Under the pieces are notes generated by a model. The model had not been told where the DNA came from. It ran no database searches and saw only the letters and a list, made by a program, of their open reading frames with translations. A stretch of DNA of 64,000 nt, taken from positions 62,001 to 126,000 of the forward strand of contig NZ_QMKQ01000009.1 in the NCBI RefSeq assembly GCF_003287975.1, given 5' to 3'. The stretch's first letter is position 1, and each line of letters begins with the position of its first letter. Position numbers and translations under genes: made by a program. The DNA comes from Arthrobacter sp. AQ5-05. Lineage in GTDB: Bacteria > Actinomycetota > Actinomycetes > Actinomycetales > Micrococcaceae. This document shows positions 1-64,000 of the stretch, in pieces.

Positions 1-365
1 TCCGGGGCGATGGTGGAGAACCGCACGTCGACGCCGAGCTCGATGGCGCGGCGCTGCAGCAGCTGAAGCAGTTCCTTGCGGCTCATGGCGGCAAAGCCCT
101 GGCCTCCCACGGTATGCATCTGCCCGCGGAAGTGGATGTCGATGTCACTCCAGCGGGCGAAGCGCCGGGACATGTACTCGGCAATGACGGTGTCGGCGTT
201 GCCGATGCCGCCGAGGGTCTCGTCCGAGAAGACGACGCCGAAGCCGAAGGTGTCCGAGGCCGCGTTGCGCTCCCAGACGGTGACCTCGTGGGAGGGATCA
301 AGTTGCTTCATCAGGGAGGCGAAGTACAGGCCGCCGGGGCCGCCGCCAACAACTGCAATTTTCAT
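1..365 (-). CDS. FAD-dependent aromatic-CoA hydroxylase, N-terminal part (cut by window edge)
   Basis: Only the first 121 codons lie in the window; the rest runs off the left edge. The N-terminus has the FAD-binding Rossmann loop (IAVVGGGPGGLYFA), and the following region (SDTFGFGVVFSDETL, then an FRGQMHTVGGQGFAAMSR segment) is what I know from the salicylyl-CoA 5-hydroxylase / 2-aminobenzoyl-CoA monooxygenase group. Those enzymes hydroxylate an aromatic acid held as its CoA thioester, and many are bifunctional with a C-terminal flavin oxidoreductase half; whether that half is present cannot be seen. It lies 95 bp downstream of the CoA ligase on the same strand, so it is probably the last or a late gene of the aromatic operon. 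Family is fairly sure, substrate is inferred. Confidence 0.82.
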   Translation of the reverse strand, partial: MKIAVVGGGPGGLYFASLMKQLDPSHEVTVWERNAASDTFGFGVVFSDETLGGIGNADTVIAEYMSRRFARWSDIDIHFRGQMHTVGGQGFAAMSRKELLQLLQRRAIELGVDVRFSTIAP

Positions 366-460
366 GTCTGGGTCCTTTCGGGGGTCGGCAGGGCTGCGGC
401 GGCCGGGGCTGGACCCGGGGCCGTGCGGTGCTGACAGGGGGGGAAGAATAGGGAAAGTGG

Positions 461-2092
461 TTAGGAGGCCGGGGATTGGGCCAATGCCTCGCGCAACTTG
501 AAGTGCTGGAGCTTGCCGCTGGGGTTGCGGGGCAGCTCCTCGACGAAGCGGACCTCGCGCGGGTACTTGTACGGTGCGATGACGGTCTTGACGAAGTCCT
601 GGAGTTCCTTGGCCTTCTCGGCCGAACCGGTGACCCCGTCCACCAACACCACGAAGGCGCAGACCACCGAGCCGCGGTGTTCGTCGGGCCGTGCGACGAC
701 GGCGGTTTCCATCACGTCGGGGTGCTGGATGATGGCTTCCTCGACCTCGGGCCCGCCGATGTTGTAGCCGGAGGACACGATCATGTTGTCGCTGCGTGCC
801 TGGTAGGTGAAGTAGCCGTCGGCGTCGCGCACGAAGGTGTCCCCGGTGACGTTCCAGCCGTTGGAGACGTAGGCGTGCTGGCGTTCGTCATCGAGATACC
901 GGCAGCCGGTAGGGCCGATGACCGCCAGGCGTCCAACCTCGTTGGGCCCAAGTTCGTTGCCGTCAAGGTCAAGAATCGTTGCGCGGTAGCCGGGGACCGC
1001 CGTCCCGGTGGTGCCGGGGCGGATGTCCGCCCCTGCAGCGGAGATGAACACGTGCAGCAGCTCGGTCGAGCCGATTCCGTCGATCAGCTCCAGGCCGGTG
1101 GCGTCCTTGACGGCTTCCCAGGTGGCCGCCGGAAGGTGCTCGCCGGCCGAGACGGCAATGCGCAGCGGGCTCAGCAACTCGGCCTTGCCCTCCTTGAGGA
1201 TGGCGCGGTAGGCGGTGGGTGCCGTGAAGAGGATCGTGGCGCCGGCGTCATGGGAGAACCGCGCCAGCTCCACCGGGGTGGTGCGTTCGGTGAGCAGGGT
1301 GCTGGCGCCGAAGCGCAGCGGGAAGACGACCAGTCCGCCCAGGCCAAAGGTGAAGGCCAGGGGCGGGGAGCCTGCGAACACGTCGTCGGGTGTCGGGGCC
1401 AGGATGTGCCGGGCGAAGGTGTCCGCGTTGGCCAGGATGTCGCGGTGGAAGTGCATGGTGATTTTCGGGACCCCGGTGGTCCCGGAGGTCGGGCCCAGCA
1501 GGGCCACGTCGTCGGCCGCGGTGTCGACGTTGGCGAACTCGCCGGATCTGGATCCCGAGAGCACCACCAGGTCCGCGGGGTCCTGGGATCCGACTGCCAC
1601 GACGGGGTAGGAGGAACCTGCGGCGTCGCGGGCGTCATCCAGGAAGCGGTGGTCGCACAGCATCAGGGCGGGCTTGGTCAACTGGGCCAGCTTGGCGATT
1701 TCCGGGGTGCGCAGGGCGGGCATGGTGGTGACCACCACGGCGCCGGCTTTCAACACCCCGAGCCAGCAGGCCACGAGCCAGGCATTGTTGGGGGCCCGGA
1801 GCATGACCCGGTTTCCGGGGACGATCCCGAAGTCCTCGACCAGCACCTGGGCGACCTGGTTGGAGCGGGTGAGCAGCTCTCCGTAGCTTTGCACGGTTCC
1901 GTCGGGGGCCAGCAGAGCCGGGGAATCGGCCCCGAACTTGGCCACGGCGTCGTCGATCAGCACCGTCGCGGCGTTGAGCCTTTCGGGGTATTGCAGCTCG
2001 GGCAGCGTGAATTCCAGGGTTGGCCACAACTCGTGCGGCGGCAGGTGATCGCGCGTGAAGGTGTCTTGATGGGCCGAAAGCGATAATTCCAT
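461..2092 (-). CDS. Benzoate-CoA ligase family AMP-forming ligase
   Basis: 543 residues. Activates an aromatic carboxylate to the acyl-AMP and then the CoA thioester. Visible motifs are the phosphate-binding loop GPTSGTTGVPK, the GIGSTELLHVF motif typical of the benzoate-CoA ligase subgroup, the adenylate-contact segment GWNVTGDTF and the C-terminal catalytic lysine motif PRNPSGKLQ. The ATG at 2092 was chosen because the conserved N-terminus (TLEFTLPELQYPERLN) follows it; the frame is open further upstream but that part overlaps the thioesterase. It starts 59 bp after the thioesterase stop, in the same operon as the CoA-thioester ring hydroxylase. Likely substrate is salicylate or anthranilate, inferred from the neighbours; the sequence does not fix it. 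Confidence 0.88.
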   Translation of the reverse strand: MELSLSAHQDTFTRDHLPPHELWPTLEFTLPELQYPERLNAATVLIDDAVAKFGADSPALLAPDGTVQSYGELLTRSNQVAQVLVEDFGIVPGNRVMLRAPNNAWLVACWLGVLKAGAVVVTTMPALRTPEIAKLAQLTKPALMLCDHRFLDDARDAAGSSYPVVAVGSQDPADLVVLSGSRSGEFANVDTAADDVALLGPTSGTTGVPKITMHFHRDILANADTFARHILAPTPDDVFAGSPPLAFTFGLGGLVVFPLRFGASTLLTERTTPVELARFSHDAGATILFTAPTAYRAILKEGKAELLSPLRIAVSAGEHLPAATWEAVKDATGLELIDGIGSTELLHVFISAAGADIRPGTTGTAVPGYRATILDLDGNELGPNEVGRLAVIGPTGCRYLDDERQHAYVSNGWNVTGDTFVRDADGYFTYQARSDNMIVSSGYNIGGPEVEEAIIQHPDVMETAVVARPDEHRGSVVCAFVVLVDGVTGSAEKAKELQDFVKTVIAPYKYPREVRFVEELPRNPSGKLQHFKLREALAQSPAS

Positions 2093-2151
2093 GAACTTGC
2101 CGTCTCTTTCCAGGAGTCGATTTTCAAGATTGCAATGGTGCTTGTGGTGCC

Positions 2152-3018
2152 TTAGCGCGGTCCGCGGATCATGCCCTCCTGGGCGACGGTGGCCAGCAGC
2201 CGGCCATCCCGGGTGTAGAAGCGGCCCAGTGCCAGGCCGCGGTTGTTTTGGCTGGAGATGGCTTCCTGGACGTAGAGCACCCAGTCGTCCACGCGCCCGC
2301 TGCGGTGGAACCACATGGAGTGGTCAAGGCTCGCGGTGACAAGTCCTTCGGTGCTCCAGGACAGGTTCTGGGTCCGGAGCAGCGGTTCCAGGATGGTGTA
2401 GTCGCATACGTAGGCCAGGGCCGCGCGCTGGGTGATCTGGTCATCGGGAAGTTCGGTGAACGCCTTGACCCAGACCGCCTGGTGGGCCGACGGCTTGCCG
2501 TCGACCTCGAGGTACAGGGCCCCGGGAACGTGGCGCATGTCGAAGGACCGGCCGGTGGACCAGTACTCGGCGGCGGGACCCTCGGCCGAGGCGAGGACGC
2601 TGGCCGCGCTGGCCAGGGTTTCGGGATCCAGGTCCAGGAATTCGGCCGGGGCCGTGGAGGACTGTTCGGGACCGGTTTCGGGTACGTGGAAGGAGCCCAA
2701 TGCGGTGTAGACGGCCTTGCCGTTTTGGAAGCCGCGGACCTGGCGGGTGGAGTAGCCGCGGCCATCGCGCATCAGCTCGACCTCGTAGCGGACCGGCACG
2801 TGCATGTCCACGGGGCGCAGGAAGTAGGAGTGCATCGAGTGCAGTTCCCGGTCCCCGTTCACCGAGCGCATCATGGCCGAGGCGCCCTGGGCCACCATGT
2901 CCCCGCCGTAGGCCTTGGGCCACGGAACATATTGGGGGATGGCGGTGAAGGCCGTGTCAAAGACCTCGGCGTCGCAAGCGGTCAGGTCGATGGCATCAAG
3001 GAAGATTTGTGAGCTCAT
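2152..3018 (-). CDS. TesB-type acyl-CoA thioesterase II
   Basis: 288 residues, the usual length of TesB. Two hot-dog halves are expected; conserved pieces visible are VYGGDMVAQG-like YGGDMVAQGA, LHSMHSYFLRPVDM and the C-terminal ASLDHSMWFHR with DDWVLY, the active-site region of the family. Hydrolyses an acyl-CoA to the free acid and CoA. The start ATG at 3018 overlaps the cupin stop as ATGA, so the two are translationally coupled. In this operon its logical job is to release the hydroxylated aromatic acid (for instance gentisate or 5-hydroxyanthranilate) from CoA before ring cleavage; that role is inference. Confidence 0.9.
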   Translation of the reverse strand: MSSQIFLDAIDLTACDAEVFDTAFTAIPQYVPWPKAYGGDMVAQGASAMMRSVNGDRELHSMHSYFLRPVDMHVPVRYEVELMRDGRGYSTRQVRGFQNGKAVYTALGSFHVPETGPEQSSTAPAEFLDLDPETLASAASVLASAEGPAAEYWSTGRSFDMRHVPGALYLEVDGKPSAHQAVWVKAFTELPDDQITQRAALAYVCDYTILEPLLRTQNLSWSTEGLVTASLDHSMWFHRSGRVDDWVLYVQEAISSQNNRGLALGRFYTRDGRLLATVAQEGMIRGPR

Positions 3019-3500
3019 GCCCGGCGGTATCCTTCCAGGGTTTCGTCGGCGACCTCTTCGAGGTTCACCACGATGTTTTCCGGGGTGCGGGCGGTGAGCC
3101 ACACGAGGTCCTCGGTGATCGACATGTTGGCCTCTACGTGCGGCATGAACGGCGGGACGAAGACCCAGTCGCCGGCAGTCATGTCCAGGAACTGTTCGTA
3201 GTTCTCGCCGAAGTAGATCCGGCCGTGGCCGCGCAGCACGTATCCGCCGGTCTCGGCTTCGCCGTGGTGGTGGGGGAGGGACCGGTATCCGGGGGTGTTG
3301 GAGACCTGGCCGAACCAGAGCTTGGTGGCCGGTGTGTGCTGGATGCTGACCCCGGAGACGCGGATGCAATCGCCGGATTGCGCGGTGTTGGTGTCTTCGG
3401 CTCCCTTGCGGGTGACCACGGGGACGACGACTCCGTCGGAGTTGGCGTAGACGGTGTTCTCACCCTCGGTGCGGTAGATGGTGGGGGTCGGGTTGTCCAT
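3015..3500 (-). CDS. Single-domain cupin, candidate ring-cleavage dioxygenase
   Basis: 161 residues from the ATG at 3500, which is preceded by a good AAGGAG; an in-frame ATG at 3551 has no ribosome site. The cupin metal motif is clear: LPHHHGEAETGGYVLRGHG (histidine pair plus glutamate) and, in motif 2, PPFMPHVEAN with the second histidine. A metal-dependent oxygenase, isomerase or binding role fits the fold. Its length is near that of small extradiol enzymes such as 3-hydroxyanthranilate 3,4-dioxygenase, but I do not see enough to name that family. Between an FAH-type hydrolase and a thioesterase in an aromatic operon, ring cleavage of a hydroxylated benzoate is the best guess; gentisate dioxygenases are usually about twice as long. 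Confidence 0.72.
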   Translation of the reverse strand: MDNPTPTIYRTEGENTVYANSDGVVVPVVTRKGAEDTNTAQSGDCIRVSGVSIQHTPATKLWFGQVSNTPGYRSLPHHHGEAETGGYVLRGHGRIYFGENYEQFLDMTAGDWVFVPPFMPHVEANMSITEDLVWLTARTPENIVVNLEEVADETLEGYRRA

Positions 3501-3556
3501 GGGCTTGGCTCCTTGGTCTGTGGCTGGATGCATGGATGAGGTGGTTGGCATGGTGT

Positions 3557-4408
3557 CTAGAGTGAAGCGTTGATTCGCAGGCTGATGCGGTTTGACAGGG
3601 TTCCGATTCCAGGGAGCTCGGTGACAAGCTCGTCCCCGTCCTGCAGGAAGCGCGGCGGGACCATGCCCATGCCGACCCCGCCCGGGGTTCCGGTGAGGAC
3701 AACGTCGCCGGGGTGCAGCACGGTGAAAGTGGAGATGTAGGACAGCAACTTGGCGGCGGAGAAGAACAGGGTCTTGGTGTTGCCGCGCTGGACCTCTTCG
3801 CCGTTGAGGGTGCAGATGACCTCGAGGCCGGCCTCCGGGTCCAGCGCGTCGGCGGTGACCAGCACGGGGCCCAGTGGCGTGGTGCGGTCAAAGGCCTTGC
3901 CCTGGAACCACTGCAAGGTGCGGCGTTGCCAGTCGGGCATGGAAATGTCGTTGGCCACGGTGTAGCCGGCGATGGCGGTTGCCGCCTCGTCCTCGGAGGC
4001 GTCCTTCAGGGTGGATCCGACCACCACGGCCAGCTCGGCTTCCCAGTCCAGGTCCACCGATTCGTCGGCGACGATCGGTGCGCCGGGGTCGGTGAGGGTG
4101 TCGGCGAACTTTGCGAAGAGCGTGGGGAACGCGGGGAGCTCGCGTCCCATTTCCAGGATGTGCTCCGAATAGTTCAGGCCGCAGCAAATGACCTTCGCCG
4201 GCCTCGGCACCGGGTTCAACAGCTCGACCGCGGATGCGGGCAGGACATCGGGACCGCAGTGGCCGGAAGCGGCATCCTTGAGGATATTCTTCCACCCGGG
4301 AAGGGCAAGCAGCTCGCTGAGATTGCGTGCGGGCAGCGGCTGGTAGCCGCCTTCCACCACCAGTGCGGCGGGGGTGCGCCCACCATGTCGAACCGTCGCG
4401 AGTTTCAT
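3557..4408 (-). CDS. Fumarylacetoacetate hydrolase (FAH) family protein
   Basis: 283 residues. Start ATG 4408 has AAGGAG nine bases upstream. Family features are FPTLFAKFADTLTDPGAPI, the metal-binding acidic segment LDWEAELAVVVG, GYTVANDISMPDWQ, QGKAFDRTTPLGPVLVT and the C-terminal LHPGDVVLTGTPGGVGMG. Members hydrolyse carbon-carbon bonds in 1,3-diketo acids such as fumarylpyruvate, or hydrate/decarboxylate ring-cleavage products. It is the first gene of the minus-strand aromatic operon, diverging from the ridA-like gene across a 141-bp intergenic region that probably holds both promoters. Probable role: hydrolysis of the ring-cleavage product (maleyl- or fumarylpyruvate-like), inferred. Confidence 0.88.
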   Translation of the reverse strand: MKLATVRHGGRTPAALVVEGGYQPLPARNLSELLALPGWKNILKDAASGHCGPDVLPASAVELLNPVPRPAKVICCGLNYSEHILEMGRELPAFPTLFAKFADTLTDPGAPIVADESVDLDWEAELAVVVGSTLKDASEDEAATAIAGYTVANDISMPDWQRRTLQWFQGKAFDRTTPLGPVLVTADALDPEAGLEVICTLNGEEVQRGNTKTLFFSAAKLLSYISTFTVLHPGDVVLTGTPGGVGMGMVPPRFLQDGDELVTELPGIGTLSNRISLRINASL

Positions 4409-4454
4409 TCCTTGGGCTCCTTCGCCATTCACCAAACCCACTGTGTCGACTTTA

Positions 4455-4466
4455 TGACTGCCGTCA
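4455..4466. promoter_or_regulatory. Possible operator: TGAC-N4-GTCA inverted repeat
   Basis: Perfect 4-bp arms separated by TGCC, in the 141-bp region between the divergent FAH and RidA genes. Its place fits a regulator site acting on both promoters, perhaps for the nearby PaaX protein, but the arms are short and could be chance. Confidence 0.25.
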
Positions 4467-4549
4467 CGTATCCTCAATGTAACACGCATCACTAACCTGC
4501 GCCAGAGCGGAAGCCGCTCAACCGCCACAAGAACCCACAGGAGAGCACG

Positions 4550-4969
4550 ATGACCGAAACCACCCTCATCCAGAACCTCACCGTCAACCCCGATTCACTG
4601 GGCAAGCCCTCCGGATTCGCCCACGGCGTGCTCGCCGGCAAGACCGTGTACCTGGGCGGCCAGACGGCCCTGGACAAGGACATGAAGATCGTCCCGGGCA
4701 ACATCGTGGACCAGTTCAAGCAGGCGTTCTCCAACGTCCTGGCAACACTCGTCGAGGCCGGCGGACAGCCCGAGGACCTGGTGTCGGTGACCATCTACCT
4801 CACCGATGTCGATGACTACCTGGCCAACGGTCGCGAGATCGGCCGGCTCTGGCGCGAAATGGCAGGCAGCAAGTACCCGGCGCTCGCCGGCATCGGCGTC
4901 AGCCGTCTGTGGCAACCGGAGGCACTCATTGAGATCCAGGGCGTTGCTGTGATCCAGGACCGCGCCTAG
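4550..4969 (+). CDS. RidA/YjgF family protein (imine/enamine deaminase type)
   Basis: 139 residues, preceded by AGGAG. The chorismate-mutase-like fold of RidA proteins is indicated by VYLGGQTALDKD, the ATLVEAGGQPEDLVSVTIYLTD block, YPALAGIGVSRLWQPEALIEI and a C-terminal VAVIQ strand; the conserved arginine of the active site is probably the one in GVSRLW. RidA proteins hydrolyse 2-aminoacrylate-like imines, and relatives (2-aminomuconate deaminase type) serve aromatic pathways. Divergently paired with the aromatic-CoA operon, it hints that a ring-cleavage intermediate carries an amino group, which would favour anthranilate over salicylate as substrate. That pathway role is inference. Confidence 0.88.
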   Translation: MTETTLIQNLTVNPDSLGKPSGFAHGVLAGKTVYLGGQTALDKDMKIVPGNIVDQFKQAFSNVLATLVEAGGQPEDLVSVTIYLTDVDDYLANGREIGRLWREMAGSKYPALAGIGVSRLWQPEALIEIQGVAVIQDRA

Positions 4970-5000
4970 CTGCCGGGGCAAGCAAAAGGGGTTTCAACCC

Positions 5001-5064
5001 AAGGAAGCCGTGCTGCGCAACCGCATCCCCGTTAGAGGACGGTTGCACGGCACGGCTTCCTTTT
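5001..5064. terminator. Bidirectional terminator between ridA-like gene and paaX-like gene
   Basis: Perfect 13-bp arms (AAGGAAGCCGTGC and its complement at 5050-5062), with a second pairing inside (CAACCG/CGGTTG), then TTTT on the plus side. It sits between two convergent genes. Confidence 0.85.
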
Positions 5065-5079
5065 GATGTGGGGGAACAG

Positions 5080-5961
5080 CTATGCGGTGACCGCGTGGTC
5101 GGCAATGGCACGGTCGGCATGGCGCTGGGCACGTGGGGCCAGCAGGGTGTGGAGCTGCTGGAAGAGGTGCTCGGCCTCCAGGGCGTTCCAATTATCGGGC
5201 AGGAACTCGGTGGGTAGTCCCGGGTCGAGGTAGGGCAGGCGCCGCCACTGGGTGACCAGGACCAGGTAGTCGCCGAAGGCCCGGGCATCGGAGTCGGGAT
5301 CGGCGTCGAACCCGTCGCGCTGGACCCATGACTCCAGCAGTTCCCGGTTGTGCTCGAGGAAGTCCGAGTACAAGGAGTCCAGCGCCGGCAGGTCCCACCA
5401 AGATCCGATGTTCTTGTGCAGATCGGCCCCGCCGACATGGTCGGCCATGAAGAATTCGAGGTACTCGTTCAGCCCGCGGGTGTCGAAATAGGCCAGCACC
5501 GCGTCGCGGAGGTGGCCCGGCGCGATCCACAGTCCCGGGGTCACCGAGCCGAAGCCCATGCGGACCAGCGAGGAGCGGATCTTGTGACGGATGTTGCGCT
5601 GGGACTCGGGGACGGTGAAGGTCGCCAGCAACCATTGATCGCCTTTCTTGGCCCGCCGGGGGTGGAAGATGCGTTCGTCGCCCTCGATGAACGTGGCGAT
5701 GACCGAAGACGCCAAGGCATACCCGTTGCGGCCGTTGACCTGCACGCTGTCGATGACACCTCGCTTTTTCAGGCGGGAGATCGAGGACCTGGTACCAGTG
5801 GATTCGATCCCGATGTCACGCATCAGGTCAATGATGGTGGCTACGGCCAAGGCGCCGCCATGTTGGCGTGCGTACAGACCGAACAAAGAGACGATGAGCT
5901 GGTGGTGCCGAGGTACCGGGGTCTCACTGGGGCCCTTGCGGTCACCTACGTGTGTGGTCAT
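5080..5961 (-). CDS. PaaX family transcriptional regulator
   Basis: 293 residues, a normal length for PaaX. The N-terminal winged helix spans about residues 18-90 (IVSLFGLYARQHGGALAVATIIDLM, then TRSSISRLKKRGVI), followed by the PaaX central domain (FTVPESQRNIRHKIRSSL, GFGSVTPGLWIAPGHL) and the C-terminal helical domain with LESWVQRDGF and FGDYLVLVTQWRRLPYLDPGLP. PaaX repressors usually respond to an aryl-CoA thioester (phenylacetyl-CoA in E. coli). Beside a CoA-dependent aromatic operon it is the obvious regulator, with an aroyl-CoA as probable inducer. Start ATG 5961 has AAGGTGAG upstream. Convergent with the ridA-like gene. Confidence 0.9.
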   Translation of the reverse strand: MTTHVGDRKGPSETPVPRHHQLIVSLFGLYARQHGGALAVATIIDLMRDIGIESTGTRSSISRLKKRGVIDSVQVNGRNGYALASSVIATFIEGDERIFHPRRAKKGDQWLLATFTVPESQRNIRHKIRSSLVRMGFGSVTPGLWIAPGHLRDAVLAYFDTRGLNEYLEFFMADHVGGADLHKNIGSWWDLPALDSLYSDFLEHNRELLESWVQRDGFDADPDSDARAFGDYLVLVTQWRRLPYLDPGLPTEFLPDNWNALEAEHLFQQLHTLLAPRAQRHADRAIADHAVTA

Positions 5962-6104
5962 GCGCTCACCTTATCGAATCACCCAAGGTAGCCTGTCCGA
6001 GGGGCCCTGTTTTTCGTCGTGTCGTTCTCGTGACGCCGGAGACCACAACGGATGAGTCATGCCCCGTTGGTCCCGCCACCCAATGAAAGAGGTTCTGGAG
6101 TCCC

Positions 6105-7121
6105 ATGCGCCCACAGGTATTGATTTGCTCGTTTCTCCAGGAAGAGCTGGTCGACCGGTTGATCGATGCCACTCCCGAGGTTGATGTCATCTACCGACCC
6201 GAACTGCTGCCGGTCCCGCAATTCGAGGCTGACCACTGGGGCAAGCCTCGTGAACTCACCCAAGGACAGTTGGCCGAGTGGCAGGGGCACCTAGCCAATG
6301 CCACCATCAAGTTCGACTTCGACTGGTGGCAACCGCGCGGTTGGCAAGAACACAGCCCACTGCTCGAATGGATCCAGGCCTCGCAGGCCGGAGTCGGTGC
6401 GCGGGCAGCAGCGATGGGGCACACCGAAGACAAGGTCCGGATCACCACCGCTGCGGGCGTGCATGCCAAGCCCTTGGCGGAATTTGCCTTGGCCGGGCTG
6501 CTTCATTTCATCCGCGAACTGCCGCGACTTGAATCGCAGAGAAGGGCGCACCGTTGGACGAACGGGGCGTCGCAGACCCTGCACGGACTACGTGCCTTGA
6601 TCATCGGTGCGGGCAGCATCGGTGGCGAAGTGGCCAGGACCTTGAGCTTCATGGGGGTCAGCTGCGACGGGACCACCCGAGGAAGCAGGCTGCTGGACAA
6701 GCCATTTGAACGATCCGTCAGCCTGCAGGAATGCCAGCTGGGGGAGTACGACATCGTGGTCCTTGCCTGCCCGCTGACCGAAGAAACCGCGGGGCTCATG
6801 GACAAACGGAGACTGTCCGAAATGAAGCAAGGGGCATTTCTCGTAAATCTGGCGCGCGGCCCGGTCATCGACCAGGAGGCCCTTCTGGACATGCTCGCCG
6901 GAGGGCATCTTGGTGGAGCCGTTCTTGACGTGGCGAATCCGGAACCACTACCAGCCGGGCACCCCTTGTGGGACGCCCCGAACCTGATCCTCTCCCCTCA
7001 TACCGCCGCAAACGTGGACGCCGAAAACGCACGTCTGGTGGAACTCTTCACGAAAAACCTGCGCCGATACCTGGACGGAGAGGCATTGCTCAATACCTAT
7101 GATCCATTCCAGGGATACTAA
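6105..7121 (+). CDS. D-isomer specific 2-hydroxyacid dehydrogenase
   Basis: 338 residues. NAD(P)-dependent reduction of 2-oxo acids to 2-hydroxy acids. The cofactor Rossmann motif GAGSIGGEVAR is near residue 165, and the catalytic triad is visible as Arg in LVNLARGPVID, Glu in DVANPEPLPAGHPLW and His in LSPHTAANV. The catalytic region also has DIVVLACPLTEET. The N-terminal substrate domain is divergent, so the substrate cannot be read. It diverges from the paaX-like gene by about 140 bp and could belong to the aromatic locus (for example acting on a pyruvate-like product), but nothing ties it firmly. TGGAG precedes the ATG. Confidence 0.9.
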   Translation: MRPQVLICSFLQEELVDRLIDATPEVDVIYRPELLPVPQFEADHWGKPRELTQGQLAEWQGHLANATIKFDFDWWQPRGWQEHSPLLEWIQASQAGVGARAAAMGHTEDKVRITTAAGVHAKPLAEFALAGLLHFIRELPRLESQRRAHRWTNGASQTLHGLRALIIGAGSIGGEVARTLSFMGVSCDGTTRGSRLLDKPFERSVSLQECQLGEYDIVVLACPLTEETAGLMDKRRLSEMKQGAFLVNLARGPVIDQEALLDMLAGGHLGGAVLDVANPEPLPAGHPLWDAPNLILSPHTAANVDAENARLVELFTKNLRRYLDGEALLNTYDPFQGY

Positions 7122-7135
7122 TTCTGGCCAAAGAT

Positions 7136-7834
7136 TCAGGCACGGGGCGTTGCATGACGCAAGCGGCCGACCCCCAAGGGCACGGTCGTTCGCGATTCTT
7201 CCAGTAGACCGGCCTGAACGGCCAAGACAGCGAGCTGGACACGGTTGCTGACACCAAGTGGCTCCATGATTTTTGCCAGTTGCGCCTTGACCGTGCCCTC
7301 ACTGACATGCAGCAATGCGGCGATTTGGACGTTGGTGAGGCCTTCTGACAGCGCTTGTAGTATGCGTCGATCGCGAGGTCCGGTCTGACGCAATAGTTGC
7401 GATTTCAAGTCGTACTTGCTCGCGGAGTGGGGCGGGAACTGGTCCGCATCCGTGGGCTTGGAGAAGATCATGTTTCCCGAGTGGATCATCCGAAGCGCGG
7501 CGCCCAGGTCGGTTGAAATCGAATTCTTGGCCAGGTAGCTGCAGGCACCCGCCGAGTGGGCTCTGGCCATGGTCTCGATGTCGTGGGTCGACGAGAGCAT
7601 TACTACCTTCGTCCCCGGGGCCGCCGACACGATCCGCCGGGTGGCTTCCATGCTGCATATGTTGCTGAGCCTGCTTTCCATGAGGACCATGTCGGGATTT
7701 GTCTCCAGTGCCGCGTCAGCGGCGTCGTTGCCGGTGCTGGTGACTTGTTCAAGCAGGACGTCCGCGCTGGCGGCCAAGAGGCTTTCCAAGCCAAGCCGAA
7801 GAAAGTAATCGCCATCAGCAAGACGGGTTCGTAT
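7136..7834 (-). pseudogene. 5'-damaged NarL/FixJ response regulator
   Basis: Reading leftward, the frame encodes a receiver domain starting IRTRLADGDYFLRLG, the beginning of a normal receiver, but no ATG, GTG or TTG precedes it before a stop at 7856-7858; the first usable start is a TTG at 7789, inside the receiver. The C-terminus is an intact LuxR-type helix-turn-helix (ILQALSEGLTNVQIAALLHVSEGTVKAQLAKIM). The usual phospho-acceptor Asp in a LMD motif is Glu here (MVLMESRL), and the acidic pair reads ADGD, so phosphorylation control is doubtful even if made. The start region seems lost at a rearrangement joining it head to head with the HTTM gene. It could still be expressed from the TTG as a DNA-binding fragment. 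Confidence 0.65.
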
Positions 7835-8571
7835 TTCTTGTCTTCTACACGGCAGTCAACGCACAGAACACGGCGATTGCCGATGGCGGAAACTACTTCA
7901 TCCGCATCATGCTGATCTACATGATCTTTGCCGACATCTCACGCCGTTGGTCCTTGGATGCCAAACGACGTGCAACGGGTCCGACCCGTCTCACGAACAC
8001 CGAGACCCAAGTTGGCACGGTCTTCCACAACCTTGCCCTGTGCTTGATTGTTGCGCAGTTATGCATCGTGTACTTCGAAGCTGGAATGGACAAGGTTCAG
8101 GGGCGACTGTTGCAAGAAGGTACAGCCATGTACTACCCGATCAGTTCCACGGCCTACGGTGTCTTCCCATGGCTCTCCGAAATTTTGACGGCTAACACCT
8201 GGATGGTGGTGTTGCTGACCTACTTCACCGTCATTGTCCAGATTGCCTTCCCATTCCTGCTGTCCAACCGCATCACTCGACGCATTGCGTTGATCTCAAT
8301 CTTGGGAATGCACCTCGGCATCGCCATCGTCATGGGGTTGCCGTTCTTCTCAGGCATCATGGCTTCCGCCGATGCAGTCCTGGTGTCCGCAGCTACCTGG
8401 ATCACGATAGGTACATGGTTGGCAAACCAGTTCCGGTCCATCGGCAGAAGGTTCCCAAAGTTCAGAGAACGGATACGCGACGAGGAAGAACCGCAGAAAT
8501 CTGTCGTGCACCTGGACCCAGAACCCACGGTCGGGAAGGATTCTTCCGACAAGAAACCAACCTTGGTCTGA
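7828..8571 (+). pseudogene. 5'-truncated HTTM (SdpB-like) membrane protein
   Basis: Homology begins at FVFLVFYTAVNAQNTAIADG around 7828, continues to NYFIRIMLIYMIFADISRRWS and ends with several hydrophobic helices; the first ATG is at 7909, downstream of conserved sequence. The pattern (an ADGG segment, LCLIVAQLCIVYFEAGMDKVQG, MYYPISS) is that of the HTTM/vitamin K-dependent gamma-carboxylase-like membrane family, to which SdpB belongs. Members are about 300 residues or more; the conserved part here is about 248, so the first membrane helices are missing. From the ATG a 220-residue product with about four helices could be made. The C-terminal 60 residues are charged. Read with the response-regulator fragment, this is a breakpoint. 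Confidence 0.6.
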
Positions 8572-8596
8572 GTTCGGGGACCATGCGAAAACTCGA

Positions 8597-8626
8597 CTGT
8601 GCCTCGCCATCTTGGCGGGGGCACAG
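8597..8626. terminator. Hairpin after the HTTM gene
   Basis: CTGTGCC and GGCACAG arms enclosing a second CGCCA/TGGCG stem. No T-run follows. It lies between convergent genes (HTTM and the small membrane protein). Confidence 0.55.
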
Positions 8627-8637
8627 CCGACAATCCA

Positions 8638-8865
8638 CTATTTCTTGCTGCGGATCCGACCGCATGTCAAATATGCAGCTGGGCCCAAGAAATTGATGAA
8701 CGACGCAGCGGCCCACCCAACCTTGGATCCCCGGACATCTTTGGCTGGACGCTTGACCAGATCGCGCAAAGCGACGAACTGCAAGGCCAGCTGGACGATA
8801 CCCAAGACAACGATTCGCCAGCGTGAAACTACAGAAATTTCGTTCCAGCGTTTCTTCTGAGCCAT
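8638..8865 (-). CDS. Small PLDc_N-like membrane protein
   Basis: 75 residues from the ATG at 8865, which has GAGGAG upstream; an in-frame ATG twelve bases further up lacks one. A basic N-terminus is followed by one hydrophobic helix (IVVLGIVQLALQFVAL), the RDLVKRPAKDVRGSKVGW segment, a second helix and a final YLTCGR. That layout (Arg-rich link, RG-K-W, then G-P-xx-Y-xxxGR) matches the short PLDc N-terminal domain proteins common in Gram-positives. Function unknown. Next to the HTTM gene, convergent with it. Confidence 0.7.
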   Translation of the reverse strand: MAQKKRWNEISVVSRWRIVVLGIVQLALQFVALRDLVKRPAKDVRGSKVGWAAASFINFLGPAAYLTCGRIRSKK

Positions 8866-8943
8866 GTTTCTCCTCAATCAGGGGTTCGGGTACAAAGCCT
8901 TCAAGTCGCGTATCCAGTGACTACTACTCATCGTAGTCGCGGG

Positions 8944-9321
8944 CTAACGGAAATTATCGCGAAGCCGTTCCATCTCACGCCGATCCTTCTTCGTCGGTCG
9001 ACCCGCGCCCCTGTCCCTGATCGGGACCTGGGGGATGACTTCCTTGGGACGGACAGGTGTGTGGTCAACGTAGCAGCGTGCTGCGATATCGGCACCGACC
9101 CTTTTGGCAATCACTGCCGTAACTTCCAGGATCCTGTCGAAACCTGCCTGTCTGACCCGGATGGTATCGCCCGGAACAACAATCTGTGCCGCTTTCGCGG
9201 GCTTGTCGTTCAGGCGCACGTGGCCGGCTCTGCACGCCGTGGTCGCCGCCGAGCGGGTCCTGTAGATTCGAATCGACCATAGCCAGGCGTCGATTCTGAC
9301 GGCTCTTGATTCTTGCTTCAC
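8944..9321 (-). CDS. S4-domain RNA-binding protein (Hsp15/RqcP-like)
   Basis: 125 residues, GTG start with GGCGAG upstream. The S4 fold covers the first 65 residues: RIDAWLWSIRIYRTRSAATTACRAGHVRLN, then KPAKAAQIVVPGDTIRVRQ. The C-terminal basic tail (GRPTKKDRREMERLRDNF) is typical of Hsp15-type proteins that bind stalled 50S subunits carrying peptidyl-tRNA. Role in ribosome rescue is from family knowledge. Single gene, apparently on its own. Confidence 0.87.
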   Translation of the reverse strand: MKQESRAVRIDAWLWSIRIYRTRSAATTACRAGHVRLNDKPAKAAQIVVPGDTIRVRQAGFDRILEVTAVIAKRVGADIAARCYVDHTPVRPKEVIPQVPIRDRGAGRPTKKDRREMERLRDNFR

Positions 9322-9414
9322 CTCGCCAGTCTAGCCATCCAAGAACGAACGGTTAGGCCATGTTGCGCCAGGCCGGGACCGCGAACTGTGGCAAGGACCC
9401 ATTCGAACGCGGTT

Positions 9415-9939
9415 CTAGTGGCAACCGTTGGCAGGACTGAACATTCCAGCGTTGTCTCGTTGCGCCTGCTTTTGTGCCGTGAGCAGCTGGGCATAGAACT
9501 GCACGTTTGGTTCCACTTTCATGGCCTTGGCATGGCCCGAGGCGACCAACGACTCGTTGATGGATTCGCCTGTGTAATTCACCAAGGCAAGGGTGCGCCC
9601 GTAACGGTCGTATCGCTCGATATCGAATGCAAGCTGGATCGTTGAACCCTTGGGCAGCTTCTTGGAAAGATACCGCGAGGCCTCCTGGCCGAAGCACTGC
9701 CCGGGCTGGTCACCGTGGGTGAGCTCCGGCGCATCCACATTGAGCAGTCGGACCTTGGTTCGTTCCCCGTCCAGCAAGACATACAAAGTGTCGCCGTCAA
9801 CGACATGTTGGACCGTTGCGCTGCTCGACAGATGGCCGGTGTCGTCGTTCTTCGGCGTGAACAGCCAGTAACCGACGATGACGGCTGCGCAAAGCAGCAC
9901 GACGGTCACTGCAAACCCGCTGCGGTTTCCTCTTCGCAA
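9415..9939 (-). CDS. Thermonuclease (SNase) family protein with N-terminal membrane anchor
   Basis: 174 residues. N-terminal positively charged stretch then a hydrophobic helix (FAVTVVLLCAAVIVGYWLF), so exported or anchored. The SNase fold is shown by VQHVVDGDTLYVLLDGERTKVRLLNVDAPEL (Asp and Arg of the active site), GQEASRYLSKKL and ERYDRYGRTLALV with its catalytic Arg. The best start is TTG 9939, eighteen bases after the stop of the lipoprotein gene, so the two probably form an operon. Likely degrades extracellular nucleic acids; target not visible. Confidence 0.88.
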   Translation of the reverse strand: MRRGNRSGFAVTVVLLCAAVIVGYWLFTPKNDDTGHLSSSATVQHVVDGDTLYVLLDGERTKVRLLNVDAPELTHGDQPGQCFGQEASRYLSKKLPKGSTIQLAFDIERYDRYGRTLALVNYTGESINESLVASGHAKAMKVEPNVQFYAQLLTAQKQAQRDNAGMFSPANGCH

Positions 9940-9956
9940 GGCAGTGGCCCGTTCGC

Positions 9957-10313
9957 CTAGACCAATGCGTTGTCGCAGGCGGTGACGAGCCTGGCCTGGA
10001 CATCGGCGGGAACCTTGTCGCCCGAGGCAGCAACGTCGTCAAGGGCGCTGACGATCTCTTGGGGCAAGCCGCCTTCGCGGACCGCGTCAACCATGGAAGA
10101 GACGACCTTGAGGTCGGAGGCGTTGATGCTGCCGTCCTTGATGGGGGCGCACACCTTCTTGATGAGTTCCTTCTTTGCCCCATCGGCCAGCTGAGTAGCC
10201 GCCGAGGATGCGGCGGAGGAAGCGGTGTCGGCGATGGTCGCGCAACCGCTCACCGAGAGCAGCAAGACGGCAGCGGAAAGGAGCACGGCATTTTTGGAAC
10301 GTGAAAATCTCAT
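9957..10313 (-). CDS. Small lipoprotein of unknown function
   Basis: 118 residues from ATG 10313 (an ATG nine bases upstream is also possible). Signal peptide ending in the lipobox LLSVSGC, then a helical Ala-rich part (ADTASSAASSAATQLADG) and a C-terminal region KVCAPIKDGSINASDLKVVSSMVDAV with two further cysteines (VCAP and ACDNALV) that could pair. No family recognised. It is upstream of the secreted nuclease in the same orientation; a nuclease-inhibitor or targeting role would be a guess. Confidence 0.72.
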   Translation of the reverse strand: MRFSRSKNAVLLSAAVLLLSVSGCATIADTASSAASSAATQLADGAKKELIKKVCAPIKDGSINASDLKVVSSMVDAVREGGLPQEIVSALDDVAASGDKVPADVQARLVTACDNALV

Positions 10314-10387
10314 GCGTTCCATCGTAGTGGCTCGAAGGTGGGAGAACGCCGGGAATTTCGAGGCCTCCCACCCGCGGGCGCTGGCGA

Positions 10388-11722
10388 CTATCCAGAAACC
10401 GGTACGATCTCCTGACGTGCCGGCTTGGCCAGGCCCAGGGTCTCGCGCAGGGTGCTGCCCGGGTATGACGAGCGGAACAAGCCTCGTGCCTGCAGGATCG
10501 GAACCACGAGTTCCACGAAATCATCCAATCCCGCCGGGAAGCTTGGGCACATGAGGTTGAAGCCGTCGCAGGCGCCGGAAATGAACCACTCCTCGATCTC
10601 GTCGGCGACCTCGGTGGGAGTGCCGATCATGGTGGCATGCCCGCCGCCGGCCGCCAAGAACCCCAGCAACTCGCGAAGCGTGGGCTGCTTCGTTTCGATG
10701 ATGCGTTGCACCGTGAGGTAGCGACCCTGCGGGCCCGTGAACGCCTCGACCGGCGGCAGTTCTACCACCGGCTCATCCAGCGGATGCGAGGTGTAGTCCT
10801 GGCCCGTGAACATGTTCAACTGGGCAATGGCCGAATCGATGTCCAGGTAGGCATCCAATGCGGCCTTCTTTTCCAGAGCTTCTTCCCGAGTTGCCCCGAT
10901 GTAGGTGACCAATCCGGGAAGGATGGGAACCGAATGCCCTGCCCGTCCCACAAGTTCCAGGCGCCGTCGGATGTCGGCGGCATATTCCAGGGCCGATTCC
11001 CGGTCCCAGGAGACCGAGTAGATGGCTTCTGCGTACCGGGAGGCAAAGGAACGCCCGGCCTCCGAGGACCCTGCTTGGAAGAGCACCGGTCGTCCCTGCG
11101 GGCACCGCGGGACGGTCAGCGGGCCGGAAACCGAGAAATGGTTGCCGCGGTGGTTGATCGGGCGGATCTGGGAGGGATCGAGGTATTGGCCGGTCTCGCG
11201 GTCGACCACCAGCGCCGAATCCGACCACGAATCCCACAGTCTCTGCATCGCGTCGACGAACTCCTCGGCGCGTTCGTAGCGTTGTGCGTGCCCCGGCAAG
11301 GCATCCATCCCGTGGTTGCGGGCCTCGGCGTCGAACATGGAGGTCACCACGTTGATGCCCGCGCGTCCCGCACTGATGTGGTCGAGGGATGCCAGTAGCC
11401 GGGCGGCATGGAACGGCGTATAGAAGCTCGCAGAGATCGTGGTGACCAAGCCAATGTGCTCGGTGGCCCGCGCCATGGCGCTCAGCGCGGTCACCGGTTC
11501 GAGGAACCAGGGGATCCCTGCCGCGTACTCGTGGTTGACGCTCTGCCCGTCGGCAAAGAACACGGCATCCAGGCAACCGCGCTCCGCCAGCCGGGCCAGG
11601 TCCTCGTAGTAGGCGATGTCGCCGACGCGGTCGGCACTGGAGTCGGGGTGGCGCCACCCCATGGTGTGGTGGCCGGCGCCGTAGAAGAAGGCATTCAGGT
11701 GCAATTGGCGTGTCGAGTCCAT
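10388..11722 (-). CDS. LLM-class flavin monooxygenase (NtaA/SnaA/DszA family)
   Basis: 444 residues, the usual family length. Bacterial-luciferase-like barrel using FMNH2 from a partner reductase. Signature parts: LHLNAFFYGAGHHTMGWRHP at the start, FFADGQSV, the TTISASFYTPFHAARLLASLDHISAGRAG block, NVVTSMFDAEARNHG and the substrate/flavin segment PVLFQAGSSEAGRSFASRYAEAIY. Relatives oxidise nitrilotriacetate, dibenzothiophene sulfone, EDTA and other xenobiotics or sulfur compounds. Start ATG 11722 has GGAACG upstream; 20 bp separate it from the SDR stop, so both are in the TPP-riboswitch transcript. A thiamine-related substrate is inferred from the riboswitch alone. Confidence 0.9.
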   Translation of the reverse strand: MDSTRQLHLNAFFYGAGHHTMGWRHPDSSADRVGDIAYYEDLARLAERGCLDAVFFADGQSVNHEYAAGIPWFLEPVTALSAMARATEHIGLVTTISASFYTPFHAARLLASLDHISAGRAGINVVTSMFDAEARNHGMDALPGHAQRYERAEEFVDAMQRLWDSWSDSALVVDRETGQYLDPSQIRPINHRGNHFSVSGPLTVPRCPQGRPVLFQAGSSEAGRSFASRYAEAIYSVSWDRESALEYAADIRRRLELVGRAGHSVPILPGLVTYIGATREEALEKKAALDAYLDIDSAIAQLNMFTGQDYTSHPLDEPVVELPPVEAFTGPQGRYLTVQRIIETKQPTLRELLGFLAAGGGHATMIGTPTEVADEIEEWFISGACDGFNLMCPSFPAGLDDFVELVVPILQARGLFRSSYPGSTLRETLGLAKPARQEIVPVSG

Positions 11723-11742
11723 GAAAGGTTTCGTTCCCGTTC

Positions 11743-12507
11743 CTAGTTCATCACCAGTCCGCCGTCGACCACCAGGTTCTGCCCGGTCACCGCCCGCGAC
11801 CACGGGGAGGCAAAGAGCAGGGCTGCATCGGCGAACTCGGCAGGGGTGGTGACGCGGCGCAGGGGAGTGGACCCGGCGATCAGGTCGAAGACCTCCTCCG
11901 GCGTGGCCGCCGAGGCATCGGTGGTGCGCAGCAGACCGCCGGAGATCATGTTGACGCGGATGTTTTCCGGGCCCAGGTCCGAGGCGAACGTGCGGGTCAG
12001 GGACAGCAGCGCTGCCTTGGCCGCGGTGTAGTCGTGGTAGGGGACCACGGGGTTCTGGAAGAGGTTGGTGCCGATGTTGACGATGTTGCCAAAGCCAGCG
12101 GATTTCATGCCAGGCAAGGTCGCCTGGATCGTGTTTAGTGCACCGCCGATGATGCCGGTGAATTGCGCCCCGAATTCCGTGTAGCCGATCCCGTCCGCCT
12201 TGGAGCGGGCATCGCCATTGAACGAAAAGTCCGGCAGCGCATTGTTGATCACCGTGGTGATCGGGGCGCCAAAGTGTGCCAGTGCCGTGGCCACCAGCTC
12301 GGCGACCTGTTCCGGGTCTGAGACGTCGGCTCGCACCGCGAGCGCGCGATCCGTCCCGATCTCGGCGGCCAGTTCCTGGGTCGCGGATTCACTGGAGCGG
12401 TAGTTCAGCACGAGCCGTGCGCCCTCGCGGGCAAAGGATCGGGCCAGGTCGGTTCCCAGCCCGCGGCCGGCACCGGTGATAAGTACGATTTGGTCCTTGA
12501 TGAGCAT
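11743..12507 (-). CDS. SDR-family oxidoreductase under TPP riboswitch
   Basis: 254 residues from ATG 12507 (AAAGGTG upstream). Classical SDR: cofactor motif TGAGRGLG at residues 11-18, NNALP in place of the common NNAG, and active-site YTAAK with a preceding Asn-Ile-Gly strand (IVNIGTNLF), where the catalytic Ser is not obvious. C-terminal GQNLVVDGG is typical. First gene of a two-gene operon with the flavin monooxygenase. In-frame ATGs upstream exist within the leader, but the ribosome site and the SDR fold both start here. Comparative genomics has previously connected an SDR (oarX) with TPP elements, as I recall; whether this is that group I cannot tell. Confidence 0.88.
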   Translation of the reverse strand: MLIKDQIVLITGAGRGLGTDLARSFAREGARLVLNYRSSESATQELAAEIGTDRALAVRADVSDPEQVAELVATALAHFGAPITTVINNALPDFSFNGDARSKADGIGYTEFGAQFTGIIGGALNTIQATLPGMKSAGFGNIVNIGTNLFQNPVVPYHDYTAAKAALLSLTRTFASDLGPENIRVNMISGGLLRTTDASAATPEEVFDLIAGSTPLRRVTTPAEFADAALLFASPWSRAVTGQNLVVDGGLVMN

Positions 12508-12516
12508 TCCCTTGCA

Positions 12517-12536
12517 CCTTTCGTTGGAGCGAAAGG
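12517..12536 (-). promoter_or_regulatory. Hairpin masking the SDR ribosome-binding site
   Basis: On the coding strand CCTTTCG, a six-base loop and CGAAAGG form a perfect 7-bp hairpin; the second arm contains the AAAGG of the ribosome site ten bases before the ATG at 12507. This fits a translational off-switch working with the riboswitch. Confidence 0.6.
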
Positions 12537-12568
12537 ATGCCATGGAACCGCCACATGGTACCCAAAAG

Positions 12569-12577
12569 CGGGGTGCC
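12569..12577 (-). promoter_or_regulatory. Riboswitch expression-platform strand complementary to the aptamer
   Basis: On the coding strand GGCACCCCG is the exact 9-base complement of CGGGGTGCC at 12660-12668, the 5' strand of the aptamer's P2/P3. Pairing the two would break the aptamer, so this looks like the switching segment. Confidence 0.6.
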
Positions 12578-12592
12578 ACAAGGCGACATGCC

Positions 12593-12678
12593 GGACCGGC
12601 ATCCCTTCGCTCGGATTATCGAGATCAGGTTCAACGGGTCTATCTCTCAGCCGCCAGGCGGCACCCCGTGTCGAGTCC
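12593..12678 (-). ncRNA. TPP riboswitch (THI element)
   Basis: On the coding strand the conserved THI-box parts are all present in order: CGGGGTGCC, a short GCCGCC-TGG-CGGC P3 stem, CTGAGA, GACCCG, TTGAACCTGATC, a P4 CTCG/CGAG stem and GCGAAGGGATGCC. P1 can form between GGAC and GTCC at the ends. TPP riboswitches bind thiamin pyrophosphate and switch off thiamin synthesis or uptake genes. Here it lies 86 nt ahead of the SDR start and is followed by a complementary switching strand and a hairpin over the ribosome site, pointing to control of translation. Confidence 0.95.
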
Positions 12679-12685
12679 TACGGCC

Positions 12686-12715
12686 AACCTAGCACCGCCC
12701 CAAGCCAATCCCCAA
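12686..12715 (-). promoter_or_regulatory. Promoter for the riboswitch transcript
   Basis: TTGGGG (12710-12715) and TAGGTT (12686-12691) on the coding strand, 18 bp apart, placing the transcript start just ahead of the aptamer's first stem. Confidence 0.5.
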
Positions 12716-12757
12716 TCAGTGACTTCGTGCGGGCCGCATGGATGGTGTCCGCCCCGG

Positions 12758-13960
12758 TCATGAAGCCGAATGCACGCGCCCGCCCTGGATGATCGTGCGG
12801 GGGCGGGACTCGTCGAAGAGCACCGACGGGTCCTCGAAGGGGTTGCCGTCCAGCAGCAGCGCATCCCCGGCCATGCCCGGGGCAAGCCTGCCCAGCGTCG
12901 GTTCCTGCAGCAGCGCCGCGTTCACGCTGGTGGCCGAGCGCAGCGTCTCAAAGACACCCACGGCCTCGATCTGCAGGGCCAGGCCGTTGAGCTGCTCATC
13001 CGCAAGGTCTCCCATCAGGTCCGAACCGAAGCCCACCTTGATCCCCGCCCTCAAGGCAATCCTGATGGCTTCGCGCCCGGCGGTGAGGACCTCGAGGTTC
13101 TTGGCCTTGGAAACCTCGGGCAACCCGACCTCGTCCCCGCGCCGGTCCATGGCGGCGTAGGCTGCCAGCGTGGGCACCAGGAAGGCACCATGCTCGGCCA
13201 TCAAGTCCGCGGTGGGCGTATCGAGCAGGTTGCCGTGCTCGATGGAACGCACGCCGTTGCGCACCGAGTGGGCGATGGCCTCCGGCGAGTAGGCGTGGGC
13301 CGCCACGTATGAGCCGCGGCGCGTGGCCTCGGCGACGACCACCCCAATTTCCTCGTCCGAGTACTGCGGGATGGCCAGCGGGTCGGTCAGCGAGACCACA
13401 CCTCCGCTGGCCATGATCTTGATCGCGTGGGCTCCGGTGCGCAGGCGTTCACGCACGGCAATGCGCAGCGGCTCGGGCCCGTCCACGACCTCACACATAT
13501 GGCCGTGGCCGAAGCAGACATCCACGTCCGCCTCGCGAGGGTCCCCGTGCCCGCCGGTCTGGCTCAGGGCAGGGCCGGTGTAGAAGTATCGCGGGGATTC
13601 CAGCAGACCGGCCTTGATGGCGCTGGACAAACCGATGTCCCCGCCGGCCACGTCGCGCACGGTGGTGAAGCCGCGGGACAGGGCCTCGCCCAGGCGCTTG
13701 GCCCCGGCCAGGGCCGCGAAGGAAAGCGGGCCGCGTTCGTTGCGGAACCCGTCCAGCGAGATGGCGTAGGCGTGGAAGTGGGCGTCGATAAGCCCGGGGA
13801 TTAGGACCCGTCCGTTGGCCGGGAGCAGTTCCCCCGCCTCCTGGGTGCCGATGGCCATGACCATTCCGTCCTTGAAGGTCACGTTGCCGCGGAGAAGCTC
13901 GGGGTTTTCGCCGTCGAAGACCAGCGCGTCGGTGATGGTCAGGACAGGTGCGTGGCTCAT
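12758..13960 (-). CDS. Amidohydrolase (imidazolonepropionase/prolidase-like)
   Basis: 400 residues. Metal-dependent hydrolase fold: N-terminal strand domain (ITDALVFDGENPELL), the metal motif LIPGLIDAHFHAY, a probable carboxylated-lysine or metal segment AIKIMASGGV, YVAAHAYSPEAIAHSVRNGVRSIEHGN with two His ligands, and a C-terminal VGFGSDLMG with the catalytic Asp. This pattern is that of Xaa-Pro dipeptidase-like and related M38 amidohydrolases. The ATG at 13960 overlaps the stop of the aminopeptidase gene as ATGA. Coupling with an Xaa-Pro aminopeptidase suggests peptide or dipeptide degradation; the exact substrate is not visible. Confidence 0.87.
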   Translation of the reverse strand: MSHAPVLTITDALVFDGENPELLRGNVTFKDGMVMAIGTQEAGELLPANGRVLIPGLIDAHFHAYAISLDGFRNERGPLSFAALAGAKRLGEALSRGFTTVRDVAGGDIGLSSAIKAGLLESPRYFYTGPALSQTGGHGDPREADVDVCFGHGHMCEVVDGPEPLRIAVRERLRTGAHAIKIMASGGVVSLTDPLAIPQYSDEEIGVVVAEATRRGSYVAAHAYSPEAIAHSVRNGVRSIEHGNLLDTPTADLMAEHGAFLVPTLAAYAAMDRRGDEVGLPEVSKAKNLEVLTAGREAIRIALRAGIKVGFGSDLMGDLADEQLNGLALQIEAVGVFETLRSATSVNAALLQEPTLGRLAPGMAGDALLLDGNPFEDPSVLFDESRPRTIIQGGRVHSAS

Positions 13961-15414
13961 GCCTTGGCCCCTGCCTGTGCTGCCATCCAGGCCTCGATGC
14001 CGTCGGCGTCGATGGGCAGTGCGTCGGAGAGGTTCTCGTGCCCGTCGGCGGTGACCAGCAGGTCGTCCTCGAGACGAACTCCCATGCCGCGCAGTTCCGG
14101 CGGAACCATTTCGTCGTGCTGGTGGAAGTAGAGGCCCGGTTCCACGGTGAGCACCATGTTTTCCTGCAGCACGGCGCCCTGGTACTCCTCGTATGAGGCC
14201 GAGGAACAGTCGTGGACGTCCAGGCCCAGGTGGTGGCCGACCCCGCAGACCAGCCAGCGGCGGTGGTGCTGGCCGGCGGGGGAGAGCGCCTCGTCGACGG
14301 AGACCGGGAGCATGCCCCAGTCGCTCAGGCCGTTGGCGATGACCTCCATGATGGAGGTGTGGAAGGCAGTGAAATCCTTGCCGGGGGCGATCTGGGCCAG
14401 GCCTGCGCGGTGCGCCTTTTCCACCAGGTCGTGGACTTCGCGTTGGGCGGTGGTGAAGCGGCCATTGGCCGGGAAGGTCCGGGTCACGTCGGCGGTGTAG
14501 AAGCTGCTTTCCTCCACGCCCATGTCCAGCAGGAGCAGCTCGGATTCCTGGACCGGTCCATCGCACCGGACCCAGTGCAGGGTTGGCGCGTGGTGGCCGG
14601 AGCCGATGATCGTTGCGTAGCCCGGGCCGTGCCCGTGGGTGCGGGCGACCCGATCAAAGGTTCCCTGCAGCCAGCGCTCGCCGCCGCCGGCGATGGCGGT
14701 GGGGATCTGGTTGATGACCTGGGAGAAACCCTCGATGGTGTGGGTGACGGAGTTGCGCAGCTCGGTGATCTCCCATTCGTCCTTCAGCAGGCGAAGTTCG
14801 GCCAGCGTGCGGCGCAGCACGGCCGAGGGCTTCAGCGAATGGGTTGCCACCATCGAGGAACCAAGGTTGCCGGCGGCCTGTGCGCCGGAAAGCCGTGCCA
14901 GGGCCTCGTCCAGCGCACCGAGCGGGGAGGTTGGCAGACCGAGTGCTTGTTCCCAGTGGGTGGGACCGTGGGCGGCGCCGACCCAGAGTTCGCCGTGCGC
15001 GGCGCTGGCGAAGAACGCGGGGTCCCCGGGCAGTGCGGGGGCCGGGACAAAGAGTCGGTAGTCGTGCCCGCCGGAGGACGGGGTACCCACCAGCACCGCG
15101 CCCTCGGCGTGGCAGTTGGTCAGCCACAGGAAGTCCGAGTGGGGCCGGAAGTCGTAGAAGCAGTCGTTGCTGCGCACCGGCGCCCACCCCGCGGCAACCA
15201 CGAAGGCCACCCCGGGCAGCGCTGCCGAGAGCTTGGCACGGTGGGCAGCCGCGGCGCCCGCTGCATCGGGTGTGGCGGCGGGGGTGCGCTCGGGCTCGGC
15301 CCATCCCTGGGTCATCCACTGCGTGAAGGCCGGCACCTCGGCCAGCCTTGGCAGCTTCGGGTCGGCCGTGGCGGGTGCGGGCATGGAGGCTGTTTTTTGC
15401 TCGGAAGTGTTCAC
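13957..15414 (-). CDS. pepP: Xaa-Pro aminopeptidase (aminopeptidase P, M24B)
   Basis: 485 residues from the GTG at 15414; other starts are possible because there is no strong ribosome site. N-terminal AMP_N domain (VRSNDCFYDFRPHSDFLWLTNC) and C-terminal pita-bread metallopeptidase with the dinuclear metal ligands: LLDMGVEESSFYTADVTRTF (two Asp), VCGVGHHLGLDVHD (His), VLTVEPGLYF (Glu) and RLEDDLLVT (Glu). Cleaves the N-terminal residue from peptides with proline at position two. Translationally coupled to the amidohydrolase, which may finish the resulting fragments. Divergent from tex. Confidence 0.92.
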   Translation of the reverse strand: MNTSEQKTASMPAPATADPKLPRLAEVPAFTQWMTQGWAEPERTPAATPDAAGAAAAHRAKLSAALPGVAFVVAAGWAPVRSNDCFYDFRPHSDFLWLTNCHAEGAVLVGTPSSGGHDYRLFVPAPALPGDPAFFASAAHGELWVGAAHGPTHWEQALGLPTSPLGALDEALARLSGAQAAGNLGSSMVATHSLKPSAVLRRTLAELRLLKDEWEITELRNSVTHTIEGFSQVINQIPTAIAGGGERWLQGTFDRVARTHGHGPGYATIIGSGHHAPTLHWVRCDGPVQESELLLLDMGVEESSFYTADVTRTFPANGRFTTAQREVHDLVEKAHRAGLAQIAPGKDFTAFHTSIMEVIANGLSDWGMLPVSVDEALSPAGQHHRRWLVCGVGHHLGLDVHDCSSASYEEYQGAVLQENMVLTVEPGLYFHQHDEMVPPELRGMGVRLEDDLLVTADGHENLSDALPIDADGIEAWMAAQAGAKA

Positions 15415-15523
15415 GACTGCTCTGGCTTTCGGTTCAAGGGTGCCGATGGTGAAAGATGGCGCGGGTCTCGACGCGCACACCATGGCTTCCAGCATCACAC
15501 ATCGGTGGTGTTTGGTGGGCCAC

Positions 15524-15553
15524 GGCACCTTGTCGTCTTGGCGACAAGGTGCC
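15524..15553. repeat. Perfect 12-bp inverted repeat between pepP and tex
   Basis: GGCACCTTGTCG, a six-base loop, then CGACAAGGTGCC. It lies in the 199-bp region between two divergent genes, so it is not a normal terminator; a regulator site or RNA structure in the tex leader is possible. Confidence 0.6.
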
Positions 15554-15613
15554 GGTGCGCCTTTGTGAAACATCCACGGCACACGGCGACGGAGGTGGGA
15601 CCAGCCAGCATGG

Positions 15614-18001
15614 ATGCGGCAAACTGGAAGGGTGAGCCAGAGCCGAATAATCCAGACCATAGCCGCAGAACTTTCCACAGCCGGGGCACCGGTTGCCCCA
15701 TGGCAAGTCAAGGCCGCCATCGAGCTGCTTGACGCCGGATCCACCGTTCCCTTCATTGCCAGGTACCGCAAGGAAGTCACCGGGACCCTTGATGATGCGC
15801 AATTGCGCATGCTCGAGGAACGACTGCGTTACCTGCGCGAACTCGAGGAGCGCCGGACCACCATCCTCAAGGCCATCGCGGAAGCCGGCAAGCTCACCGA
15901 GGAGCTGGAAGCCGCAATCGGGGCCGCAACCACCAAAGCGGAACTCGAAGACCTCTACCTTCCCTACAAGTCCAAACGGCGCACCAAGGCCCAGATCGCC
16001 AGCGAGGCGGGCCTTGAACCGCTGGCCGATTCGCTCATCAAGGACCCGTCCCAGGATCCGGAGACGTTGGGGGCAAGGTTCCTGAACCCGGAGCACGAGG
16101 TCAACGCCGCCACCGAGGCGCTCGCCGGTGCCCGCGCCATCCTCACCGAGCGGGCCTCCCAGGACGCGGTGCTGGTCTCCGAACTTCGCGAGCGCTTGTG
16201 GACCCGGGGCAAGATCGCCTCGAAGACCGCGGCAGGTGCCCCGGCCGCGGACGCCGCCAAGTTCTCCGACTACGAGGACTTCGTCCAGCCCGTGGCAACC
16301 CAGCCCTCACACCGGATCCTGGCGCTGCTGCGTGGGGAACGCGAGGGCGTGCTGGATCTGGAACTTTCCGAGGCGGACCCGCGTGACGACGTGGCACTGG
16401 CCGAGGCGCGCGCCTCCTACGAAGCTGCGGTCGCCAAGTCCCTGGGCATCACCGCGGCCGCGGATGCGCCGGCCGGAAAATGGTTGGCCCAGACCGTGCG
16501 GCTGGCCTGGCGCGGCCGCCTGCTGGCCCGGCTCGAATCCGACCTGCGCACCCGGCTCTTCGAGGCCGCGGAGGAAGCTTCCGTGAAGGTCTTCGCCGCG
16601 AACCTTCGCGACGTGCTGCTCGCGGCCCCGGCCGGGAACCGCGCGGTGCTGGGCCTGGACCCGGGGCTGCGCACCGGGGTGAAGGTCGCCGTCGTTGATG
16701 CCACCGGCAAGGTCGTGGACATCGCCACAATCTACCCGCACGCCCCGGCCAACAAATGGAACCAATCCGTTGACACGCTGGTGGCCTTGGCCGCCAAGCA
16801 CGGCACCGAGCTCATCGCCGTGGGCAACGGAACGGCCAGCCGGGAAACCGACAAGCTTGCCGGCGAGGTCATCGCCAAGCTGACCAACAAGCCCGCCAAG
16901 GTCATCGTCTCCGAGGCGGGCGCCTCGGTGTATTCGGCCTCCGCGCTGGCCAGTGCGGAACTGCCGGAGCTGGACGTGTCCATCCGAGGTGCTGTCTCGA
17001 TTGCTCGACGCCTGCAGGACCCGCTGGCCGAGCTGGTGAAGATCGAACCCAAGTCCATTGGCGTGGGCCAGTACCAGCACGACTTGACCCCGGCGAAGCT
17101 GGACCGCTCGCTGGATGCGGTGGTCGAGGACTGCGTGAACGCGGTGGGCGTGGACGTGAACACCGCATCCCCGGCGTTGCTGGCCCGGGTCGCCGGCGTC
17201 GGCGCGCTGCTGAGCCGCAACATCGTCGAGCACCGCAACGCCAACGGCCCCTTTGCCAGCCGCAAGGCGCTGCTGAAGGTCCCGCGACTGGGAGCCAAGG
17301 CCTTCGAGCAGTGTGCCGGGTTCCTGCGCGTCACCGGCGGCAAGCAGCCGCTGGATGCCTCGGCCGTGCACCCCGAGGCCTACGGCCTGGCCGAGACCCT
17401 GCTGACCGCGGCCACCGCCAAGAACCAGTCGGTGGACTCTTTGGATGCCAGGGAATTTGTCACCGAGCAATTCGGGTTGCCCACCGTCAAGGACGTCATC
17501 TCCGAACTGGTGCGCCCGGCCCGGGATCCGCGCCCCGACTTCAAGACCGCGAACCTCAAAGAGGGCGTGGAGAAGATCGGGGACCTTGAGGTCGGCATGA
17601 TCCTGGAGGGAACCGTCTCCAATGTTGCAGCCTTTGGCGCCTTCGTCGACGTGGGCGTCCACCAGGACGGGCTGGTCCATGTCTCGGCCATGAGCAACAA
17701 GTTCATTTCCGATCCACGCGAGGTCGTCACTTCCGGGCAGGTCGTGAAGGTCAAGGTCCTCGAGGTGGATCCGGCGCGCAAGCGCATCTCCCTGACCCTG
17801 CGCCTGGACGACGAGCCCGGTGCCAAGGCCGAAAAGCCTGAGCGCGGGCCGCGGGGCCCACGCGATGCCGGGTCCCGCGCCCCGCGCGAGACCCACGGTG
17901 CTCCGCGCGGCAACAAACCGGCCGCTTCCCGCGAGGCCAAGCCTGTCGGCGGCAACACGGCCATGGCCGAGGCCCTGCGCCGCGCCGGGCTGAGCGGCTA
18001 G
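15614..18001 (+). CDS. tex: Tex, RNA-binding transcription accessory protein
   Basis: 795 residues. Domain order is textbook: N-terminal Tex domain with helix-turn-helix (AIELLDAGSTVPFIARYRKEV, EDLYLPYKSKRRTK), a YqgF-like RNase H fold (AVLGLDPGLRTGVKVAVVD), a helix-hairpin-helix pair (VNTASPALLARVAGVG, FASRKALLKVPRLGAKAFEQ), and the S1 RNA-binding domain near residues 655-730 (EGTVSNVAAFGAFVDVGVHQDGLVHVS). A basic Arg/Pro/Gly-rich tail of about 60 residues ends the protein. Binds nucleic acid at the ribosome/RNA polymerase. Start uncertain: the ATG at 15614 lacks a ribosome site and a GTG at 15632 has GGAAGG directly against it. Confidence 0.96.
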   Translation: MRQTGRVSQSRIIQTIAAELSTAGAPVAPWQVKAAIELLDAGSTVPFIARYRKEVTGTLDDAQLRMLEERLRYLRELEERRTTILKAIAEAGKLTEELEAAIGAATTKAELEDLYLPYKSKRRTKAQIASEAGLEPLADSLIKDPSQDPETLGARFLNPEHEVNAATEALAGARAILTERASQDAVLVSELRERLWTRGKIASKTAAGAPAADAAKFSDYEDFVQPVATQPSHRILALLRGEREGVLDLELSEADPRDDVALAEARASYEAAVAKSLGITAAADAPAGKWLAQTVRLAWRGRLLARLESDLRTRLFEAAEEASVKVFAANLRDVLLAAPAGNRAVLGLDPGLRTGVKVAVVDATGKVVDIATIYPHAPANKWNQSVDTLVALAAKHGTELIAVGNGTASRETDKLAGEVIAKLTNKPAKVIVSEAGASVYSASALASAELPELDVSIRGAVSIARRLQDPLAELVKIEPKSIGVGQYQHDLTPAKLDRSLDAVVEDCVNAVGVDVNTASPALLARVAGVGALLSRNIVEHRNANGPFASRKALLKVPRLGAKAFEQCAGFLRVTGGKQPLDASAVHPEAYGLAETLLTAATAKNQSVDSLDAREFVTEQFGLPTVKDVISELVRPARDPRPDFKTANLKEGVEKIGDLEVGMILEGTVSNVAAFGAFVDVGVHQDGLVHVSAMSNKFISDPREVVTSGQVVKVKVLEVDPARKRISLTLRLDDEPGAKAEKPERGPRGPRDAGSRAPRETHGAPRGNKPAASREAKPVGGNTAMAEALRRAGLSG

Positions 18002-18153
18002 GGACTGCCAACCGCACCAGCCACGCGCTGGAGGCCCTCCAGATAGCGCACCGCCGGCGAATACCTCTCGGCTGGCCTTGGACACCGAGTTTCGCCCACG
18101 TGGCGTAGCGTTGTCTGCAACTGACGGCGAGGCGCAAGGAGCGAACCACACCC

Positions 18154-18549
18154 ATGGGCGGGGAGACAATGACCGATTTGATCATGACGGTGTTCATGGT
18201 GCTGCTCATGGCGGCACTGGCCTGGACGATGAGGGCCGCTGCCATGGGGCAGATCAAGCGCAACGCGTGGGTGGGGATCCGCACGCCTGCCCTGATGCAC
18301 TGCGGGGAATGCTGGCTGCTGGGCCACCACGCCGCCGCCCAGAAGGGCATCATCGGCTGTTGGGTTGCCGCGGCAGTCATGGCAGCCGGCGGCGTCGCCG
18401 CGCTGCTGGTCCCGGACGCGGACTACCTCCAGCCCGTATCCCTGATGATTGGGGTGCTGGTCATGGTCGGCGGCCTGCTGCTGGGCCTGCGCGACGCGAA
18501 CACCATGCTGGCCAAGATGCACGGAGGCGATCGGGCCGCCCGCCCGTGA
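18154..18549 (+). CDS. SdpI/YfhL-like small membrane protein, first of a pair
   Basis: 131 residues (a second ATG at 18169 has GGGGAG close by, the first has AAGGAG twelve bases up). Three or four hydrophobic helices; the loop NAWVGIRTPALMHCGECWLLGHHAAA is the family hallmark of SdpI-like proteins (GIRT-x-A-M...W-x-x-GH). SdpI of Bacillus is immunity to the SDP toxin and signals to its regulator; most actinobacterial relatives are uncharacterised. The HC-x-EC pair inside the motif is unusual to my eye. Its TGA overlaps the GTG of the next gene (GTGA), so the pair is coupled. Confidence 0.78.
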   Translation: MGGETMTDLIMTVFMVLLMAALAWTMRAAAMGQIKRNAWVGIRTPALMHCGECWLLGHHAAAQKGIIGCWVAAAVMAAGGVAALLVPDADYLQPVSLMIGVLVMVGGLLLGLRDANTMLAKMHGGDRAARP

Positions 18550-18956
18550 GCGAAAACCAGGTTTCGGTCCTGCTCTGCGCCGCATTGGCGGTGGCCTTCA
18601 CCTGGGCCGTGCGAGCCGTCAACGGGACCGTCGAGCGCGGGAGTTCCGGTATCAACCCGGCCCTGGGCATCCGCACCGCCGCCACCATGCACTGCGAGGA
18701 ATGCTGGAGCACCGGACACCGTGCCGCGGCGGCACCGCTGCGCCGGATGCGCCTTCCCGTGGCCCTGCTTGGCCTCGCCGCGCTGCCCGCAGCCCTCCTC
18801 GAATCGGTGATCGGGCTGGCGCCGGCCTGGATCGCGGTGATTGCCGGATGGATCTGGGCCATGGCCGCAGTGTCCGCCGCCTTAAGGGTGGCCAACGCCG
18901 CGGCTCGGGAATTGCACCCGTCAAGTTCGCCCTCCGGGGTCCATCGACCAAGGTGA
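18546..18956 (+). CDS. SdpI/YfhL-like small membrane protein, second of a pair
   Basis: 136 residues, GTG start overlapping the previous stop. Same loop as its neighbour (ALGIRTAATMHCEECWSTGHRAAA) with the HC-x-EC pair, between a first helix (VLLCAALAVAFTWAVRAV) and two C-terminal helices (LLGLAALPAALLESVIGLA and WIAVIAGWIWAMAAVSAAL). Similar order and length suggest an old tandem duplication, the proteins perhaps working as a heterodimer. No toxin or transporter gene adjoins, so immunity is only one option. The stop codon lies in a perfect hairpin. Confidence 0.75.
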   Translation: MSENQVSVLLCAALAVAFTWAVRAVNGTVERGSSGINPALGIRTAATMHCEECWSTGHRAAAAPLRRMRLPVALLGLAALPAALLESVIGLAPAWIAVIAGWIWAMAAVSAALRVANAAARELHPSSSPSGVHRPR

Positions 18957-18971
18957 GCATCACCTTGGTCG
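18945..18971 (+). terminator. Hairpin overlapping the stop of the second SdpI-like gene
   Basis: CGACCAAGGTGA, GCA, TCACCTTGGTCG: a perfect 12-bp stem whose left arm contains the TGA stop. No T-run follows, so termination strength is uncertain. Confidence 0.6.
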
Positions 18972-19067
18972 GCCCGTATCTTGGCCCGAGGCATGCCATA
19001 TTTATGGCGAGGTAAGTGCGGCCATCCTTCGGTGACAAGGCACAAAAGAGTCGGTAGCGTGTGTGCC

Positions 19068-19562
19068 ATGGAACTTAAAGGAAAGCTTGCAGACGCGTTC
19101 AACGACCAAATCACCCTGGAACTTGCGGCCTCGACCGTCTATCGCCAGCTGGCCATTGAAATGGATGTGCTGAGCCTGCCCGGCGTTGCGGGCTGGTTCC
19201 GCGCCCAGGCCGCAGAGGAACTGGTGCACGCGGAAAAGTTCATCACGCACATGACCGACCGCGGCGCACACCCGGCGATCGGCGACATCTCGGCCCCGGC
19301 GTTGCGGGTCTCCACCGTGGATGGTGCCTTCCAGGCCTCGCTGGACCACGAGAAGAAGGTCTCCGAGTCCATCCGCGACCTCTACCGCCTGGCACATAAC
19401 GAGGGTGACATCGACTCGGTGCCGCTGCTGAATTGGTTCATCGAGGAGCAGGTCGAAGAGGAAGCCACCGTTGGCGAGATCCTTGACCGCGTGAAGATGA
19501 TCAACAACGACGGCAACGGACTGCTGCGCCTCGACAGCGAACTGGCCGCCCGCCAGGTGTGA
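19068..19562 (+). CDS. Bacterial non-heme ferritin
   Basis: 164 residues from the ATG at 19068 (the frame is open 29 codons further up, but that part is unrelated). Four-helix ferritin: KLADAFNDQITLELAASTVYRQLAIEMD with the first Glu ligand, GWFRAQAAEELVHAEKFITHM with the E...E-x-x-H ferroxidase set, and LLNWFIEEQVEEEATVGEILDRVKM with the helix-D Glu residues. Oxidises and stores iron in a 24-mer. No heme-binding or Dps features. A clear iron box was not found upstream. A strong hairpin ends the gene at 19617-19649. Confidence 0.93.
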   Translation: MELKGKLADAFNDQITLELAASTVYRQLAIEMDVLSLPGVAGWFRAQAAEELVHAEKFITHMTDRGAHPAIGDISAPALRVSTVDGAFQASLDHEKKVSESIRDLYRLAHNEGDIDSVPLLNWFIEEQVEEEATVGEILDRVKMINNDGNGLLRLDSELAARQV

Positions 19563-19880
19563 CCGCGTCGGGTCCTGGGGCGCTGTGGCGCCGAACGGCC
19601 CGACACCATGATGTGACCAAGGCCCCCGGACGTAGACTGGGGGCCTTGGCCGTCTGTGCAATAACATGGGGTGTAGGCATGTCCAAGTGTCCGCACCCCG
19701 GCACGAGGTTGTTGCCAACGGTCCGGGTGGGGCATCGCGCCGTGCAATGAGTTGCCGCCGCGCATGCCAGTCTTCGGTCAACCACTTTCCCAGTGAGGTC
19801 ATCCAAACGTGCTCCACGTCCGTGCATGCCTCGCCATGGCCGTTCCCGATGCCGCCATGCCGCCGCGGGGTGATGCCTGA
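19563..19880. other. 318-bp intergenic region, ferritin to SH3b gene
   Basis: Contains the ferritin terminator near its left end; the remaining 230 bp hold no gene that I can support and should carry the promoter of the SH3b gene, which I could not pinpoint. Confidence 0.5.
19617..19649 (+). terminator. Ferritin terminator hairpin
   Basis: CCAAGGCCCCC and GGGGGCCTTGG, a perfect 11-bp stem with an 11-base loop, about 55 bp after the ferritin stop; no T-run. Confidence 0.7.
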
Positions 19881-20822
19881 ATGAAGAAATTCGACTTTGC
19901 ACGCACGAATCCGGCCCCGGTGCAGGTGGAAGTCCCCGGACCGACGCACCGCACGACGGCCGAGCTCAAGCTGCGCAAGGGCGCCGGCCGGCACTACGCC
20001 ACCCAGTACCTGATCGCGGAAAACACCCCCGTGTACCTGCTGCGCGTCAGCGGCCTGTGGGCCAGCGTGCAGCACGGCCAGACCTTCGGCTGGCTCCCGA
20101 CCCAATGCCTTGAGCGGCTCGAGGCGCCCCGGCAACGCCCGCAGGTCCCGGTGCGTCCGGTAGCCAGCCAGACGGCTGCCATGGCCGGAGGGGCCTCCAG
20201 CGCCCCGGAAGTTCCCAATGAGGAATTCGTCCCCACCCACCGCAGCACCGCGGACCTGAACCTGCGCAAGGGCTCGGGCACCAACTACCCGGTGCTTCGT
20301 GTGCTGGCGGCAAACCTCCAGGTCAGGAAGCTGGAGGAGCTGGGCACATGGGCCAAGGTCTCCACCGGCAAGGACATCGGCTGGGTTCCCAGCGCCTACC
20401 TTGCCCGCATCAATGTGCGGCGCCCGGCAACGGGCATCCAGCCCATGGCACCGACGGAGTACACCACCACCGTGCGCCTGAATGTCCGCAAGGATGCCGG
20501 GGATCATTTCCCGGTCATGCGCATCATGCAAGCCGGGACCCTGGTAAGGGTCAATGGGAAGCTCGGTCCGTGGTGCCGGATCATGCTGGACCAGGATGCC
20601 GGGTGGGTGCCGGCCAGCCAACTGCAATTGCGCTACCTGGCTTCCACCACACCTGTCACGACCGCGGAGACCACCCTGTATCAGGGAGCCTCCGCCAACT
20701 ACCGGGCCGTGGCGCAGCTCGGGGCCGGCCACCAGGTCGAGGTCCTGGCCAGCCGGGGGCAGTGGACGAAGGTCCGCGCCGGACGGCTCGAAGGTTGGGT
20801 CCACAGCACCCACTTGGGCTGA
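19881..20822 (+). CDS. Protein with four SH3b domains and no signal peptide
   Basis: 313 residues. Four bacterial SH3 repeats follow each other: about 25-77 (LKLRKGAGRHYATQYLI), 118-170 (LNLRKGSGTNYPVLRVLAANL), 193-243 (LNVRKDAGDHFPVMRIMQAGT) and 258-312 (TLYQGASANYRAVAQLGAGH), each ending in a GW-V/L turn. Such domains usually bind peptidoglycan peptides, yet the N-terminus (MKKFDFARTNPAPVQV) shows no export signal, and no GTG/ATG upstream adds one. It could act in the cytosol, leave by another route, or be a fragment of a former secreted protein. Same strand and just upstream of the M23 gene. Confidence 0.75.
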   Translation: MKKFDFARTNPAPVQVEVPGPTHRTTAELKLRKGAGRHYATQYLIAENTPVYLLRVSGLWASVQHGQTFGWLPTQCLERLEAPRQRPQVPVRPVASQTAAMAGGASSAPEVPNEEFVPTHRSTADLNLRKGSGTNYPVLRVLAANLQVRKLEELGTWAKVSTGKDIGWVPSAYLARINVRRPATGIQPMAPTEYTTTVRLNVRKDAGDHFPVMRIMQAGTLVRVNGKLGPWCRIMLDQDAGWVPASQLQLRYLASTTPVTTAETTLYQGASANYRAVAQLGAGHQVEVLASRGQWTKVRAGRLEGWVHSTHLG

Positions 20823-20890
20823 CGCGAGAAATCATGTTTGCCGTTTCCCGGCACAGACGGCGGATTTTGCATAGGGTAGTGACTTAGGGG

Positions 20891-20929
20891 GCGATGTTTG
20901 GGTGACGCTCCCAACCACTCGCACATCGC
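20891..20929 (+). other. Structured leader upstream of the M23/SH3b gene
   Basis: GCGATGT (20891-20897) pairs with ACATCGC (20923-20929) and TTGGG (20898-20902) with CCCAA (20910-20914), giving a bulged hairpin about 50 bases before the ATG. Cell-wall hydrolase genes of actinobacteria often have RNA leaders, but this does not match the c-di-AMP aptamer as I know it. Confidence 0.4.
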
Positions 20930-20977
20930 GTTGCTCCCTTTCGGGGCGACACACCCCTTAGAGGAAGACCACTGACA

Positions 20978-23155
20978 ATGGCCATACCGAAATCCCTTCG
21001 CGCCCTTTTCTCGGGGGTGTTGGCGGCTGGGTTGGTGTTCACGGCTCTGCCTGCCACCTCGCAGATGCGCACGGAGGTTCCAGAGACCAGTTCCGTTCGC
21101 GCCGGGGAATTCTCCCTTCCGCTTGTCCCGGAAACCTACAGGATGACCTCGCCCATGGGGCCGCGCTGCATGCCGGTGGTGGGTGGATCGACCCACCACC
21201 TGGGCCAGGACATGGGCACCAAGGACAACTCCCCGATCTATGCGGTGGCCGACGGCACCGTGCGCAAGATCGTCCGGGGCACCGGCTCGACCTCGGGCCA
21301 GGTGATTGTCACCCACCGGTTCGGCAAAGACACCTACGAATCGGCCTACATGCACATGTGGCCCAATGACGTATTGGTCAGGGAGGGCCAGAAGGTCAAG
21401 TCCGGGCAGAAGATCGCCCTGGTGGGCTCATCGGGTCCCTCGACGGGCCCGCACCTGCACCTGGAGATCTGGAGGGAGCGCTTCTACTCCAAGGACGGAA
21501 ACGTGCGCAACCCCGCCGCGTTCCTCAAATCCCGCGGGCTCGACCTGGGTTCCCACGCCACCGCAAGCTATTCCGAGTCGCAGAAGACCTGCGCCTACTT
21601 TGCGCGCGGCAAGGCGGAGCTTTTTGCCTCCGCATCCGCCACCTCGAAGGTCCTGGCCAGGCCGTCGCGCAGCGCCAAGGTCACCAGCAAGCCTGGCGCC
21701 ATCAACGGACTGCTCAACGGCTCATTCGTCAAGGTCAAATACGGCTCCACGACCGGCTGGATGAACCGTTTTGCCGTCACGCCCAACCCGATGGCCGCGG
21801 CGCCCGAGTGGGCGCTGACGCCCACCGGCACTGTCACCAACGGCGTCCGGGTGCCCTTCGCCACGTACACCAACCCCAACGGCCTGAACATGCGTTCAGG
21901 GGCCGCCACCTGGTATTCGAAGCTCTTGATGATTCCGGCCGGCGCCACATTCGAGGCCTACGAGAGCTCCGCCGGCTGGCTGCGGGTCAAGTACAAGGGA
22001 ACCGACGGCTGGGTCTCGGCGGGCCTGACGCGCAAGGTCGCCACCGTCAACCAGACGACACTGCCCGCGACGCACGAGGTCCTTCGGAACCTGAAGTTGC
22101 GTTCCGGAGCCGGAACGACCTACAAGGAAACCCAGGCACTGAGCCGCGGCACCAAGGTTGCCCTGCGGCAGGTACGGGGCACCTGGTCCCAGGTCCAGGC
22201 GGGGAAACACACGGGGTGGACCAGCTCGGCGGACTTGAAGAAGATCGGTTCCATCACGCCCCAGGCGTCGAAGCCGCCGGTGGGCAAGCCCGCGCCGACC
22301 AAACCGACCCATGAGGCCACGGCGAACCTGAACATGCGCAGCGGGCCGGGTGCCAACACCAAGATCGTCAAGGTCTTGCGCAACGGCACAGACGTGATCG
22401 AGCTGAAACGCCAAGGTACCTGGAGCCAGGTCAAGGTCGGGAACTCCACCGGCTGGGTCAGCAACCGCTACCTGCGCGTGGTCAAGGCCGGTGCGGCCCC
22501 GGCCAAGCCCAAGCCGACGGCGAAGCCGAAGCCCCCGGTGATCCAGTCGGTGAAGAAGACCACGTACCAAACCAGGTCGAAGGTCGTGGCGCGCAAGTCG
22601 GCGGATGCGAAGTCGGCTTCGGTGGTGGGCATTGCGGCGAAGAAGCAGGTCGTCGTTGATGCCAAGAGCGGGTCGTGGCTGCGCGCGCGCTACGCGGGGA
22701 AGACCGGCTGGGTGCCGGCGAACCAGCTGGCCCTCTACAAGGCCCCGGCCAAGCCGAAGACCCCGGTGATCCAGTCGGTGAAGAAGGCCACGTACCAAAC
22801 CAGGTCGAAGGTCGTGGCGCGCAAGTCGGCGGATGCGAAGTCGGCTTCGGTGGTGGGCATTGCGGCGAAGAAGCAGGTCGTCGTTGATGCCAAGAGCGGG
22901 TCGTGGCTGCGCGTGCGCTACGCGGGGAAGACCGGCTGGGTGCCGGCGAAGCAACTTGCCGTGTACAAGGCTCCGGCCAAGGTGAAGACGACCACCGCCC
23001 GGCTTAACCTGCGCACCGGAACCAGCACGTCGACACGAACCTTGCTGATTATTCCCAAGGGGAAGAAGGTCACTGTCAAGGCCACACGCAGCGGCTGGAC
23101 GCAAACCAGCTATGCGGGGAAGAACGGCTGGGTCAGCTCGAAGTACCTGCGTTAG
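20978..23155 (+). CDS. Secreted M23 endopeptidase with multiple SH3b repeats
   Basis: 725 residues. Signal peptide (LFSGVLAAGLVFTALPATSQ), then a LytM/lysostaphin-type domain to about residue 185 with the zinc ligands His74 and Asp78 in HHLGQD and the HLH pair at 159-161 (STGPHLHLEIW). The remaining two thirds is seven or so SH3b repeats, several with the LNMRSGPGANTKI / LKLRSGAGTTYKE pattern and a terminal GW turn. Cleaves peptide bridges or stem peptides of peptidoglycan; the SH3b array binds the wall. Two of the repeats (22523-22978) are almost identical at DNA level. Next to another SH3b protein, the AI-2E transporter and a VanY-like enzyme. Confidence 0.92.
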   Translation: MAIPKSLRALFSGVLAAGLVFTALPATSQMRTEVPETSSVRAGEFSLPLVPETYRMTSPMGPRCMPVVGGSTHHLGQDMGTKDNSPIYAVADGTVRKIVRGTGSTSGQVIVTHRFGKDTYESAYMHMWPNDVLVREGQKVKSGQKIALVGSSGPSTGPHLHLEIWRERFYSKDGNVRNPAAFLKSRGLDLGSHATASYSESQKTCAYFARGKAELFASASATSKVLARPSRSAKVTSKPGAINGLLNGSFVKVKYGSTTGWMNRFAVTPNPMAAAPEWALTPTGTVTNGVRVPFATYTNPNGLNMRSGAATWYSKLLMIPAGATFEAYESSAGWLRVKYKGTDGWVSAGLTRKVATVNQTTLPATHEVLRNLKLRSGAGTTYKETQALSRGTKVALRQVRGTWSQVQAGKHTGWTSSADLKKIGSITPQASKPPVGKPAPTKPTHEATANLNMRSGPGANTKIVKVLRNGTDVIELKRQGTWSQVKVGNSTGWVSNRYLRVVKAGAAPAKPKPTAKPKPPVIQSVKKTTYQTRSKVVARKSADAKSASVVGIAAKKQVVVDAKSGSWLRARYAGKTGWVPANQLALYKAPAKPKTPVIQSVKKATYQTRSKVVARKSADAKSASVVGIAAKKQVVVDAKSGSWLRVRYAGKTGWVPAKQLAVYKAPAKVKTTTARLNLRTGTSTSTRTLLIIPKGKKVTVKATRSGWTQTSYAGKNGWVSSKYLR
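22523..22978 (+). repeat. 228-bp in-frame tandem duplication of an SH3b unit
   Basis: Copies at 22523-22750 and 22751-22978, each 76 codons. The first 190 bp differ at only about three positions; the last 30 bp have diverged more. Unlike the other SH3b repeats of the protein, which are similar only in amino acids, so this one is recent or kept alike by recombination. Confidence 0.92.
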
Positions 23156-23189
23156 CCCCAGCAGCTCTTGGGGTCTGCACCCCGACGTA

Positions 23190-23235
23190 ATACGGGCCGT
23201 GGATCCAACCAAGAGGTTGATTCCACGGCCCGTAT
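23190..23235. terminator. Terminator between the M23 gene and the AI-2E transporter gene
   Basis: ATACGGGCCGTGGA pairs with TCCACGGCCCGTAT, with CAACC/GGTTG inside; CATTTT follows on the plus side. Convergent genes on both sides. Confidence 0.85.
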
Positions 23236-23254
23236 CATTTTGGGAAGCTCGCGA

Positions 23255-24553
23255 TCAGGAGCGCTTGGCGCGCAGACCCGGTGACGGGGAGCCGGTTTCG
23301 CGCTCGGCGTCGGCATCCTGTGCCCGCTCGGCTACACCAACCTCGGCATGGGCCAGGACCTGCTCCTTGGTAGGCTCCTGTGCGGCTTCGTCCTTCTTGG
23401 AATCGGCGCCGGGATCCAAACCCGGGAGGTCACGGCCGGACCAGATCTTCACGATTGCCCAGGCAACGGCCGTCAGCGGCACGGCCAGCACCGCACCCAC
23501 CAGCCCGCCGAGCACCGTGCCGGCGGCCAGCGACAGCAGGATCACCAGTGCGTGCAGGTTCAGGGCGTGGGCCATGACCACGGGCTGCAGGAAGCTGCCC
23601 TCCAGCTGGTTCACCACGATCACCGCACCGAGGACAATCAGGGCAACCACGGGGCCATTGGTCACCAGGGCAATCAAGGTCGCCAGGATCCCGGCGAAGG
23701 TGGCTCCCACCAACGGGATGAACGAGCTCATGAACACCACGACTCCCAGCGGGATGGCCAGCGGGACCCGCAACACCAGCAAGGCCACAGTGATGCCGAT
23801 GGCATCCACGGCCGCCACGGTGGCGGTGCCGCGCATGTAACCGCCGAGGGTTTCCACGGTGCGTCCACCAGTGGAAAGCCAGCGGTGCATCTGGTGGTCC
23901 GGCATCCAGGAAAGGAAGAACGCCCAGATCTTGTCGCCGTCCTTCAGGAAGAAGAACAGGATCACCAGCAGCAGGGCCAATCCGGTGAAGAAGTTGCCCG
24001 CGGCGGAGAGCCCGTTCAGGGCCCCGGCACCAAACTGGGAGCTGGTCAGGAAACCGGTGACCTGGCTGACTGCCTGGTCGATCTGTTCACTGGATATGCT
24101 CCAGGGCAGCTGGTTCAGCATTTCCTGGAGCTTGTTGAAGCCCTCAACGCCCTTGTCCACCAGCGTGGACCATTCGGCAAGCACCGAATAGACCAAGGCG
24201 GTCCCGATGCCACCGAGAACGAGCAGCGATCCCAGGAACACCGACCATGCCGCCAGCAGGGCCGACATGACCTTGCGCAGCAGGCGCACCAGCGGCCACA
24301 ACGCGCAGGAAAGAATCAAGGCGATCAGGATCGGCAGCGCGATCACGCTCAAGCGCAGGAGGCTGAAGATGACAGCCGAGGCCAACACCAGTACCACCAG
24401 CAACTGGACCGACCGCGTGGCCACCCGTCCCAGGGGATCGATCCACATCCCGGACACGCTGTGGGTCGGTGGAGCCGCGACGGCCGCCGTGACGGGGGCT
24501 TCCTCGGGCGGGATCGGGCGTGGCTTTCTCTTGAAACCTAGTTTCGCTGACAT
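23255..24553 (-). CDS. AI-2E family transporter (PerM/TqsA-like)
   Basis: 432 residues from ATG 24553 with GAGGAG upstream. About eight membrane helices. Family marks: ALPILIALILSCALWPLVRLL at the start, the amphipathic middle (TLVDKGVEGFNKLQEMLNQL), FFFLKDGDKIWAFF, and the C-terminal core IPLGVVVFMSSFIPLVGATFAGILATLIAL, then NQLEGSFLQPVVMAHALNLHALVIL. Members move autoinducer-2 or sodium/protons; most are unassigned. A charged C-terminal tail of about 60 residues is extra. It sits within the cell-wall block but on the opposite strand. Confidence 0.92.
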   Translation of the reverse strand: MSAKLGFKRKPRPIPPEEAPVTAAVAAPPTHSVSGMWIDPLGRVATRSVQLLVVLVLASAVIFSLLRLSVIALPILIALILSCALWPLVRLLRKVMSALLAAWSVFLGSLLVLGGIGTALVYSVLAEWSTLVDKGVEGFNKLQEMLNQLPWSISSEQIDQAVSQVTGFLTSSQFGAGALNGLSAAGNFFTGLALLLVILFFFLKDGDKIWAFFLSWMPDHQMHRWLSTGGRTVETLGGYMRGTATVAAVDAIGITVALLVLRVPLAIPLGVVVFMSSFIPLVGATFAGILATLIALVTNGPVVALIVLGAVIVVNQLEGSFLQPVVMAHALNLHALVILLSLAAGTVLGGLVGAVLAVPLTAVAWAIVKIWSGRDLPGLDPGADSKKDEAAQEPTKEQVLAHAEVGVAERAQDADAERETGSPSPGLRAKRS

Positions 24554-24715
24554 CCGGTGACTCCTCGCAATTGGCAACGGCTCCACTCCAGGCACGGAAG
24601 GTGCGGGCGGGCGCCGGAAAAACCTCTTAGCAAAAAGGTTAGTCTAATAATGCACTAGTGGGCTTCGAATGCCCCTTGTTAGGTATGTCGCGTGAAAGTG
24701 GATGGTGGGGGAGCT

Positions 24716-26041
24716 ATGCAGGGCAAAGACAAACGGGATGGTCCATGGCCACCCAACAGGGTTTCCACCGCATTGTTCATGGGAGCCGCGCTCGTGCTGG
24801 CCACCTTGAGCCCGGCGCAGGCACAGCAGGCTCCGTCGGCAGTCATGCAGGGTTCGGTCGTGTCCGCCGCTGCGACGTCACACCCGGCAGCGCGGCTGCC
24901 GGGCAAGATCAGCGCGGCCGCCGTGAAGGCCGTCCAAACGACGGCAAACCTGAACCTGCGCGCGAAGCCCGCCAGCTCGGGCAGGAAACTGGCGCTCATT
25001 CCCAAGGGCACCAAGCTGACCGTGGGCTCGACGAAGTCGGGGTGGAGCCAGGTCCGTTACGCCGGGAAAACCGGTTGGGCCTCGAGCACCTATTTGCGTT
25101 CAGTGCCCACGAAGACCTTGCCGGCAACCAAGCGCGGGGACCTTGGCAAGAGCACCGTCGCGCTGAAGCTGCGCCGGCAAGCGAACACCACCTCCAAGGC
25201 CTTGGCCACGGTGCCCAAGGCCGGCATCTACACGGTCAATAAGGTATCGGCGGGATTCAGCCAGATCACCAGCCGGGGAAAAACCGGATGGGTGCAAAGC
25301 AGGTACCTGAAGGTTGTTGCGAAGAAGCCCGGTCGCGAGATCTACATCGACAAGAAATACACCTCCAACCGTGCCGGTCTGACCGACCGGTACTGGACCA
25401 ATGTCTCCGGCAGCGCCCTCTATGAGAGCGTGGAGGGCAAGATCCGCATCGGCGACATCCCACGCAACTCGGTGGTGTACCGCGACATGAAGATGGAAAA
25501 AACCGCAGGCTCGGTCAAGGGGTGGATTTTCGTCCGGACGCAGGGGATGAGTGGCTGGATGAAGACCAGCCAGCTGGCCCGGAAAACCACTGCGACAACC
25601 AAGCCCGGAAAATATTCGGCCAAGACCGTGCTGGCACAGAAAAACGGCAAGGTCCCGGAACGGATGCTGGTGGCCATCGGATGGGACCAGGAAAAGACCC
25701 TCATTGCGGCTCCCGCGGTGAAGGACCTGAACCGGCTCAACGCCGCCTTCAAGAAGAAGTTCGGCCACAACCTCGACATCGATCTGGCCTATCGGACCCG
25801 CGCCACCCAGGATGCATACTGGGTCGAACTCGGACCCTATGTCGCGGCGCGCCCCGGAACCTCCAACCATGGTTGGGGCACCGCCATCGACGTACCCGAG
25901 ACCTACAACTATTCCTTCCGCGGAAAATACCACAAGTGGTTGAAAGTCAACTCCAAGAAGTTCAACTGGGTGCACCGCAAGATCCTTGAAGAGGGCTCGC
26001 CCTATGCCGAGGCCTGGCACTTCGACTACGTGGGGAAGTAG
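24716..26041 (+). CDS. Secreted SH3b protein with VanY/M15 D,D-carboxypeptidase domain
   Basis: 441 residues from the ATG at 24716 (GGGGGAG just upstream; a GTG 24 bases earlier has none). Signal peptide ending near AQAQQ, two or three SH3b units (LNLRAKPASSGRKLALIPKG, LKLRRQANTTSKALATVPKA), a linker with another wall-binding-like region, and a C-terminal M15B domain: LAYRTRATQDAYW, SNHGWGTAIDV (zinc His385, Asp392) and EAWHFDY (Glu432, His435). Trims terminal D-Ala from peptidoglycan stem peptides. Operon with the META lipoprotein three bases after its stop. Not VanY-resistance linked: no van genes near. Confidence 0.93.
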   Translation: MQGKDKRDGPWPPNRVSTALFMGAALVLATLSPAQAQQAPSAVMQGSVVSAAATSHPAARLPGKISAAAVKAVQTTANLNLRAKPASSGRKLALIPKGTKLTVGSTKSGWSQVRYAGKTGWASSTYLRSVPTKTLPATKRGDLGKSTVALKLRRQANTTSKALATVPKAGIYTVNKVSAGFSQITSRGKTGWVQSRYLKVVAKKPGREIYIDKKYTSNRAGLTDRYWTNVSGSALYESVEGKIRIGDIPRNSVVYRDMKMEKTAGSVKGWIFVRTQGMSGWMKTSQLARKTTATTKPGKYSAKTVLAQKNGKVPERMLVAIGWDQEKTLIAAPAVKDLNRLNAAFKKKFGHNLDIDLAYRTRATQDAYWVELGPYVAARPGTSNHGWGTAIDVPETYNYSFRGKYHKWLKVNSKKFNWVHRKILEEGSPYAEAWHFDYVGK

Positions 26042-26044
26042 GCA

Positions 26045-26410
26045 ATGACGAGGAAGTTTTCCGCACTCGCGCTGCTGGGTGCAGTCCTGCTGCTGACCTC
26101 CTGTGCTCCCTCGACGCCCGAGCTGCCCGATCCTCTGGGCGGCTGGGGAACCGATGGGCCCGGGCAACCGAACCTGGTGCTCGAAGCCGACGGGAAACTG
26201 CACGGCACCGACGGCTGCAACCGCTTGGTGGGCAGCTACGAGGCATCCGGCACGGACATCACCTTCGGCCCCTTGGGAGGGACCAGGATGTTCTGCGAGG
26301 GCGTCGACACCTGGCTTTCACATGCCGCCGGCGCCACGCTCGGGGCCGACACGCTCGAGATCATTGACGCACAGGGCCAGCGGATCGGCTCATTGGAACG
26401 CATGCCGTGA
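26045..26410 (+). CDS. META-domain lipoprotein (HslJ-like)
   Basis: 121 residues, starting three bases after the carboxypeptidase stop. Signal peptide with lipobox LLTSC, then a META domain: LGGWGTDGPGQPNLVLEADGKLHGTDGCNRLVGSYEASG with the usual GCNR turn, ITFGPLGGTRMFCEG, and the C-terminal strand LGADTLEIIDAQGQRIGSLERM. HslJ-like lipoproteins are linked with envelope stress or antibiotic tolerance. Co-transcribed with the M15 enzyme. Confidence 0.87.
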   Translation: MTRKFSALALLGAVLLLTSCAPSTPELPDPLGGWGTDGPGQPNLVLEADGKLHGTDGCNRLVGSYEASGTDITFGPLGGTRMFCEGVDTWLSHAAGATLGADTLEIIDAQGQRIGSLERMP

Positions 26411-26432
26411 CAGGCGCGCTGCAGACAACAAA

Positions 26433-26482
26433 AAGCGAGGCTTCGTGCAATCCCCGCAGGGGGATCGCACGAAGCCTCGCTT
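26433..26482. terminator. Bidirectional terminator
   Basis: AAGCGAGGCTTCGTGC pairs with its perfect complement at 26467-26482, with CCCC/GGGG inside. A-run on the left and TT on the right. Between convergent META and aldehyde dehydrogenase genes. Confidence 0.88.
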
Positions 26483-26504
26483 CATGACGCGGTGAAGCGT
26501 GTGG

Positions 26505-27917
26505 TTAACCGGCCACGTAGAAGAGGCGCTTGTTGACGAACTCCTCCATGCCCAGCGGGCCAAGCTCGCGGCCGAAGCCCGAGCGCTTCACGCCGCCGAA
26601 GGGCATGTCTGCGCCCTCGGCCGCCGGGGTGTTGACGTTGGCCATGCCGACCTGAAGGCCAGCGGCAACCTTTGCGGCACGGGCCGGATCGGTGGAGAAC
26701 ACCGCGCCGCCCAAGCCGTACTGGGTGTCGTTTGCCAATTCCAGGGCTTCCTCGTCGGAAGACACCTTGTAGACAATCGCCACCGGGCCGAAAAGCTCTT
26801 CGTAGTAGGCGCGCATGCCCTTGGTGATTCCGGAAAGGATCGTCGGGGCCAGGTACGCTCCCGGGCCCTCGTGCAGCACGCCGCCGGCGTGCAGCGTTGC
26901 ACCCTTGTCGATGGCGTCCTGGACCTGTGCGGCCAGGCCCTCTGCGGCGCCGCGGGTGGAGAGCGGACCGAAGGTGCCTTCCTCTTCCTTGGCCGGGTCG
27001 CCCGGAACAAGGTCGACGGCAAGCTTGGTCAGTTCGCCGACGAAGTCATCGAAGATGTCCTCCATGACGATCATGCGCTTGTTGGAGTTGCAGGCCTGTC
27101 CGGTGTTCTCCATGCGGGTGGCCCACGCGGTGGCCGCGTCCCCGGCGATATCCGCCGAATCCAGGATCACGTACGGGTCCGAACCGCCCAATTCCAGCAC
27201 GGCCTTCTTCAGGTTGCGGCCGGCCTGCTCGCCAATGATGGCGCCGGCGCGCTCCGAACCGGTCAGCGAGACACCCTGGATGCGGGAGTCCTCGATGATC
27301 GTGGAGATCTGCTCGTGCGAGGCGAAGACGTTGTTGTACACGCCGGCCGGAACCCCTGCGTCGTCCATGATCTGCGCGATGGCCAGGGCCGAACGCGGGC
27401 ATGTCTCGGCGTGCTTGAGCACGATGGTGTTGCCAAGCATCAGGTTCGGGGCCACAAAGCGGGCGACCTGGTAGTACGGATAGTTCCATGGCATGATGCC
27501 CAGCAGCGGGCCGACGGGCAGGCGCTGGATGATGGCCTTTCCGCCGCCGATGGTCTTGATTTCCGTGTCCGCGGCCAGGGTCGGGCCCTCGGCGGCGAAG
27601 TACTCGAAGATGTCCTTGCAGAACTCGGCCTCGCCCTTGGACTCGGACAATGCCTTGCCCATTTCCTGGGTGATGATCGCGGCAAGCTCGTCGGCGCGTT
27701 CGGCGAAGAGCTCGCCCACGCGGGAAACGATCTTGGCGCGTTCGTTGATGTCGACGTCCTTCCACCCCTGGTAGCCGGATTCGGCCGCGGCAATTGCTTC
27801 CTGGACCTCGGCGTCTGTGGCGGTGGCGAATTCCTCGACCACGGCGCCGGTGGCGGGGTTGAGGACTCGGTATCCGGTGGCGGTTGGCGTCGTCTGGGCG
27901 TTGGCGGTCACGGCCAT
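26505..27917 (-). CDS. gabD: NAD(P)-dependent succinate-semialdehyde dehydrogenase type aldehyde dehydrogenase
   Basis: 470 residues, AAGGAG before ATG 27917. Aldehyde dehydrogenase superfamily: GIMPWNYPYYQVARFVAPNLMLGNT with the oxyanion Asn, VSLTGSERAGAIIG cofactor loop, catalytic Glu in LELGGSDPYVIL, catalytic Cys in ENTGQACNSNKRMIV, and EELFGPVAIVYK. Closest in pattern to GabD-type enzymes that oxidise succinate semialdehyde to succinate in GABA or related catabolism. No gabT beside it, so the substrate is a family-based guess. Confidence 0.85.
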   Translation of the reverse strand: MAVTANAQTTPTATGYRVLNPATGAVVEEFATATDAEVQEAIAAAESGYQGWKDVDINERAKIVSRVGELFAERADELAAIITQEMGKALSESKGEAEFCKDIFEYFAAEGPTLAADTEIKTIGGGKAIIQRLPVGPLLGIMPWNYPYYQVARFVAPNLMLGNTIVLKHAETCPRSALAIAQIMDDAGVPAGVYNNVFASHEQISTIIEDSRIQGVSLTGSERAGAIIGEQAGRNLKKAVLELGGSDPYVILDSADIAGDAATAWATRMENTGQACNSNKRMIVMEDIFDDFVGELTKLAVDLVPGDPAKEEEGTFGPLSTRGAAEGLAAQVQDAIDKGATLHAGGVLHEGPGAYLAPTILSGITKGMRAYYEELFGPVAIVYKVSSDEEALELANDTQYGLGGAVFSTDPARAAKVAAGLQVGMANVNTPAAEGADMPFGGVKRSGFGRELGPLGMEEFVNKRLFYVAG

Positions 27918-28080
27918 GCTCCTTCTGGGTAGTCACTGGGCGGCGAAAATCTGCGTTGCGCGCCACGTACGGTTACATCATGTCGCGAAAACTGCGATTT
28001 GTGAAGCCGGTCACGCGGGATCGGTGGTGATATCCGCCGTCAGCGAATTGTTCGTCTGCGGTATCCGTTGTTAACGACGA

Positions 28081-28113
28081 GAAACCCTGCGGATTTCGTC
28101 TCCACAGGGTTTC
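28081..28113 (-). terminator. Terminator of the aldo/keto reductase gene
   Basis: GAAACCCTG and CAGGGTTTC, a perfect 9-bp stem, 22 bp past the stop on the minus strand. Confidence 0.65.
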
Positions 28114-28134
28114 AGGTCAGGGCGCTTCGGCTTC

Positions 28135-29199
28135 TTAGCTCGTGGCCGCCGCGCGCCAGTGGTCGATGCCGGCATCCCCTGCGGCGATCCTGTCGATCAG
28201 CTCCAGTTCCGCGGTGCTGAAGGCGGTATTGCCCAGTGCCCCGAGGTTCTCATCGAGCTGGGCGGTCGAGGACGCCCCGAGCAGCACCGAGGTCACCCCT
28301 CCCTCGCGCAGCAGCCAGGCGATGGCCAGTTGGGCCAGGGATTGGCCGCGTGCTTCGGCGACCTTGGCCAGGTCGCGGGCCTTGGACAGGTTCGCCTCTG
28401 TCAGGTGCCCGGCCAGCGAGTTCCGTCCGCCGGACGGGATGGCCGACTCGTTCTTGAGGTACTTGCCGGTCAACAGCCCCTGGGCCAGCGGGGTGAAGGC
28501 GATCGAGCCCATGCCGTGTTCCTTCAGGGTGTCCAGCAATCCGTCTTCCACCCAGCGGTTGAGCATCGAGTAGGAGGGCTGGTGGATGACCAGCGGGGTG
28601 CCCATGTCCTTGGCGACCTTCGCGGCCTCGGCTGTGCGCTCGGGGGAATAGGAGGAGATGCCCACGTAGAGGGCCTTGCCCTGGCGGACCAGGGTGTCCA
28701 GCGCGCCGATGGTTTCCTCGATCGGGGTGTCAGGGTCCGGGCGGTGCGAGTAGAAGATGTCCACGTAGTCGAGGCCCATGCGGGCCAGCGAATCGTCGGC
28801 CGAGGCCATGATGTACTTGCGCGAGCCAAGGTTTCCGTGCGGGCCCGGCCACATGTCCCAGCCGGCCTTGGAGGAGATGATGAGCTCGTTGCGGTAGGCC
28901 TTGAAGTCGCCTCGCATCATGCGGCCGAAGTTTTCTTCGGCCGAGCCGTAGGGAGGGCCGTAGTTGTTGGCCAGGTCGAAGTGCGTGATGCCGTGGTCGA
29001 AGGCGTGGCGCAGCACTTCGCGCTGGGTGTCGAAGGGGCGGTTGTCGCCGAAGTTCCACCACAGGCCCAGGGAGATCGGGGGAAGGATCAGGCCGGAGTT
29101 GCCGACGCGGCGGTAACCGGTGGACTCGTAGCGATCCGCGGCGGCCACATAGGGTGCGTGGGTTTCGGGGACGGGGGCATACCGGAGCTCTTCGGCCAT
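28135..29199 (-). CDS. Aldo/keto reductase (L-glyceraldehyde 3-phosphate reductase type)
   Basis: 354 residues, AGGAGA before the ATG. Catalytic tetrad regions: THFDLANNYGPPYGSAEENFG (Asp, Tyr), LIISSKAGWDMWPGPHG (Lys) and VDIFYSHRPDPDTPIEET (His). The GxWDMWxGPxG segment and length match the YghZ/GPR group, which reduces L-glyceraldehyde 3-phosphate and methylglyoxal with NADPH. Detoxification of reactive aldehydes is likely. Stands alone; a repeat element lies upstream of its promoter. Confidence 0.9.
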   Translation of the reverse strand: MAEELRYAPVPETHAPYVAAADRYESTGYRRVGNSGLILPPISLGLWWNFGDNRPFDTQREVLRHAFDHGITHFDLANNYGPPYGSAEENFGRMMRGDFKAYRNELIISSKAGWDMWPGPHGNLGSRKYIMASADDSLARMGLDYVDIFYSHRPDPDTPIEETIGALDTLVRQGKALYVGISSYSPERTAEAAKVAKDMGTPLVIHQPSYSMLNRWVEDGLLDTLKEHGMGSIAFTPLAQGLLTGKYLKNESAIPSGGRNSLAGHLTEANLSKARDLAKVAEARGQSLAQLAIAWLLREGGVTSVLLGASSTAQLDENLGALGNTAFSTAELELIDRIAAGDAGIDHWRAAATS

Positions 29200-29525
29200 G
29201 GTGGTGGTGTTCTCCTGAAATAGGTGGGACGGAAAATCCTCTGAAGCTTCTTGGCTTCATCCGTTTCCATTCTTGTCCCCCGAGGCGTCGTTAGTCCACG
29301 ACGGCGGGCTCGGCACGCGGGGGAGAAACGAAATGTGCTGCTTTGCGACCCAGGGAACCCCGGTTTGGGGCCTGGTGCTTAAAGTGAAGAACCGGTCGTG
29401 ACGGCTAAGGAGGTGAAACTCCGCCGCGACCGGTTCTTCTGATCACTCGCACCTTGAGAAGGTAGCTTCAGCCTAAGAGGCCAAGCTGAGCGTGGGCTGA
29501 GGATTGGTTGTCAGTCAGCCGAGAG
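29200..29525. other. 326-bp intergenic region with repeat element A
   Basis: Holds the promoter side of the aldo/keto reductase gene (left end) and intergenic repeat A (29377-29502). No coding sequence supported. Confidence 0.5.
29377..29502. repeat. Intergenic repeat element, copy A
   Basis: Begins GCTTAAA, has a GAAGAACCGGTCG hairpin closed by CGACCGGTTCTTC with a second GGCTAAGGAG/CTCCGCC-type stem inside, then ATCACTCGCACCTT, AAGGTAGCTTCAGC and a GGGCTGAGG end. Copy B at 29814 shares the start, the ACCGGTCG core, the ATCACTCGCA block, GGTAG and a GGCTG end in the same order. Each lies just downstream of a minus-strand gene. Confidence 0.7.
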
Positions 29526-29678
29526 TCAGTAATTCGACGGGGGATCGGAGGCGGGGAAGGACTCGTCTTCCCATTCCTCGACCAGCGCCTCGTCGTGTGC
29601 GCTGGCAACATGTTCCGGTTCTGCGGCAGCTTCTTCTGCCTTGACATCTTCTTCGTCGCCGATTGGTTTTTCACTCAT
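29526..29678 (-). CDS. 50-residue acidic protein with ESFPASDPPS motif
   Basis: ATG 29678 has AAGGAG at good distance. Highly acidic (SEKPIGDEEDVKAEEAAAEPE), then LVEEWEDESFPASDPPSNY. The C-terminal ESFPASDPPS motif recurs in small uncharacterised proteins of many bacteria, in my experience, which supports a real gene although short. No function known. It lies alone between the two copies of the intergenic repeat. Confidence 0.75.
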   Translation of the reverse strand: MSEKPIGDEEDVKAEEAAAEPEHVASAHDEALVEEWEDESFPASDPPSNY

Positions 29679-29813
29679 CACGCGTGCTCCTTGGTCCGTA
29701 GAACATGTCGCCCGATTCACCGGCGCGACCGGTATCTTCAGTTTGGTCCGAAGTTCCGTCGTTGTCGAGGGCGTTGCATGCCACCTCGCGGCGCCTTGAC
29801 AGGACGCAGCCGG

Positions 29814-29943
29814 GCTTAAACGGGTGAGCACCGGTCGGAAGGCTGGGGGGAATCTGCCTTTTATCCGACCGGTGCTCTCATCACTCGCATCTTCATGAGG
29901 TAGTTACAACTCTAGGAACCCAATCTATGTGCAGGCTGTACAG
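29814..29943. repeat. Intergenic repeat element, copy B
   Basis: GCTTAAA start, GAGCACCGGTCGGA hairpin closed by TCCGACCGGTGCTC, then ATCACTCGCATCTT, GAGGTAGTTACAAC and a GCAGGCTG end. Between the small acidic gene's promoter and the end of the thiolase gene. Confidence 0.7.
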
Positions 29944-29965
29944 AGCCCGGCAACCACGTGTGAAC

Positions 29966-31153
29966 TCAGGCCCGGAGCACCAGCGCATCGCCCTGGCCGC
30001 CACCGCCGCACAGCGAGACGACCCCGGTGCCGCCGCCGCGCCGTGCCAGGTCCATCGCCATATGCAACACCAGCCGCGCCCCGGAAGCGCCCACCGGGTG
30101 GCCCAGCGCGATGGCCCCGCCCTCGGTGTTGACCCTGGCAGGATCCACACCGAGGACCTTGGCCGATTGCAGCACCACCGAGGCGAAGGCTTCGTTGATC
30201 TCGATCGCGTCAAGGTCCCCGGCCTTCAGCCTCTCCTTCGCCAGGGCCGCGAGGATCGAGGTGCTGGGCTGGGAATGCAGCTGCCCGTCCGGTCCCGCGG
30301 TCTGTCCGTGCGCGCCGATCTCGCACAGCCATTCCAGCCCCTCCTTGCGGGCGGCTCCCTTGGCAGCCACGACCAACGCGGCTGCCCCGTCCGACAGGGG
30401 CGAGGAGGAACCTGCGGTGATGGTTGCGCCGGGATCCCGGGAGAACGCCGGCCGCAGCGCCGCCAGCTTCTCCACCGTGGTCTCGGGGCGGATGCCCTCG
30501 TCGGTGGAGACGACCAGGTCCTCGCCGCGGCGTTGCGGGATGGAGATCGGTGCGATCTCCGCATCAAGGTGCGCCCGGGCGGCGGCCGCGCGCTGGTGCG
30601 AGGCCGCCGCGTACGCATCCTGCTCCGCCCGGCCGATGCCCAGCTTGGCGTTGCCGCGTTCGGTGGTCGAGCCCATGAGCTCGCCGGTCAGCGGGTCGGC
30701 CAGGGCATCGTGGTTCAGCGAGTCCTCCAGGCCGCGGTCCCCGATCGCCAGCCCGGTGCGCATGCCGCGGACCAGATGAGGGGCGTTGGACATGGATTCC
30801 TGGCCGGCGGCGACGATGAAGTCCGCCTCCCCGGCCCGGATCATCCGTGCGGCGTCGATGACCGCTGTCAGCCCGGAGAGGCAGAGCTTGTTGATGGTCA
30901 CTGTGGGCACGTCCCAGCCGATGCCGGCCTTCAAGGAGGCCTGGCGGGCCGGACCCTGCCCGGTGCCGGCCAGGACCACCTGGCCCATGATGACGTGGTT
31001 GATATCGCTGGCCTTCACCCCGCTGCGTTCCAGTGCCGCCTTGATGGCGTGGGCGCCAAGGTCGGTGGCCGGCACCGAGGAGATGGCCCCGCGGAACCTG
31101 CCAAAGGGCGTGCGCGCCCCGCCAAGGATCACGGGGGTCAGATCGTCATTCAT
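29966..31153 (-). CDS. Acetyl-CoA C-acetyltransferase (thiolase)
   Basis: 395 residues from ATG 31153 (AAGGATG). Active-site residues in place: nucleophilic Cys in NKLCLSGLTAVIDAARMI (family usually NKVCGSG), His in GHPVGASGARLVLHMAMDL, and the acid/base Cys in VVSLCGGGGQGDALV. Also GGARTPFGRFRGAIS and the ESMSNAPHL block. Makes or breaks acetoacetyl-CoA; could be in fatty-acid, ketone or aromatic degradation. Divergent from an alpha/beta hydrolase with about 55 bp between, so their promoters overlap. Confidence 0.92.
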   Translation of the reverse strand: MNDDLTPVILGGARTPFGRFRGAISSVPATDLGAHAIKAALERSGVKASDINHVIMGQVVLAGTGQGPARQASLKAGIGWDVPTVTINKLCLSGLTAVIDAARMIRAGEADFIVAAGQESMSNAPHLVRGMRTGLAIGDRGLEDSLNHDALADPLTGELMGSTTERGNAKLGIGRAEQDAYAAASHQRAAAARAHLDAEIAPISIPQRRGEDLVVSTDEGIRPETTVEKLAALRPAFSRDPGATITAGSSSPLSDGAAALVVAAKGAARKEGLEWLCEIGAHGQTAGPDGQLHSQPSTSILAALAKERLKAGDLDAIEINEAFASVVLQSAKVLGVDPARVNTEGGAIALGHPVGASGARLVLHMAMDLARRGGGTGVVSLCGGGGQGDALVLRA

Positions 31154-31208
31154 TGCTGCATCCTTAGCGCTTGGGAAAAGTCCGGTTCGGTGCCATAGGC
31201 TCATTCAC

Positions 31209-32000
31209 ATGCCCCTTGCCGTGAACCCGATTGATGCCCAGACTATCTACTTCGACGCCAGCGACACAGGGGCCCCACCGGTCCTGCTGCTGCACGGCTC
31301 GGCACTCTCCCGTTCCATCTGGCGTGGATTGGGCTACGTGAAGGCACTTGAACCGGAGTTCGACACCATCCGCATGGATCTGCGCGGGCACGGGCGCTCG
31401 GGCAAGCCGCACGACCCTGCCGCCTACAACATGGACCTGGTCCTGGCGGACGTCAAGGCGGTGCTGGCGGCGACCGGCCACGAGTCGATCCACATCGTGG
31501 GATATTCGTTCGGCTCGCGCGTGGGCCTCTCGCTGGCCATCAAGCACCCGTCGATGGTGCGCTCGCTGACCATGCTCGGCGGAACACACGCCATCGAGGC
31601 CCAGCACATCAGCACGCTCTTCTTCGACGGCTACCTCGAGGCGCTCAAGACCGGTGACATGGATGCCTTCATCGCCGGGATGGAAGCCGACGGCGGGAAA
31701 CTCGACCCCGCAACACGCCTGGCCTTCGCCTCCAACGATGCGCTGGCGCTGGCGGCCTACTTCGAATCGACCGAGGCCGGAAGCGCAGTCAGCGAGATGC
31801 TGCTGGCGCAACTGGACACCCCGACGTTGCTGATGACAGGAACCCGGGACAGGCCGCGCATCGAGCACTCGCGGACCATGGCCGCGGTGATGCCGAACGC
31901 CCGGTTGGTTGAGCTGGAAGGCCGCACCCATGGAGGCACGCTCTTCCCGCCACAGCCCGTCCTGGAGCAGTTGCTGCCGTTCCTGCGGACCAACGCCTAG
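31209..32000 (+). CDS. Alpha/beta-hydrolase
   Basis: 263 residues. Oxyanion turn LLLHGSALSRSIW, IRMDLRGHGRSGKPHDPAAYNM, nucleophile elbow IVGYSFGSRVGLSLA (Ser), a C-terminal LLMTGTRDRPRIEH with the acid Asp, and His in LEGRTHGGTLFPP. Helical cap lies between residues about 125 and 190. Could be an esterase, lactonase or C-C hydrolase; no substrate clue. Weak ribosome site before ATG 31209. Confidence 0.88.
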   Translation: MPLAVNPIDAQTIYFDASDTGAPPVLLLHGSALSRSIWRGLGYVKALEPEFDTIRMDLRGHGRSGKPHDPAAYNMDLVLADVKAVLAATGHESIHIVGYSFGSRVGLSLAIKHPSMVRSLTMLGGTHAIEAQHISTLFFDGYLEALKTGDMDAFIAGMEADGGKLDPATRLAFASNDALALAAYFESTEAGSAVSEMLLAQLDTPTLLMTGTRDRPRIEHSRTMAAVMPNARLVELEGRTHGGTLFPPQPVLEQLLPFLRTNA

Positions 32001-32012
32001 GGTTCCTCGGCA

Positions 32013-32546
32013 TCAGGGCATGGGCAGATAAGGGGCACCCGGTTTCCCCGGTGAGAGCTCCGGCGGAACCACCAGCACCGGCACCGTGCGGTGGGACAGG
32101 AACCGGGCCAGCGTGGAGGCACGGAGCCGGGCGGAAGTGCTGCCGAAGGGCCGCCGCTTCGGGGAACCGAGGACCAGCAGCGAGGCGCCCAGTGCCGTGG
32201 CGTAGGCCTCGAGCGCACCCGCGGGAGCGCCCACCAGTATGCGCAGCATCCAGCGCACGGGCGAATCCTGCAACGCCGCTCCGAGGCCGGAGTGGAGCTC
32301 GCGGACAACCGTGACGCCGATTTCCTCCTGCTCGTCCCGACCCAGCGTCTCAAAATCGATGATTGCCTTCGCCTTCCACTCGGAAGATTCCAACCCCGTG
32401 ACGGCGTAGGCACACACCAGATCCAGTTCCAGGGCCACGGCCAAGCGTGCCGCGGTGGCCACCACCTCCGGGTGCTGGTACCGGCACACTCCCACAAGCA
32501 CGGGATGAGGTGTGCGGATACTTCCTTCTCCGCGCAGCTCGTTCAT
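32013..32546 (-). CDS. Universal stress protein (UspA family)
   Basis: 177 residues, single Usp domain: HPVLVGVCRYQHPEVVATAARLAVALELDLVCAYAV at the start and LLVLGSPKRRPFGSTSARLRASTLARFLSHRTVPVLVVPPE at the end, where the G-x2-G-x9-GS ATP-binding pattern appears altered, so ATP binding is uncertain. Convergent with the hydrolase with 12 bp between them. Confidence 0.85.
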   Translation of the reverse strand: MNELRGEGSIRTPHPVLVGVCRYQHPEVVATAARLAVALELDLVCAYAVTGLESSEWKAKAIIDFETLGRDEQEEIGVTVVRELHSGLGAALQDSPVRWMLRILVGAPAGALEAYATALGASLLVLGSPKRRPFGSTSARLRASTLARFLSHRTVPVLVVPPELSPGKPGAPYLPMP

Positions 32547-32697
32547 GGCGCGCTCCTGGAGGTGGACGGTGGCAGCGGGCTGCGCGGCAGCCTTTCACCC
32601 AGTATGGCCGGACCTCGCCGGTCAAGGATAGGGCGGGGTCGCGTCCGGGCGCCCAATCGCTCTTGACCGGGACCGCAACAGGGGCGAGACTCAAGAA

Positions 32698-33474
32698 ATG
32701 GATGCTGACACGGCGGCAATCTCGATCACCGGGCTGAAGGTGTTGCGCGGAAAGAACCTGGTGCTGCCGGGCCTTGACCTGCTGGTTCCGCGCGGCGAGG
32801 TCGTGGGGCTGCTCGGTCCCAGCGGCTGCGGCAAGTCCACCCTGATGCGTGCGATCGTGGGCACCCAGATCATCTCCGGCGGGGACGTGAAAGTGCTGGG
32901 GGACACCGCAGGGTCCCCGGCGCTGCGCCGCCGCGTGGGGTACATGAGCCAGGAAGCAGGTATCTACGACGACCTGCCGGTTGCAGCGAACCTGAACTAC
33001 TTCGCCAAGATCCTCGGTGCCCCGCCCGCGCAGGTCGCCGCCGTCATCGAACGCACCGGCCTGGGGTCGGTGGCCAGGTCCATGGCCGCGGACCTCTCCG
33101 GGGGCCAGCGCAGCAGGCTCTCGCTGGCCATCGCCCTGCTCGGATCCCCCGAGCTGCTGGTGCTGGACGAGCCGACCGTCGGGCTGGATCCGGTGCTGCG
33201 CGTGGCCTTGTGGGAACTGTTCGCCGAACTGGCCGCCGAGGGTGTGGCGCTGCTGGTTTCCAGCCACGTCATGGACGAGGCCACGCGCTGCGACCGGCTG
33301 ATCCTGATGCGCGAGGGCGAGATCGTCGCCCAGGAAACCCCCGGCTCGCTGCTGGAACGCACCGGAACCGACAACGCCGAGGACGCCTTCCTCGCCCTGA
33401 TCCGCGCGGCGCAGGAACCCGGGACCGACACGCCGCACGTCCCCAAGCACCGCGCCGGTTCGGAGGAAGCATGA
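32698..33474 (+). CDS. ABC exporter ATPase (DrrA/CcmA type)
   Basis: 258 residues. Walker A GPSGCGKST near residue 40, Q-loop MSQEAGIYDDL, signature LSGGQRSRLS, Walker B LLVLDEPTVGLDP and H-loop VSSHVMDEA. The VGLDPVLR end is typical of drug or polysaccharide exporters of the DrrA type. Overlaps the permease start by four bases (ATGA), making a two-gene exporter of unknown cargo. Confidence 0.93.
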   Translation: MDADTAAISITGLKVLRGKNLVLPGLDLLVPRGEVVGLLGPSGCGKSTLMRAIVGTQIISGGDVKVLGDTAGSPALRRRVGYMSQEAGIYDDLPVAANLNYFAKILGAPPAQVAAVIERTGLGSVARSMAADLSGGQRSRLSLAIALLGSPELLVLDEPTVGLDPVLRVALWELFAELAAEGVALLVSSHVMDEATRCDRLILMREGEIVAQETPGSLLERTGTDNAEDAFLALIRAAQEPGTDTPHVPKHRAGSEEA

Positions 33475-34205
33475 GCCTTGCACGTGTCCTTGCGACCACC
33501 GCCCGGGTGCTGAACCAGGTGCGGCACGACCACCGCACCCTGGGCCTGCTGCTGCTGGTCCCCGCGCTGCTGGTGGGCCTGGTCGCCTGGATCTTCACCG
33601 ACACCCCGGTGTTCGGGCGAATTGGCCCGGCCATGATCGCGCTCTTCCCCTTTATCGTGATGTTCCTCGTCACCTCGATTGCCACGCTGCGCGAGCGGCG
33701 CAGCGGCACCCTGGAACGCCTGCTGTCCCTGCCGCTGGGCAAGGCCGACTTCATCCTGGGCTACGCGCTGGCCTTCGGGCTGTTGGCGATCGTGCAGACG
33801 GGGATCGCGGTGGGCTTCGCCGTGTGGGTGTGCGGGCTGGAAGTGTCCGGGAGCCTGGGACTGCTGTTCGCCGTGGCGATCGTCGACGCACTGCTGGGCA
33901 CCTCGCTGGGGCTTCTGGCCAGCGCCTTTGCACGCAGCGAGTTCCAGGTCGTGCAGTTCATGCCGGCCTTCGTCTTCCCGCAGATCCTGCTCGGCGGGAT
34001 CTTCCTGCCCCGGGACCAGCTGCCCCAGGTGCTGGAGAAGATCGGCGACTGGCTGCCGCTGAGCCACGCCATCGACGCGCTGAACGCGGTGGCCCGCAAC
34101 GACCAGGACGCCGGCTACATCTGGTTGCGCATCGGCTTCATTGCCGCCTGGATCCTGGCCGCCATCGTCGTGGGCTCCATGACGCTGCGCCGCCGCACCC
34201 CCTGA
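33471..34205 (+). CDS. ABC-2 type permease
   Basis: 244 residues with six predicted helices: LGLLLLVPALLVGLVAWIF, IALFPFIVMFLVTSIATL, then four more to WILAAIVVGSMTL. The TLERLLSLPLGKADFILGYALAFG and FPQILLGGIFLPRDQLPQVL motifs are typical of the ABC-2 permease family. Coupled to the ATPase by ATGA. Confidence 0.92.
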   Translation: MSLARVLATTARVLNQVRHDHRTLGLLLLVPALLVGLVAWIFTDTPVFGRIGPAMIALFPFIVMFLVTSIATLRERRSGTLERLLSLPLGKADFILGYALAFGLLAIVQTGIAVGFAVWVCGLEVSGSLGLLFAVAIVDALLGTSLGLLASAFARSEFQVVQFMPAFVFPQILLGGIFLPRDQLPQVLEKIGDWLPLSHAIDALNAVARNDQDAGYIWLRIGFIAAWILAAIVVGSMTLRRRTP

Positions 34206-34234
34206 TCGGCGGGACCCGGCTGCAACACTGGATA

Positions 34235-36886
34235 ATGGGGCGGGTGAGCACCCAGCAGATCCGGCAGGAAAAGCCCCTACCCACCCACGACTTCGACCTG
34301 GCAGCCATCGGGCACGGGCTGGTCTTTGCCCATTCCCTGCCCGAACTTGCCATGGCGCTCGAAGCAGGCGGTGCCAGCGCCACCGCGGTCATCCAGGCGC
34401 CGCCGGGCACCGGCAAGACCACCCTGGTCCCGCCGCTGGTCGCCAACGCCGTGGCCGCGCGCACCGGGGCGCCCGCCCGCATCGTGGTCACCCAGCCGCG
34501 CCGCGTCGCCGCACGTTCCGCCGCCCGCCGCCTGTCCTTCCTGGATCGCAGCCCGCTGGGCACCCGGGTGGGCTTCACGGTGCGCGGGGAACACACCGCA
34601 GATGCCCACACGCTGGTGGAGTTCGTGACCCCCGGAATCCTGCTGCGCCGGCTGCTGGCCGATCCGGGCCTGGAATCCGTGGACGCGGTGATCATCGACG
34701 AGGTGCACGAGCGCGGGCTGGAAACCGACCTGCTGCTGGGCATGCTGCGCGAGGTCCACGAACTGCGCGGGGACCTCACCTTGGTGGCCATGTCCGCCAC
34801 GCTCGATGCCCCGCGCTTCGCCAAGCTACTGGGGGATGCCACGGGCATGGGGGAAGCACCGCTGGTTGACTGCCCGGCGGCGCTGCACGAGCTGACGGTG
34901 CACTGGGAACCGGCAGCGGCCCCGCGGCTGACCGACCGCGGGGTCTCGCGCACCTTCCTGGGCCACGTGGCGGCCGTCGCCGCCGAGGCCCATACCCGGG
35001 CGCTTCAGACGGATCCTGGCGTCGATGCACTGGTGTTCCTGCCCGGGGCCTGGGAGGTCGCCGATGTTGCGGCGCAGTTGCGTTCCAGGACCGTCGGCAC
35101 CGAGGTGCTCGAACTGCACGGACAGGTGCCCGCCGGCGAGCAGGACCGCGCGGTTTCCGGGCGCGAACCCGGTGGGAAGCCGCGGATCATCGTCTCCACC
35201 TCGCTGGCCGAATCCTCGCTCACCGTCCCCGGGGTGCGGCTGGTCATCGATTCCGGGCTGGCCCGCGAACCGCGCCGGGATGCGGCCCGCTCCATGAGCG
35301 GACTGGTCACGGTTTCCGCCTCGCGGGCCTCGTGCATCCAGCGTGCCGGACGTGCCGCCCGTCTGGGCCCTGGCACCGTGGTGCGCTGCTTCGAGGAAAA
35401 GAGCTTCGCCGCCGCCCCGGCACATCCGCGCGCCGAGATCACCGTCGCGGATCTGGCCTCCGCCGCCCTCATCCTGGCCTGCTGGGGCGCCCCCGGCGGG
35501 CAGGGACTGGCGCTGCCCGAAGCTCCCCCTGCCGCCAGCCTGCAGGCCGCCACCACGGTGCTCGAACACCTCGGCGCGATCGAGCACTCGGGGCACGCCA
35601 CCGCGCTGGGCCGGCGCCTGGCCGCGATCCCGGCTGACCCGCGGCTCGGGCGCGCACTGCTCGACGGCGCGCCGCTGGCCGGGGCCGCCACCACCGCACG
35701 CATCGTCGCGTTGCTGGCCGGAGACTACCGAGCCCAGGGTGCCGACCTCGGTGCGCTGCTGGCCTTACTGCGCAACGGCCAACACCCCGGATCCGGTGCC
35801 TGGAAACGCGAATCGGCCCGCCTCGAACGCATCGCCAAGCAGGCAGCAGGCAAGGCGGATCGGGCCGCGCGCCAATTCACCGGCGATCCGCTTGGCCTCA
35901 TCACTGCGCTGGCCTTCCCAGGCCAGGTGGCCCGGCGGGTGGAAGGCGCCGCGGGAACCACCTACCTGCTGGCCTCCGGGACCCGGGCGGGGCTGCCGAC
36001 CGGAAGCCCGGTGGCACACCACCCCTGGATCGCGGTGGCCGAGGTGGCCCGTGCCGCCGGCCGCGACGCGGCGGGCACCGGCGCGCTGATCCGCGCCGCG
36101 GCGCCGCTGGACCAAGACACCGCGCTGCTCGCCGCCGCCCACCTGGAAACCGAGGACACGGCCACCGTCTTTGCCAACGGCAAGCTCACCGCCCGGGACG
36201 TGCACCGGCTCGGTGCCATCGAGCTGACCAGCACCCCCGTGGCACCCACCCGTGCCCAGGGCCGCACCGCGGTGCTTGACGCGTTGCGGGCCAACGGCCT
36301 GGGCATGCTGAGGTTCTCGGCCTCCGCCACGGCACTGCGCAACCGGCTGGCCATGCTCAACCGCGAGCTCGGGGACCCGTGGCCGTCAATGGATGACGCC
36401 GCACTGCTGGAGGCGGCCGAAACCTGGCTGGCCCCGGAACTCGAGGCGCTCGCCGGGGGCAAGTCCGCCGGCTCCCTGCACCTGGCCGATGCGCTGCGCC
36501 GGCTGCTGCCCTGGCCCGAGGCCACCGCGCTGGACGAGTTGGTCCCCGAACGCCTCGCGGTGCCCAGCGGATCGAAGATCCGCATCGACTACCCGGGCGT
36601 CGATGACCCTGACGCGCCGCCGGTGGTCGCGGTGAAGCTGCAGGAATGCTTCGGGCTCGCGACCTCCCCGGCACTGGTGCGCGGGAGGGTGCCGGTCCTG
36701 TTCCACCTGCTTTCTCCGGCCGGACGCCCGCTGGCCGTCACCGACGACCTGGCCTCCTTCTGGTCCGGGCCCTACACCCAGGTGCGCGCGGAAAACCGTG
36801 GCCGCTACCCCAAGCACCCGTGGCCCGAGGACCCGTGGACCGCTCCCGCCACCCGCCACGTGAAAAAGCGCATGGGCCGGCCCTGA
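34235..36886 (+). CDS. hrpB: ATP-dependent helicase HrpB
   Basis: 883 residues. DEAH/RHA-type helicase: motif I APPGTGKTT, Ia TQPRRVAARSAARRL, II IIDEVHERG (DEVH), III MSATLD, a middle RecA2 with STSLAESSLTVPGVRLVIDSGLAREPRRD, VI ASCIQRAGRAARLGPGT, then the HrpB-specific C-terminal domain (GKSAGSLHLADALRRLLPW ... FSGRTP-like LLSPAGRPLAVTDDLASFW, NRGRYPKHPWPEDP). Likely RNA processing; in actinobacteria its job is poorly known. Starts 29 bp after the permease at ATG 34235, or a GTG nine bases on. Confidence 0.94.
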   Translation: MGRVSTQQIRQEKPLPTHDFDLAAIGHGLVFAHSLPELAMALEAGGASATAVIQAPPGTGKTTLVPPLVANAVAARTGAPARIVVTQPRRVAARSAARRLSFLDRSPLGTRVGFTVRGEHTADAHTLVEFVTPGILLRRLLADPGLESVDAVIIDEVHERGLETDLLLGMLREVHELRGDLTLVAMSATLDAPRFAKLLGDATGMGEAPLVDCPAALHELTVHWEPAAAPRLTDRGVSRTFLGHVAAVAAEAHTRALQTDPGVDALVFLPGAWEVADVAAQLRSRTVGTEVLELHGQVPAGEQDRAVSGREPGGKPRIIVSTSLAESSLTVPGVRLVIDSGLAREPRRDAARSMSGLVTVSASRASCIQRAGRAARLGPGTVVRCFEEKSFAAAPAHPRAEITVADLASAALILACWGAPGGQGLALPEAPPAASLQAATTVLEHLGAIEHSGHATALGRRLAAIPADPRLGRALLDGAPLAGAATTARIVALLAGDYRAQGADLGALLALLRNGQHPGSGAWKRESARLERIAKQAAGKADRAARQFTGDPLGLITALAFPGQVARRVEGAAGTTYLLASGTRAGLPTGSPVAHHPWIAVAEVARAAGRDAAGTGALIRAAAPLDQDTALLAAAHLETEDTATVFANGKLTARDVHRLGAIELTSTPVAPTRAQGRTAVLDALRANGLGMLRFSASATALRNRLAMLNRELGDPWPSMDDAALLEAAETWLAPELEALAGGKSAGSLHLADALRRLLPWPEATALDELVPERLAVPSGSKIRIDYPGVDDPDAPPVVAVKLQECFGLATSPALVRGRVPVLFHLLSPAGRPLAVTDDLASFWSGPYTQVRAENRGRYPKHPWPEDPWTAPATRHVKKRMGRP

Positions 36887-36971
36887 GACCCAGGGGTTCC
36901 GCAGGTCCGCGGCCCGCCGGGGTTCGGCGCAGTTGGGCACCGGCGGACATCTCCATGGCACACTGGGGGCC

Positions 36972-37961
36972 ATGACCCCCTTGCCCTCCGGCGCGCAGCC
37001 GCCTGCGTCCCGGCACCTGCCCCCGGGATTGACAATGGTCTGCTTGGCCGGGATAGCCTGGGGAACCATCGGACCCGCGGTCCAAATCGCGCACCAAGCC
37101 TCCGGGCTTTCCCCTTCGACGCTGGGCTCCTACCGTGCCGCCGCCGCCGCGTTGGCCCTGCTGGCCGCCGCACTGCTGACCGGGAAACTGGGCACCTGCT
37201 GGGCCTTGGGCAAGAAGCATTGGCGCCGCGCGCTGGGGGTCGGGGCGCTGATTGCGGCATTCCAGTTCTTCTTTTTCCTGGCCGTGGTGTGGGCCGGGGT
37301 CAGTGTCGGAACCGTGGTGTGCCTGGGCCTGGCCCCGGTGCTGCTGCTGGTGGTCAAGGGCATCCGGACCCGCTCATTGCCACCGGCCGCGAACCTGATC
37401 ACCGTCGTGGTGGCGGTCGTGGGGCTGTGTCTGGTGGGCCTGTCCGGCTCCGAGGTCTCAGCCGCGCCGCACCCCGTGGCGGGGTTGCTGGCAGCCTTGG
37501 TATCCGGAGCGGCCTTCGCCCTGTCCACGGATTTCGCGGTGCCGCTGGCCAGGACGTTGGACAGCTTCCCGTTGACGGTGATCACCATGGGTGCAGCAGC
37601 CGCGTGTCTGATTCCGGCCGGGCTGGTCCTGGCCTGGGTGAACCATGAGCCGTTGGGCACCACCCACACCGGAACGTGGATGTTGGTCATCTATCTGGGG
37701 GTCATCACCATGGCCCTGGCCTACGGGCTGTTGTACGCGGGGCTGCGCACCACCTCCAGCGGCACCGCGGTGGTGGCCACGCTGCTGGAACCGGTCACCG
37801 CGGTGCTGATCGCCGTGCTCTTTTTGGGGGACCGGCCCACACCGGCCTCGGCGGTAGGGTTCTTCCTGATTGTCGCGGCGATCGCGACGCTGGGTCGGGC
37901 TCCCCGGGAGCCCGACGAGGCACACCGGCGGACTGAAAGCACGGTGCCCGGCCCCGACTGA
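36972..37961 (+). CDS. EamA/DMT-family transporter
   Basis: 329 residues with ten helices in two EamA halves: GLTMVCLAGIAWGTIGPAVQI and the repeat VAGLLAALVSGAAFALSTDFAV. Each half ends with the usual GLAPVLLLVVKG and LLEPVTAVLIAVLFLGDRPT. RhaT/YdcZ-type exporter of metabolites or amino acids; substrate unknown. ATG 36972 follows GGGGGCC. Confidence 0.9.
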   Translation: MTPLPSGAQPPASRHLPPGLTMVCLAGIAWGTIGPAVQIAHQASGLSPSTLGSYRAAAAALALLAAALLTGKLGTCWALGKKHWRRALGVGALIAAFQFFFFLAVVWAGVSVGTVVCLGLAPVLLLVVKGIRTRSLPPAANLITVVVAVVGLCLVGLSGSEVSAAPHPVAGLLAALVSGAAFALSTDFAVPLARTLDSFPLTVITMGAAAACLIPAGLVLAWVNHEPLGTTHTGTWMLVIYLGVITMALAYGLLYAGLRTTSSGTAVVATLLEPVTAVLIAVLFLGDRPTPASAVGFFLIVAAIATLGRAPREPDEAHRRTESTVPGPD

Positions 37962-37988
37962 TTCAGGGGTCCGATCGCTGCAGACCGG

Positions 37989-38819
37989 CTACCCGAGGCA
38001 GAGCAGCGTTTCGCTGATGTCCCAGAGTTCCCGGGCCAACGCTGCATCATTGGCCTGTGGGTTGGTCCGTGCCACTTTGCGACGGGTGAAATACTCGCCC
38101 GATTGCCAGGTCTTCGGACTCTGCTGGGAAGCAAGCCAGATCAGCGTGTCGGCTCCCTTCCGGGGAGACAACAGGAATTTGGAGATGATCTTGTGGCCGT
38201 AGATGCCCTCCATGGAGGTTCCCGGCGAGCGTGAGAAACCGGTGCTGACGACTCCCGGATGGAACGCCGCAGCGGCCAAGCCCCGGCCAGTAAAACGCCG
38301 ATGCAATTCACGGGTGAACATGATTTGACCGAGCTTGGCGTTTCCGTAAGCCCTCTTGGGCTCGTAGTGGCCTTCGGAGTTCAGGTCGGAGATATCGACT
38401 TTGCCGAAGAGTCGATTGGCCAGGCTGGAGGTGCTGATGACACTGGCCCTCGAGTCGATGAGGCGATCAAGAAGCAGGTGGGTCAGCAGAAACGGGGCCA
38501 GGTAGTTGATCTGGAAGGTCATCTCAAACCCGTCCGCGGTGACCTGCCGCACGGGAGTGAAAATGCCTCCGGCGTTGTTCGCCAACACGTCGATTCGGGG
38601 GTATTTCTCGAGCAACAACGAGGCAAGGGTCCGAACCTCGTCAAGATCGGCGAAGTCAACGAGAAAGTGATCGGCCCCGAGTTCCTGGGCAACAGCAGCT
38701 GTCTTTTCCCTGTTCCTGCCCACCACGACCACCTCATGGCCCATTCGGGCGAGTTGGCGCGCAGCTTCAGCGCCGATCCCATCGCTCGCACCCGTAATGA
38801 TGATCGTTTGCCGTCGCAT
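37989..38819 (-). CDS. SDR oxidoreductase (retinol dehydrogenase-like)
   Basis: 276 residues from ATG 38819 (AAAGG seven bases up). Cofactor motif TGASDGIGAEAARQLARMG, NNAGGIF, then the active-site Ser in SVISTSSLAN and Tyr/Lys in YGNAKLG, preceded by the long loop with HYEPKRA. The KRAYGNAKL arrangement and length are those of the extended retinol-dehydrogenase/WW-domain-oxidoreductase-like SDRs. Substrate unknown. Convergent with the DMT transporter. Confidence 0.88.
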   Translation of the reverse strand: MRRQTIIITGASDGIGAEAARQLARMGHEVVVVGRNREKTAAVAQELGADHFLVDFADLDEVRTLASLLLEKYPRIDVLANNAGGIFTPVRQVTADGFEMTFQINYLAPFLLTHLLLDRLIDSRASVISTSSLANRLFGKVDISDLNSEGHYEPKRAYGNAKLGQIMFTRELHRRFTGRGLAAAAFHPGVVSTGFSRSPGTSMEGIYGHKIISKFLLSPRKGADTLIWLASQQSPKTWQSGEYFTRRKVARTNPQANDAALARELWDISETLLCLG

Positions 38820-39076
38820 GCATAAACCTTTCGGGAGAGTTTGCGGGCCGGGCCCATGGTGAATCCTAGTCGGGTTGGCACACTGGGCGCTGACGAAGCA
38901 ACGGCGCCGGCGCCTCCGGCCGCACAGCCGCTTGGCTTGGTCATTAGGCCATGGACCAGATGTCGACCCGTTGCCGCCCGCATCGTGTTGTTGCATTCTT
39001 CCGGGCGTGGAGGAATGGTGGTTGAAATGGGCCGGACGGGGAGCAGCGGGGTGCGCGCCGAGACTGCCCGGGGCAG

Positions 39077-39379
39077 CTAGGCTGCGGTGATCCGGAATGG
39101 CTTGTGGTTCAGCATGCCGTTGGTGGCAAGAATTTTCTGGTCCTCGTCGTCCGCCATGGTGATCCGCGCGGGACATGCGCCCAGCAGAGCCTCTGTGCCC
39201 CGGTAGCGGATCCCGGCGGCCACCGAGTGGCGCCCGGCGGGGAGGGCCACCTTACAGGGTGAGCCCCGGCAGGCCGCGTGTTCGATGTCGTTGACGACGA
39301 CTACGGGCCTGGCGGCCATACGGAGGAACCAGGCACCCAGCCAGTGCGGGTGGACGGTGAGGACCAGATGGGCGGGCAT
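39077..39379 (-). CDS. Small protein of unknown function
   Basis: 100 residues from the ATG at 39379 (a GTG at 39397 has an AGGAGG 14 bases upstream and may be the real start). Contains VLTVHPHWLGAWFLRMAARPVVVV, ARGSPCK-like CRGSPCKVALPAGRHSVAAGIRYRGTEALLG, resembling carbohydrate-binding or PEGA-like turns in small actinobacterial proteins, but no family identified. It may be a leftover in a decayed area; the 5' end may be frame-shifted, because a second open frame overlaps it upstream. Confidence 0.45.
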   Translation of the reverse strand: MPAHLVLTVHPHWLGAWFLRMAARPVVVVNDIEHAACRGSPCKVALPAGRHSVAAGIRYRGTEALLGACPARITMADDEDQKILATNGMLNHKPFRITAA

Positions 39380-39532
39380 CCACTGATCCAATGCCACCGA
39401 GGGCGAGGAGTCCTCCTACCGCAAGGTCCGTTCTGGGCCGAACCACAGCCACCGCAAATTTCCCGCTCATAGCATCGGATTCCACCCACCACGCGCCGGA
39501 ATCGGCGCTCACGGCCAGGGGATCCACCGAGC

Positions 39533-40572
39533 ATGGAGAACCGGCAGCGGCACCGTCCGTCATGTTCCGCCCACCCGAGGTTCAAGGGAGGACGGGTGCT
39601 CCCACGGCCGGGCGAGGACATCGAGGACCAGGGCCTGCGCTTCGTACATCCAGACGCTCCCGGTGCGGCGCAGCGCGCTGAAGGCCTTCGGGGTCGGTGC
39701 CCTGGCGCCCGGCCTGGCCGCTTGCAGCTCCACGGCGAAGGACGGTGCCGCAGGCACCTCGGTAGGGGAGATCCCCGATGCAACGGCCGGCCCCTACCCG
39801 GGAGCCGGGTCCAACGGCCCGGACGTGCTGGAACAAAGCGGCATCATCCGCTCCGGCATCCGTTCCAGCTTCGGGGATTCGACAACCACCGCGGCGGGGG
39901 TCCCGATGACCCTCGAACTCTCGATCAAGGATCTGGCCAACGGATCGGCGGGCTTTGCCGGGGTGGCTGTTTATGTTTGGCAGTGCGACAGCGAAGGGAA
40001 CTACTCGATGTATTCCGAGGCCGTCGAGACCGAAAACTACCTGCGCGGCGTGCAGGCAGCAGCTGCAAACGGCACGGTGCGTTTCCCCGGCATCTTCCCC
40101 GCCTGCTGTACCGGCCGTTGGCCGCACAGCCACTTTGAGGTCTATCCAGACGCGGCCTCGATCACCGATTCGACCAACGCGATTGCCACCTCACAGGTGG
40201 CGCTGCCGCAGGACGTATCGGAGGCCGCCTACGCGATGTCGGGGTACTCGTTCTCTGTCGCAAACCTTTCACGTCTGACGCTGCAGAGCGACACCGTCTT
40301 TGGCGACGACCGGAGTGCCAGCCAGCTGGCCACCGTCACCGGTGATGCCACAGCTGGCCACCGTCACCGGTGATGCCACAGCCGGCTACAAGGTAGTGCT
40401 GGAGGTCGGTGTTGACACCGGGACCACGCCCGCCGCTGGTGGCGGTGTCCCGGGAAGCAACCGGCCCAGCGGCGGACCGGGCGCTTCGGGCAACTGGCGA
40501 GTAGGGCGATGGCTTTGCCTCCGCTTCAATCCGGCCCGGGCAGAGCTGCACGCCGGGGAAACAGTGATTTGA
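39533..40572 (+). pseudogene. Intradiol ring-cleavage dioxygenase-like lipoprotein, broken
   Basis: Three frames join to give one protein: 39533 on (VLPRPGEDIEDQGLRF), then after an extra T at 39645 the frame IQTLPVRRSALKAFGVGALAPGLAAC with a twin-Arg lipobox signal, and the dioxygenase-like body to 40349. A 28-bp tandem duplication at 40323-40378 shifts the frame again; removing it gives ATVTGDATAGYKVVLEVGVDT, the family C-terminus. Core pattern VYVWQCDSEGNYSMYS, ENYLRGVQ and FPACCTGRWPHSHFEVYP is intact except that a family Tyr (PGCYSGRWPH) is Cys here, likely an iron ligand lost. Non-functional by all these marks. Confidence 0.75.
40323..40378 (+). repeat. 28-bp tandem duplication in the dioxygenase pseudogene
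   Basis: Copy 1 at 40323-40350 and copy 2 at 40351-40378 are identical (CAGCTGGCCACCG...GATGCCA). 28 is not a multiple of three, so it frameshifts the gene. Confidence 0.95.
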
Positions 40573-41326
40573 CCGAAGGCTGTGGGTCGGGAGCCTGCGC
40601 GTGCCACGGAGGAGTGGGCAACTCGCCGAGACTCCGGCGCACGTCCTCCGTATACATTTTCAAGACCCGCGGGTCAGGGTGCTCACCACGTGCCTCGGCG
40701 ACCACCAGAACCGCTTTGTAGAAGTCAACCCAGGAACCGTATGGCACAGGTTCAAACATTGGCTCCGTGATGATCGCGCGCGAGACATGTCTCAGTTCGA
40801 TCAGCACCCGCTGAACTTCCGCTGCCTTCGCATAGGGACCCGGCATCCGAAAGACGCTGGCTCCCCAAGAGGTGGGTTTTTCTTGTAGCCCGGGCTTTGA
40901 ATTCTTCAGGCCGAGCAAGGCTTCGACTGGATGGCGGAACACACCGATGACCAGGGGAACCTCTCGTTGTGCCAATGAATCCTCAAGGGCGGGCAACCCT
41001 GCCCGAATCTGCTCGGCAGTGACCTGCTTTTCACCCGGGGTCGGGAACTACACGATGTTGGTAAAAGCGATGCCATATTGACGGGCAGCGTCGTCAAGGA
41101 AGGGTGCGTCTTCGGGGTTGAGCATTCCGGCTTCCGCCACGCGCAGCAACTGGCGCCGTGCCGCCAGCTCCTGGTAGTAATGGCCGGCTTCGACGCTCTT
41201 CGGCGCCGGATTCAGGCCGACGACGGCTGCGACAATGCGATTGTCGGGCCACAAATCGGCGAGAGTCGGTCCCTCGTGTCCTTCAGGAAACTTCTCCTGA
41301 TGCCCAATCAAACCTGCGGTATCCAA
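40526..41326 (-). pseudogene. Mug/UDG-like uracil-DNA glycosylase, interrupted by a stop
   Basis: The N-terminal part MDTAGLIGHQEKFPEGHEG-TLADLWPDN then VVGLNPAPKSVEAGHYYQ with the family's water-activating motif ends at a TAG (41048-41050) after AFTNIV; the same frame continues PTPGEKQVTAEQIRAGLPALEDSL and VIGVFRHPVEALLG, the normal second half. The stop replaces a residue where relatives have about KFP. After about VQRVLIELR the frame continues 90 residues (HVSRAIITEPMFEPVPYG...) that I do not recognise. Repairs G:U or G:T mismatches when intact. Loss of repair function is likely unless the stop is suppressed. Confidence 0.72.
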
Positions 41327-41740
41327 GGAGATCCTCCTCTACTTGGTCGTTGCACACCTCATGCACCAACGCACCTTCGTATTGGTGCCGCAGGCGTTCT
41401 CAGGGTCGGGACAGAGGTGAACGGCGAAAAATTCGCCCGCTGGCCCAGGGCAAGGCCCGAGATGGGTGGCGCGACTTGTGCCAAGCCGACGGCTTGAAAT
41501 AGCGGCAGAACCGAAGTCAAGAGTTCGAGCGGTTTTCGCTGTTCCGGACGGACCTGCTCCGCGCAGCCACCTTGGGGTGAATATCCCCAGCTGCCAAGGT
41601 CCGTGGAGGTCCGGTGGCGGCATGTGAATCTGCCCAGAGTGCAGCCATGTGCGGGAACATGGAAAACGGCCGCATCCACCGGAATCGGTTTCGGTGGATG
41701 CGGCCGCACGCGGTGTTGGATTCGATGCCCTGCGTCGTTT
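41327..41740. other. 414-bp region with no convincing gene
   Basis: Apart from the terminator at 41669-41708, which serves the acyl-CoA dehydrogenase gene, I see no feature. Open frames on both strands here lack recognisable protein character. Probably part of the same decayed area as the two pseudogenes to its left. Confidence 0.5.
41669..41708 (-). terminator. Terminator of the acyl-CoA dehydrogenase gene
   Basis: CGGCCGCATCCACCG and its perfect complement with a 10-base loop, then TTTT on the minus strand. 15-bp stem, 32 bp past the stop codon. Confidence 0.9.
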
Positions 41741-42973
41741 TTAGGCGAAGGCGGAGATCCCGGTGATGGAGCGCCCGATGATCAGTGCCTGCACCGTTTC
41801 GGTGCCCTCGTAGGTGTGGATCGCCTCGATGTCGGCGATGTGCCGGGCCACGCGGTTCTTCAGCAGGATGCCGTTGCCGCCGAGCAGGTCCCGGGCGTTG
41901 GAGGCGATGGTGCGCGCGATGCGGGTGCAGGTGAACTTGGCCAGCGAGGCCTGCACCGGGCTCAGCGTGCCGGCTTCCTCGCGGCGGGTGGCCTGCATGA
42001 CCATCAGCTGCATGGTGGCCAGCTCCGAGTGCATGCGGGCCAGGCGTTCCTGGACGATCTGGCTGGCGGCCAGCGGGCGGCCGAACTGGATGCGCTGGGC
42101 CGCGTACTGCACCGCGGTCTCGTAGCAGGCGGTCGCGTGTCCCACCGCGGACCAGGCGACGCCCAGCCGGGTGGCGAAGAGGACCTTGGCGGTGTCCTTG
42201 AAGCCGTTGGCCCCGGGCAGCACGTGCGAGTCCGGGACGAAGACGTTCTCCATGCGGATGTGGGCCTGCCAGATGGCGCGCAGGGACAGCTTGCCCTCGA
42301 TCGTGGTGCCGGTGTAGCCCTCCCACTCCTGCTGCACGATGAAGCCGCGGACCTTGTCCTGCTCGTCGCGCGCCCACACGATGGTGATCCCGCCGGTGGA
42401 GCCGTTGCCGATCCACTTCTTCTCGCCGTTGATCCGGTAGCCGCCCTCCACCTTGGTGGCACGGGTTTCCAGCGACACCGAGTCCGAGCCATGGGTGGGT
42501 TCGGTCAGTGCGAAGGCGCCGAGCACCTCGGCGGTGGCCAGCTTCGGCGCCCACTGCTTGATCTGTTCGGGCGAGCCGCAGTAGACGATGGAGCGCAGGG
42601 CCAGCCCGGCCTGCACGGCGGCGATGGTGCCCACCGATCCGTCGGCGCGGGAGAGTTCCATGTTCACCAGCCCGGCGGCCAGCACGCTCATCTCCGGGTG
42701 GCCCTCGAGGGTGATCCCGTCGCGCAGCAGGTCGAGCTCGCCGAGGCGCTTGGCCAGGCCCAGTGGGTAGTCGGAGTTGTTCCAGTATTCGTCGATGACC
42801 GGGCGGACCTCGTCGAGCCCGAACTTCCGGGCGCGGTCCCAGTATTCGCGGTCGGCCGCGTCGATGTCCTCGAAGAGCCCTGCCGGATCGACGTCCACCT
42901 CGCCCCAGAGCTCGTACTCGGGTTCAACGACCCCGGCGGGGAAATCGGTGCTGAGGCTGGCTTCGATGCTCAT
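41741..42973 (-). CDS. Acyl-CoA dehydrogenase (glutaryl-CoA dehydrogenase-like)
   Basis: 410 residues. FAD-dependent alpha,beta-dehydrogenation of an acyl-CoA. Motifs: FALTEPTHGSDSVSLETRA, VEGGYRINGEKKWIGNG, FGRPLAASQIVQERLARM, and the catalytic Glu in EAIHTYEGTETVQALIIGR, as in glutaryl-CoA dehydrogenase. RYQFGRPL-like QRIQFGRPL and LLGGNGILL also fit. Glutaryl-CoA or another short-chain acyl-CoA is the likely substrate. 86 bp downstream of the TetR gene, behind its own promoter with a probable TetR site. Confidence 0.9.
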   Translation of the reverse strand: MSIEASLSTDFPAGVVEPEYELWGEVDVDPAGLFEDIDAADREYWDRARKFGLDEVRPVIDEYWNNSDYPLGLAKRLGELDLLRDGITLEGHPEMSVLAAGLVNMELSRADGSVGTIAAVQAGLALRSIVYCGSPEQIKQWAPKLATAEVLGAFALTEPTHGSDSVSLETRATKVEGGYRINGEKKWIGNGSTGGITIVWARDEQDKVRGFIVQQEWEGYTGTTIEGKLSLRAIWQAHIRMENVFVPDSHVLPGANGFKDTAKVLFATRLGVAWSAVGHATACYETAVQYAAQRIQFGRPLAASQIVQERLARMHSELATMQLMVMQATRREEAGTLSPVQASLAKFTCTRIARTIASNARDLLGGNGILLKNRVARHIADIEAIHTYEGTETVQALIIGRSITGISAFA

Positions 42974-43020
42974 GGAAGGTGGTGCCCTTTCGTCGGCGGC
43001 GGGAATGTCGCTAGGGCACC

Positions 43021-43048
43021 AGCATACTGGAACTGAGTATCACGTCAA
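43021..43048 (-). promoter_or_regulatory. Promoter of the acyl-CoA dehydrogenase gene
   Basis: TTGACG (43043-43048) and TATGCT (43021-43026) on the coding strand, 16 bp apart, close to the sigma-70 consensus. Confidence 0.65.
43024..43040. promoter_or_regulatory. Possible TetR operator
   Basis: ATACTGGAACTGAGTAT, an inverted repeat with 5-bp arms and a 7-bp spacer, overlaps the -10 and spacer of the promoter. Position suits repression by the adjacent TetR protein. Confidence 0.5.
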
Positions 43049-43059
43049 GAGACTGAGGT

Positions 43060-43743
43060 TCATTTGTGGTTGCGGTCCAGGGCCTCGCGCACCTGGGAGA
43101 GCACGGCCTCGGTGTCCGGGGTTCCGCCGGCAATGGTGATGACCACCGTCGTCGGTTGGAGTGCCGGCGCCGATTCCTGCGGCTCGAGCACCGGGGCGAA
43201 CAGCGCGCCCAGCGCGTTCAGCTCGCGGTCCAGCTCCGGGCGACGGGTGTCCTCCGGGTGGCGCAGCCAGCGCCGCAGGTGGTCGTTGTGGACCGAGACG
43301 ATCCCGGAGGCAAAGGCGATGCACATCGCCCGCCCGTTGGGCAGCGAGTACAGCCCGCGGTCGCGCAGGTGGTTGCGGAAGACCCGCTCGTAGCGGTGGA
43401 TGGAGACCAGTTCGCGGTCGCGCAGCGAGGGGACATCCAGCAGCAGGCGGTGGCGCAGGCCCGCGGCCTCGGGCCGGGCGGTGTGCTGGTCGAAGACCGT
43501 CAGCCCCGCGTGGACCAGCGAGGCCACGGGCCCGGCCGAGGAGGTGGCCAGCACGGTTTCGAGGTGGTGGATGATCGTCTCCATGTCCGCGAAGACCATC
43601 TCTTCCTTGGAGCCGAAGCGCCGGAAGAAGGTGGAGCGCGAGATGCCCGCGGCCTGGGCCAGCGCATCGACGCTCGTGGCGTCGAAACCCTTTTCGACGA
43701 GCAGGCGCAGGGCGGCATCGGGAACCGCAGAGGAGGTGATCAT
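43060..43743 (-). CDS. TetR-family regulator
   Basis: 227 residues from ATG 43743. Helix-turn-helix: PDAALRLLVEKGFDATSVDALAQAAGISRSTFFRRFGSKEEMVF. The ligand domain has TRPEAAGLRHRLLLDVP and FASGIVSVHNDHLRRWL. No ribosome site; TAGATT lies just upstream, so the mRNA may be nearly leaderless. Placed directly upstream of the acyl-CoA dehydrogenase gene on the same strand, it probably controls that gene in response to an acyl-CoA or fatty acid. A Pro-rich C-terminal extension of about 30 residues follows. Confidence 0.88.
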   Translation of the reverse strand: MITSSAVPDAALRLLVEKGFDATSVDALAQAAGISRSTFFRRFGSKEEMVFADMETIIHHLETVLATSSAGPVASLVHAGLTVFDQHTARPEAAGLRHRLLLDVPSLRDRELVSIHRYERVFRNHLRDRGLYSLPNGRAMCIAFASGIVSVHNDHLRRWLRHPEDTRRPELDRELNALGALFAPVLEPQESAPALQPTTVVITIAGGTPDTEAVLSQVREALDRNHK

Positions 43744-43944
43744 GCACGAGAATCTAGCACGTCGCCCGATTTCGGCGCCCCCTGGGCGACGCGTGATTTC
43801 GCGAATGTGCGGCAAACCACAGCCCGTGCGTGGGCCCGCACTCGCCCCGCGCCACACCGGGGGAGCTATAGCCGTAGCGGAGGGCCAAACCATAGGGTGG
43901 GGTGAGAAGTAGCAAGACCGCGACCCACGACCAGGAGAAAACAC

Positions 43945-44391
43945 ATGGGCTTCAACATTGCCAACGCCGCACTACGACTCGTCTCGGGTGCCTACATCCT
44001 CAACAGCGGCATCGGAAAGCTGCGGCTGCCCGCCGAATCGGCCCAGGGCCTGCAGACCATGACGGCACACGCCATCCCGCAGGTCGAAAAGCTGGAACCT
44101 GCCGTCTTCGGCAAGGCCCTTGCGGTCGGCGAGATCGGGCTGGGCGCCGCCCTGCTGACCCCGTTCCTGCCCTCGCGCCTGGTTGGCCTGGGCCTGGGAG
44201 CCTTCGCCGCCGGCCTGGTGGCGACCTACCTCAAGACCCCGGGGCTGACCGAGTCCGACGGAATCCGCCCGACGCCCAACGGGGTGCCGATGGCCAAGGA
44301 CTTCTGGCTCGCCGGCATCGCCGCCGCACTGGTCTTCGGCCGCGGCAAGACCAAGACCAAGATCAAGGAAGTCGCCAAGCCCGCCAAGTAG
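43945..44391 (+). CDS. DoxX-like membrane protein
   Basis: 148 residues, AGGAG before the ATG. Four helices; the DoxX-type start LRLVSGAYILNSGIGKLRLP and the second helix ALAVGEIGLGAALLTPFLPSRL fit, the last two follow a TPNGVPMAKDFWLAG loop. The tail is Lys-rich. DoxX relatives take part in thiosulfate oxidation or in oxidative-stress complexes, but most are unassigned. Confidence 0.75.
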   Translation: MGFNIANAALRLVSGAYILNSGIGKLRLPAESAQGLQTMTAHAIPQVEKLEPAVFGKALAVGEIGLGAALLTPFLPSRLVGLGLGAFAAGLVATYLKTPGLTESDGIRPTPNGVPMAKDFWLAGIAAALVFGRGKTKTKIKEVAKPAK

Positions 44392-44406
44392 CCCGAGGCG
44401 CAAATA

Positions 44407-44450
44407 GCGGGGGCCGTGGCTCACGAATCATCGTGTGCCACGGCCCCCGC
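44407..44450. terminator. Terminator between convergent DoxX and MFS genes
   Basis: GCGGGGGCCGTGGC pairs with GCCACGGCCCCCGC; perfect 14-bp stem, loop of 16. Confidence 0.8.
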
Positions 44451-44477
44451 CGTGCTTGTGCGTGTGGGCGGGGGCGC

Positions 44478-45986
44478 CTACTTGGCCGAGGCGCGCGCAC
44501 CCTTGCGGAACATCAAGGCCACCAGCGCCGCGGCCATCGCGACGATGCCCGGCAGCAGCAGCGCCTGGCCCAGGGCCAGCGAGAACGCCTGGTGCAGGAA
44601 ATCGGGCACCTGTGCCCCGGTTCCCGGCTCCGCGCCGATCCCGGCCGGCCCTCCGGAGGCCATGGAGGCCACGACCTTTTCGGACTCGACGGCAATGCGC
44701 GATTCCATCATCAGCGCGATCAACGCCGAACCCAGCACCGCACCGACCTGCCGGGTGGTGTTGTATACGCCGGACCCGGCGCCGGCATTTGCCTGGACCA
44801 GGTCGCGGGTGGCGGTCAGCGAGACCGAGGGCCAGATCATGGCCGAGCCCAGCCCCATGAACACCGGAGGGAGCAGCAGCACCCAGAACGGGGTGTCGGC
44901 GCGCAGGATCAGCCCGTAGACGGTGATCGAGGCGCCGAAGAGGAAGAACCCGGGGACCGCGAAGTACTTGGCCTCGATCTTCCCGACGCGCTTGCCGATG
45001 ACCGGGGCCAGCGCCCCGGCGACGACTGCCATCGGGGCGAGCATCAGCGCCGAGAGCGTGGGGGTCAGCCCGCGCACCGACTGCAGGTACAGGATCATCG
45101 GGAAGCTCATGGCCGTGATGGACAGGCCCATGAAGGCGATCGCGATGTTGGCCAGCGAGAAGTTCTTGTCCTTGAACAACCCCAGCGGCACCAGCGGCTC
45201 GGCCCGGGTGGCGGCCTGCCACCAGATGAACAGCCCCAGCAGCACCACGCCGCCGATGATCAGGTGCCAGGAACCGATGGGGCCGATGAACGGTCCCCAG
45301 TCGTGTCCGTTGCCCTCCTGGATGCCGAAGACCAGCGCAAACATCGCAGAAGCGCTCAGGCCCACGCCGAGCCAGTCGAAGGAGTGCGAGTGGCGTTCCA
45401 GTTCGGGGACCTTCACCAGCACCCGCCAGATGGCCAGCACACCGACCGGAACGTTGACGAAGAAGATCCATTCCCAGCCCAGGGTGTCCACAAAGATGCC
45501 GCCGGCGATCGGGCCCACCAGCGTGGCGATGCCGGCGACAGCTCCCCACAGGCCCATGGCAGCGCCGCGGCGGGCGTAGGGGAACATGCGGGTAATGAAG
45601 GTCATGGTCTGCGGGCTCATCATGGAGGCGCCCAGGCCCTGGACCACGCGCGCAACGATCAGCGTGTTGATATCGGGGGAGAGCCCGCACCACAGCGAGG
45701 AGAGCGTGAAGACCACAAGCCCGATGAGGTAGATGGTGCGCGGGCCGAACCGGTCTCCCAGGCGCCCGGTGATCAGCAGCGGGACCGCGAAGGCCAGCAG
45801 GTAGGCGCTGTTGACCCAGATGACGCCGTTGATGTCGGTGTCCAGGCCGTTCATGATCGCCGGCATGGCGGTCGAAACGATGGTGGAGTCCACCAGGATC
45901 ATGAAGAAGCCGATGACCAGTGCCCACAGGGCACCCCATGCGCGCTTGTCCTCGGCCGTTTTGGTATCTGTCTGGTTCGCACTCAC
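44478..45986 (-). CDS. MFS DHA2-family multidrug exporter (EmrB/QacA type)
   Basis: 502 residues, GTG start, fourteen helices. DHA2 signs: GFFMILVDSTIVSTAMPAIM in the first helix (VDxTIV), LITGRLGDRFGPRTIYLIGL motif A, VARVVQGLGASMMSP, and RRGAAMGLWGAVAGIATLVGPIAGG (motif C of antiporters). Exports drugs or other organics in exchange for protons. No regulator beside it. Confidence 0.93.
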   Translation of the reverse strand: MSANQTDTKTAEDKRAWGALWALVIGFFMILVDSTIVSTAMPAIMNGLDTDINGVIWVNSAYLLAFAVPLLITGRLGDRFGPRTIYLIGLVVFTLSSLWCGLSPDINTLIVARVVQGLGASMMSPQTMTFITRMFPYARRGAAMGLWGAVAGIATLVGPIAGGIFVDTLGWEWIFFVNVPVGVLAIWRVLVKVPELERHSHSFDWLGVGLSASAMFALVFGIQEGNGHDWGPFIGPIGSWHLIIGGVVLLGLFIWWQAATRAEPLVPLGLFKDKNFSLANIAIAFMGLSITAMSFPMILYLQSVRGLTPTLSALMLAPMAVVAGALAPVIGKRVGKIEAKYFAVPGFFLFGASITVYGLILRADTPFWVLLLPPVFMGLGSAMIWPSVSLTATRDLVQANAGAGSGVYNTTRQVGAVLGSALIALMMESRIAVESEKVVASMASGGPAGIGAEPGTGAQVPDFLHQAFSLALGQALLLPGIVAMAAALVALMFRKGARASAK

Positions 45987-46064
45987 CGCTTGAGTGTACG
46001 CGCGGCCCCGGTGCTGGGACAGGGGCCTGAGCCCAACCTCACAGCCGGGCGAAGGGCGGCACCA

Positions 46065-47063
46065 CTAGGGCAGATTGACGAAGCCCTCGATGCAGGTGAC
46101 CGACTGCCCGGCGATCCACACGCCGGCCGGATCGCGGTCCACGTGCAGGATCGCGGAGCGGCCCAGCCGGGTGCCTTGGCGTACCGTGTAGGACTCCGGG
46201 GCCAGCCCGGAACCGGTCAGCCAGACCCCGAAGCCGGCATTCAGCGACCCGGTGGCCGGATCCTCGGGAAGCCCCTCGCCGGGGCAGAAGGCACGGACCT
46301 CGTAGTCGGCCGGAATGCCGGTGACCACGTTGCGGAAGCGCTGGGAGCCGCGGCGCTCGTCGGCCTCGGAGACCGGGCGCAACTCCTCGCGCGCCCCGGA
46401 GGGGCGGTCGGTGGGCACGTTGGGGTCGTAGGAGCGTGCCGGGATGCCCGGGACGGTGTGCGGGCCGATGACCCCGACCTCCAGCCCGGCCAGGATCGAG
46501 TAGTCCGGTTCCAGGGCGAGCACCATTTCCGCGTCGCGCAGCAGCAGCCCGGCGAATTGCGGCCCGTTGGCCAGCCACTGGTGCCCGAGAACGTCCTCGC
46601 GCTTGATGCCCAGCCCGGTCAGGGCCCACTCCAGCACGTCGTCCTCGAGCTCGCCGGTGCGCACCATGGGCGGTGCCTTGAACGCCAGGGACTCGGGATC
46701 GGACGGATCCTCGCCCGGGACGCGGCGGACCTCGATGAGCCCGGCGTCGCATTGCTGGATCAGCGCGGCGGGGTTCTTGGGCACCCCTCCGGCCTCGAGC
46801 CATGCGTGGGCCGCACCCAGGGTGGGGTGGCCGGCGAAGGGCAGCTCGGTGGTGGTGGTGAAGATGCGCACGCGGTAGTCGGCGTCGGGGTGAGTGGCCG
46901 GCAGCAGGAACGCGGTCTCGGCCAGGTTGGTCCAATTGGCGAAGTTCAGCATCTGCGAACCGCTCAGCCCCTCCCCGTCCAGCACCACGGCCAGGCCGTT
47001 GCCGGTGTAGGGGGAGGAGGAGGAGAAGACGTCGACTTGCTTGTACGGGCGGGCAATACTCAT
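46065..47063 (-). CDS. PhzF-family isomerase-like protein
   Basis: 332 residues from ATG 47063. PhzF fold: YKQVDVFSSSSPYTGNGLAVVLDGEGLS, catalytic Glu in ANWTNLAETAFLL, TTTELPFAGHPTLGAAHAW, then CPGEGLPEDPATGSLNAGFGVWL with the GEDPATGS-like region. PhzF proper isomerises a phenazine precursor; most homologues have unknown substrates. No phz genes nearby, so phenazine synthesis is not implied. Confidence 0.9.
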   Translation of the reverse strand: MSIARPYKQVDVFSSSSPYTGNGLAVVLDGEGLSGSQMLNFANWTNLAETAFLLPATHPDADYRVRIFTTTTELPFAGHPTLGAAHAWLEAGGVPKNPAALIQQCDAGLIEVRRVPGEDPSDPESLAFKAPPMVRTGELEDDVLEWALTGLGIKREDVLGHQWLANGPQFAGLLLRDAEMVLALEPDYSILAGLEVGVIGPHTVPGIPARSYDPNVPTDRPSGAREELRPVSEADERRGSQRFRNVVTGIPADYEVRAFCPGEGLPEDPATGSLNAGFGVWLTGSGLAPESYTVRQGTRLGRSAILHVDRDPAGVWIAGQSVTCIEGFVNLP

Positions 47064-47175
47064 GAATGAATCGTGACACATCCGCCGGTGCGGCGCGCCG
47101 GATGACGCCGTTTTGTCATCCAACGACGCAACAAGCCCCTGCGGGAAGCAACTGGCACCAGGGAAGGGCGCCGGA

Positions 47176-47202
47176 CGCACGCCACGAATCCCGTGGTGTG
47201 CG
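47176..47202. terminator. Hairpin after the AMIN-like gene
   Basis: CGCACGCCACG and CGTGGTGTGCG, 11 bp with one wobble pair, five-base loop. Within the 171 bp between the PhzF start and the AMIN-like stop; which transcript it ends is unclear. Confidence 0.5.
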
Positions 47203-47234
47203 GCCGGCGTCCTTCGTGCCGGGACCGAGGAGGC

Positions 47235-47798
47235 CTACCAGCGGTGGGCCACATCGATCACCAGGCGGCTGGTGCCCGTGGCGTCGATGAGCACGAAGGT
47301 CCGGAACGGCAGCCGGGCGCGGACCCCCAGGCCGAAGGAGCTCTGGCCCTCGAAGCTGCCCAGGAACGCCACCTGCCTGAAGGTGGTGTAGCCCGCGACG
47401 TTGCCCACGTTCAGCCGGTTGGCCGGGTAGTACGTCGGGGTCCCGGAGGTCGTGTAGGCCGGTGCCTTGACGACGATGCGCAGGTCCGCGGCCCCGGCCA
47501 GCGGGACCAGCCTGCCCTGGCCCTCGGTGTAGACGGCCGACACGTAGCGCACGTCGTAGCCCTTCACCTTGCCCTTGAGGTCGATGACCATGCGGTCAAA
47601 GCAGTCGTGGCGGCCGGTGCGGACGTTGGTGACTGTGGCCGAGGAGTAGCCGGCGACCGAGTCGGCCAGCGAGCCCCAGGCGATGCCGCAGTACGGTGCG
47701 CTCACCGCGGCGGGGGTTGCGGCGGGGGCGGCCGGTGCGGTGCCGAGCCCCGCTATGAGCAGCGCGCCGGCCAGGCCGGCGGCGATCCTGGTTTTCAT
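47235..47798 (-). CDS. Secreted AMIN-like domain protein
   Basis: 187 residues from ATG 47798 with GCGAGGA upstream. Signal peptide (AAGLAGALLIAGLGTAPAAPA), then CGIAWGS, TNVRTGRHDCFDRMVIDLKGKVKGYDVRYV, and the end FRTFVLIDATGTSRLVIDVAH, the pattern of AMIN-like proteins of actinobacteria that have two cysteines likely forming a disulfide. Probably extracellular; function unknown. Upstream region 47799-47983 is shared with the divergent MscS gene. Confidence 0.85.
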   Translation of the reverse strand: MKTRIAAGLAGALLIAGLGTAPAAPAATPAAVSAPYCGIAWGSLADSVAGYSSATVTNVRTGRHDCFDRMVIDLKGKVKGYDVRYVSAVYTEGQGRLVPLAGAADLRIVVKAPAYTTSGTPTYYPANRLNVGNVAGYTTFRQVAFLGSFEGQSSFGLGVRARLPFRTFVLIDATGTSRLVIDVAHRW

Positions 47799-47983
47799 GG
47801 TGGTCCTCGCTTGGTGCGGAAAATCCGGGTGTGGGTGGATGGTGAAATCAGCATGCGCGCGGGAAAACCAGGCGGCAAGGGGGTATGTCCACAATCCATT
47901 CCATTGCAATGCGCAGGAGATATGCCTAACGTCGGGCGGTCATAACCAGCGTGCGCCCACGGGGTTGTGACAACCTTGTTGAC

Positions 47984-49078
47984 ATGCAGATCTTTGCCAC
48001 CGGAACACTGGACGACGCCCTGAACGAAGTTGTGGAGAACACGAACGCATTACCGGATCCCATCCGACCATGGGTTGTGGTTGCGGTCGGGTTACTGGCC
48101 GCGGTGCTCATCACCGTGGTCCTCTCCTTCATCCTCACCCGCATGCTCCGCAGGATCCAGGGGCTCGCACCCGATCGCACCCTGCGCCGCATGCCGCTGC
48201 TGCTGACCCTGGTCTTCGCATTCACCAAGATCGCCCTGGGGGTCTCGTTCGCCTCGAGCCAATGGGTCACGATCTGGCAGTTCCTGCTGTTGCTGGGGCT
48301 GATCAGCTCCATCGCCTGGCTGCTGATCGTCGCCATGGGGATCCTGGAGGACATCCTCCTGGCCAAGTACCGCGAGGACGACGGACACCCCCGGCGGCTG
48401 GCGAAGATCCAGACGCAGGTCGGATTGCTGCGCCGGGTAGCCACCGCGCTGGTCATCACCCTGGCGGTTGCCGGTGCCCTGCTCACGATTCCCGAGGTCA
48501 GGGCGCTGGGCGCCGGCCTGCTGGCCTCCGCGGGCCTGATTTCCGTGGTGGCAGCGCTCGCCGTGCAGTCCTCGCTGGCCAACGTGTTTGCCGGGCTGCA
48601 GATCGCCTTCACCGACGCCATCCGGGTCAACGACACCGTGGTGGTGGAGACCCAGCGCGGCAGCATCGAGGAAATCACCCTCACCTACGTGGTGGTGCTG
48701 CTGCTGGATGGGCGCCGGTTGATCATCCCCTCGACGCACTTCACCACGGTACCGTTCGAGAACTGGTCGCGCCGAAGCACGGAGATCAGCGGGTCGGTGC
48801 TGCTGGACCTGAACTGGAACGCTCCCATCGAGCACCTGCGCACGCGCACCGAGCAACTGCTCGCATCCACGGATTTGTGGGACGGGCGCACCGGGTCCCT
48901 GAACGTGACAGACGCCATCGGAGGGATCCTGAAGGTCACGATTGCACTGTCCGCGCGCAACCCCGGCGACCTCTACGACCTGCGCAACTTCATCCGCGAG
49001 CACCTGATTGCGGAGCTGCGCAGGGATTACCCGGACGCGCTGCCCAAGCCCATGATGCCGGGCGCCGCCCCGGCTTAG
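47984..49078 (+). CDS. Mechanosensitive channel MscS family
   Basis: 364 residues from ATG 47984. Four or five hydrophobic helices, the last being the pore-like ALGAGLLASAGLISVVAALAVQSSLANVFAGLQIAF, then the beta domain (AIRVNDTVVVETQRGSIEEITLTYVVVLLLDGRRLIIPSTHF), ending in an alpha/beta C-terminus. Releases solutes under osmotic downshock. No RBS seen clearly; its stop overlaps the stop of the YqaJ gene by four bases. Confidence 0.9.
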   Translation: MQIFATGTLDDALNEVVENTNALPDPIRPWVVVAVGLLAAVLITVVLSFILTRMLRRIQGLAPDRTLRRMPLLLTLVFAFTKIALGVSFASSQWVTIWQFLLLLGLISSIAWLLIVAMGILEDILLAKYREDDGHPRRLAKIQTQVGLLRRVATALVITLAVAGALLTIPEVRALGAGLLASAGLISVVAALAVQSSLANVFAGLQIAFTDAIRVNDTVVVETQRGSIEEITLTYVVVLLLDGRRLIIPSTHFTTVPFENWSRRSTEISGSVLLDLNWNAPIEHLRTRTEQLLASTDLWDGRTGSLNVTDAIGGILKVTIALSARNPGDLYDLRNFIREHLIAELRRDYPDALPKPMMPGAAPA

Positions 49079-49734
49079 AGACGCAGTGACGCCGGCCCGT
49101 AGTCCTCGTAGGCCCGGGCCCGGGCCGTGCGTTCGCGCAGGATCGCCACCATCGCGTCGGCCTTGGAGATCAGGTCGGCGATCTCCGCATCGTCGCGGTC
49201 CACCCAGCGGGTCAGCGGCTCCCGGTGGACCGGGACGAAGTCCTTGTGCGGTTCCCACACAAAGAGCGTGCGTTCGGCGCCGAGCACGTATTGCTGCCAG
49301 AACACCTGGCGCAGGTAGTTGCGCGGGATGGTCTTGAACGGCTTGTTGGTTGTCTTGATTTCCGCCAGCTCCACCCGCCCGTGCTCCCGGATGCCCAACC
49401 CGTCGGGGGTGGCCAGGTGGATGTGGTTCTCCGCGGCATGGAAGAGCTGGGTGGAGGGCACGATCCCGTAGTTCTCCTGCACCCACGCGGCGATCACCGG
49501 TTCGCGGGCCCGCCCGTGGTCGGTGTACGGGTTCCCGCCGAAGCCCGAGCCGTTCAGCTTGTCCCAGGCCGCGGACTGGATTGACTTCGGGGTGGAGAGC
49601 CTGGCCGCGTCGGTGGCCGTGATGCCCTGCGAGCGGGCCCGCAGCCAGGCGATCCGGTCCGAGGAATCGGCGACGATGCGCTGCAGGCAGGCGGCGGGGG
49701 CGGGGTCAAGCGGGGAGGGGATCACCTGACCCAT
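49075..49734 (-). CDS. YqaJ-like exonuclease
   Basis: 219 residues. PD-(D/E)XK nuclease of the YqaJ/lambda-exonuclease group: RIAWLRARSQGITATDAARL, NPYTDHGRAREPVIAAWVQ (Glu), LATPDGLG (Asp), and VELAEIKTTNK (E-x-K), then FWQQYVLGAERTLFVWEPH. In phages, such enzymes resect DNA ends for recombination. Here there is no recT/bet partner or other phage gene, so this is a chromosomal, stand-alone copy. Overlaps mscS by four bases at the 3' end. Confidence 0.87.
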   Translation of the reverse strand: MGQVIPSPLDPAPAACLQRIVADSSDRIAWLRARSQGITATDAARLSTPKSIQSAAWDKLNGSGFGGNPYTDHGRAREPVIAAWVQENYGIVPSTQLFHAAENHIHLATPDGLGIREHGRVELAEIKTTNKPFKTIPRNYLRQVFWQQYVLGAERTLFVWEPHKDFVPVHREPLTRWVDRDDAEIADLISKADAMVAILRERTARARAYEDYGPASLRL

Positions 49735-50016
49735 TGTTCACAAAAAAACCGGGCACCGCGAACCGGCGGCGCGTCGGGCGCCGCCCCCCGCGGCCCGGCG
49801 ATGGCTGCCTTCGGTTTCCATTGCCAATTCCACCTGCCCCGACGACAGCCGTTCGCGGATCCTCCCCCGCACGATGGACGACCCTGTGGCATCGATGTCC
49901 CAAGCCTCCCGCGGATCGCGGGGCGCCGCAGCCAGCGCTCTGGCCGGAGCGCGCACGCGGGCGTAGCCTGAGAATCCGGACCCCCACCGCCGCAATGGAA
50001 GGAACACCGCATCGCC

Positions 50017-50883
50017 ATGGAACGATTGCTGGGCGTGACCACCGGGGTATGGACATCCCCGCTCACCGATGCGGCGCTGCCCGAACTCGCCGCCCATGTG
50101 GCGTCCCTGGGCTTCGACGCCATCGCACTGCCGCTGGAAGACCTCGGCGACTGGGACCCGAAGCGCGCCCGCGAGGTGCTCGCCGAACATTCCCTGGCCC
50201 CCGTGCTCATCGGCACCATGTCCGCGGGACGCAATCTGGTCGCCGCACCGGATGCCGAGCTCGAAGCCACCCGGAACCACCTGCGCGGCCTCATCGATGC
50301 GGCGGCAACCCTGGGGGCGGCCACCGTCGCCGGCCCGTTCCACGCTGCCACCGGACGGACCTGGTCCATGAATGGGATCCACCGCCAGGCCACCTACACC
50401 CAGCTGCGCGAAAACCTCGCCCCGTTGGCCTCCTACGCAGCAGCACGCGGAATCACCCTGGGGATCGAACCGCGCAACCGCTACGAAACCTCGCTGATCA
50501 ACACCGTGGATCAGGCCCTTGACGCGCTGGAACCGCTGCTCGGGCCCGGGCTCGGCATCGCCCTGGACACCTTCCAGCTGAACATCGAGGAACAGGACAT
50601 CGCGGCCGCCGTCGCCCGCGCCACCGGCCACATCGCCCACGTCCAGGTCAGCGGCAACGACCGCGGCACCGTCGGCGCCGACCACTTCGACTGGCACGGC
50701 TTCATCCACGCGCTGGACCTGGCCGGGTACACCGGCCCGCTCTGCGTCGAATCCTCCACCCCCGGGAACGCCTCGAACGCCGTGGCGGCCTCCATCTGGC
50801 GGCCGCTGGCAAGCACCCAGGACGCCCTGGCCGCGGACTCGCTCGGCTACCTGAAAAACCTGCAAGCCGGCGGCCTGCGCTGA
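50017..50883 (+). CDS. Sugar phosphate isomerase/epimerase (TIM barrel)
   Basis: 288 residues. Xylose-isomerase-like barrel: LLGVTTGVWTSP, GFDAIALPLEDLGDWDPKRA, the metal ligands Glu in ITLGIEPRNRYE, Asp in IALDTFQLNIEEQD, His in HIAHVQVSGNDRG, and Glu in LCVESSTPG. Matches the D-psicose/D-tagatose 3-epimerase-like group; the exact sugar cannot be read. ATG 50017 follows a GGAAGGAA, 15 bases away. Confidence 0.9.
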   Translation: MERLLGVTTGVWTSPLTDAALPELAAHVASLGFDAIALPLEDLGDWDPKRAREVLAEHSLAPVLIGTMSAGRNLVAAPDAELEATRNHLRGLIDAAATLGAATVAGPFHAATGRTWSMNGIHRQATYTQLRENLAPLASYAAARGITLGIEPRNRYETSLINTVDQALDALEPLLGPGLGIALDTFQLNIEEQDIAAAVARATGHIAHVQVSGNDRGTVGADHFDWHGFIHALDLAGYTGPLCVESSTPGNASNAVAASIWRPLASTQDALAADSLGYLKNLQAGGLR

Positions 50884-51012
50884 GGTCCACCGATTCCGCC
50901 ACCCGCCTCCCCACCCGCCGCCTCGCCGGCCGGGCGGCCGGTTGGCGAGGCCCGCCGCAACGAGCCGGGCAACGGTTTGCACGGCCGCGGGCCCGCGGGG
51001 GAAGAAGCGGAG

Positions 51013-52180
51013 ATGGAACGTCCAACACCGGCAGCCATCGAAACCCTCATGGACCGGGCCGCGGAGCTCAAATCGGCCCTGGTCGACCACGCAACCTCGC
51101 CGGGCTTCAACAAGCTCCTGGCCGCACGCTACGACGACGTGCTCAAGACCGGGACGGGTCGCGGGAACTCACTGTACGAGGCCATCGAATCGATCCTCTA
51201 TGACCGGGGACCCGGGGACGAACCGTTGATCGAACGCCACCTGCGCACCAAGTAGACCCTGCACGAAGCAGGTCGGACCATCTACGAGTCCTGGCGCGAC
51301 CGCGGCGTCTTCGGTGTCTTCAAGTTCATCGAGCACGCCGCCAATGCCTCCTGCTGCGCATCCTCATCGACGAGCTGGACTACGAGAGCTACTCGTCGCA
51401 GGGCTCCGAGGCCATCTCGGGTCTCAATCCCGGCGGCTTCGTGATGACCCGGATCGTGCCGATGGGAAACATCTACACGCTCAGCGGCACCCCCGGGAAC
51501 TTCGATCCGCAGGACGCGGACACCGCCGATTCGCTGGCCGTACGGCTTCTGCGCCTGGATCTCAGCCTGCCGTTGAACAATCCGCGGAAGCTTGCCGCGG
51601 CCCGGGCCAATGTCGCCCGGAACCACCGCCTCTTCGGCGAACTCTTCGGCTCCCACGCGCTGCAGGGCCCGGGTGCCCAGATGATCGAGGCGTACCGCAC
51701 CTTCCTCGAGGAGAGCCGGCGGGAGGCCGCGGGCGGGAACGGCACGCCGGGCGACGACGCCCGCACCGGCCTGCAACCGGCCCCGGATGAGGGCTTCCCC
51801 GCCGGCTTTGCCGTGCCGCAGGATGTGCGCTCGGTGCACCACCCGGTGAAATCCGCGGTGTTCCTTCTGGACTACGAGCGGCTCGAGGACGCCCGCCGAA
51901 CCCCGCCGGACAGCGCTGGCGATCCGGGCGCCGCGGTGCTGCGCGGGTACCTGGAAGACGGGCAGATCCCCTGCTTCATCCTGGAGGCCCTCGCCGGTCA
52001 GCCCCCGGACACCGTCGACGACCTCTACCGGGTGGCGCTTTCGCGCCCCGGCTTCTTCTGGGAGCGCGACGGGAAGTCACTGTTGCGCAGGTACAAGCCG
52101 GCGCCCATCCACCATGAGGACCGCCGAAGCTCGCGATGGTCCCGGTGCCCCTCGCCGAGGCCTACCGAGACCTCACCTGA
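51013..52180 (+). pseudogene. Unknown ~390-residue protein, at least three lesions
   Basis: Pieces in three frames read as one protein: 51013 on (MERPTPAAIETLMDRAAELK) to a TAG at 51253-51255, the same frame goes on (TLHEAGRTIYESWRDRGVF) and near 51348 shifts by one base to LLRILIDELDYESYSSQGSE, running to IHHED at about 52117, then one more shift to KLAMVPVPLAEAYRDLT and a TGA. Both shifts equal a single missing base. I do not recognise the family. The good amino-acid flow across each lesion is the only proof that it was one gene; sequencing error cannot be excluded for the two indels. Confidence 0.62.
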
Positions 52181-52209
52181 AGTCCCGCACCCGGTACCCG
52201 GGCCGGGGC

Positions 52210-52782
52210 TCAGCCTCGGGATTCCAGCCTGTCGACGTAGCCCACCAGCGGGCTGGCCACGACGGTGACGGCCTGCCCCGGCCGCAGCCCGCGGGCCTTC
52301 TGCCGGTTCCGCAGCGTCCAGGCACGGGTCCCGTGGCCGGTGTCGATGACCAGCTCGTGGCGGACCCTGCGCCGCTCGGCCCAGGACTGCCCGACGTTGT
52401 TCTTCCTGTCCCACAGCGCGTTGTTCACCGCATCGGGCAGGAAGTCCAGGAACTTGCGCTCGGAGATGCTCACGACGGTCCCGGGAACCGAGGTGCGCGG
52501 CACCAAATCGAGGATCCCCACGGCGACCTTCAGCAGTGCGGCCAGTGCCAGCACCGCCAGCACGACCCCGGCCAGCACCAGGAACCCGCCCAACCGGGCG
52601 GCACCGGCATCCGCCGCCGCGAGCTGCCGCATCTCTGCGCGCATCCCTGCACCCACCACCAGCAGCACGATGCAGATCGCTGCCTGGAGCGCGCCGCGCA
52701 GGATCAGTGAAAGGGGCGCATGCCCCGAGAACGGACGCAGCGAAACCCCCAGGAACCGCGTCCACGACGTTGTCTTTTCCAT
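52210..52782 (-). CDS. Membrane protein of unknown function
   Basis: 190 residues from ATG 52782, with AAGGGGG ten bases up. Two helices (LILRGALQAAICIVLLVVGA and LGGFLVLAGVVLAVLALAAL) are followed by a soluble beta-rich part (SVPGTVVSISERKFLDFLP, RHELVIDTGHGTRAWTLR, AVTVVASPLVGYVDRLE). The layout of a membrane hairpin plus OB-like strands is like small NfeD- or DUF-type actinobacterial proteins, but no family is clear. Confidence 0.72.
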   Translation of the reverse strand: MEKTTSWTRFLGVSLRPFSGHAPLSLILRGALQAAICIVLLVVGAGMRAEMRQLAAADAGAARLGGFLVLAGVVLAVLALAALLKVAVGILDLVPRTSVPGTVVSISERKFLDFLPDAVNNALWDRKNNVGQSWAERRRVRHELVIDTGHGTRAWTLRNRQKARGLRPGQAVTVVASPLVGYVDRLESRG

Positions 52783-53013
52783 GTCCAACCATTCCCCCTT
52801 GACCATGCCCCGGCCGGGGAGGAGAACCACCCGCGGAACCGGAGCAGAACAGATGTTAACGCAGTGCGCCACACACAAAATCCCCAAAACGCACTGGTCA
52901 GCACAGCATAGCCCGAAGCCGCAGGAAGGGGAACGGGTGCCCGCGCCGGCCTGACGGGCAAGCTTCCAGTCACCCTGGGCCCACGTGCCGAGCGGTCCCG
53001 GACCCGGCGGCCG

Positions 53014-53278
53014 CTACTCCAGGGCGAGCGCCGCCGCGGCCAGCACCTGTTGAACGCTGGGCACCCCCGAGGCGCGGAACACCTCGGAGCCGTCCCGGCG
53101 CACCACCAGCGTGGGGGGGGGTGGAGACGATGCCGGCCTCCTCGGACTCGGCCAGGTGCGAGGGCACGTCGACCTCGCGGATGTTCGCCCGCGCCAGCAG
53201 CTTGCCCGCATCGCGGAGCACGGAGCGGGCGCGCACGCACGGTGCGCAGAAGGCGGAGGTGTACAGAACAAGTTCCAT
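53014..53278 (-). pseudogene. Thioredoxin/glutaredoxin-like protein with a frameshift in a nine-C tract
   Basis: Starts MELVLYTSAFCAPCVRARSVL with a CxxC redox site and reads to EEAGIVSTP, where nine C residues on the coding strand (G run 53113-53121) shift the frame. With eight C's it continues TLVVRRDGSEVFRASGVPSVQQVL, the correct thioredoxin end. Could be a broken gene, a phase-variable one or an assembly error. Roughly 88 residues if repaired. Unlinked to any obvious partner. Confidence 0.68.
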
Positions 53279-53438
53279 CACCGGGATGCAACCGCGACCC
53301 GGCGCATTCGATTCCCGCGCGGTGCACCGCAGGTGCCGCAGGGGCCGCCGCCGTCTCCACCCTGGGTAGGAGGCGGGCCGCAAACAGTTCATCACCTGCT
53401 CCGATGCCGCGGCGGTGCGGATTTGAAATGCTGGTGGC

Positions 53439-54233
53439 ATGATCGAAGCCCATCCCGCACCCGAGAACTCCGCCTCCAGGGCGGCCCATCCCTCATCCCC
53501 GCCGGTGCTCTGCACCCGGTCCCTGCACCGCGCCTATGGATCGACCTTGGCGCTGGACGGCGTGGACCTGGACATCCGTACCGGAGAGTCCGTGGCCATC
53601 ATGGGCCCCTCGGGCTCCGGCAAGTCCACGCTGCTGCACACCCTGGCCGGCATCGAACGCCCGGACTCCGGCTCGGTGCTCTTCACCCCGGCCCATGGGG
53701 CACCGCGGGAAATCACCGCGCTGGGGGAATCCGAACGCTCCGGGCTGCGCCGCGCGTCCTTCGGCTTCGTCTTCCAGTCCGGGCTGCTGATCCCGGAGCT
53801 CACCGCCGTGGAAAACGTGGCGATGGCGTTGATGGTCAACGGGGTGCCGCGCGCCGCCGCGCTGCCCCGGGCCGCCGAATGGCTGGCCGCGCTGGGCCTG
53901 GGCGGCATGGAGGAGCGGCGCATCGGCCAGCTTTCCGGGGGCCAGGCCCAGCGCGTGGCCATCGCCCGCGCCCAAGTCACCGGCGCACAGGTGACATTCG
54001 CCGACGAGCCCACCGGGGCCCTGGATTCGGGCACCGGTGCCGAGGTCCTGGCGATCCTCATGGAATCCACCGTCGGACGCGGAAACACCCTGGTCATGGT
54101 CACCCACGATGCCGAGGTCGCCGCCCGCTGCGACAGGACCATCCGGCTGCGCGACGGTCGCATCCTCGCCGAGCACGCCGCGGCACCTGCCGCCGGAAGC
54201 CCGCGTGCCGCATTCCCGGGAACGATGAAGTGA
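53439..54233 (+). CDS. ABC ATPase, MacB/LolD type
   Basis: 264 residues. Walker A MGPSGSGKST near residue 53, Q-loop FVFQSGLLIPELTAVENV, signature LSGGQAQRVAIARA, Walker B VTFADEPTGALDS and H-loop MVTHDAEVA, in the sequence order of MacB/LolD ATPases. Its TGA overlaps the permease ATG (TGATG). Such systems work as mechanotransmitters on lipoproteins, peptides or antibiotics; no accessory protein is near. Confidence 0.93.
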   Translation: MIEAHPAPENSASRAAHPSSPPVLCTRSLHRAYGSTLALDGVDLDIRTGESVAIMGPSGSGKSTLLHTLAGIERPDSGSVLFTPAHGAPREITALGESERSGLRRASFGFVFQSGLLIPELTAVENVAMALMVNGVPRAAALPRAAEWLAALGLGGMEERRIGQLSGGQAQRVAIARAQVTGAQVTFADEPTGALDSGTGAEVLAILMESTVGRGNTLVMVTHDAEVAARCDRTIRLRDGRILAEHAAAPAAGSPRAAFPGTMK

Positions 54234-55561
54234 TGCGCGCGCTTTCCCTGGCCTGGATGCTGGGCCGGCCCGGCCACGGGCGCCGCGCCCCGCTGCTGCT
54301 GACCATGGGGTCCTATGCCCTGGTCTCCGCGCTGGTGCTCACCGTCACCGCCGGCGCCCTGTCCTTCACCCGCGTGCAAAACGAGTTGACCGGCGTGTAC
54401 CTGATGCTGGCCGGGCTCGCGGTGGTGCTGCTGCTGGTTCCGCTGGCGGTGCTCGGCGCGGCCGCCGCCCGGCTCTCGGCCCGCAGCCAGGACACCAGGC
54501 TGTCCACCGTCCGCCTGCTCGGGGGCACCACGTCGTTGGTCGTGGGCATCACCATCATCGAATCCAGCGCCACCGCCCTGGCCGGGGCGCTGGGCGGGGT
54601 GCTGTTCTACGCCGCCGCCGCTCCGGCGGTCGGCCTGGTCCACTTCCAGGGCTCGGCCATCGGGTCCGCGATGTGGCTGGAACCGGGCGTCATCGCCCTG
54701 GTCGTGGCGGCCGTGGCGCTCATCGCCGCGATCTCCGCGGCCGTGGGCCTGCGCAAGGTCATCGTCTCCCCGCTGGGCGTGCGCAACCGCACCACCACCC
54801 CGAAGCCGCGCTGGATCCGTGCGGTGGTCGTTGCGGCCCTGATCGCGGTGGTGTCCCTGGCATTTTCGATGCTCTCGGCCTTTGCCTCCATGGCGGTCAT
54901 CCTTGCCGTGCTGCTCGGCGGCTTCGCGCTGGGCCTGGGCGCGTTGAACCTGGTGGGCCCGTGGGCCGTGCGGGTCATCGGCAACGCCAAGCTCAAGAAG
55001 GCCGAAGCCCCGGCCGACCTGCTGGCCGCCCGGATGATCCTGGAAAACCCGGCGCAGGCCTGGCGGCAGGTTTCCGGCATCGCGATGACCAGTTTCGTCG
55101 CGGTGGTCGGCGGCAGCGGCGCGGCGCTGATGAACACGGCGGGTGCCGAGTCAGAGCCCGGCAGCCCGGATGCGCTGCTGGCCGCCGATGTGATGACCGG
55201 CGTGCTGATCACCCTGGTCGCCTCGTTCATCTCGGTGGCCTGCTCCACGGCCATCACCCAGGCGGCGGCCACGCTGGATCGGGCCGACCTCTACTCCGGG
55301 CTTCACCGGCTGGGCGTGGAGCGGGCCACCATGGAAAAGGCGCGCGTCGGCTCCGTGATGGCCCCGGTGATCGGGGTCGGCGCCGGCGCGGTCATCGTCA
55401 GCGGCGTGCTGGTCTTCCCGCTGGCCGGAATCGCCGTCATGGTCGCCCCGGTGTCGGTGGGCATCATCCTGCTGACGCTGCTGGCCGGGGTGCTGGCGGT
55501 GCGCGGGGCCGTGGCCCTGACGGCCACCGGCGGCGTGCTGAAGCTGGGCAAATCCGGCTAG
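54233..55561 (+). CDS. FtsX-family ABC permease
   Basis: 442 residues, ATG 54233 overlapping the previous stop. Pattern of helices like the FtsX/MacB permeases with an apparent duplication: helix 1 LLLTMGSYALVSALVLTVTAG, a core LAGLAVVLLLVPLAVLGAAAARLSARSQDTRLSTVRLLGGTTSLV, and later WRQVSGIAMTSFVAVVGG and ASFISVACSTAITQAAATLDRADLYSGLHRLGVE. The big periplasmic domain is short. Actinobacterial 'ABC transporter permease' genes of this kind often face antimicrobial peptides; this is inference. Confidence 0.88.
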   Translation: MRALSLAWMLGRPGHGRRAPLLLTMGSYALVSALVLTVTAGALSFTRVQNELTGVYLMLAGLAVVLLLVPLAVLGAAAARLSARSQDTRLSTVRLLGGTTSLVVGITIIESSATALAGALGGVLFYAAAAPAVGLVHFQGSAIGSAMWLEPGVIALVVAAVALIAAISAAVGLRKVIVSPLGVRNRTTTPKPRWIRAVVVAALIAVVSLAFSMLSAFASMAVILAVLLGGFALGLGALNLVGPWAVRVIGNAKLKKAEAPADLLAARMILENPAQAWRQVSGIAMTSFVAVVGGSGAALMNTAGAESEPGSPDALLAADVMTGVLITLVASFISVACSTAITQAAATLDRADLYSGLHRLGVERATMEKARVGSVMAPVIGVGAGAVIVSGVLVFPLAGIAVMVAPVSVGIILLTLLAGVLAVRGAVALTATGGVLKLGKSG

Positions 55562-55583
55562 GCGCGGCAGGGCCCCACAAGAA

Positions 55584-55628
55584 ACGCCGCTGCCCGGGCA
55601 CCAGGAATCGATGCCCGGGCAGCGGCGT
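55584..55628. terminator. Terminator between convergent permease and amino-acid transporter genes
   Basis: ACGCCGCTGCCCGGGCA and its perfect 17-bp complement, loop of 11. Confidence 0.85.
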
Positions 55629-55639
55629 GTGCGCAGGGT

Positions 55640-57103
55640 CTACTTCCGGAAGCTGCCCCAGTCTGCGGCGAGTTTCGAATGCCTGCGCCCGTAGCCCAGG
55701 TAGATGAACGCGCCAACGAGCATCCACACACCGAAGACCACCCAGGTGCTCACCCCGAGGTTGGCCATCAGGTATCCGCAGAACAGGATCGCCAGGATCG
55801 GGGTCAGCGGGTAGAACGGCACCTTGAAGGTGCGCGGCAATTCCGGCTGGGTGCGGCGCAGGATGACGACCGCCAGGGACACCAGCGAGAACGCGAAGAG
55901 CGTGCCGATGGACGTGGCGTCGGCCAGCTGGCCCAGCGGCACCAGGCCGGCGACCAGGGCCACGGCGCTGCCGGTGATCCAGGTGCCGGCCACCGGTGCG
56001 CCGTTTCGCGGCGAGATCCGCCCGAAGACCGCAGGCACCATGCCGTCGCGGCTCATCGCCACCAGGATGCGGGTTTGCCCGTAGAGCACCGTGATGACGA
56101 TGGAGACGATGGAGAGGACAGCGCCGGCGGCGAAGAACAGCGCCACCCAACCCTGTCCGGTGACCTCCTGGAGCAGTTGCGCCAGCGCCGCCTCCTTGCC
56201 CTCGAACCAGTTCCACTGGCGGGCACCGATCGCGGAGATTGCCACCAGGATGTACAGCGAGGTGATGATGACCATCGACAGCACGATGGCGCGGGGCAGG
56301 TCGCGCTGCGGGTTCCTCGCTTCCTCGCCGGCCGTGGAGGCCGCATCGAAGCCGATGTAGGAGAAGAACAGGCGCGCCGCGGCGGCCGAGACCCCGGCGG
56401 TGCCCATGGGCAGCAGCGGGTCGAAGTTGCCGGAGGTGAAAGCGCTGAAGGCGATCACGATGAAGAAGAGCAGCACGGCGATCTTGATGAACACCAGCAC
56501 CGTGTTGACCATGGCCGATTCGCGGGTGCCGCGCACCAGCAGCACCGTGGCGAACAGGACGATCAACAGGGCGGGGATGTTGAATACCCCGCCGTCGGTG
56601 CCCGGGGGATTGGTCAGCGCGGCGGGCAGGTCGACACCCAGCGTGCGGGCCATCTCGTTGAGGTATTCGCCGGCGCCCACGGCGATCGCGGCAACGGAGA
56701 CCGCGTACTCGAGCACCAGGCACCAGCCGCAGATCCAGGCCAGCCCTTCGCCCATGGTCGCGTAGGTGTAGGTGTAGCTCGACCCCGACACCGGGACCGC
56801 TCCGGCCATTTCCGCGTAGGACAGCGCGGCAAAAAGGGCGGCAAGCCCGGCGATGGCGAAGGAGATCCATACCGCGGGCCCGGCCATCGGCACCGAGGAG
56901 GAGAGCACCACGAAGATGCCGGTGCCCAGCGTGGCCCCGACGCTGATCATGGTCAGGTGCAGCAGCCCGAGGGTGCGGCGCAGCTTGGGGCCGCCGGTGC
57001 CGTTGCCGGCCTCGGCCATGAATGCCTCGACGGGCTTGCGTGCGCCCAGTTGTTGGCGCAGCGTGGGCGTGGATGTGCCCGTTGCAATGTTTTGCGTGGT
57101 CAT
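55640..57103 (-). CDS. Amino acid permease (APC, cationic-type)
   Basis: 487 residues from ATG 57103, twelve helices plus. TMISVGATLGTGIFVVLSSSVPMAGPAVWISFAIAG in helix 1, YAEMAGAVPVSGSSYTYTYATMGEGLAWICGWCLVLEY in 3-4, and LFFSYIGFDAASTAGEEARNPQRDLPRAI are APC/CAT signs. A C-terminal domain with LPRTFKVPFYPLTPILAILFCGYLM is the CAT-type ending. Likely imports cationic or other amino acids. No regulator is adjacent. Confidence 0.92.
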   Translation of the reverse strand: MTTQNIATGTSTPTLRQQLGARKPVEAFMAEAGNGTGGPKLRRTLGLLHLTMISVGATLGTGIFVVLSSSVPMAGPAVWISFAIAGLAALFAALSYAEMAGAVPVSGSSYTYTYATMGEGLAWICGWCLVLEYAVSVAAIAVGAGEYLNEMARTLGVDLPAALTNPPGTDGGVFNIPALLIVLFATVLLVRGTRESAMVNTVLVFIKIAVLLFFIVIAFSAFTSGNFDPLLPMGTAGVSAAAARLFFSYIGFDAASTAGEEARNPQRDLPRAIVLSMVIITSLYILVAISAIGARQWNWFEGKEAALAQLLQEVTGQGWVALFFAAGAVLSIVSIVITVLYGQTRILVAMSRDGMVPAVFGRISPRNGAPVAGTWITGSAVALVAGLVPLGQLADATSIGTLFAFSLVSLAVVILRRTQPELPRTFKVPFYPLTPILAILFCGYLMANLGVSTWVVFGVWMLVGAFIYLGYGRRHSKLAADWGSFRK

Positions 57104-57328
57104 GCATAAATCTTTGCATTCTTTGGCGATCTGCAACGCGCTGCGGCACTCCGGGAACGCCCCGGTATTATGCCTAAAAGGACATGTCAAGTACGTATTT
57201 GTGAATCGCGGGAACAGGGCGCACTGTGGCAAAACTTACCCCGGAAACCCGCAATCAACGCCCGGAAACATGCACGGTGATGAATTGTTTTGCATCGGCG
57301 GGGTCAACGCCGGGACGTGCTGCGAACC

Positions 57329-58087
57329 TCAGGCGAAGTACACGCCGATCCGGTTGCCGTCGATTTCCTCGATGCGGATGTCGATGTCGTAGATGTCGCG
57401 CAGCACCTCCTGGGTCATGATCCGGGAGGGGGCGCCCTGGTGCACCAGCACGCCGCGGCGCATCGCCAGGATGGTGTCCGAGTAGCAGGAGGCGAAGTTG
57501 ATGTCGTGGATGACGATCACCACGGTCTTTCCCAGGTCGTCCGCAAGCCGGCGGATCATCCGCATCATTTCCACCGAGTGCTTCATGTCCAGGTTGTTCA
57601 GCGGTTCGTCCAGCAGCAGGTAGTCGGTGTCCTGAGCCAGCACCATCGCGATGTAGGCGCGCTGGCGCTGGCCGCCGGAGAGCTCGTCGAGGAAGCTGTC
57701 GGCCATCTCGCCCAGGTCCAGCTGGTCCATGGCTGCCTCGATGTGCGCCCGGTCCTCGGTGGTCGGGTGCCCGCCGGAGTGCGGGAAGCGCCCGAAACCC
57801 ACCAGGTCGCGCACGCGCAGGCGCATGGTGATGTGGTTTTCCTGCCGCAGGATTGCCATCGACTTTGCCAGGTCCTTGCTGGGGGTGCGCCCGATATCCA
57901 GCCCGGCAACCGACACCGCACCTGAATCCATCGGGATCAGCCGCGAAATCAGCGACAGCAGCGTGGACTTTCCCGCGCCGTTGGGCCCGATGATGGAGGT
58001 GACACCGCCGGCGGGAATGGTGGTGCTCACCGCGTCCACCACCGTCTTGCCGGAGTAGGACTTGGTCACCGAATCAATGCAGATCAC
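57329..58087 (-). CDS. Siderophore ABC ATPase
   Basis: 252 residues, GTG start overlapping the permease stop (GTGA). Walker A IIGPNGAGKSTLLSLI, Q-loop LRQENHITMRLRVRDLVGFGRFPHSGG, signature LSGGQRQRAYIAM, Walker B LLLDEPLNNLDM, H-loop VIHDINFASCYSD. FecE/YclP-like. Powers the transporter encoded just upstream. Confidence 0.93.
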   Translation of the reverse strand: MICIDSVTKSYSGKTVVDAVSTTIPAGGVTSIIGPNGAGKSTLLSLISRLIPMDSGAVSVAGLDIGRTPSKDLAKSMAILRQENHITMRLRVRDLVGFGRFPHSGGHPTTEDRAHIEAAMDQLDLGEMADSFLDELSGGQRQRAYIAMVLAQDTDYLLLDEPLNNLDMKHSVEMMRMIRRLADDLGKTVVIVIHDINFASCYSDTILAMRRGVLVHQGAPSRIMTQEVLRDIYDIDIRIEEIDGNRIGVYFA

Positions 58088-59121
58088 TTCAGGGAACCCT
58101 TCAGGAGCAGGTAGAGGAACAACAGTCCGCCGGCGAACTCGATGATCACGCTCAGCGCCGTGGCGAAGCCAAAAACGCGCTCCAGCAGCAGCTGGCCGCC
58201 GATCAGCGTGATGGCCCCGAGCAGGCAGACGATGGGGATCAGGGCGGCGTGGGAGAACTTGCGCACCATTTGATAGGCCAGCGAGACCACCAGCAGCCCG
58301 AAGAAGGTCACCGGTCCCACCAACGCCGTGGAGATCGCGACCAGGATCGAGCAGAGCACCAGCACCAGGGTGACGATGCGCTGGTGGTCCAAGCCCAGGT
58401 TGATGGCGGTTTCGCGGCCCAGCGCCAGCACGTCGAAGCTCTTGCGAAGCTTCCACACCACGGCCGCCACCAGCGCCACGATGACCGCGGAGATCCCCAA
58501 CAGCAGCGGCTCGACCTGGTTGAAGGAGGCAAAGAAGAGGTCCTGCAGCACGATGTATTCGCTCGGTTCCATCAACCGCTGCAGCAACGAGGAGAACCCG
58601 CGGAAGAGGGTGCCGATGACGATGCCGACCAGCAGCATCAGGTGCAGCGACCCGGTGCCGCCGGTGAACAGCCAGCGGTAGAGCAGTGCGGAGAACACGA
58701 TCATCAGCCCGACCTCCACCCCGAACTTCAGTGCGGGGGAGGCGGTGAGCAACGTGGAGGAACCCAGCATGAACACCAGCGCGGTCTGGATCAGGATGTA
58801 CAGCGCATCGAAGCCCATGATCGAGGGGGTCAGGATGCGGTTGGCCGTCACGGTCTGGAACATCAGCGTGGACAGGCCCACCGCGACGGCGACCACCAGC
58901 ATCGCTCCCACGCGGATGCCACGGCGACTCAGCGCATAGGACAGGTTCCCGCGCAGCTCGATCACCATGAAGGCGGCGATGCAGCCCAGGGTGATCACGG
59001 CCATCACCGTGATCAGCGCGGCGGGGGAGATCCGCTTGGGGGAGAGCATCGCGGGGGAGAAGTTGCGCCGGGGCAGGGGCCGGCGGGTCCCGGCGAGGGC
59101 CGGCGAGGGTGTCTTAGGCAT
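58084..59121 (-). CDS. Siderophore ABC permease, second subunit
   Basis: 345 residues. FecCD family with about nine helices: VGLSTLMFQTVTANRILTPSIMGFDALYILIQTAL, GIVIGTLFRGFSSLLQRLM, and the coupling loop LALGRETAINLGLDHQRIVTLVLVLCSILVAI, then ALVGPVTFFGLLVVSLAYQMV. The Pro-rich N-terminus (about 25 residues) is extra. Overlaps the other permease by eight bases. YclO-like in order and content. Confidence 0.92.
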   Translation of the reverse strand: MPKTPSPALAGTRRPLPRRNFSPAMLSPKRISPAALITVMAVITLGCIAAFMVIELRGNLSYALSRRGIRVGAMLVVAVAVGLSTLMFQTVTANRILTPSIMGFDALYILIQTALVFMLGSSTLLTASPALKFGVEVGLMIVFSALLYRWLFTGGTGSLHLMLLVGIVIGTLFRGFSSLLQRLMEPSEYIVLQDLFFASFNQVEPLLLGISAVIVALVAAVVWKLRKSFDVLALGRETAINLGLDHQRIVTLVLVLCSILVAISTALVGPVTFFGLLVVSLAYQMVRKFSHAALIPIVCLLGAITLIGGQLLLERVFGFATALSVIIEFAGGLLFLYLLLKGSLK

Positions 59122-60154
59122 TGCGTTTCCTGGTTCTTAGCAGCAGGGCCAGGAAGATGGTGGCGCCGAGCACGCTCATCACCATGCCCACGGGGACCTC
59201 GTAGGGGAAGCGGATGGTCCGCCCGATGATGTCGCAGACAAGCACGAAGCCGGCGCCGAAGAGCGCGGTCCACGGCACCGCGCGGCGCAGGTTGTCGCCG
59301 AAGAGCAGCGAGACGATGTTCGGCACGATCAGCCCCAGGAACGGGACGGCGCCCACGGTGGTCACGACCACGGCGGAGATCAGCGAGACCAGCACCAGAC
59401 CCAGGCGCATGATCGCCTTGTGGTTGAGCCCCAGGTTGGTGGTGAAGTCGGCGCCCAGGCCCGCAACGGTGAACCTGTCCGCGGCCAGGTAGCCGGCCAG
59501 CGTGAGCGCAGCGACGATCCACAGCAGCTCGTAGCGCCCGCGCAGCACCCCGGAGAAGTCGCCGATCATCCAGTTGCTCAGCGTCTGGAGCAGGTCGTAC
59601 TTGTAGGCAAAGAACGTGGTGACCGAGCCGATGACCCCGCCGAGCATGATGCCCACGATCGGCACCAGCAGCGTGTTGCGCGCCGGCAGCCTGCCCAGCA
59701 CCGCCAGGAAGAGGGCGGTGCCGCCGAGCGCGAACACCGAGGCCACGCCCATCTTCATCATGATCGGGGCGGCGGGGAATGCCACGGTGACCACCAGGAT
59801 GCCCAGGGTTGCGGACTCCACGGTGCCCACGGTGGAGGGCTCGACGAAGCGGTTGCGCACCATCAGCTGCATGATCAGCCCGGCCACCGCCACAGCGGTT
59901 CCGGCCAGGATCACGGCCAGGGTGCGGGGTACTCGGGAGATCCACACCAGGTCCCAGGCCTCCGGGTCTCCGGCCAGCAGCTGGGGAAGGCCGACGTCGG
60001 AAACCCCGACGAACAGGCTCACGACGGCGAGCAGTCCCACCAGGACGGTGCCGGCGATCAGCCACGTGGTTTCGGAGGGCTTCTTGGGACGCCGAACGGC
60101 CAACGCGGGTTCCTGCTCCGCGGCGGCCGAACGGCTGAGTACTGGTGCGCTCAT
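59114..60154 (-). CDS. Siderophore ABC permease, first subunit
   Basis: 346 residues. FecCD family: RVPRTLAVILAGTAVAVAGLIMQLMVRNRFVEPSTVGTVESATLGIL with the characteristic RLPR-like start, GIMLGGVIGSVTTFFAY, and loop FTTNLGLNHKAIMRLGLVLVSLISAV, then GAVPFLGLIVPNIVSLLFGDN. Starts 27 bp after the binding protein's stop and overlaps the second permease, so the operon runs binding protein, permease, permease, ATPase like yclQNOP of Bacillus. Confidence 0.92.
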   Translation of the reverse strand: MSAPVLSRSAAAEQEPALAVRRPKKPSETTWLIAGTVLVGLLAVVSLFVGVSDVGLPQLLAGDPEAWDLVWISRVPRTLAVILAGTAVAVAGLIMQLMVRNRFVEPSTVGTVESATLGILVVTVAFPAAPIMMKMGVASVFALGGTALFLAVLGRLPARNTLLVPIVGIMLGGVIGSVTTFFAYKYDLLQTLSNWMIGDFSGVLRGRYELLWIVAALTLAGYLAADRFTVAGLGADFTTNLGLNHKAIMRLGLVLVSLISAVVVTTVGAVPFLGLIVPNIVSLLFGDNLRRAVPWTALFGAGFVLVCDIIGRTIRFPYEVPVGMVMSVLGATIFLALLLRTRKRNA

Positions 60155-60181
60155 GATGTGTTTGCGACTGCGGGCAGCTGC

Positions 60182-61126
60182 CTACAGGCCCGCAGCGACC
60201 TCGTCGATCATCTTTTCGGTGTTGTTCAGGCCGTAGCCGACCATGTACCAGGCGTTGGAATCCAGGTTCACGATCTTGTTGTTCTTGGCGGCGTTGGTCG
60301 AGGCGACCAGCTCGTTGTCCAGGACGGCCTTGGCGGCATCGCCCGAGGTGCCCATGGCCGAATCGCGGTCAACGACGTAGAGCGTATCGGGGTTGTTCGT
60401 CTTGAGGAACTCGAAGGAGATCGACTCGCCGTGGGAGCCCTCGGACTTGATGTCGGCAACGGTGGCCACCCCGAGCACGTCGTGGATCAGGCCGAAGCGC
60501 GAGCCGGCGCCGTAGGCGGTCAGTTCGCCGCCGGAGGTCATGATGATCAGGCCCTTGCCGGCGTTGGCGCTCTTGGCCCTGGTGTCGGCGATCTTGGTGT
60601 CGATGGCAGCGAGCTTCTCGGCGACCTTGGAATCGACGTCGAAGATCTGGCCCAGCTTGCCGGCCTGTTCCTTGAAGGAGTCCAGCGGCTTCTTGATGTC
60701 CACCGACAAATCGACGGTCGGGGCGATCTTGGACAGTTCCTCGTAGGAGGTGGCGGTGCGGCCGGTGATGATGATCAGGTCCGGGTTGCCGTTGGAGATG
60801 GCTTCGAAGTCAGGTTCCTTCATGGAGCCGATCTTGGCGACGGAGGCATCGTTGTACTTGGCCAGCGACTCGGGGTACTTGGTTTCCGGAACGCCGTCGG
60901 CCTCCAGCCCCAGGGCGGTCATCGAGTCGAGCACACCCAGGTCGAAGGTGTAGACGGTCTCCGGGTTCACCGGAACCTCGGTGGTTCCCTGGGCGTGGGT
61001 GATGCTCACGGTCTTGCCGCTGTCGGCCTGGGCACCTGCCTCGGTGGAACCGCCGCAAGCGGTCAGGGCGAGCAGGGAAGCGCCGGCGGCAAATGCGCCA
61101 AGGACGACGCGAACGGGGGTCTTCAC
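60182..61126 (-). CDS. Siderophore-binding lipoprotein (YclQ/FatB-like)
   Basis: 314 residues from the GTG at 61126 (GGAGAAA upstream). Signal with lipobox LLALTAC, then a long-helix binding-protein fold: TYVDLGVLD-like YTFDLGVLDSMTALGLEADGVP, DFEAISNGNPDLIIITGRTA, SSGGELTAYGAGSRFGLIHDVLG, NPDTLYVVDRDSAMG and the C-terminal VNLDSNAWYMVGYGLNNTEKMIDEV. Closest in pattern to petrobactin-type binding proteins YclQ/FatB. A DtxR/IdeR-like box lies 90 bp upstream of the start. Captures ferric siderophore on the outer face of the membrane. Confidence 0.9.
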   Translation of the reverse strand: MKTPVRVVLGAFAAGASLLALTACGGSTEAGAQADSGKTVSITHAQGTTEVPVNPETVYTFDLGVLDSMTALGLEADGVPETKYPESLAKYNDASVAKIGSMKEPDFEAISNGNPDLIIITGRTATSYEELSKIAPTVDLSVDIKKPLDSFKEQAGKLGQIFDVDSKVAEKLAAIDTKIADTRAKSANAGKGLIIMTSGGELTAYGAGSRFGLIHDVLGVATVADIKSEGSHGESISFEFLKTNNPDTLYVVDRDSAMGTSGDAAKAVLDNELVASTNAAKNNKIVNLDSNAWYMVGYGLNNTEKMIDEVAAGL

Positions 61127-61513
61127 GATGATTTCTCCGATGGTGGGGCAGCTGCCCAAGGCCTGCGGCAATTAGCGAACAGCCTTGTGGCGTAAATGAT
61201 CTCAAGAGAGACGCTATAGATAAGGCGTGCCTATGCGCAAGCCGATCAACTTCGATAGGTTGTCGGCGCGGTCCGATTGGGAGGGTGGGGCTGCCCTGGG
61301 AAGCCCTGCGCCACGGGGTATCCGAGGCAGGCTTGGCGCGGAAGGTGATGTCGGTCACCTCTGGCCTTGGATTTGGCAAAAGTGCATGTCGTGACGTTTT
61401 TTGACGTCCAGCGAGGCGTGGACGGGCCCGTGCGGGTCCGGCCCGGCCACAGCGGCTGTGCGGATGGTTCGGGGCTGGGGTTTTGTGGAAGTGGGCGGCT
61501 TGGCCGGTCCCGG
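61127..61513. other. 387-bp intergenic region upstream of the siderophore operon
   Basis: Holds the iron box at 61216-61234 and presumably the operon promoter; the right half, beyond the box towards the SDR stop, shows no gene and no clear terminator. Confidence 0.5.
61216..61234. promoter_or_regulatory. DtxR/IdeR-like iron box upstream of the siderophore operon
   Basis: ATAGATAAGGCGTGCCTAT matches 13 of 19 positions of the TTAGGTTAGGCTAACCTAA consensus, two more mismatches being A/T exchanges. 90 bp before the binding-protein start. Confidence 0.55.
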
Positions 61514-62314
61514 CTAGCGTCCGCGCCTGGCCAGGCGCTCAACCAGTGCATCGGGCGCGATCCGGGCCAGTGTCGTGGCGATCTTGTAGCGCACCGAGGG
61601 GATCGACACGGACTTGCCCGCGTCGCTGTCGGCCAGCGCCTGCCGCACCACGTTCGGGGCGTTCAGCCATCCCCGGGCGGGGATCCTGGTCTTGTCCACG
61701 CCCATCCGGTCATGGAACCCGGTACGCACGAAGCCGGGGCACACGGCGGTGACGGAGATGCCGCGGTCGGCGTAGAAAACGTTGGCCCAGCGGCTGAAGT
61801 TCACGATCAGCGCCTTGGCTGCCGAGTAGCTGCCGCGCGGGGTAAAGGCGGCGACCGAGGCGACGTTGATGACCTTTCCTCCTCCGCCGGAACCCATGGC
61901 GTTCAGGGCCGCATGCATCAGCACCAGTGGGGTCTGGGTATGGATCCGCAGGTGGTCGAGTTCCTCGTTGAGGTCGTTGTCGGCGAAGTTGCCGCGCAGG
62001 CCGTACCCGGCGTTGTTGACCAGCAGGTTGACGGGTCGAGAGGTTTGGGCCAGGCGGGCGGCCACCCGCTCGGTTCCCTCGTCGGTCACCAGGTCCGCCG
62101 CCAGCACCTCGACGTTGATGGCGAATTGGGCGTGGAGCCGCGCGGCCAGTTCCGCCAGGCGCTGCCCGTCGCGGGCCGTGACCACCAGGTCGTGTCCGCG
62201 GGCCGCCAGTTGCGCGCAGAATTCGGCTCCCAGCCCCGAGGTGGCGCCCGTGACCAGCGCCGTGCCCGGGCTGCGGTGCGGGTTGCTGGTTTCCGGAGGC
62301 AAGAAATCACTCAT
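61514..62314 (-). CDS. SDR-family oxidoreductase
   Basis: 266 residues. TGATSGLGAEFCAQLAARGHDLVVTARD cofactor site, NNAGYGLRGNFAD, KVINVASVAAFTPRGSYSAAKALIVNFSRWA with Ser/Tyr/Lys, and VCPGFVRTGFHDRMG. Typical DltE-like/YohF-type SDR, with a C-terminal part (VRYKIATTLARIAPDALVERLARR) common in such enzymes. Substrate not known. Stands between the two iron-regulated loci, in minus orientation. Confidence 0.88.
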   Translation of the reverse strand: MSDFLPPETSNPHRSPGTALVTGATSGLGAEFCAQLAARGHDLVVTARDGQRLAELAARLHAQFAINVEVLAADLVTDEGTERVAARLAQTSRPVNLLVNNAGYGLRGNFADNDLNEELDHLRIHTQTPLVLMHAALNAMGSGGGGKVINVASVAAFTPRGSYSAAKALIVNFSRWANVFYADRGISVTAVCPGFVRTGFHDRMGVDKTRIPARGWLNAPNVVRQALADSDAGKSVSIPSVRYKIATTLARIAPDALVERLARRGR

Positions 62315-62432
62315 GGTGTGAGCCTAGTCACCGGAGGGATGAATGGCCTGCGAAATGACGGGCATTTGTCATGCCCGAGCGCGAGGGCGTTCGGTCAATT
62401 AGGGCTGAGCCATGTTGCGTAATCCGAATTGG

Positions 62433-62449
62433 TGAGGTTAGCCTTACTC
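62433..62449. promoter_or_regulatory. DtxR/IdeR-like iron box upstream of the orphan binding protein
   Basis: TGAGGTTAGCCTTACTC matches 13 of 17 positions of the iron-box consensus, better in its centre (AGGTTAG). About 106 bp before the start at 62555. Confidence 0.7.
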
Positions 62450-62554
62450 GTCAGGTGTCGGTGTGACGGCCAAAGCATGAAGCCTGCCGACCGAGCACCG
62501 CCTCCGCCGTTTCCATCGCTTCCACTGCCGAATCGCAAAGGATTCCACACCCAC

Positions 62555-63601
62555 ATGAAGTTCACTCGACGCGCCGGCCTCATCGCCGCAGCAACCACCG
62601 CCCTTGCCTTGACCCTCAGCGCCTGCGGCGGAACCGCCGACAGCGCCCCGGCCAGCAGCACCGCAGCCGCAAGCGCCGCGTTCCCTGTCGGCATCAAGCA
62701 CATCTACGGCACAACCGAGATCACCGAGAAGCCCGAGCGCGTGGCCACGGTTTCCTGGGTCAACGCCGATGCGGTGTTGGCGCTGGGCGTCGTTCCGGTG
62801 GCCATGGCCGAGGACACCTGGGGAAACAACAAGCAGGGCTCCACCGACTGGAAGGATGCCAGACTCGCCGAGCTCGGCGCCTCGATCGGCAGCGAGAAGG
62901 CGCCGGTGCAGTACTCCGAGAAGGATGGCGTGAACTTCACCGCGCTGGCCGAGGCGCAGCCCGACCTCATCGTGGCCGGGTATTCGGGCCTGACGCAGGA
63001 GGAATACGACAAGCTCTCGAAGATCGCCCCGGTCATCGGGCCGATCGCCCCGAGCTACACCTCCGGCTGGCAGGACGTGACCACCGCGGTTGGCCAGGCA
63101 CTGGGCAAGGACGCCGAGGCCAAGGCCGTCATCAGCGAGGTCGAAGGCAAGATTGCCGCTGCCGCCGCGGCAAACGCGGTCTTCAAGGACACCACCTTCA
63201 TCGCCGGAAACCTGAAGCCATCCGACAACACCATCAGCCTCTACGCCACCGGGGATTCGCGCCCGCGCTTCCTCACCGCACTGGGAATGACCCAGGCGGC
63301 AATCGTCGATGCGAACGCCAAGGACGGCGAGTTCTTCCTGCCATGGGCCGCGGAACGCGCGAACGAGCTGGACTCCGACATCTTCTTCACCTGGGCCGCC
63401 GAGGGCACCGGCACCGATGGGATCGCCAAGAACAAGCTCTTCGCCCAGATCCCCGCCGTGCCCAAGGGCGGGCTGGTGGCCGCGGCCAACGACATGGAGG
63501 TGCTCTCCATCTCGGCGGCGTCCCCGCTGTCGGTGCCCTACGCCATCGACAAGGTCGTCCCGGCCTTCGCCGCAGCCGCACAGGCAGCCGCCGGCAAGTA
63601 G
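62555..63601 (+). CDS. Orphan siderophore-binding lipoprotein (FepB/CeuD-like)
   Basis: 348 residues from ATG 62555 with AAAGGA upstream. Lipobox ALTLSAC, GTTEITEKPERVATVSWVNADAVLALGVVPVAMAED, the WxD region LAEAQPDLIVAGYSGLTQEEYDKLSKIAPVIG, and LNTTLSL-like NDMEVLSISAASPLSVPYAID at the end. Family of ferric-siderophore substrate-binding proteins. No permease genes adjoin it in the window, so it may feed the permease encoded at 57-60 kb or one elsewhere. An iron box is 106 bp ahead. Confidence 0.9.
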   Translation: MKFTRRAGLIAAATTALALTLSACGGTADSAPASSTAAASAAFPVGIKHIYGTTEITEKPERVATVSWVNADAVLALGVVPVAMAEDTWGNNKQGSTDWKDARLAELGASIGSEKAPVQYSEKDGVNFTALAEAQPDLIVAGYSGLTQEEYDKLSKIAPVIGPIAPSYTSGWQDVTTAVGQALGKDAEAKAVISEVEGKIAAAAAANAVFKDTTFIAGNLKPSDNTISLYATGDSRPRFLTALGMTQAAIVDANAKDGEFFLPWAAERANELDSDIFFTWAAEGTGTDGIAKNKLFAQIPAVPKGGLVAAANDMEVLSISAASPLSVPYAIDKVVPAFAAAAQAAAGK

Positions 63602-63656
63602 CAGGCACGCAGCACCCACGCACCGGCACCGATACAGGCGGGAACCACAGGCAATG

Positions 63657-64000
63657 TCAGGAAGCTTCGGACTCCATGAGGTAGTGCAATTGCGCTGCCA
63701 CGGAGATCTCCGCCGCCCGTCGCACCCGCGGATCCACGTCGGCGTAGACCACGTCGGTGACCTGGGCGATGGTGGGCTCAACGACGGAATCGGCCCGGAT
63801 CTGCGCCAGTGCGGCGCGGATCTGGGCCAGCCGCTCAAGCCGGTGCGCCCGGTATTCGCGCACGATTCCATGCAGGGACCCCAGCACCGGACCGTGCGCC
63901 GGGAGCACCAGCGCATCGGGTCCCGCCTCCAGCTTGTCCAGCGAGGACAGGTAATCGCCCAGGGTGCCGTCGGGCGCATCCAGGATCGTGGTGCCGCGGC
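63657..64000 (-). CDS. MBL-fold metallo-hydrolase, C-terminal part (cut by window edge)
   Basis: Only the last 114 codons lie in the window. In frame from the edge: ILDAPDGTLGDYLSSLDKLEAG, then VLPAHGPVLGSLHGIVREYRAHRLERLAQIRAAL, a C-terminal helix bundle with a metal His (PAHGP), as in LACTB2-like or GloB-like hydrolases. The N-terminal metal-site HxHxDH would be beyond the edge. Convergent with the binding-protein gene. Confidence 0.78.
   Translation of the reverse strand, partial: RGTTILDAPDGTLGDYLSSLDKLEAGPDALVLPAHGPVLGSLHGIVREYRAHRLERLAQIRAALAQIRADSVVEPTIAQVTDVVYADVDPRVRRAAEISVAAQLHYLMESEAS

Follow-up and report, generated by a model that had tools for sequence, protein, structure and literature searches.

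TPP riboswitches are known from regulons that include thiM, thiC and thi operons. The locus described here has the same aptamer family and the same OFF-type control; it differs in the genes controlled, which encode a short-chain dehydrogenase/reductase (SDR) and an LLM flavin-dependent monooxygenase, although a few other taxa do have this pair in one gene run with thi genes. The nearest solved relative of the LLM is CmoJ/YtnJ of Bacillus, of the same NtaA/DmoA family. In the alignment the YtnJ rows lack the HH near the unit's N-terminus and its GPxGRY, GGGH and GFNLM stretches, and we know of no TPP control of the cmo genes. Riboflavin lyase RcaE, which cleaves a vitamin oxidatively at the side chain of a ring nitrogen, shares fold and family with the LLM (5w48, at a low 32% identity) but acts on riboflavin. 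Pyrimidine salvage by TenA/YlmB delivers HMP to ThiD, as is proposed below for the present pair, by means of hydrolases, unlike the flavin- and NAD(P)H-dependent enzymes considered here. OarX, from a 2002 survey of the thiamin regulon, is said to be a gene under TPP control that resembles oxoacyl reductases and has no assigned role. ThiV, which belongs to the SSF symporters and is controlled by a TPP riboswitch, is the likely HMP transporter of SAR11 (PMC11452348); its putative counterpart is the SSF symporter with its own TPP aptamer that accompanies the unit in 22 of 28 Pseudomonadota loci. Sun et al. 2013 (PMC3766115) use none of the words monooxygenase, oxidoreductase, dehydrogenase and reductase in their main text, none of the literature matches listed ties an SDR or LLM enzyme to a TPP riboswitch, and no assigned role for the SDR-LLM unit was found in the literature searched. 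Riboswitch regulons predict gene function well, and the retention under TPP control, in three phyla, of a two-enzyme unit with no role assigned in that literature indicates that thiamin metabolism holds a gap.

The window analysed is a 64,000-nt stretch of Arthrobacter sp. AQ5-05 (contig NZ_QMKQ01000009.1, positions 62,001-126,000, forward strand), to which all coordinates refer. The unit consists of the following features.

12686..12691, minus strand: TAGGTT, possible -10 hexamer directly 5' of the aptamer; TAnnnT kept in 10/10 genus leaders (alignment)
12585..12678, minus strand: TPP riboswitch aptamer (THI element); RF00059 over gathering score
11743..12507, minus strand: SDR, 254 aa, ATG at 12507, stop at 11743; NF006393/PRK08642
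10388..11722, minus strand: LLM flavin-dependent monooxygenase, NtaA/DmoA family, 444 aa, ATG at 11722, stop at 10388; TIGR03860

The full THI-box aptamer claimed in an earlier, sequence-only reading of this DNA proved genuine. In an Rfam covariance search, 12678-12585 (minus strand) scored 67.5 bits with RF00059 over model positions 1-105, above the gathering score of 54.3 (E 4.1e-11), and no other Rfam match in the 64 kb window reached gathering level. The element is a member of the RF00059 TPP riboswitch family, for which TPP binding is predicted, and the SDR and LLM genes follow it as the two-gene operon that had been proposed. Upstream of the aptamer, where a promoter had been suggested, a TAnnnT hexamer is kept in all ten genus leaders, but a generic sigma-70 promoter scan missed TAGGTT at 12691-12686.

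The SDR matches NF006393/PRK08642 with 417.8 bits (equivalog cut-off 292). Tyr160 and Lys164 are kept in 29/29 aligned rows and Thr147, which presumably sits where the usual catalytic Ser stands, in 28/29. The context argues against the 3-oxoacyl-ACP activity that the family name implies, and the identity of the substrate would correct labels like '3-oxoacyl-ACP reductase'. The LLM begins 20 nt past the SDR stop, with no reductase gene between the two, and matches TIGR03860 (NtaA/DmoA) with 523.6 bits (cut-off 279.7). Its closest solved structures are CmoJ/YtnJ (6ask fold match, 41% identity, E 3.0e-44), and NtaA, EmoA, DmoA, CmoJ and riboflavin lyase, enzymes that cut C-N or C-S bonds to release aldehydes or oxo acids, are among its nearest folds. 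The LLMs of this unit form a single clade apart from paralogues (100 versus 23 rows, support 98).

Ten orthologue leaders from the genus were compared, with ten LLM paralogue loci as contrast; the aptamer is found at 10/10 of the former versus 0/10 of the latter. Four segments of the leader bear on how it may act.

12598..12609, minus strand: 3' strand of the aptamer, CGAAGGGAUGCC, which can pair with the anti-aptamer segment; invariant in 10/10 genus leaders
12569..12577, minus strand: complementary strand named in the earlier reading, not conserved; complementary to 12668-12660
12530..12541, minus strand: switching segment GGCAUCCUUUCG, with two alternative partners; complementary to 12609-12598 and to the ribosome site
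12514..12523, minus strand: CGAAAGGUGC, including a Shine-Dalgarno-like GAAAGG, as the 3' arm of the hairpin that would sequester the ribosome site; 9-10/10 pairs per leader

Segment 12541-12530 forms 12/12 pairs with the aptamer 3' strand (12609-12598) in 9/10 genus leaders and 11/12 in one. The longest match of the switching segment is 14-15 nt in nine of the ten leaders (P <= 0.001, 1000 shuffles each) and 10 nt in leader L014 (P 0.041, 1000 shuffles). The hairpin over the ribosome site, earlier placed at 12517-12536, is present in all ten leaders; in its 10-pair form, six leaders have 10/10 pairs and the remaining four 9/10, and one pair is changed on both sides, yet the pair counts are not above those of shuffles. 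As a sequence pattern, mutually exclusive pairings are possible in 10/10 leaders. When TPP is scarce the aptamer would open, 12541-12530 would pair with its 3' strand, the ribosome site would be free and both enzymes would be made; with TPP bound, the same segment would close the ribosome site instead. Translational control that is on at low TPP, as had been suggested, looks right for this apparent OFF-type switch at the ribosome site of the genus leaders. The segment 12541-12530 went unnamed in the sequence-only reading, which pointed to 12569-12577. That strand is complementary to the 5' part of the aptamer (12668-12660) as claimed, but we rejected it as a conserved anti-aptamer strand and switch part because 9/9 pairs occur in only 4/10 leaders (6/9 in five, 3/9 in one). 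Outside the genus, complementarity between aptamer and leader was mostly no better than in shuffles (P <= 0.05 in 14/69 leaders), and the 3'-strand pairing is therefore claimed for the genus alone. All 14 Bacillota leaders examined have a terminator platform. Two predicted OFF-type platforms lie beneath one aptamer family, a ribosome-site switch in the genus and a terminator in Bacillota.

Relatives were surveyed at the best 80 loci retained from one genome scan, which span three phyla, with aptamers detected by motif scan and Rfam. A same-strand TPP aptamer heads 72/80 units, and this control is kept across lineages, in Actinomycetota, Pseudomonadota and Bacillota; the neighbourhoods of the homologues favour the thiamin link. 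Since the SDR lies directly upstream of the LLM in 76/80 loci, the two enzymes probably act together. Homologous pairs without a thiamin signal, which would speak against such a link, are a minority: both the motif scan and Rfam came up without an aptamer in 8/80 loci. By eye, two of the eight appear degenerate, and five of the remaining six come from Achromobacter, where a TPP-controlled symporter adjoins.

The recurrence of this switch-plus-pair unit in distant bacteria suggests an undescribed recovery of vitamin B1 building blocks out of forms that have been damaged or modified. A salvage role for the pair is very probable. That the salvaged moiety is the pyrimidine rather than the thiazole or whole thiamin has about an even chance, and an aldehyde step in the chemistry is put forward tentatively. 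The reading that we prefer, with slightly less than even confidence, is a TPP-repressed redox pair of the thiamin regulon that recovers a thiamin building block, likeliest the pyrimidine by way of an aldehyde to HMP. Salvage or repair of a thiamin, thiazole or pyrimidine derivative had been proposed from the letters of the DNA, and it stands as the best remaining reading, its thiamin link borne out by the 72/80 units and its substrate still a putative assignment. The FMNH2-dependent LLM would act on a 4-amino-2-methyl-5-(X-methyl)pyrimidine, with X an amine, a thioether, a sulfonate or an altered thiazole, and by oxidising its bridge carbon would free HX and pyrimidine-5-carboxaldehyde; the SDR, using NAD(P)H, would reduce this aldehyde to HMP, for ThiD and ThiE. 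Reduced FMN would be supplied by a flavin reductase outside the operon. The order of oxidation by the LLM and then reduction by the SDR is plausible as putative chemistry. The preferred reading is favoured by the aptamer (72/80 units, and 10/10 in the genus versus 0/10 paralogue loci), the separate LLM clade, the two platforms, the SDR adjacency, the thi neighbours in some loci, ThiE in 50/50 carriers, the 25/50 carriers without ThiC, the aldehyde-releasing chemistry of the LLM's kin and the SSF symporter beside Pseudomonadota units.

Thiamin genes (ThiE, ThiG, TenA, ThiM and ThiC) were scored in 50 carrier genomes that we chose from the 80 loci. ThiE matches were present in 50/50 at E <= 0.001 (49 over cut-off), ThiG in 45/50, TenA in 43/50, ThiM in 30/50 and ThiC in 25/50. 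TenA, the known pyrimidine-salvage enzyme, thus co-occurs with the pair and is not replaced by it, which counts against pyrimidine salvage. A bolder version of the preferred reading sees in the unit a new branch of thiamin metabolism that depends on oxygen, in which the LLM would strip varied bridge-carbon substituents and an aldehyde reductase would yield HMP, for thiamin wreckage that TenA cannot use, with many users lacking ThiC and a dedicated sodium symporter in Pseudomonadota; we regard it as possible, and on balance doubtful.

Also against pyrimidine salvage, it is genes of the thiazole branch (thiM, thiG, thiO) that make up the clearest thi neighbours. Gene orders are TPP-thiM-thiE-SDR-LLM at L047, TPP-SDR-LLM-thiM-thiE at L096, SDR-LLM then thiG at L063 and L065, and TPP-tenI-thiO-thiG-thiF-SDR-LLM at L119. 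The absence of thiamin synthesis and transport genes from the operon, as first described, is true of AQ5-05, but in some other taxa thiM-thiE, tenI-thiO-thiG-thiF, thiG or a TPP-controlled symporter adjoins the pair. Such orders suit salvage or repair in the thiazole branch, in which the LLM would oxidise an altered or ring-opened thiazole at a C-S or C-N bond, and the SDR would restore hydroxyethylthiazole (HET) or a precursor for ThiM/ThiE. The nearest folds include CmoJ/YtnJ and BdsA, which cleave C-S bonds, each of the 5 carriers that lack ThiG has ThiM, and ThiM is commoner in ThiC-lacking carriers (ThiC lost in 19/30 carriers with ThiM versus 6/20 without, P 0.04, 50 carriers). Thiazole-branch salvage is nevertheless rather unlikely: thiazole genes cluster with the unit in just 5/80 loci, the L119 LLM reading frame has an internal stop, and recovery of HET alone would be useless by the known route in 20/50 carriers because they lack ThiM (all 20 have ThiG). 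ThiM was considered as a universal partner and dropped, being present in only 30/50 carriers. HMP recovery, given ThiD, is free of the ThiM bar that faces HET recovery. Downstream of the LLM in other loci, no common theme was seen among the neighbours named.

An SSF sodium symporter adjoins the unit in 23/28 Pseudomonadota loci, with its own TPP aptamer in 22 of those 23. Compared with solved structures it gave distant matches, SiaT being absent among the 10 matches listed; Tyr78, Asp139 and Phe254, in SiaT numbering, are the criterion for a ThiV HMP symporter (PMC11452348). TPP control and a companion symporter would suit any thiamin-like substrate, and thus also a route in which whole thiamin is regained after oxidation or a change to its side chain (from a disulfide, an oxo form or thiamin acetate, for instance) and then rephosphorylated by a kinase. 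Such a route would be useful whether or not a genome has ThiC, ThiG or ThiM. Whole-thiamin recovery would, however, require a thiamin kinase or pyrophosphokinase in each carrier, and a monooxygenase seems an odd tool for undoing an oxidation; we consider it decidedly unlikely.

Among the 25 carriers without ThiC, ThiG is present in 20 and ThiE in all. The need for HMP is described as the form of B1 auxotrophy met most often in marine microbes (PMC11452348), and the identity of the substrate could explain the pyrimidine source of some ThiC-less strains. The 25/50 seemed decisive proof of an HMP role, but it was rejected as such, and ThiC loss is weak evidence only, because ThiC is absent anyway in 126/199 genomes of the background control, a sample from one Bacilli order. 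The unit is rare in that sample (6/199 genomes), and enrichment of ThiC loss is not significant there (6/6 carriers without ThiC, P 0.06); ThiC occurs in 3 of 12 Bacilli carriers from the 80 loci versus 73/193 non-carriers (P 0.54). The lack of enrichment, the rarity of the unit, the 8/80 loci with the aptamer undetected and the presence of thiC in the AQ5-05 genome itself all count against pyrimidine salvage. ThiC-less carriers with ThiG and ThiE would also fit de novo synthesis, with the pair as a missing or alternative step that uses oxygen to make HMP (or a thiazole precursor) out of a cell metabolite, not out of thiamin debris. This is very improbable, as ThiC is found in 25/50 carriers and in AQ5-05, unit-less genomes without ThiC are common, and TenA in 43/50 points to salvage.

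That an ordinary catabolic SDR-LLM pair gained its TPP aptamer by chance might be argued from the 8/80 units in which none was detected and from the genus LLM paralogues (0/10), but it is hardly credible and already contradicted by the survey, in which the aptamer is kept in 72/80 units of three phyla with differing expression platforms.

Both genes of the unit lie downstream of a TPP aptamer on the minus strand, arranged as follows.

12691-12686, minus strand, TAnnnT hexamer
12678-12585, minus strand, full TPP aptamer
77 nt, minus strand, leader between aptamer and SDR gene
12507-11743, minus strand, SDR gene, over the cut-off of NF006393/PRK08642
11722-10388, minus strand, LLM monooxygenase gene, over the cut-off of TIGR03860
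12758-13975, minus strand, amidohydrolase gene, upstream and not part of the unit
upstream, minus strand, M24 aminopeptidase gene, not part of the unit

The THI-box aptamer proposed in the sequence-only reading was borne out by a match to RF00059 of 67.5 bits (E 4.1e-11). The two genes are 20 nt apart. The PRK08642 name, "3-oxoacyl-ACP reductase", is probably misleading for TPP-controlled members such as the SDR at 11743-12507.

The LLM was present at 76-100% identity in 10 of the 15 genomes of the genus sample, and an aptamer was found upstream of all 10 orthologues compared to none of 10 paralogue loci (20 of 30 LLM loci scanned). Relatives from further afield came from a scan of genome contigs with a four-LLM alignment, in which 537 of the 594 listed stretches encoded a relative; the best 80 were kept, and figures for these 80 loci describe the closest LLM relatives rather than the entire family. 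Among these best 80 of at least 537, the SDR was directly upstream on the same strand in 76, and in 70 the motif scan or Rfam placed an aptamer no more than 450 nt upstream of the SDR, distances being taken from the LLM at loci that lack an SDR. Two more, L047 and L119, have an aptamer heading a longer run of thi genes, for a total of 72. The survey of homologues for TPP riboswitches suggested earlier thus supports a thiamin link at 72 of the best 80 loci and fails to do so at 8, where neither motif scan nor Rfam found an aptamer. Two of the eight (L055 and L067) have leaders that look degenerate by eye; motif scan and Rfam were also negative for five Achromobacter loci (L050, L070, L085, L093 and L111) and Carnimonas L087. 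In the LLM tree, a quick-method tree with long branches flagged and L040 omitted as too short, a branch with support of 98 separated the 100 unit rows, a few of them identical, from 23 paralogues. Since the Achromobacter rows fall within the unit clade, the aptamer was probably lost there. All six Bacilli units from the control search (L157-L162) carried the aptamer, at least three being identical in sequence to loci of the 80.

Several loci depart from the common layout. The five Achromobacter LLM genes lie beside a TPP-controlled SSF symporter with no aptamer on the LLM side, and three (L070, L093 and L111) have no SDR. Rhodococcus ruber has tandem TPP motifs about 290 nt apart upstream of the SDR (L043:6813-6860 and 7105-7153). 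In Jeotgalibacillus one aptamer precedes the SDR and another the LLM (L116:6558-6616 and 7694-7751; L162 has the same sequence), so that each gene would have its own switch. The LLM frames of L119:8001-9299 and L082:3813-5102 contain internal stops (at residues 104 and 249 of the matched stretch, respectively), due to either decay or sequencing error. The L071 bin, titled Rhodococcus sp., was placed under a cyanobacterial family; the record is probably mislabelled or mixed. One LLM paralogue of the genus is followed on the same strand by a SAM riboswitch (RF00162; L034:217-311).

Segment GGCAUCCUUUCG (12541-12530) is complementary to the aptamer 3' strand, CGAAGGGAUGCC (12609-12598), at 12 of 12 positions in nine of the 10 genus leaders and 11 of 12 in one; the longest such match was 14-15 nt (P <= 0.001) in nine leaders and 10 nt (P 0.041) in L014. 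The same segment can alternatively pair with CGAAAGGUGC (12523-12514), which likely holds the ribosome site, and the hairpin predicted there from sequence alone was recovered with 9 or 10 of 10 pairs in every genus leader. Because the two pairings are mutually exclusive, the ribosome site would be sequestered once TPP is bound, GGCAUCCUUUCG then being left to pair with CGAAAGGUGC. Two-sided changes among the 10 leaders were too few for covariation to prove the hairpin. The ligand-free minimum-energy fold of the window leader forms the hairpin and not the aptamer, but as a fold of the RNA alone it does not decide between the two. A 12-position hairpin (at most one mismatch) followed by a T run was found 3' of the aptamer in 14 of 14 Bacillota leaders examined and, by the same scan, in no other leader; the Bacillota platform is thus predicted to be likewise OFF-type, acting through termination. 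That one aptamer has two platforms on one gene pair argues that the regulation has been selected.

Five RF00059 matches, four over the cut-off, were found in the window's assembly. Besides that of the unit, they precede thiM-thiE (L002), a PF09819 (YkoE family) permease gene (L003), thiC (L004) and a probably thiO-like gene of the DAO family (L005, G000:C27:5352-5484). This last match is long and, at 47.2 bits, below the gathering score. Single sub-cut-off matches of 43-51 bits occur in 12 of the 15 genus genomes, the downstream gene having been inspected in the window genome. Since the source strain has ThiC, the unit is an addition and not a replacement.

Whole-genome searches of 50 carriers, which we picked from the 80 loci, found ThiE in all 50 (49 over the cut-off), ThiG in 45 (over 280 bits), TenA in 43, ThiM in 30 (over 77 bits, a split gene counted in one of them; the curated cut-off was exceeded in 15) and ThiC in 25. 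None of the 50 lacked both ThiG and ThiM, and two lacked both ThiC and TenA. Absence of ThiC was associated with ThiM (19/30 vs 6/20, P 0.04). The absence of ThiC loses weight because the Bacilli-order control often lacks it too: of 199 genomes, 73 had ThiC, 149 ThiG and six the LLM (over 700 bits). All six were without ThiC (P 0.06), and ThiC in the Bacilli carriers of the 50 (3/12) did not differ significantly from non-carriers (73/193, P 0.54).

Because the pair is TPP-repressed and ThiE occurs in all 50 carriers searched, it probably serves in salvage, and the favoured target is the pyrimidine moiety (HMP), on four grounds. LLM enzymes of the NtaA/DmoA type cleave C-N and C-S bonds to give aldehydes or oxo acids; the SDR partner is a reductase, judged by family; HMP, an alcohol, is one step from the released aldehyde; and ThiM is not needed. 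A role in the thiazole branch has real support from gene neighbours at five of the best 80 loci: TPP-thiM-thiE-SDR-LLM in Pseudarthrobacter L047; TPP-SDR-LLM-thiM-thiE in Kocuria palustris L096, facing a nudix gene and thiD, which have a separate TPP aptamer; SDR-LLM followed by thiG in Marinobacter L063 and L065; and TPP-tenI-thiO-thiG-thiF-SDR-LLM in Planococcus L119, where the LLM frame is interrupted. However, the 20 carriers without ThiM leave free hydroxyethylthiazole without a known kinase, which argues against the recovery of thiazole being what the unit generally does. Other neighbours were a ThiD-like piece (43%) near the LLM of L074 and, in L068, a YkoE-like gene that has an aptamer to itself; the thi-gene scan of the remaining loci gave nothing or the symporter alone, except for a weak ThiO-like match (26%) in L093.

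In 23 of 28 Pseudomonadota loci the unit is adjoined by an SSF sodium symporter (e.g. L064:5366-6841), with an own-strand aptamer in 22 of the 23 (L058 is the exception); this symporter is a candidate transporter for the unit's substrate. According to PMC11452348, the likely HMP transporter of SAR11 is ThiV, an SSF symporter controlled by a TPP riboswitch; the neighbour symporter has its family and, in those 22 loci, a TPP aptamer in common with it.

Neither this kind of riboswitch nor the protein families are new. The regulated SDR-LLM unit and its cross-phylum spread were not found in the literature searched. The 2002 thiamin-regulon survey reportedly named an oxoacyl-reductase-like gene oarX, and we make no claim of first sight for the SDR.

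The closest matches of the LLM model (pLDDT 90.4) were CmoJ/YtnJ, a nitrilotriacetate-type monooxygenase and BdsA; riboflavin lyase, EmoA, DmoA, LadA and HcbA1 came next. Unit LLMs differ from YtnJ in conserved stretches of their own in the alignment and hence probably act on another substrate. By its model (pLDDT 86.8) the SDR is an ordinary member of its class, and its top hits among solved structures share about 30% identity with it. Threonine occupies what we take to be the place of the usual catalytic serine in 28 of 29 aligned rows, and N148, Q151, Y157 and H158 are invariant. At one Rhizobium locus, a gene for a siderophore-interacting-type FAD-binding protein begins about 40 nt after the LLM (L095:9322-10365), and its product is a possible flavin reductase partner.
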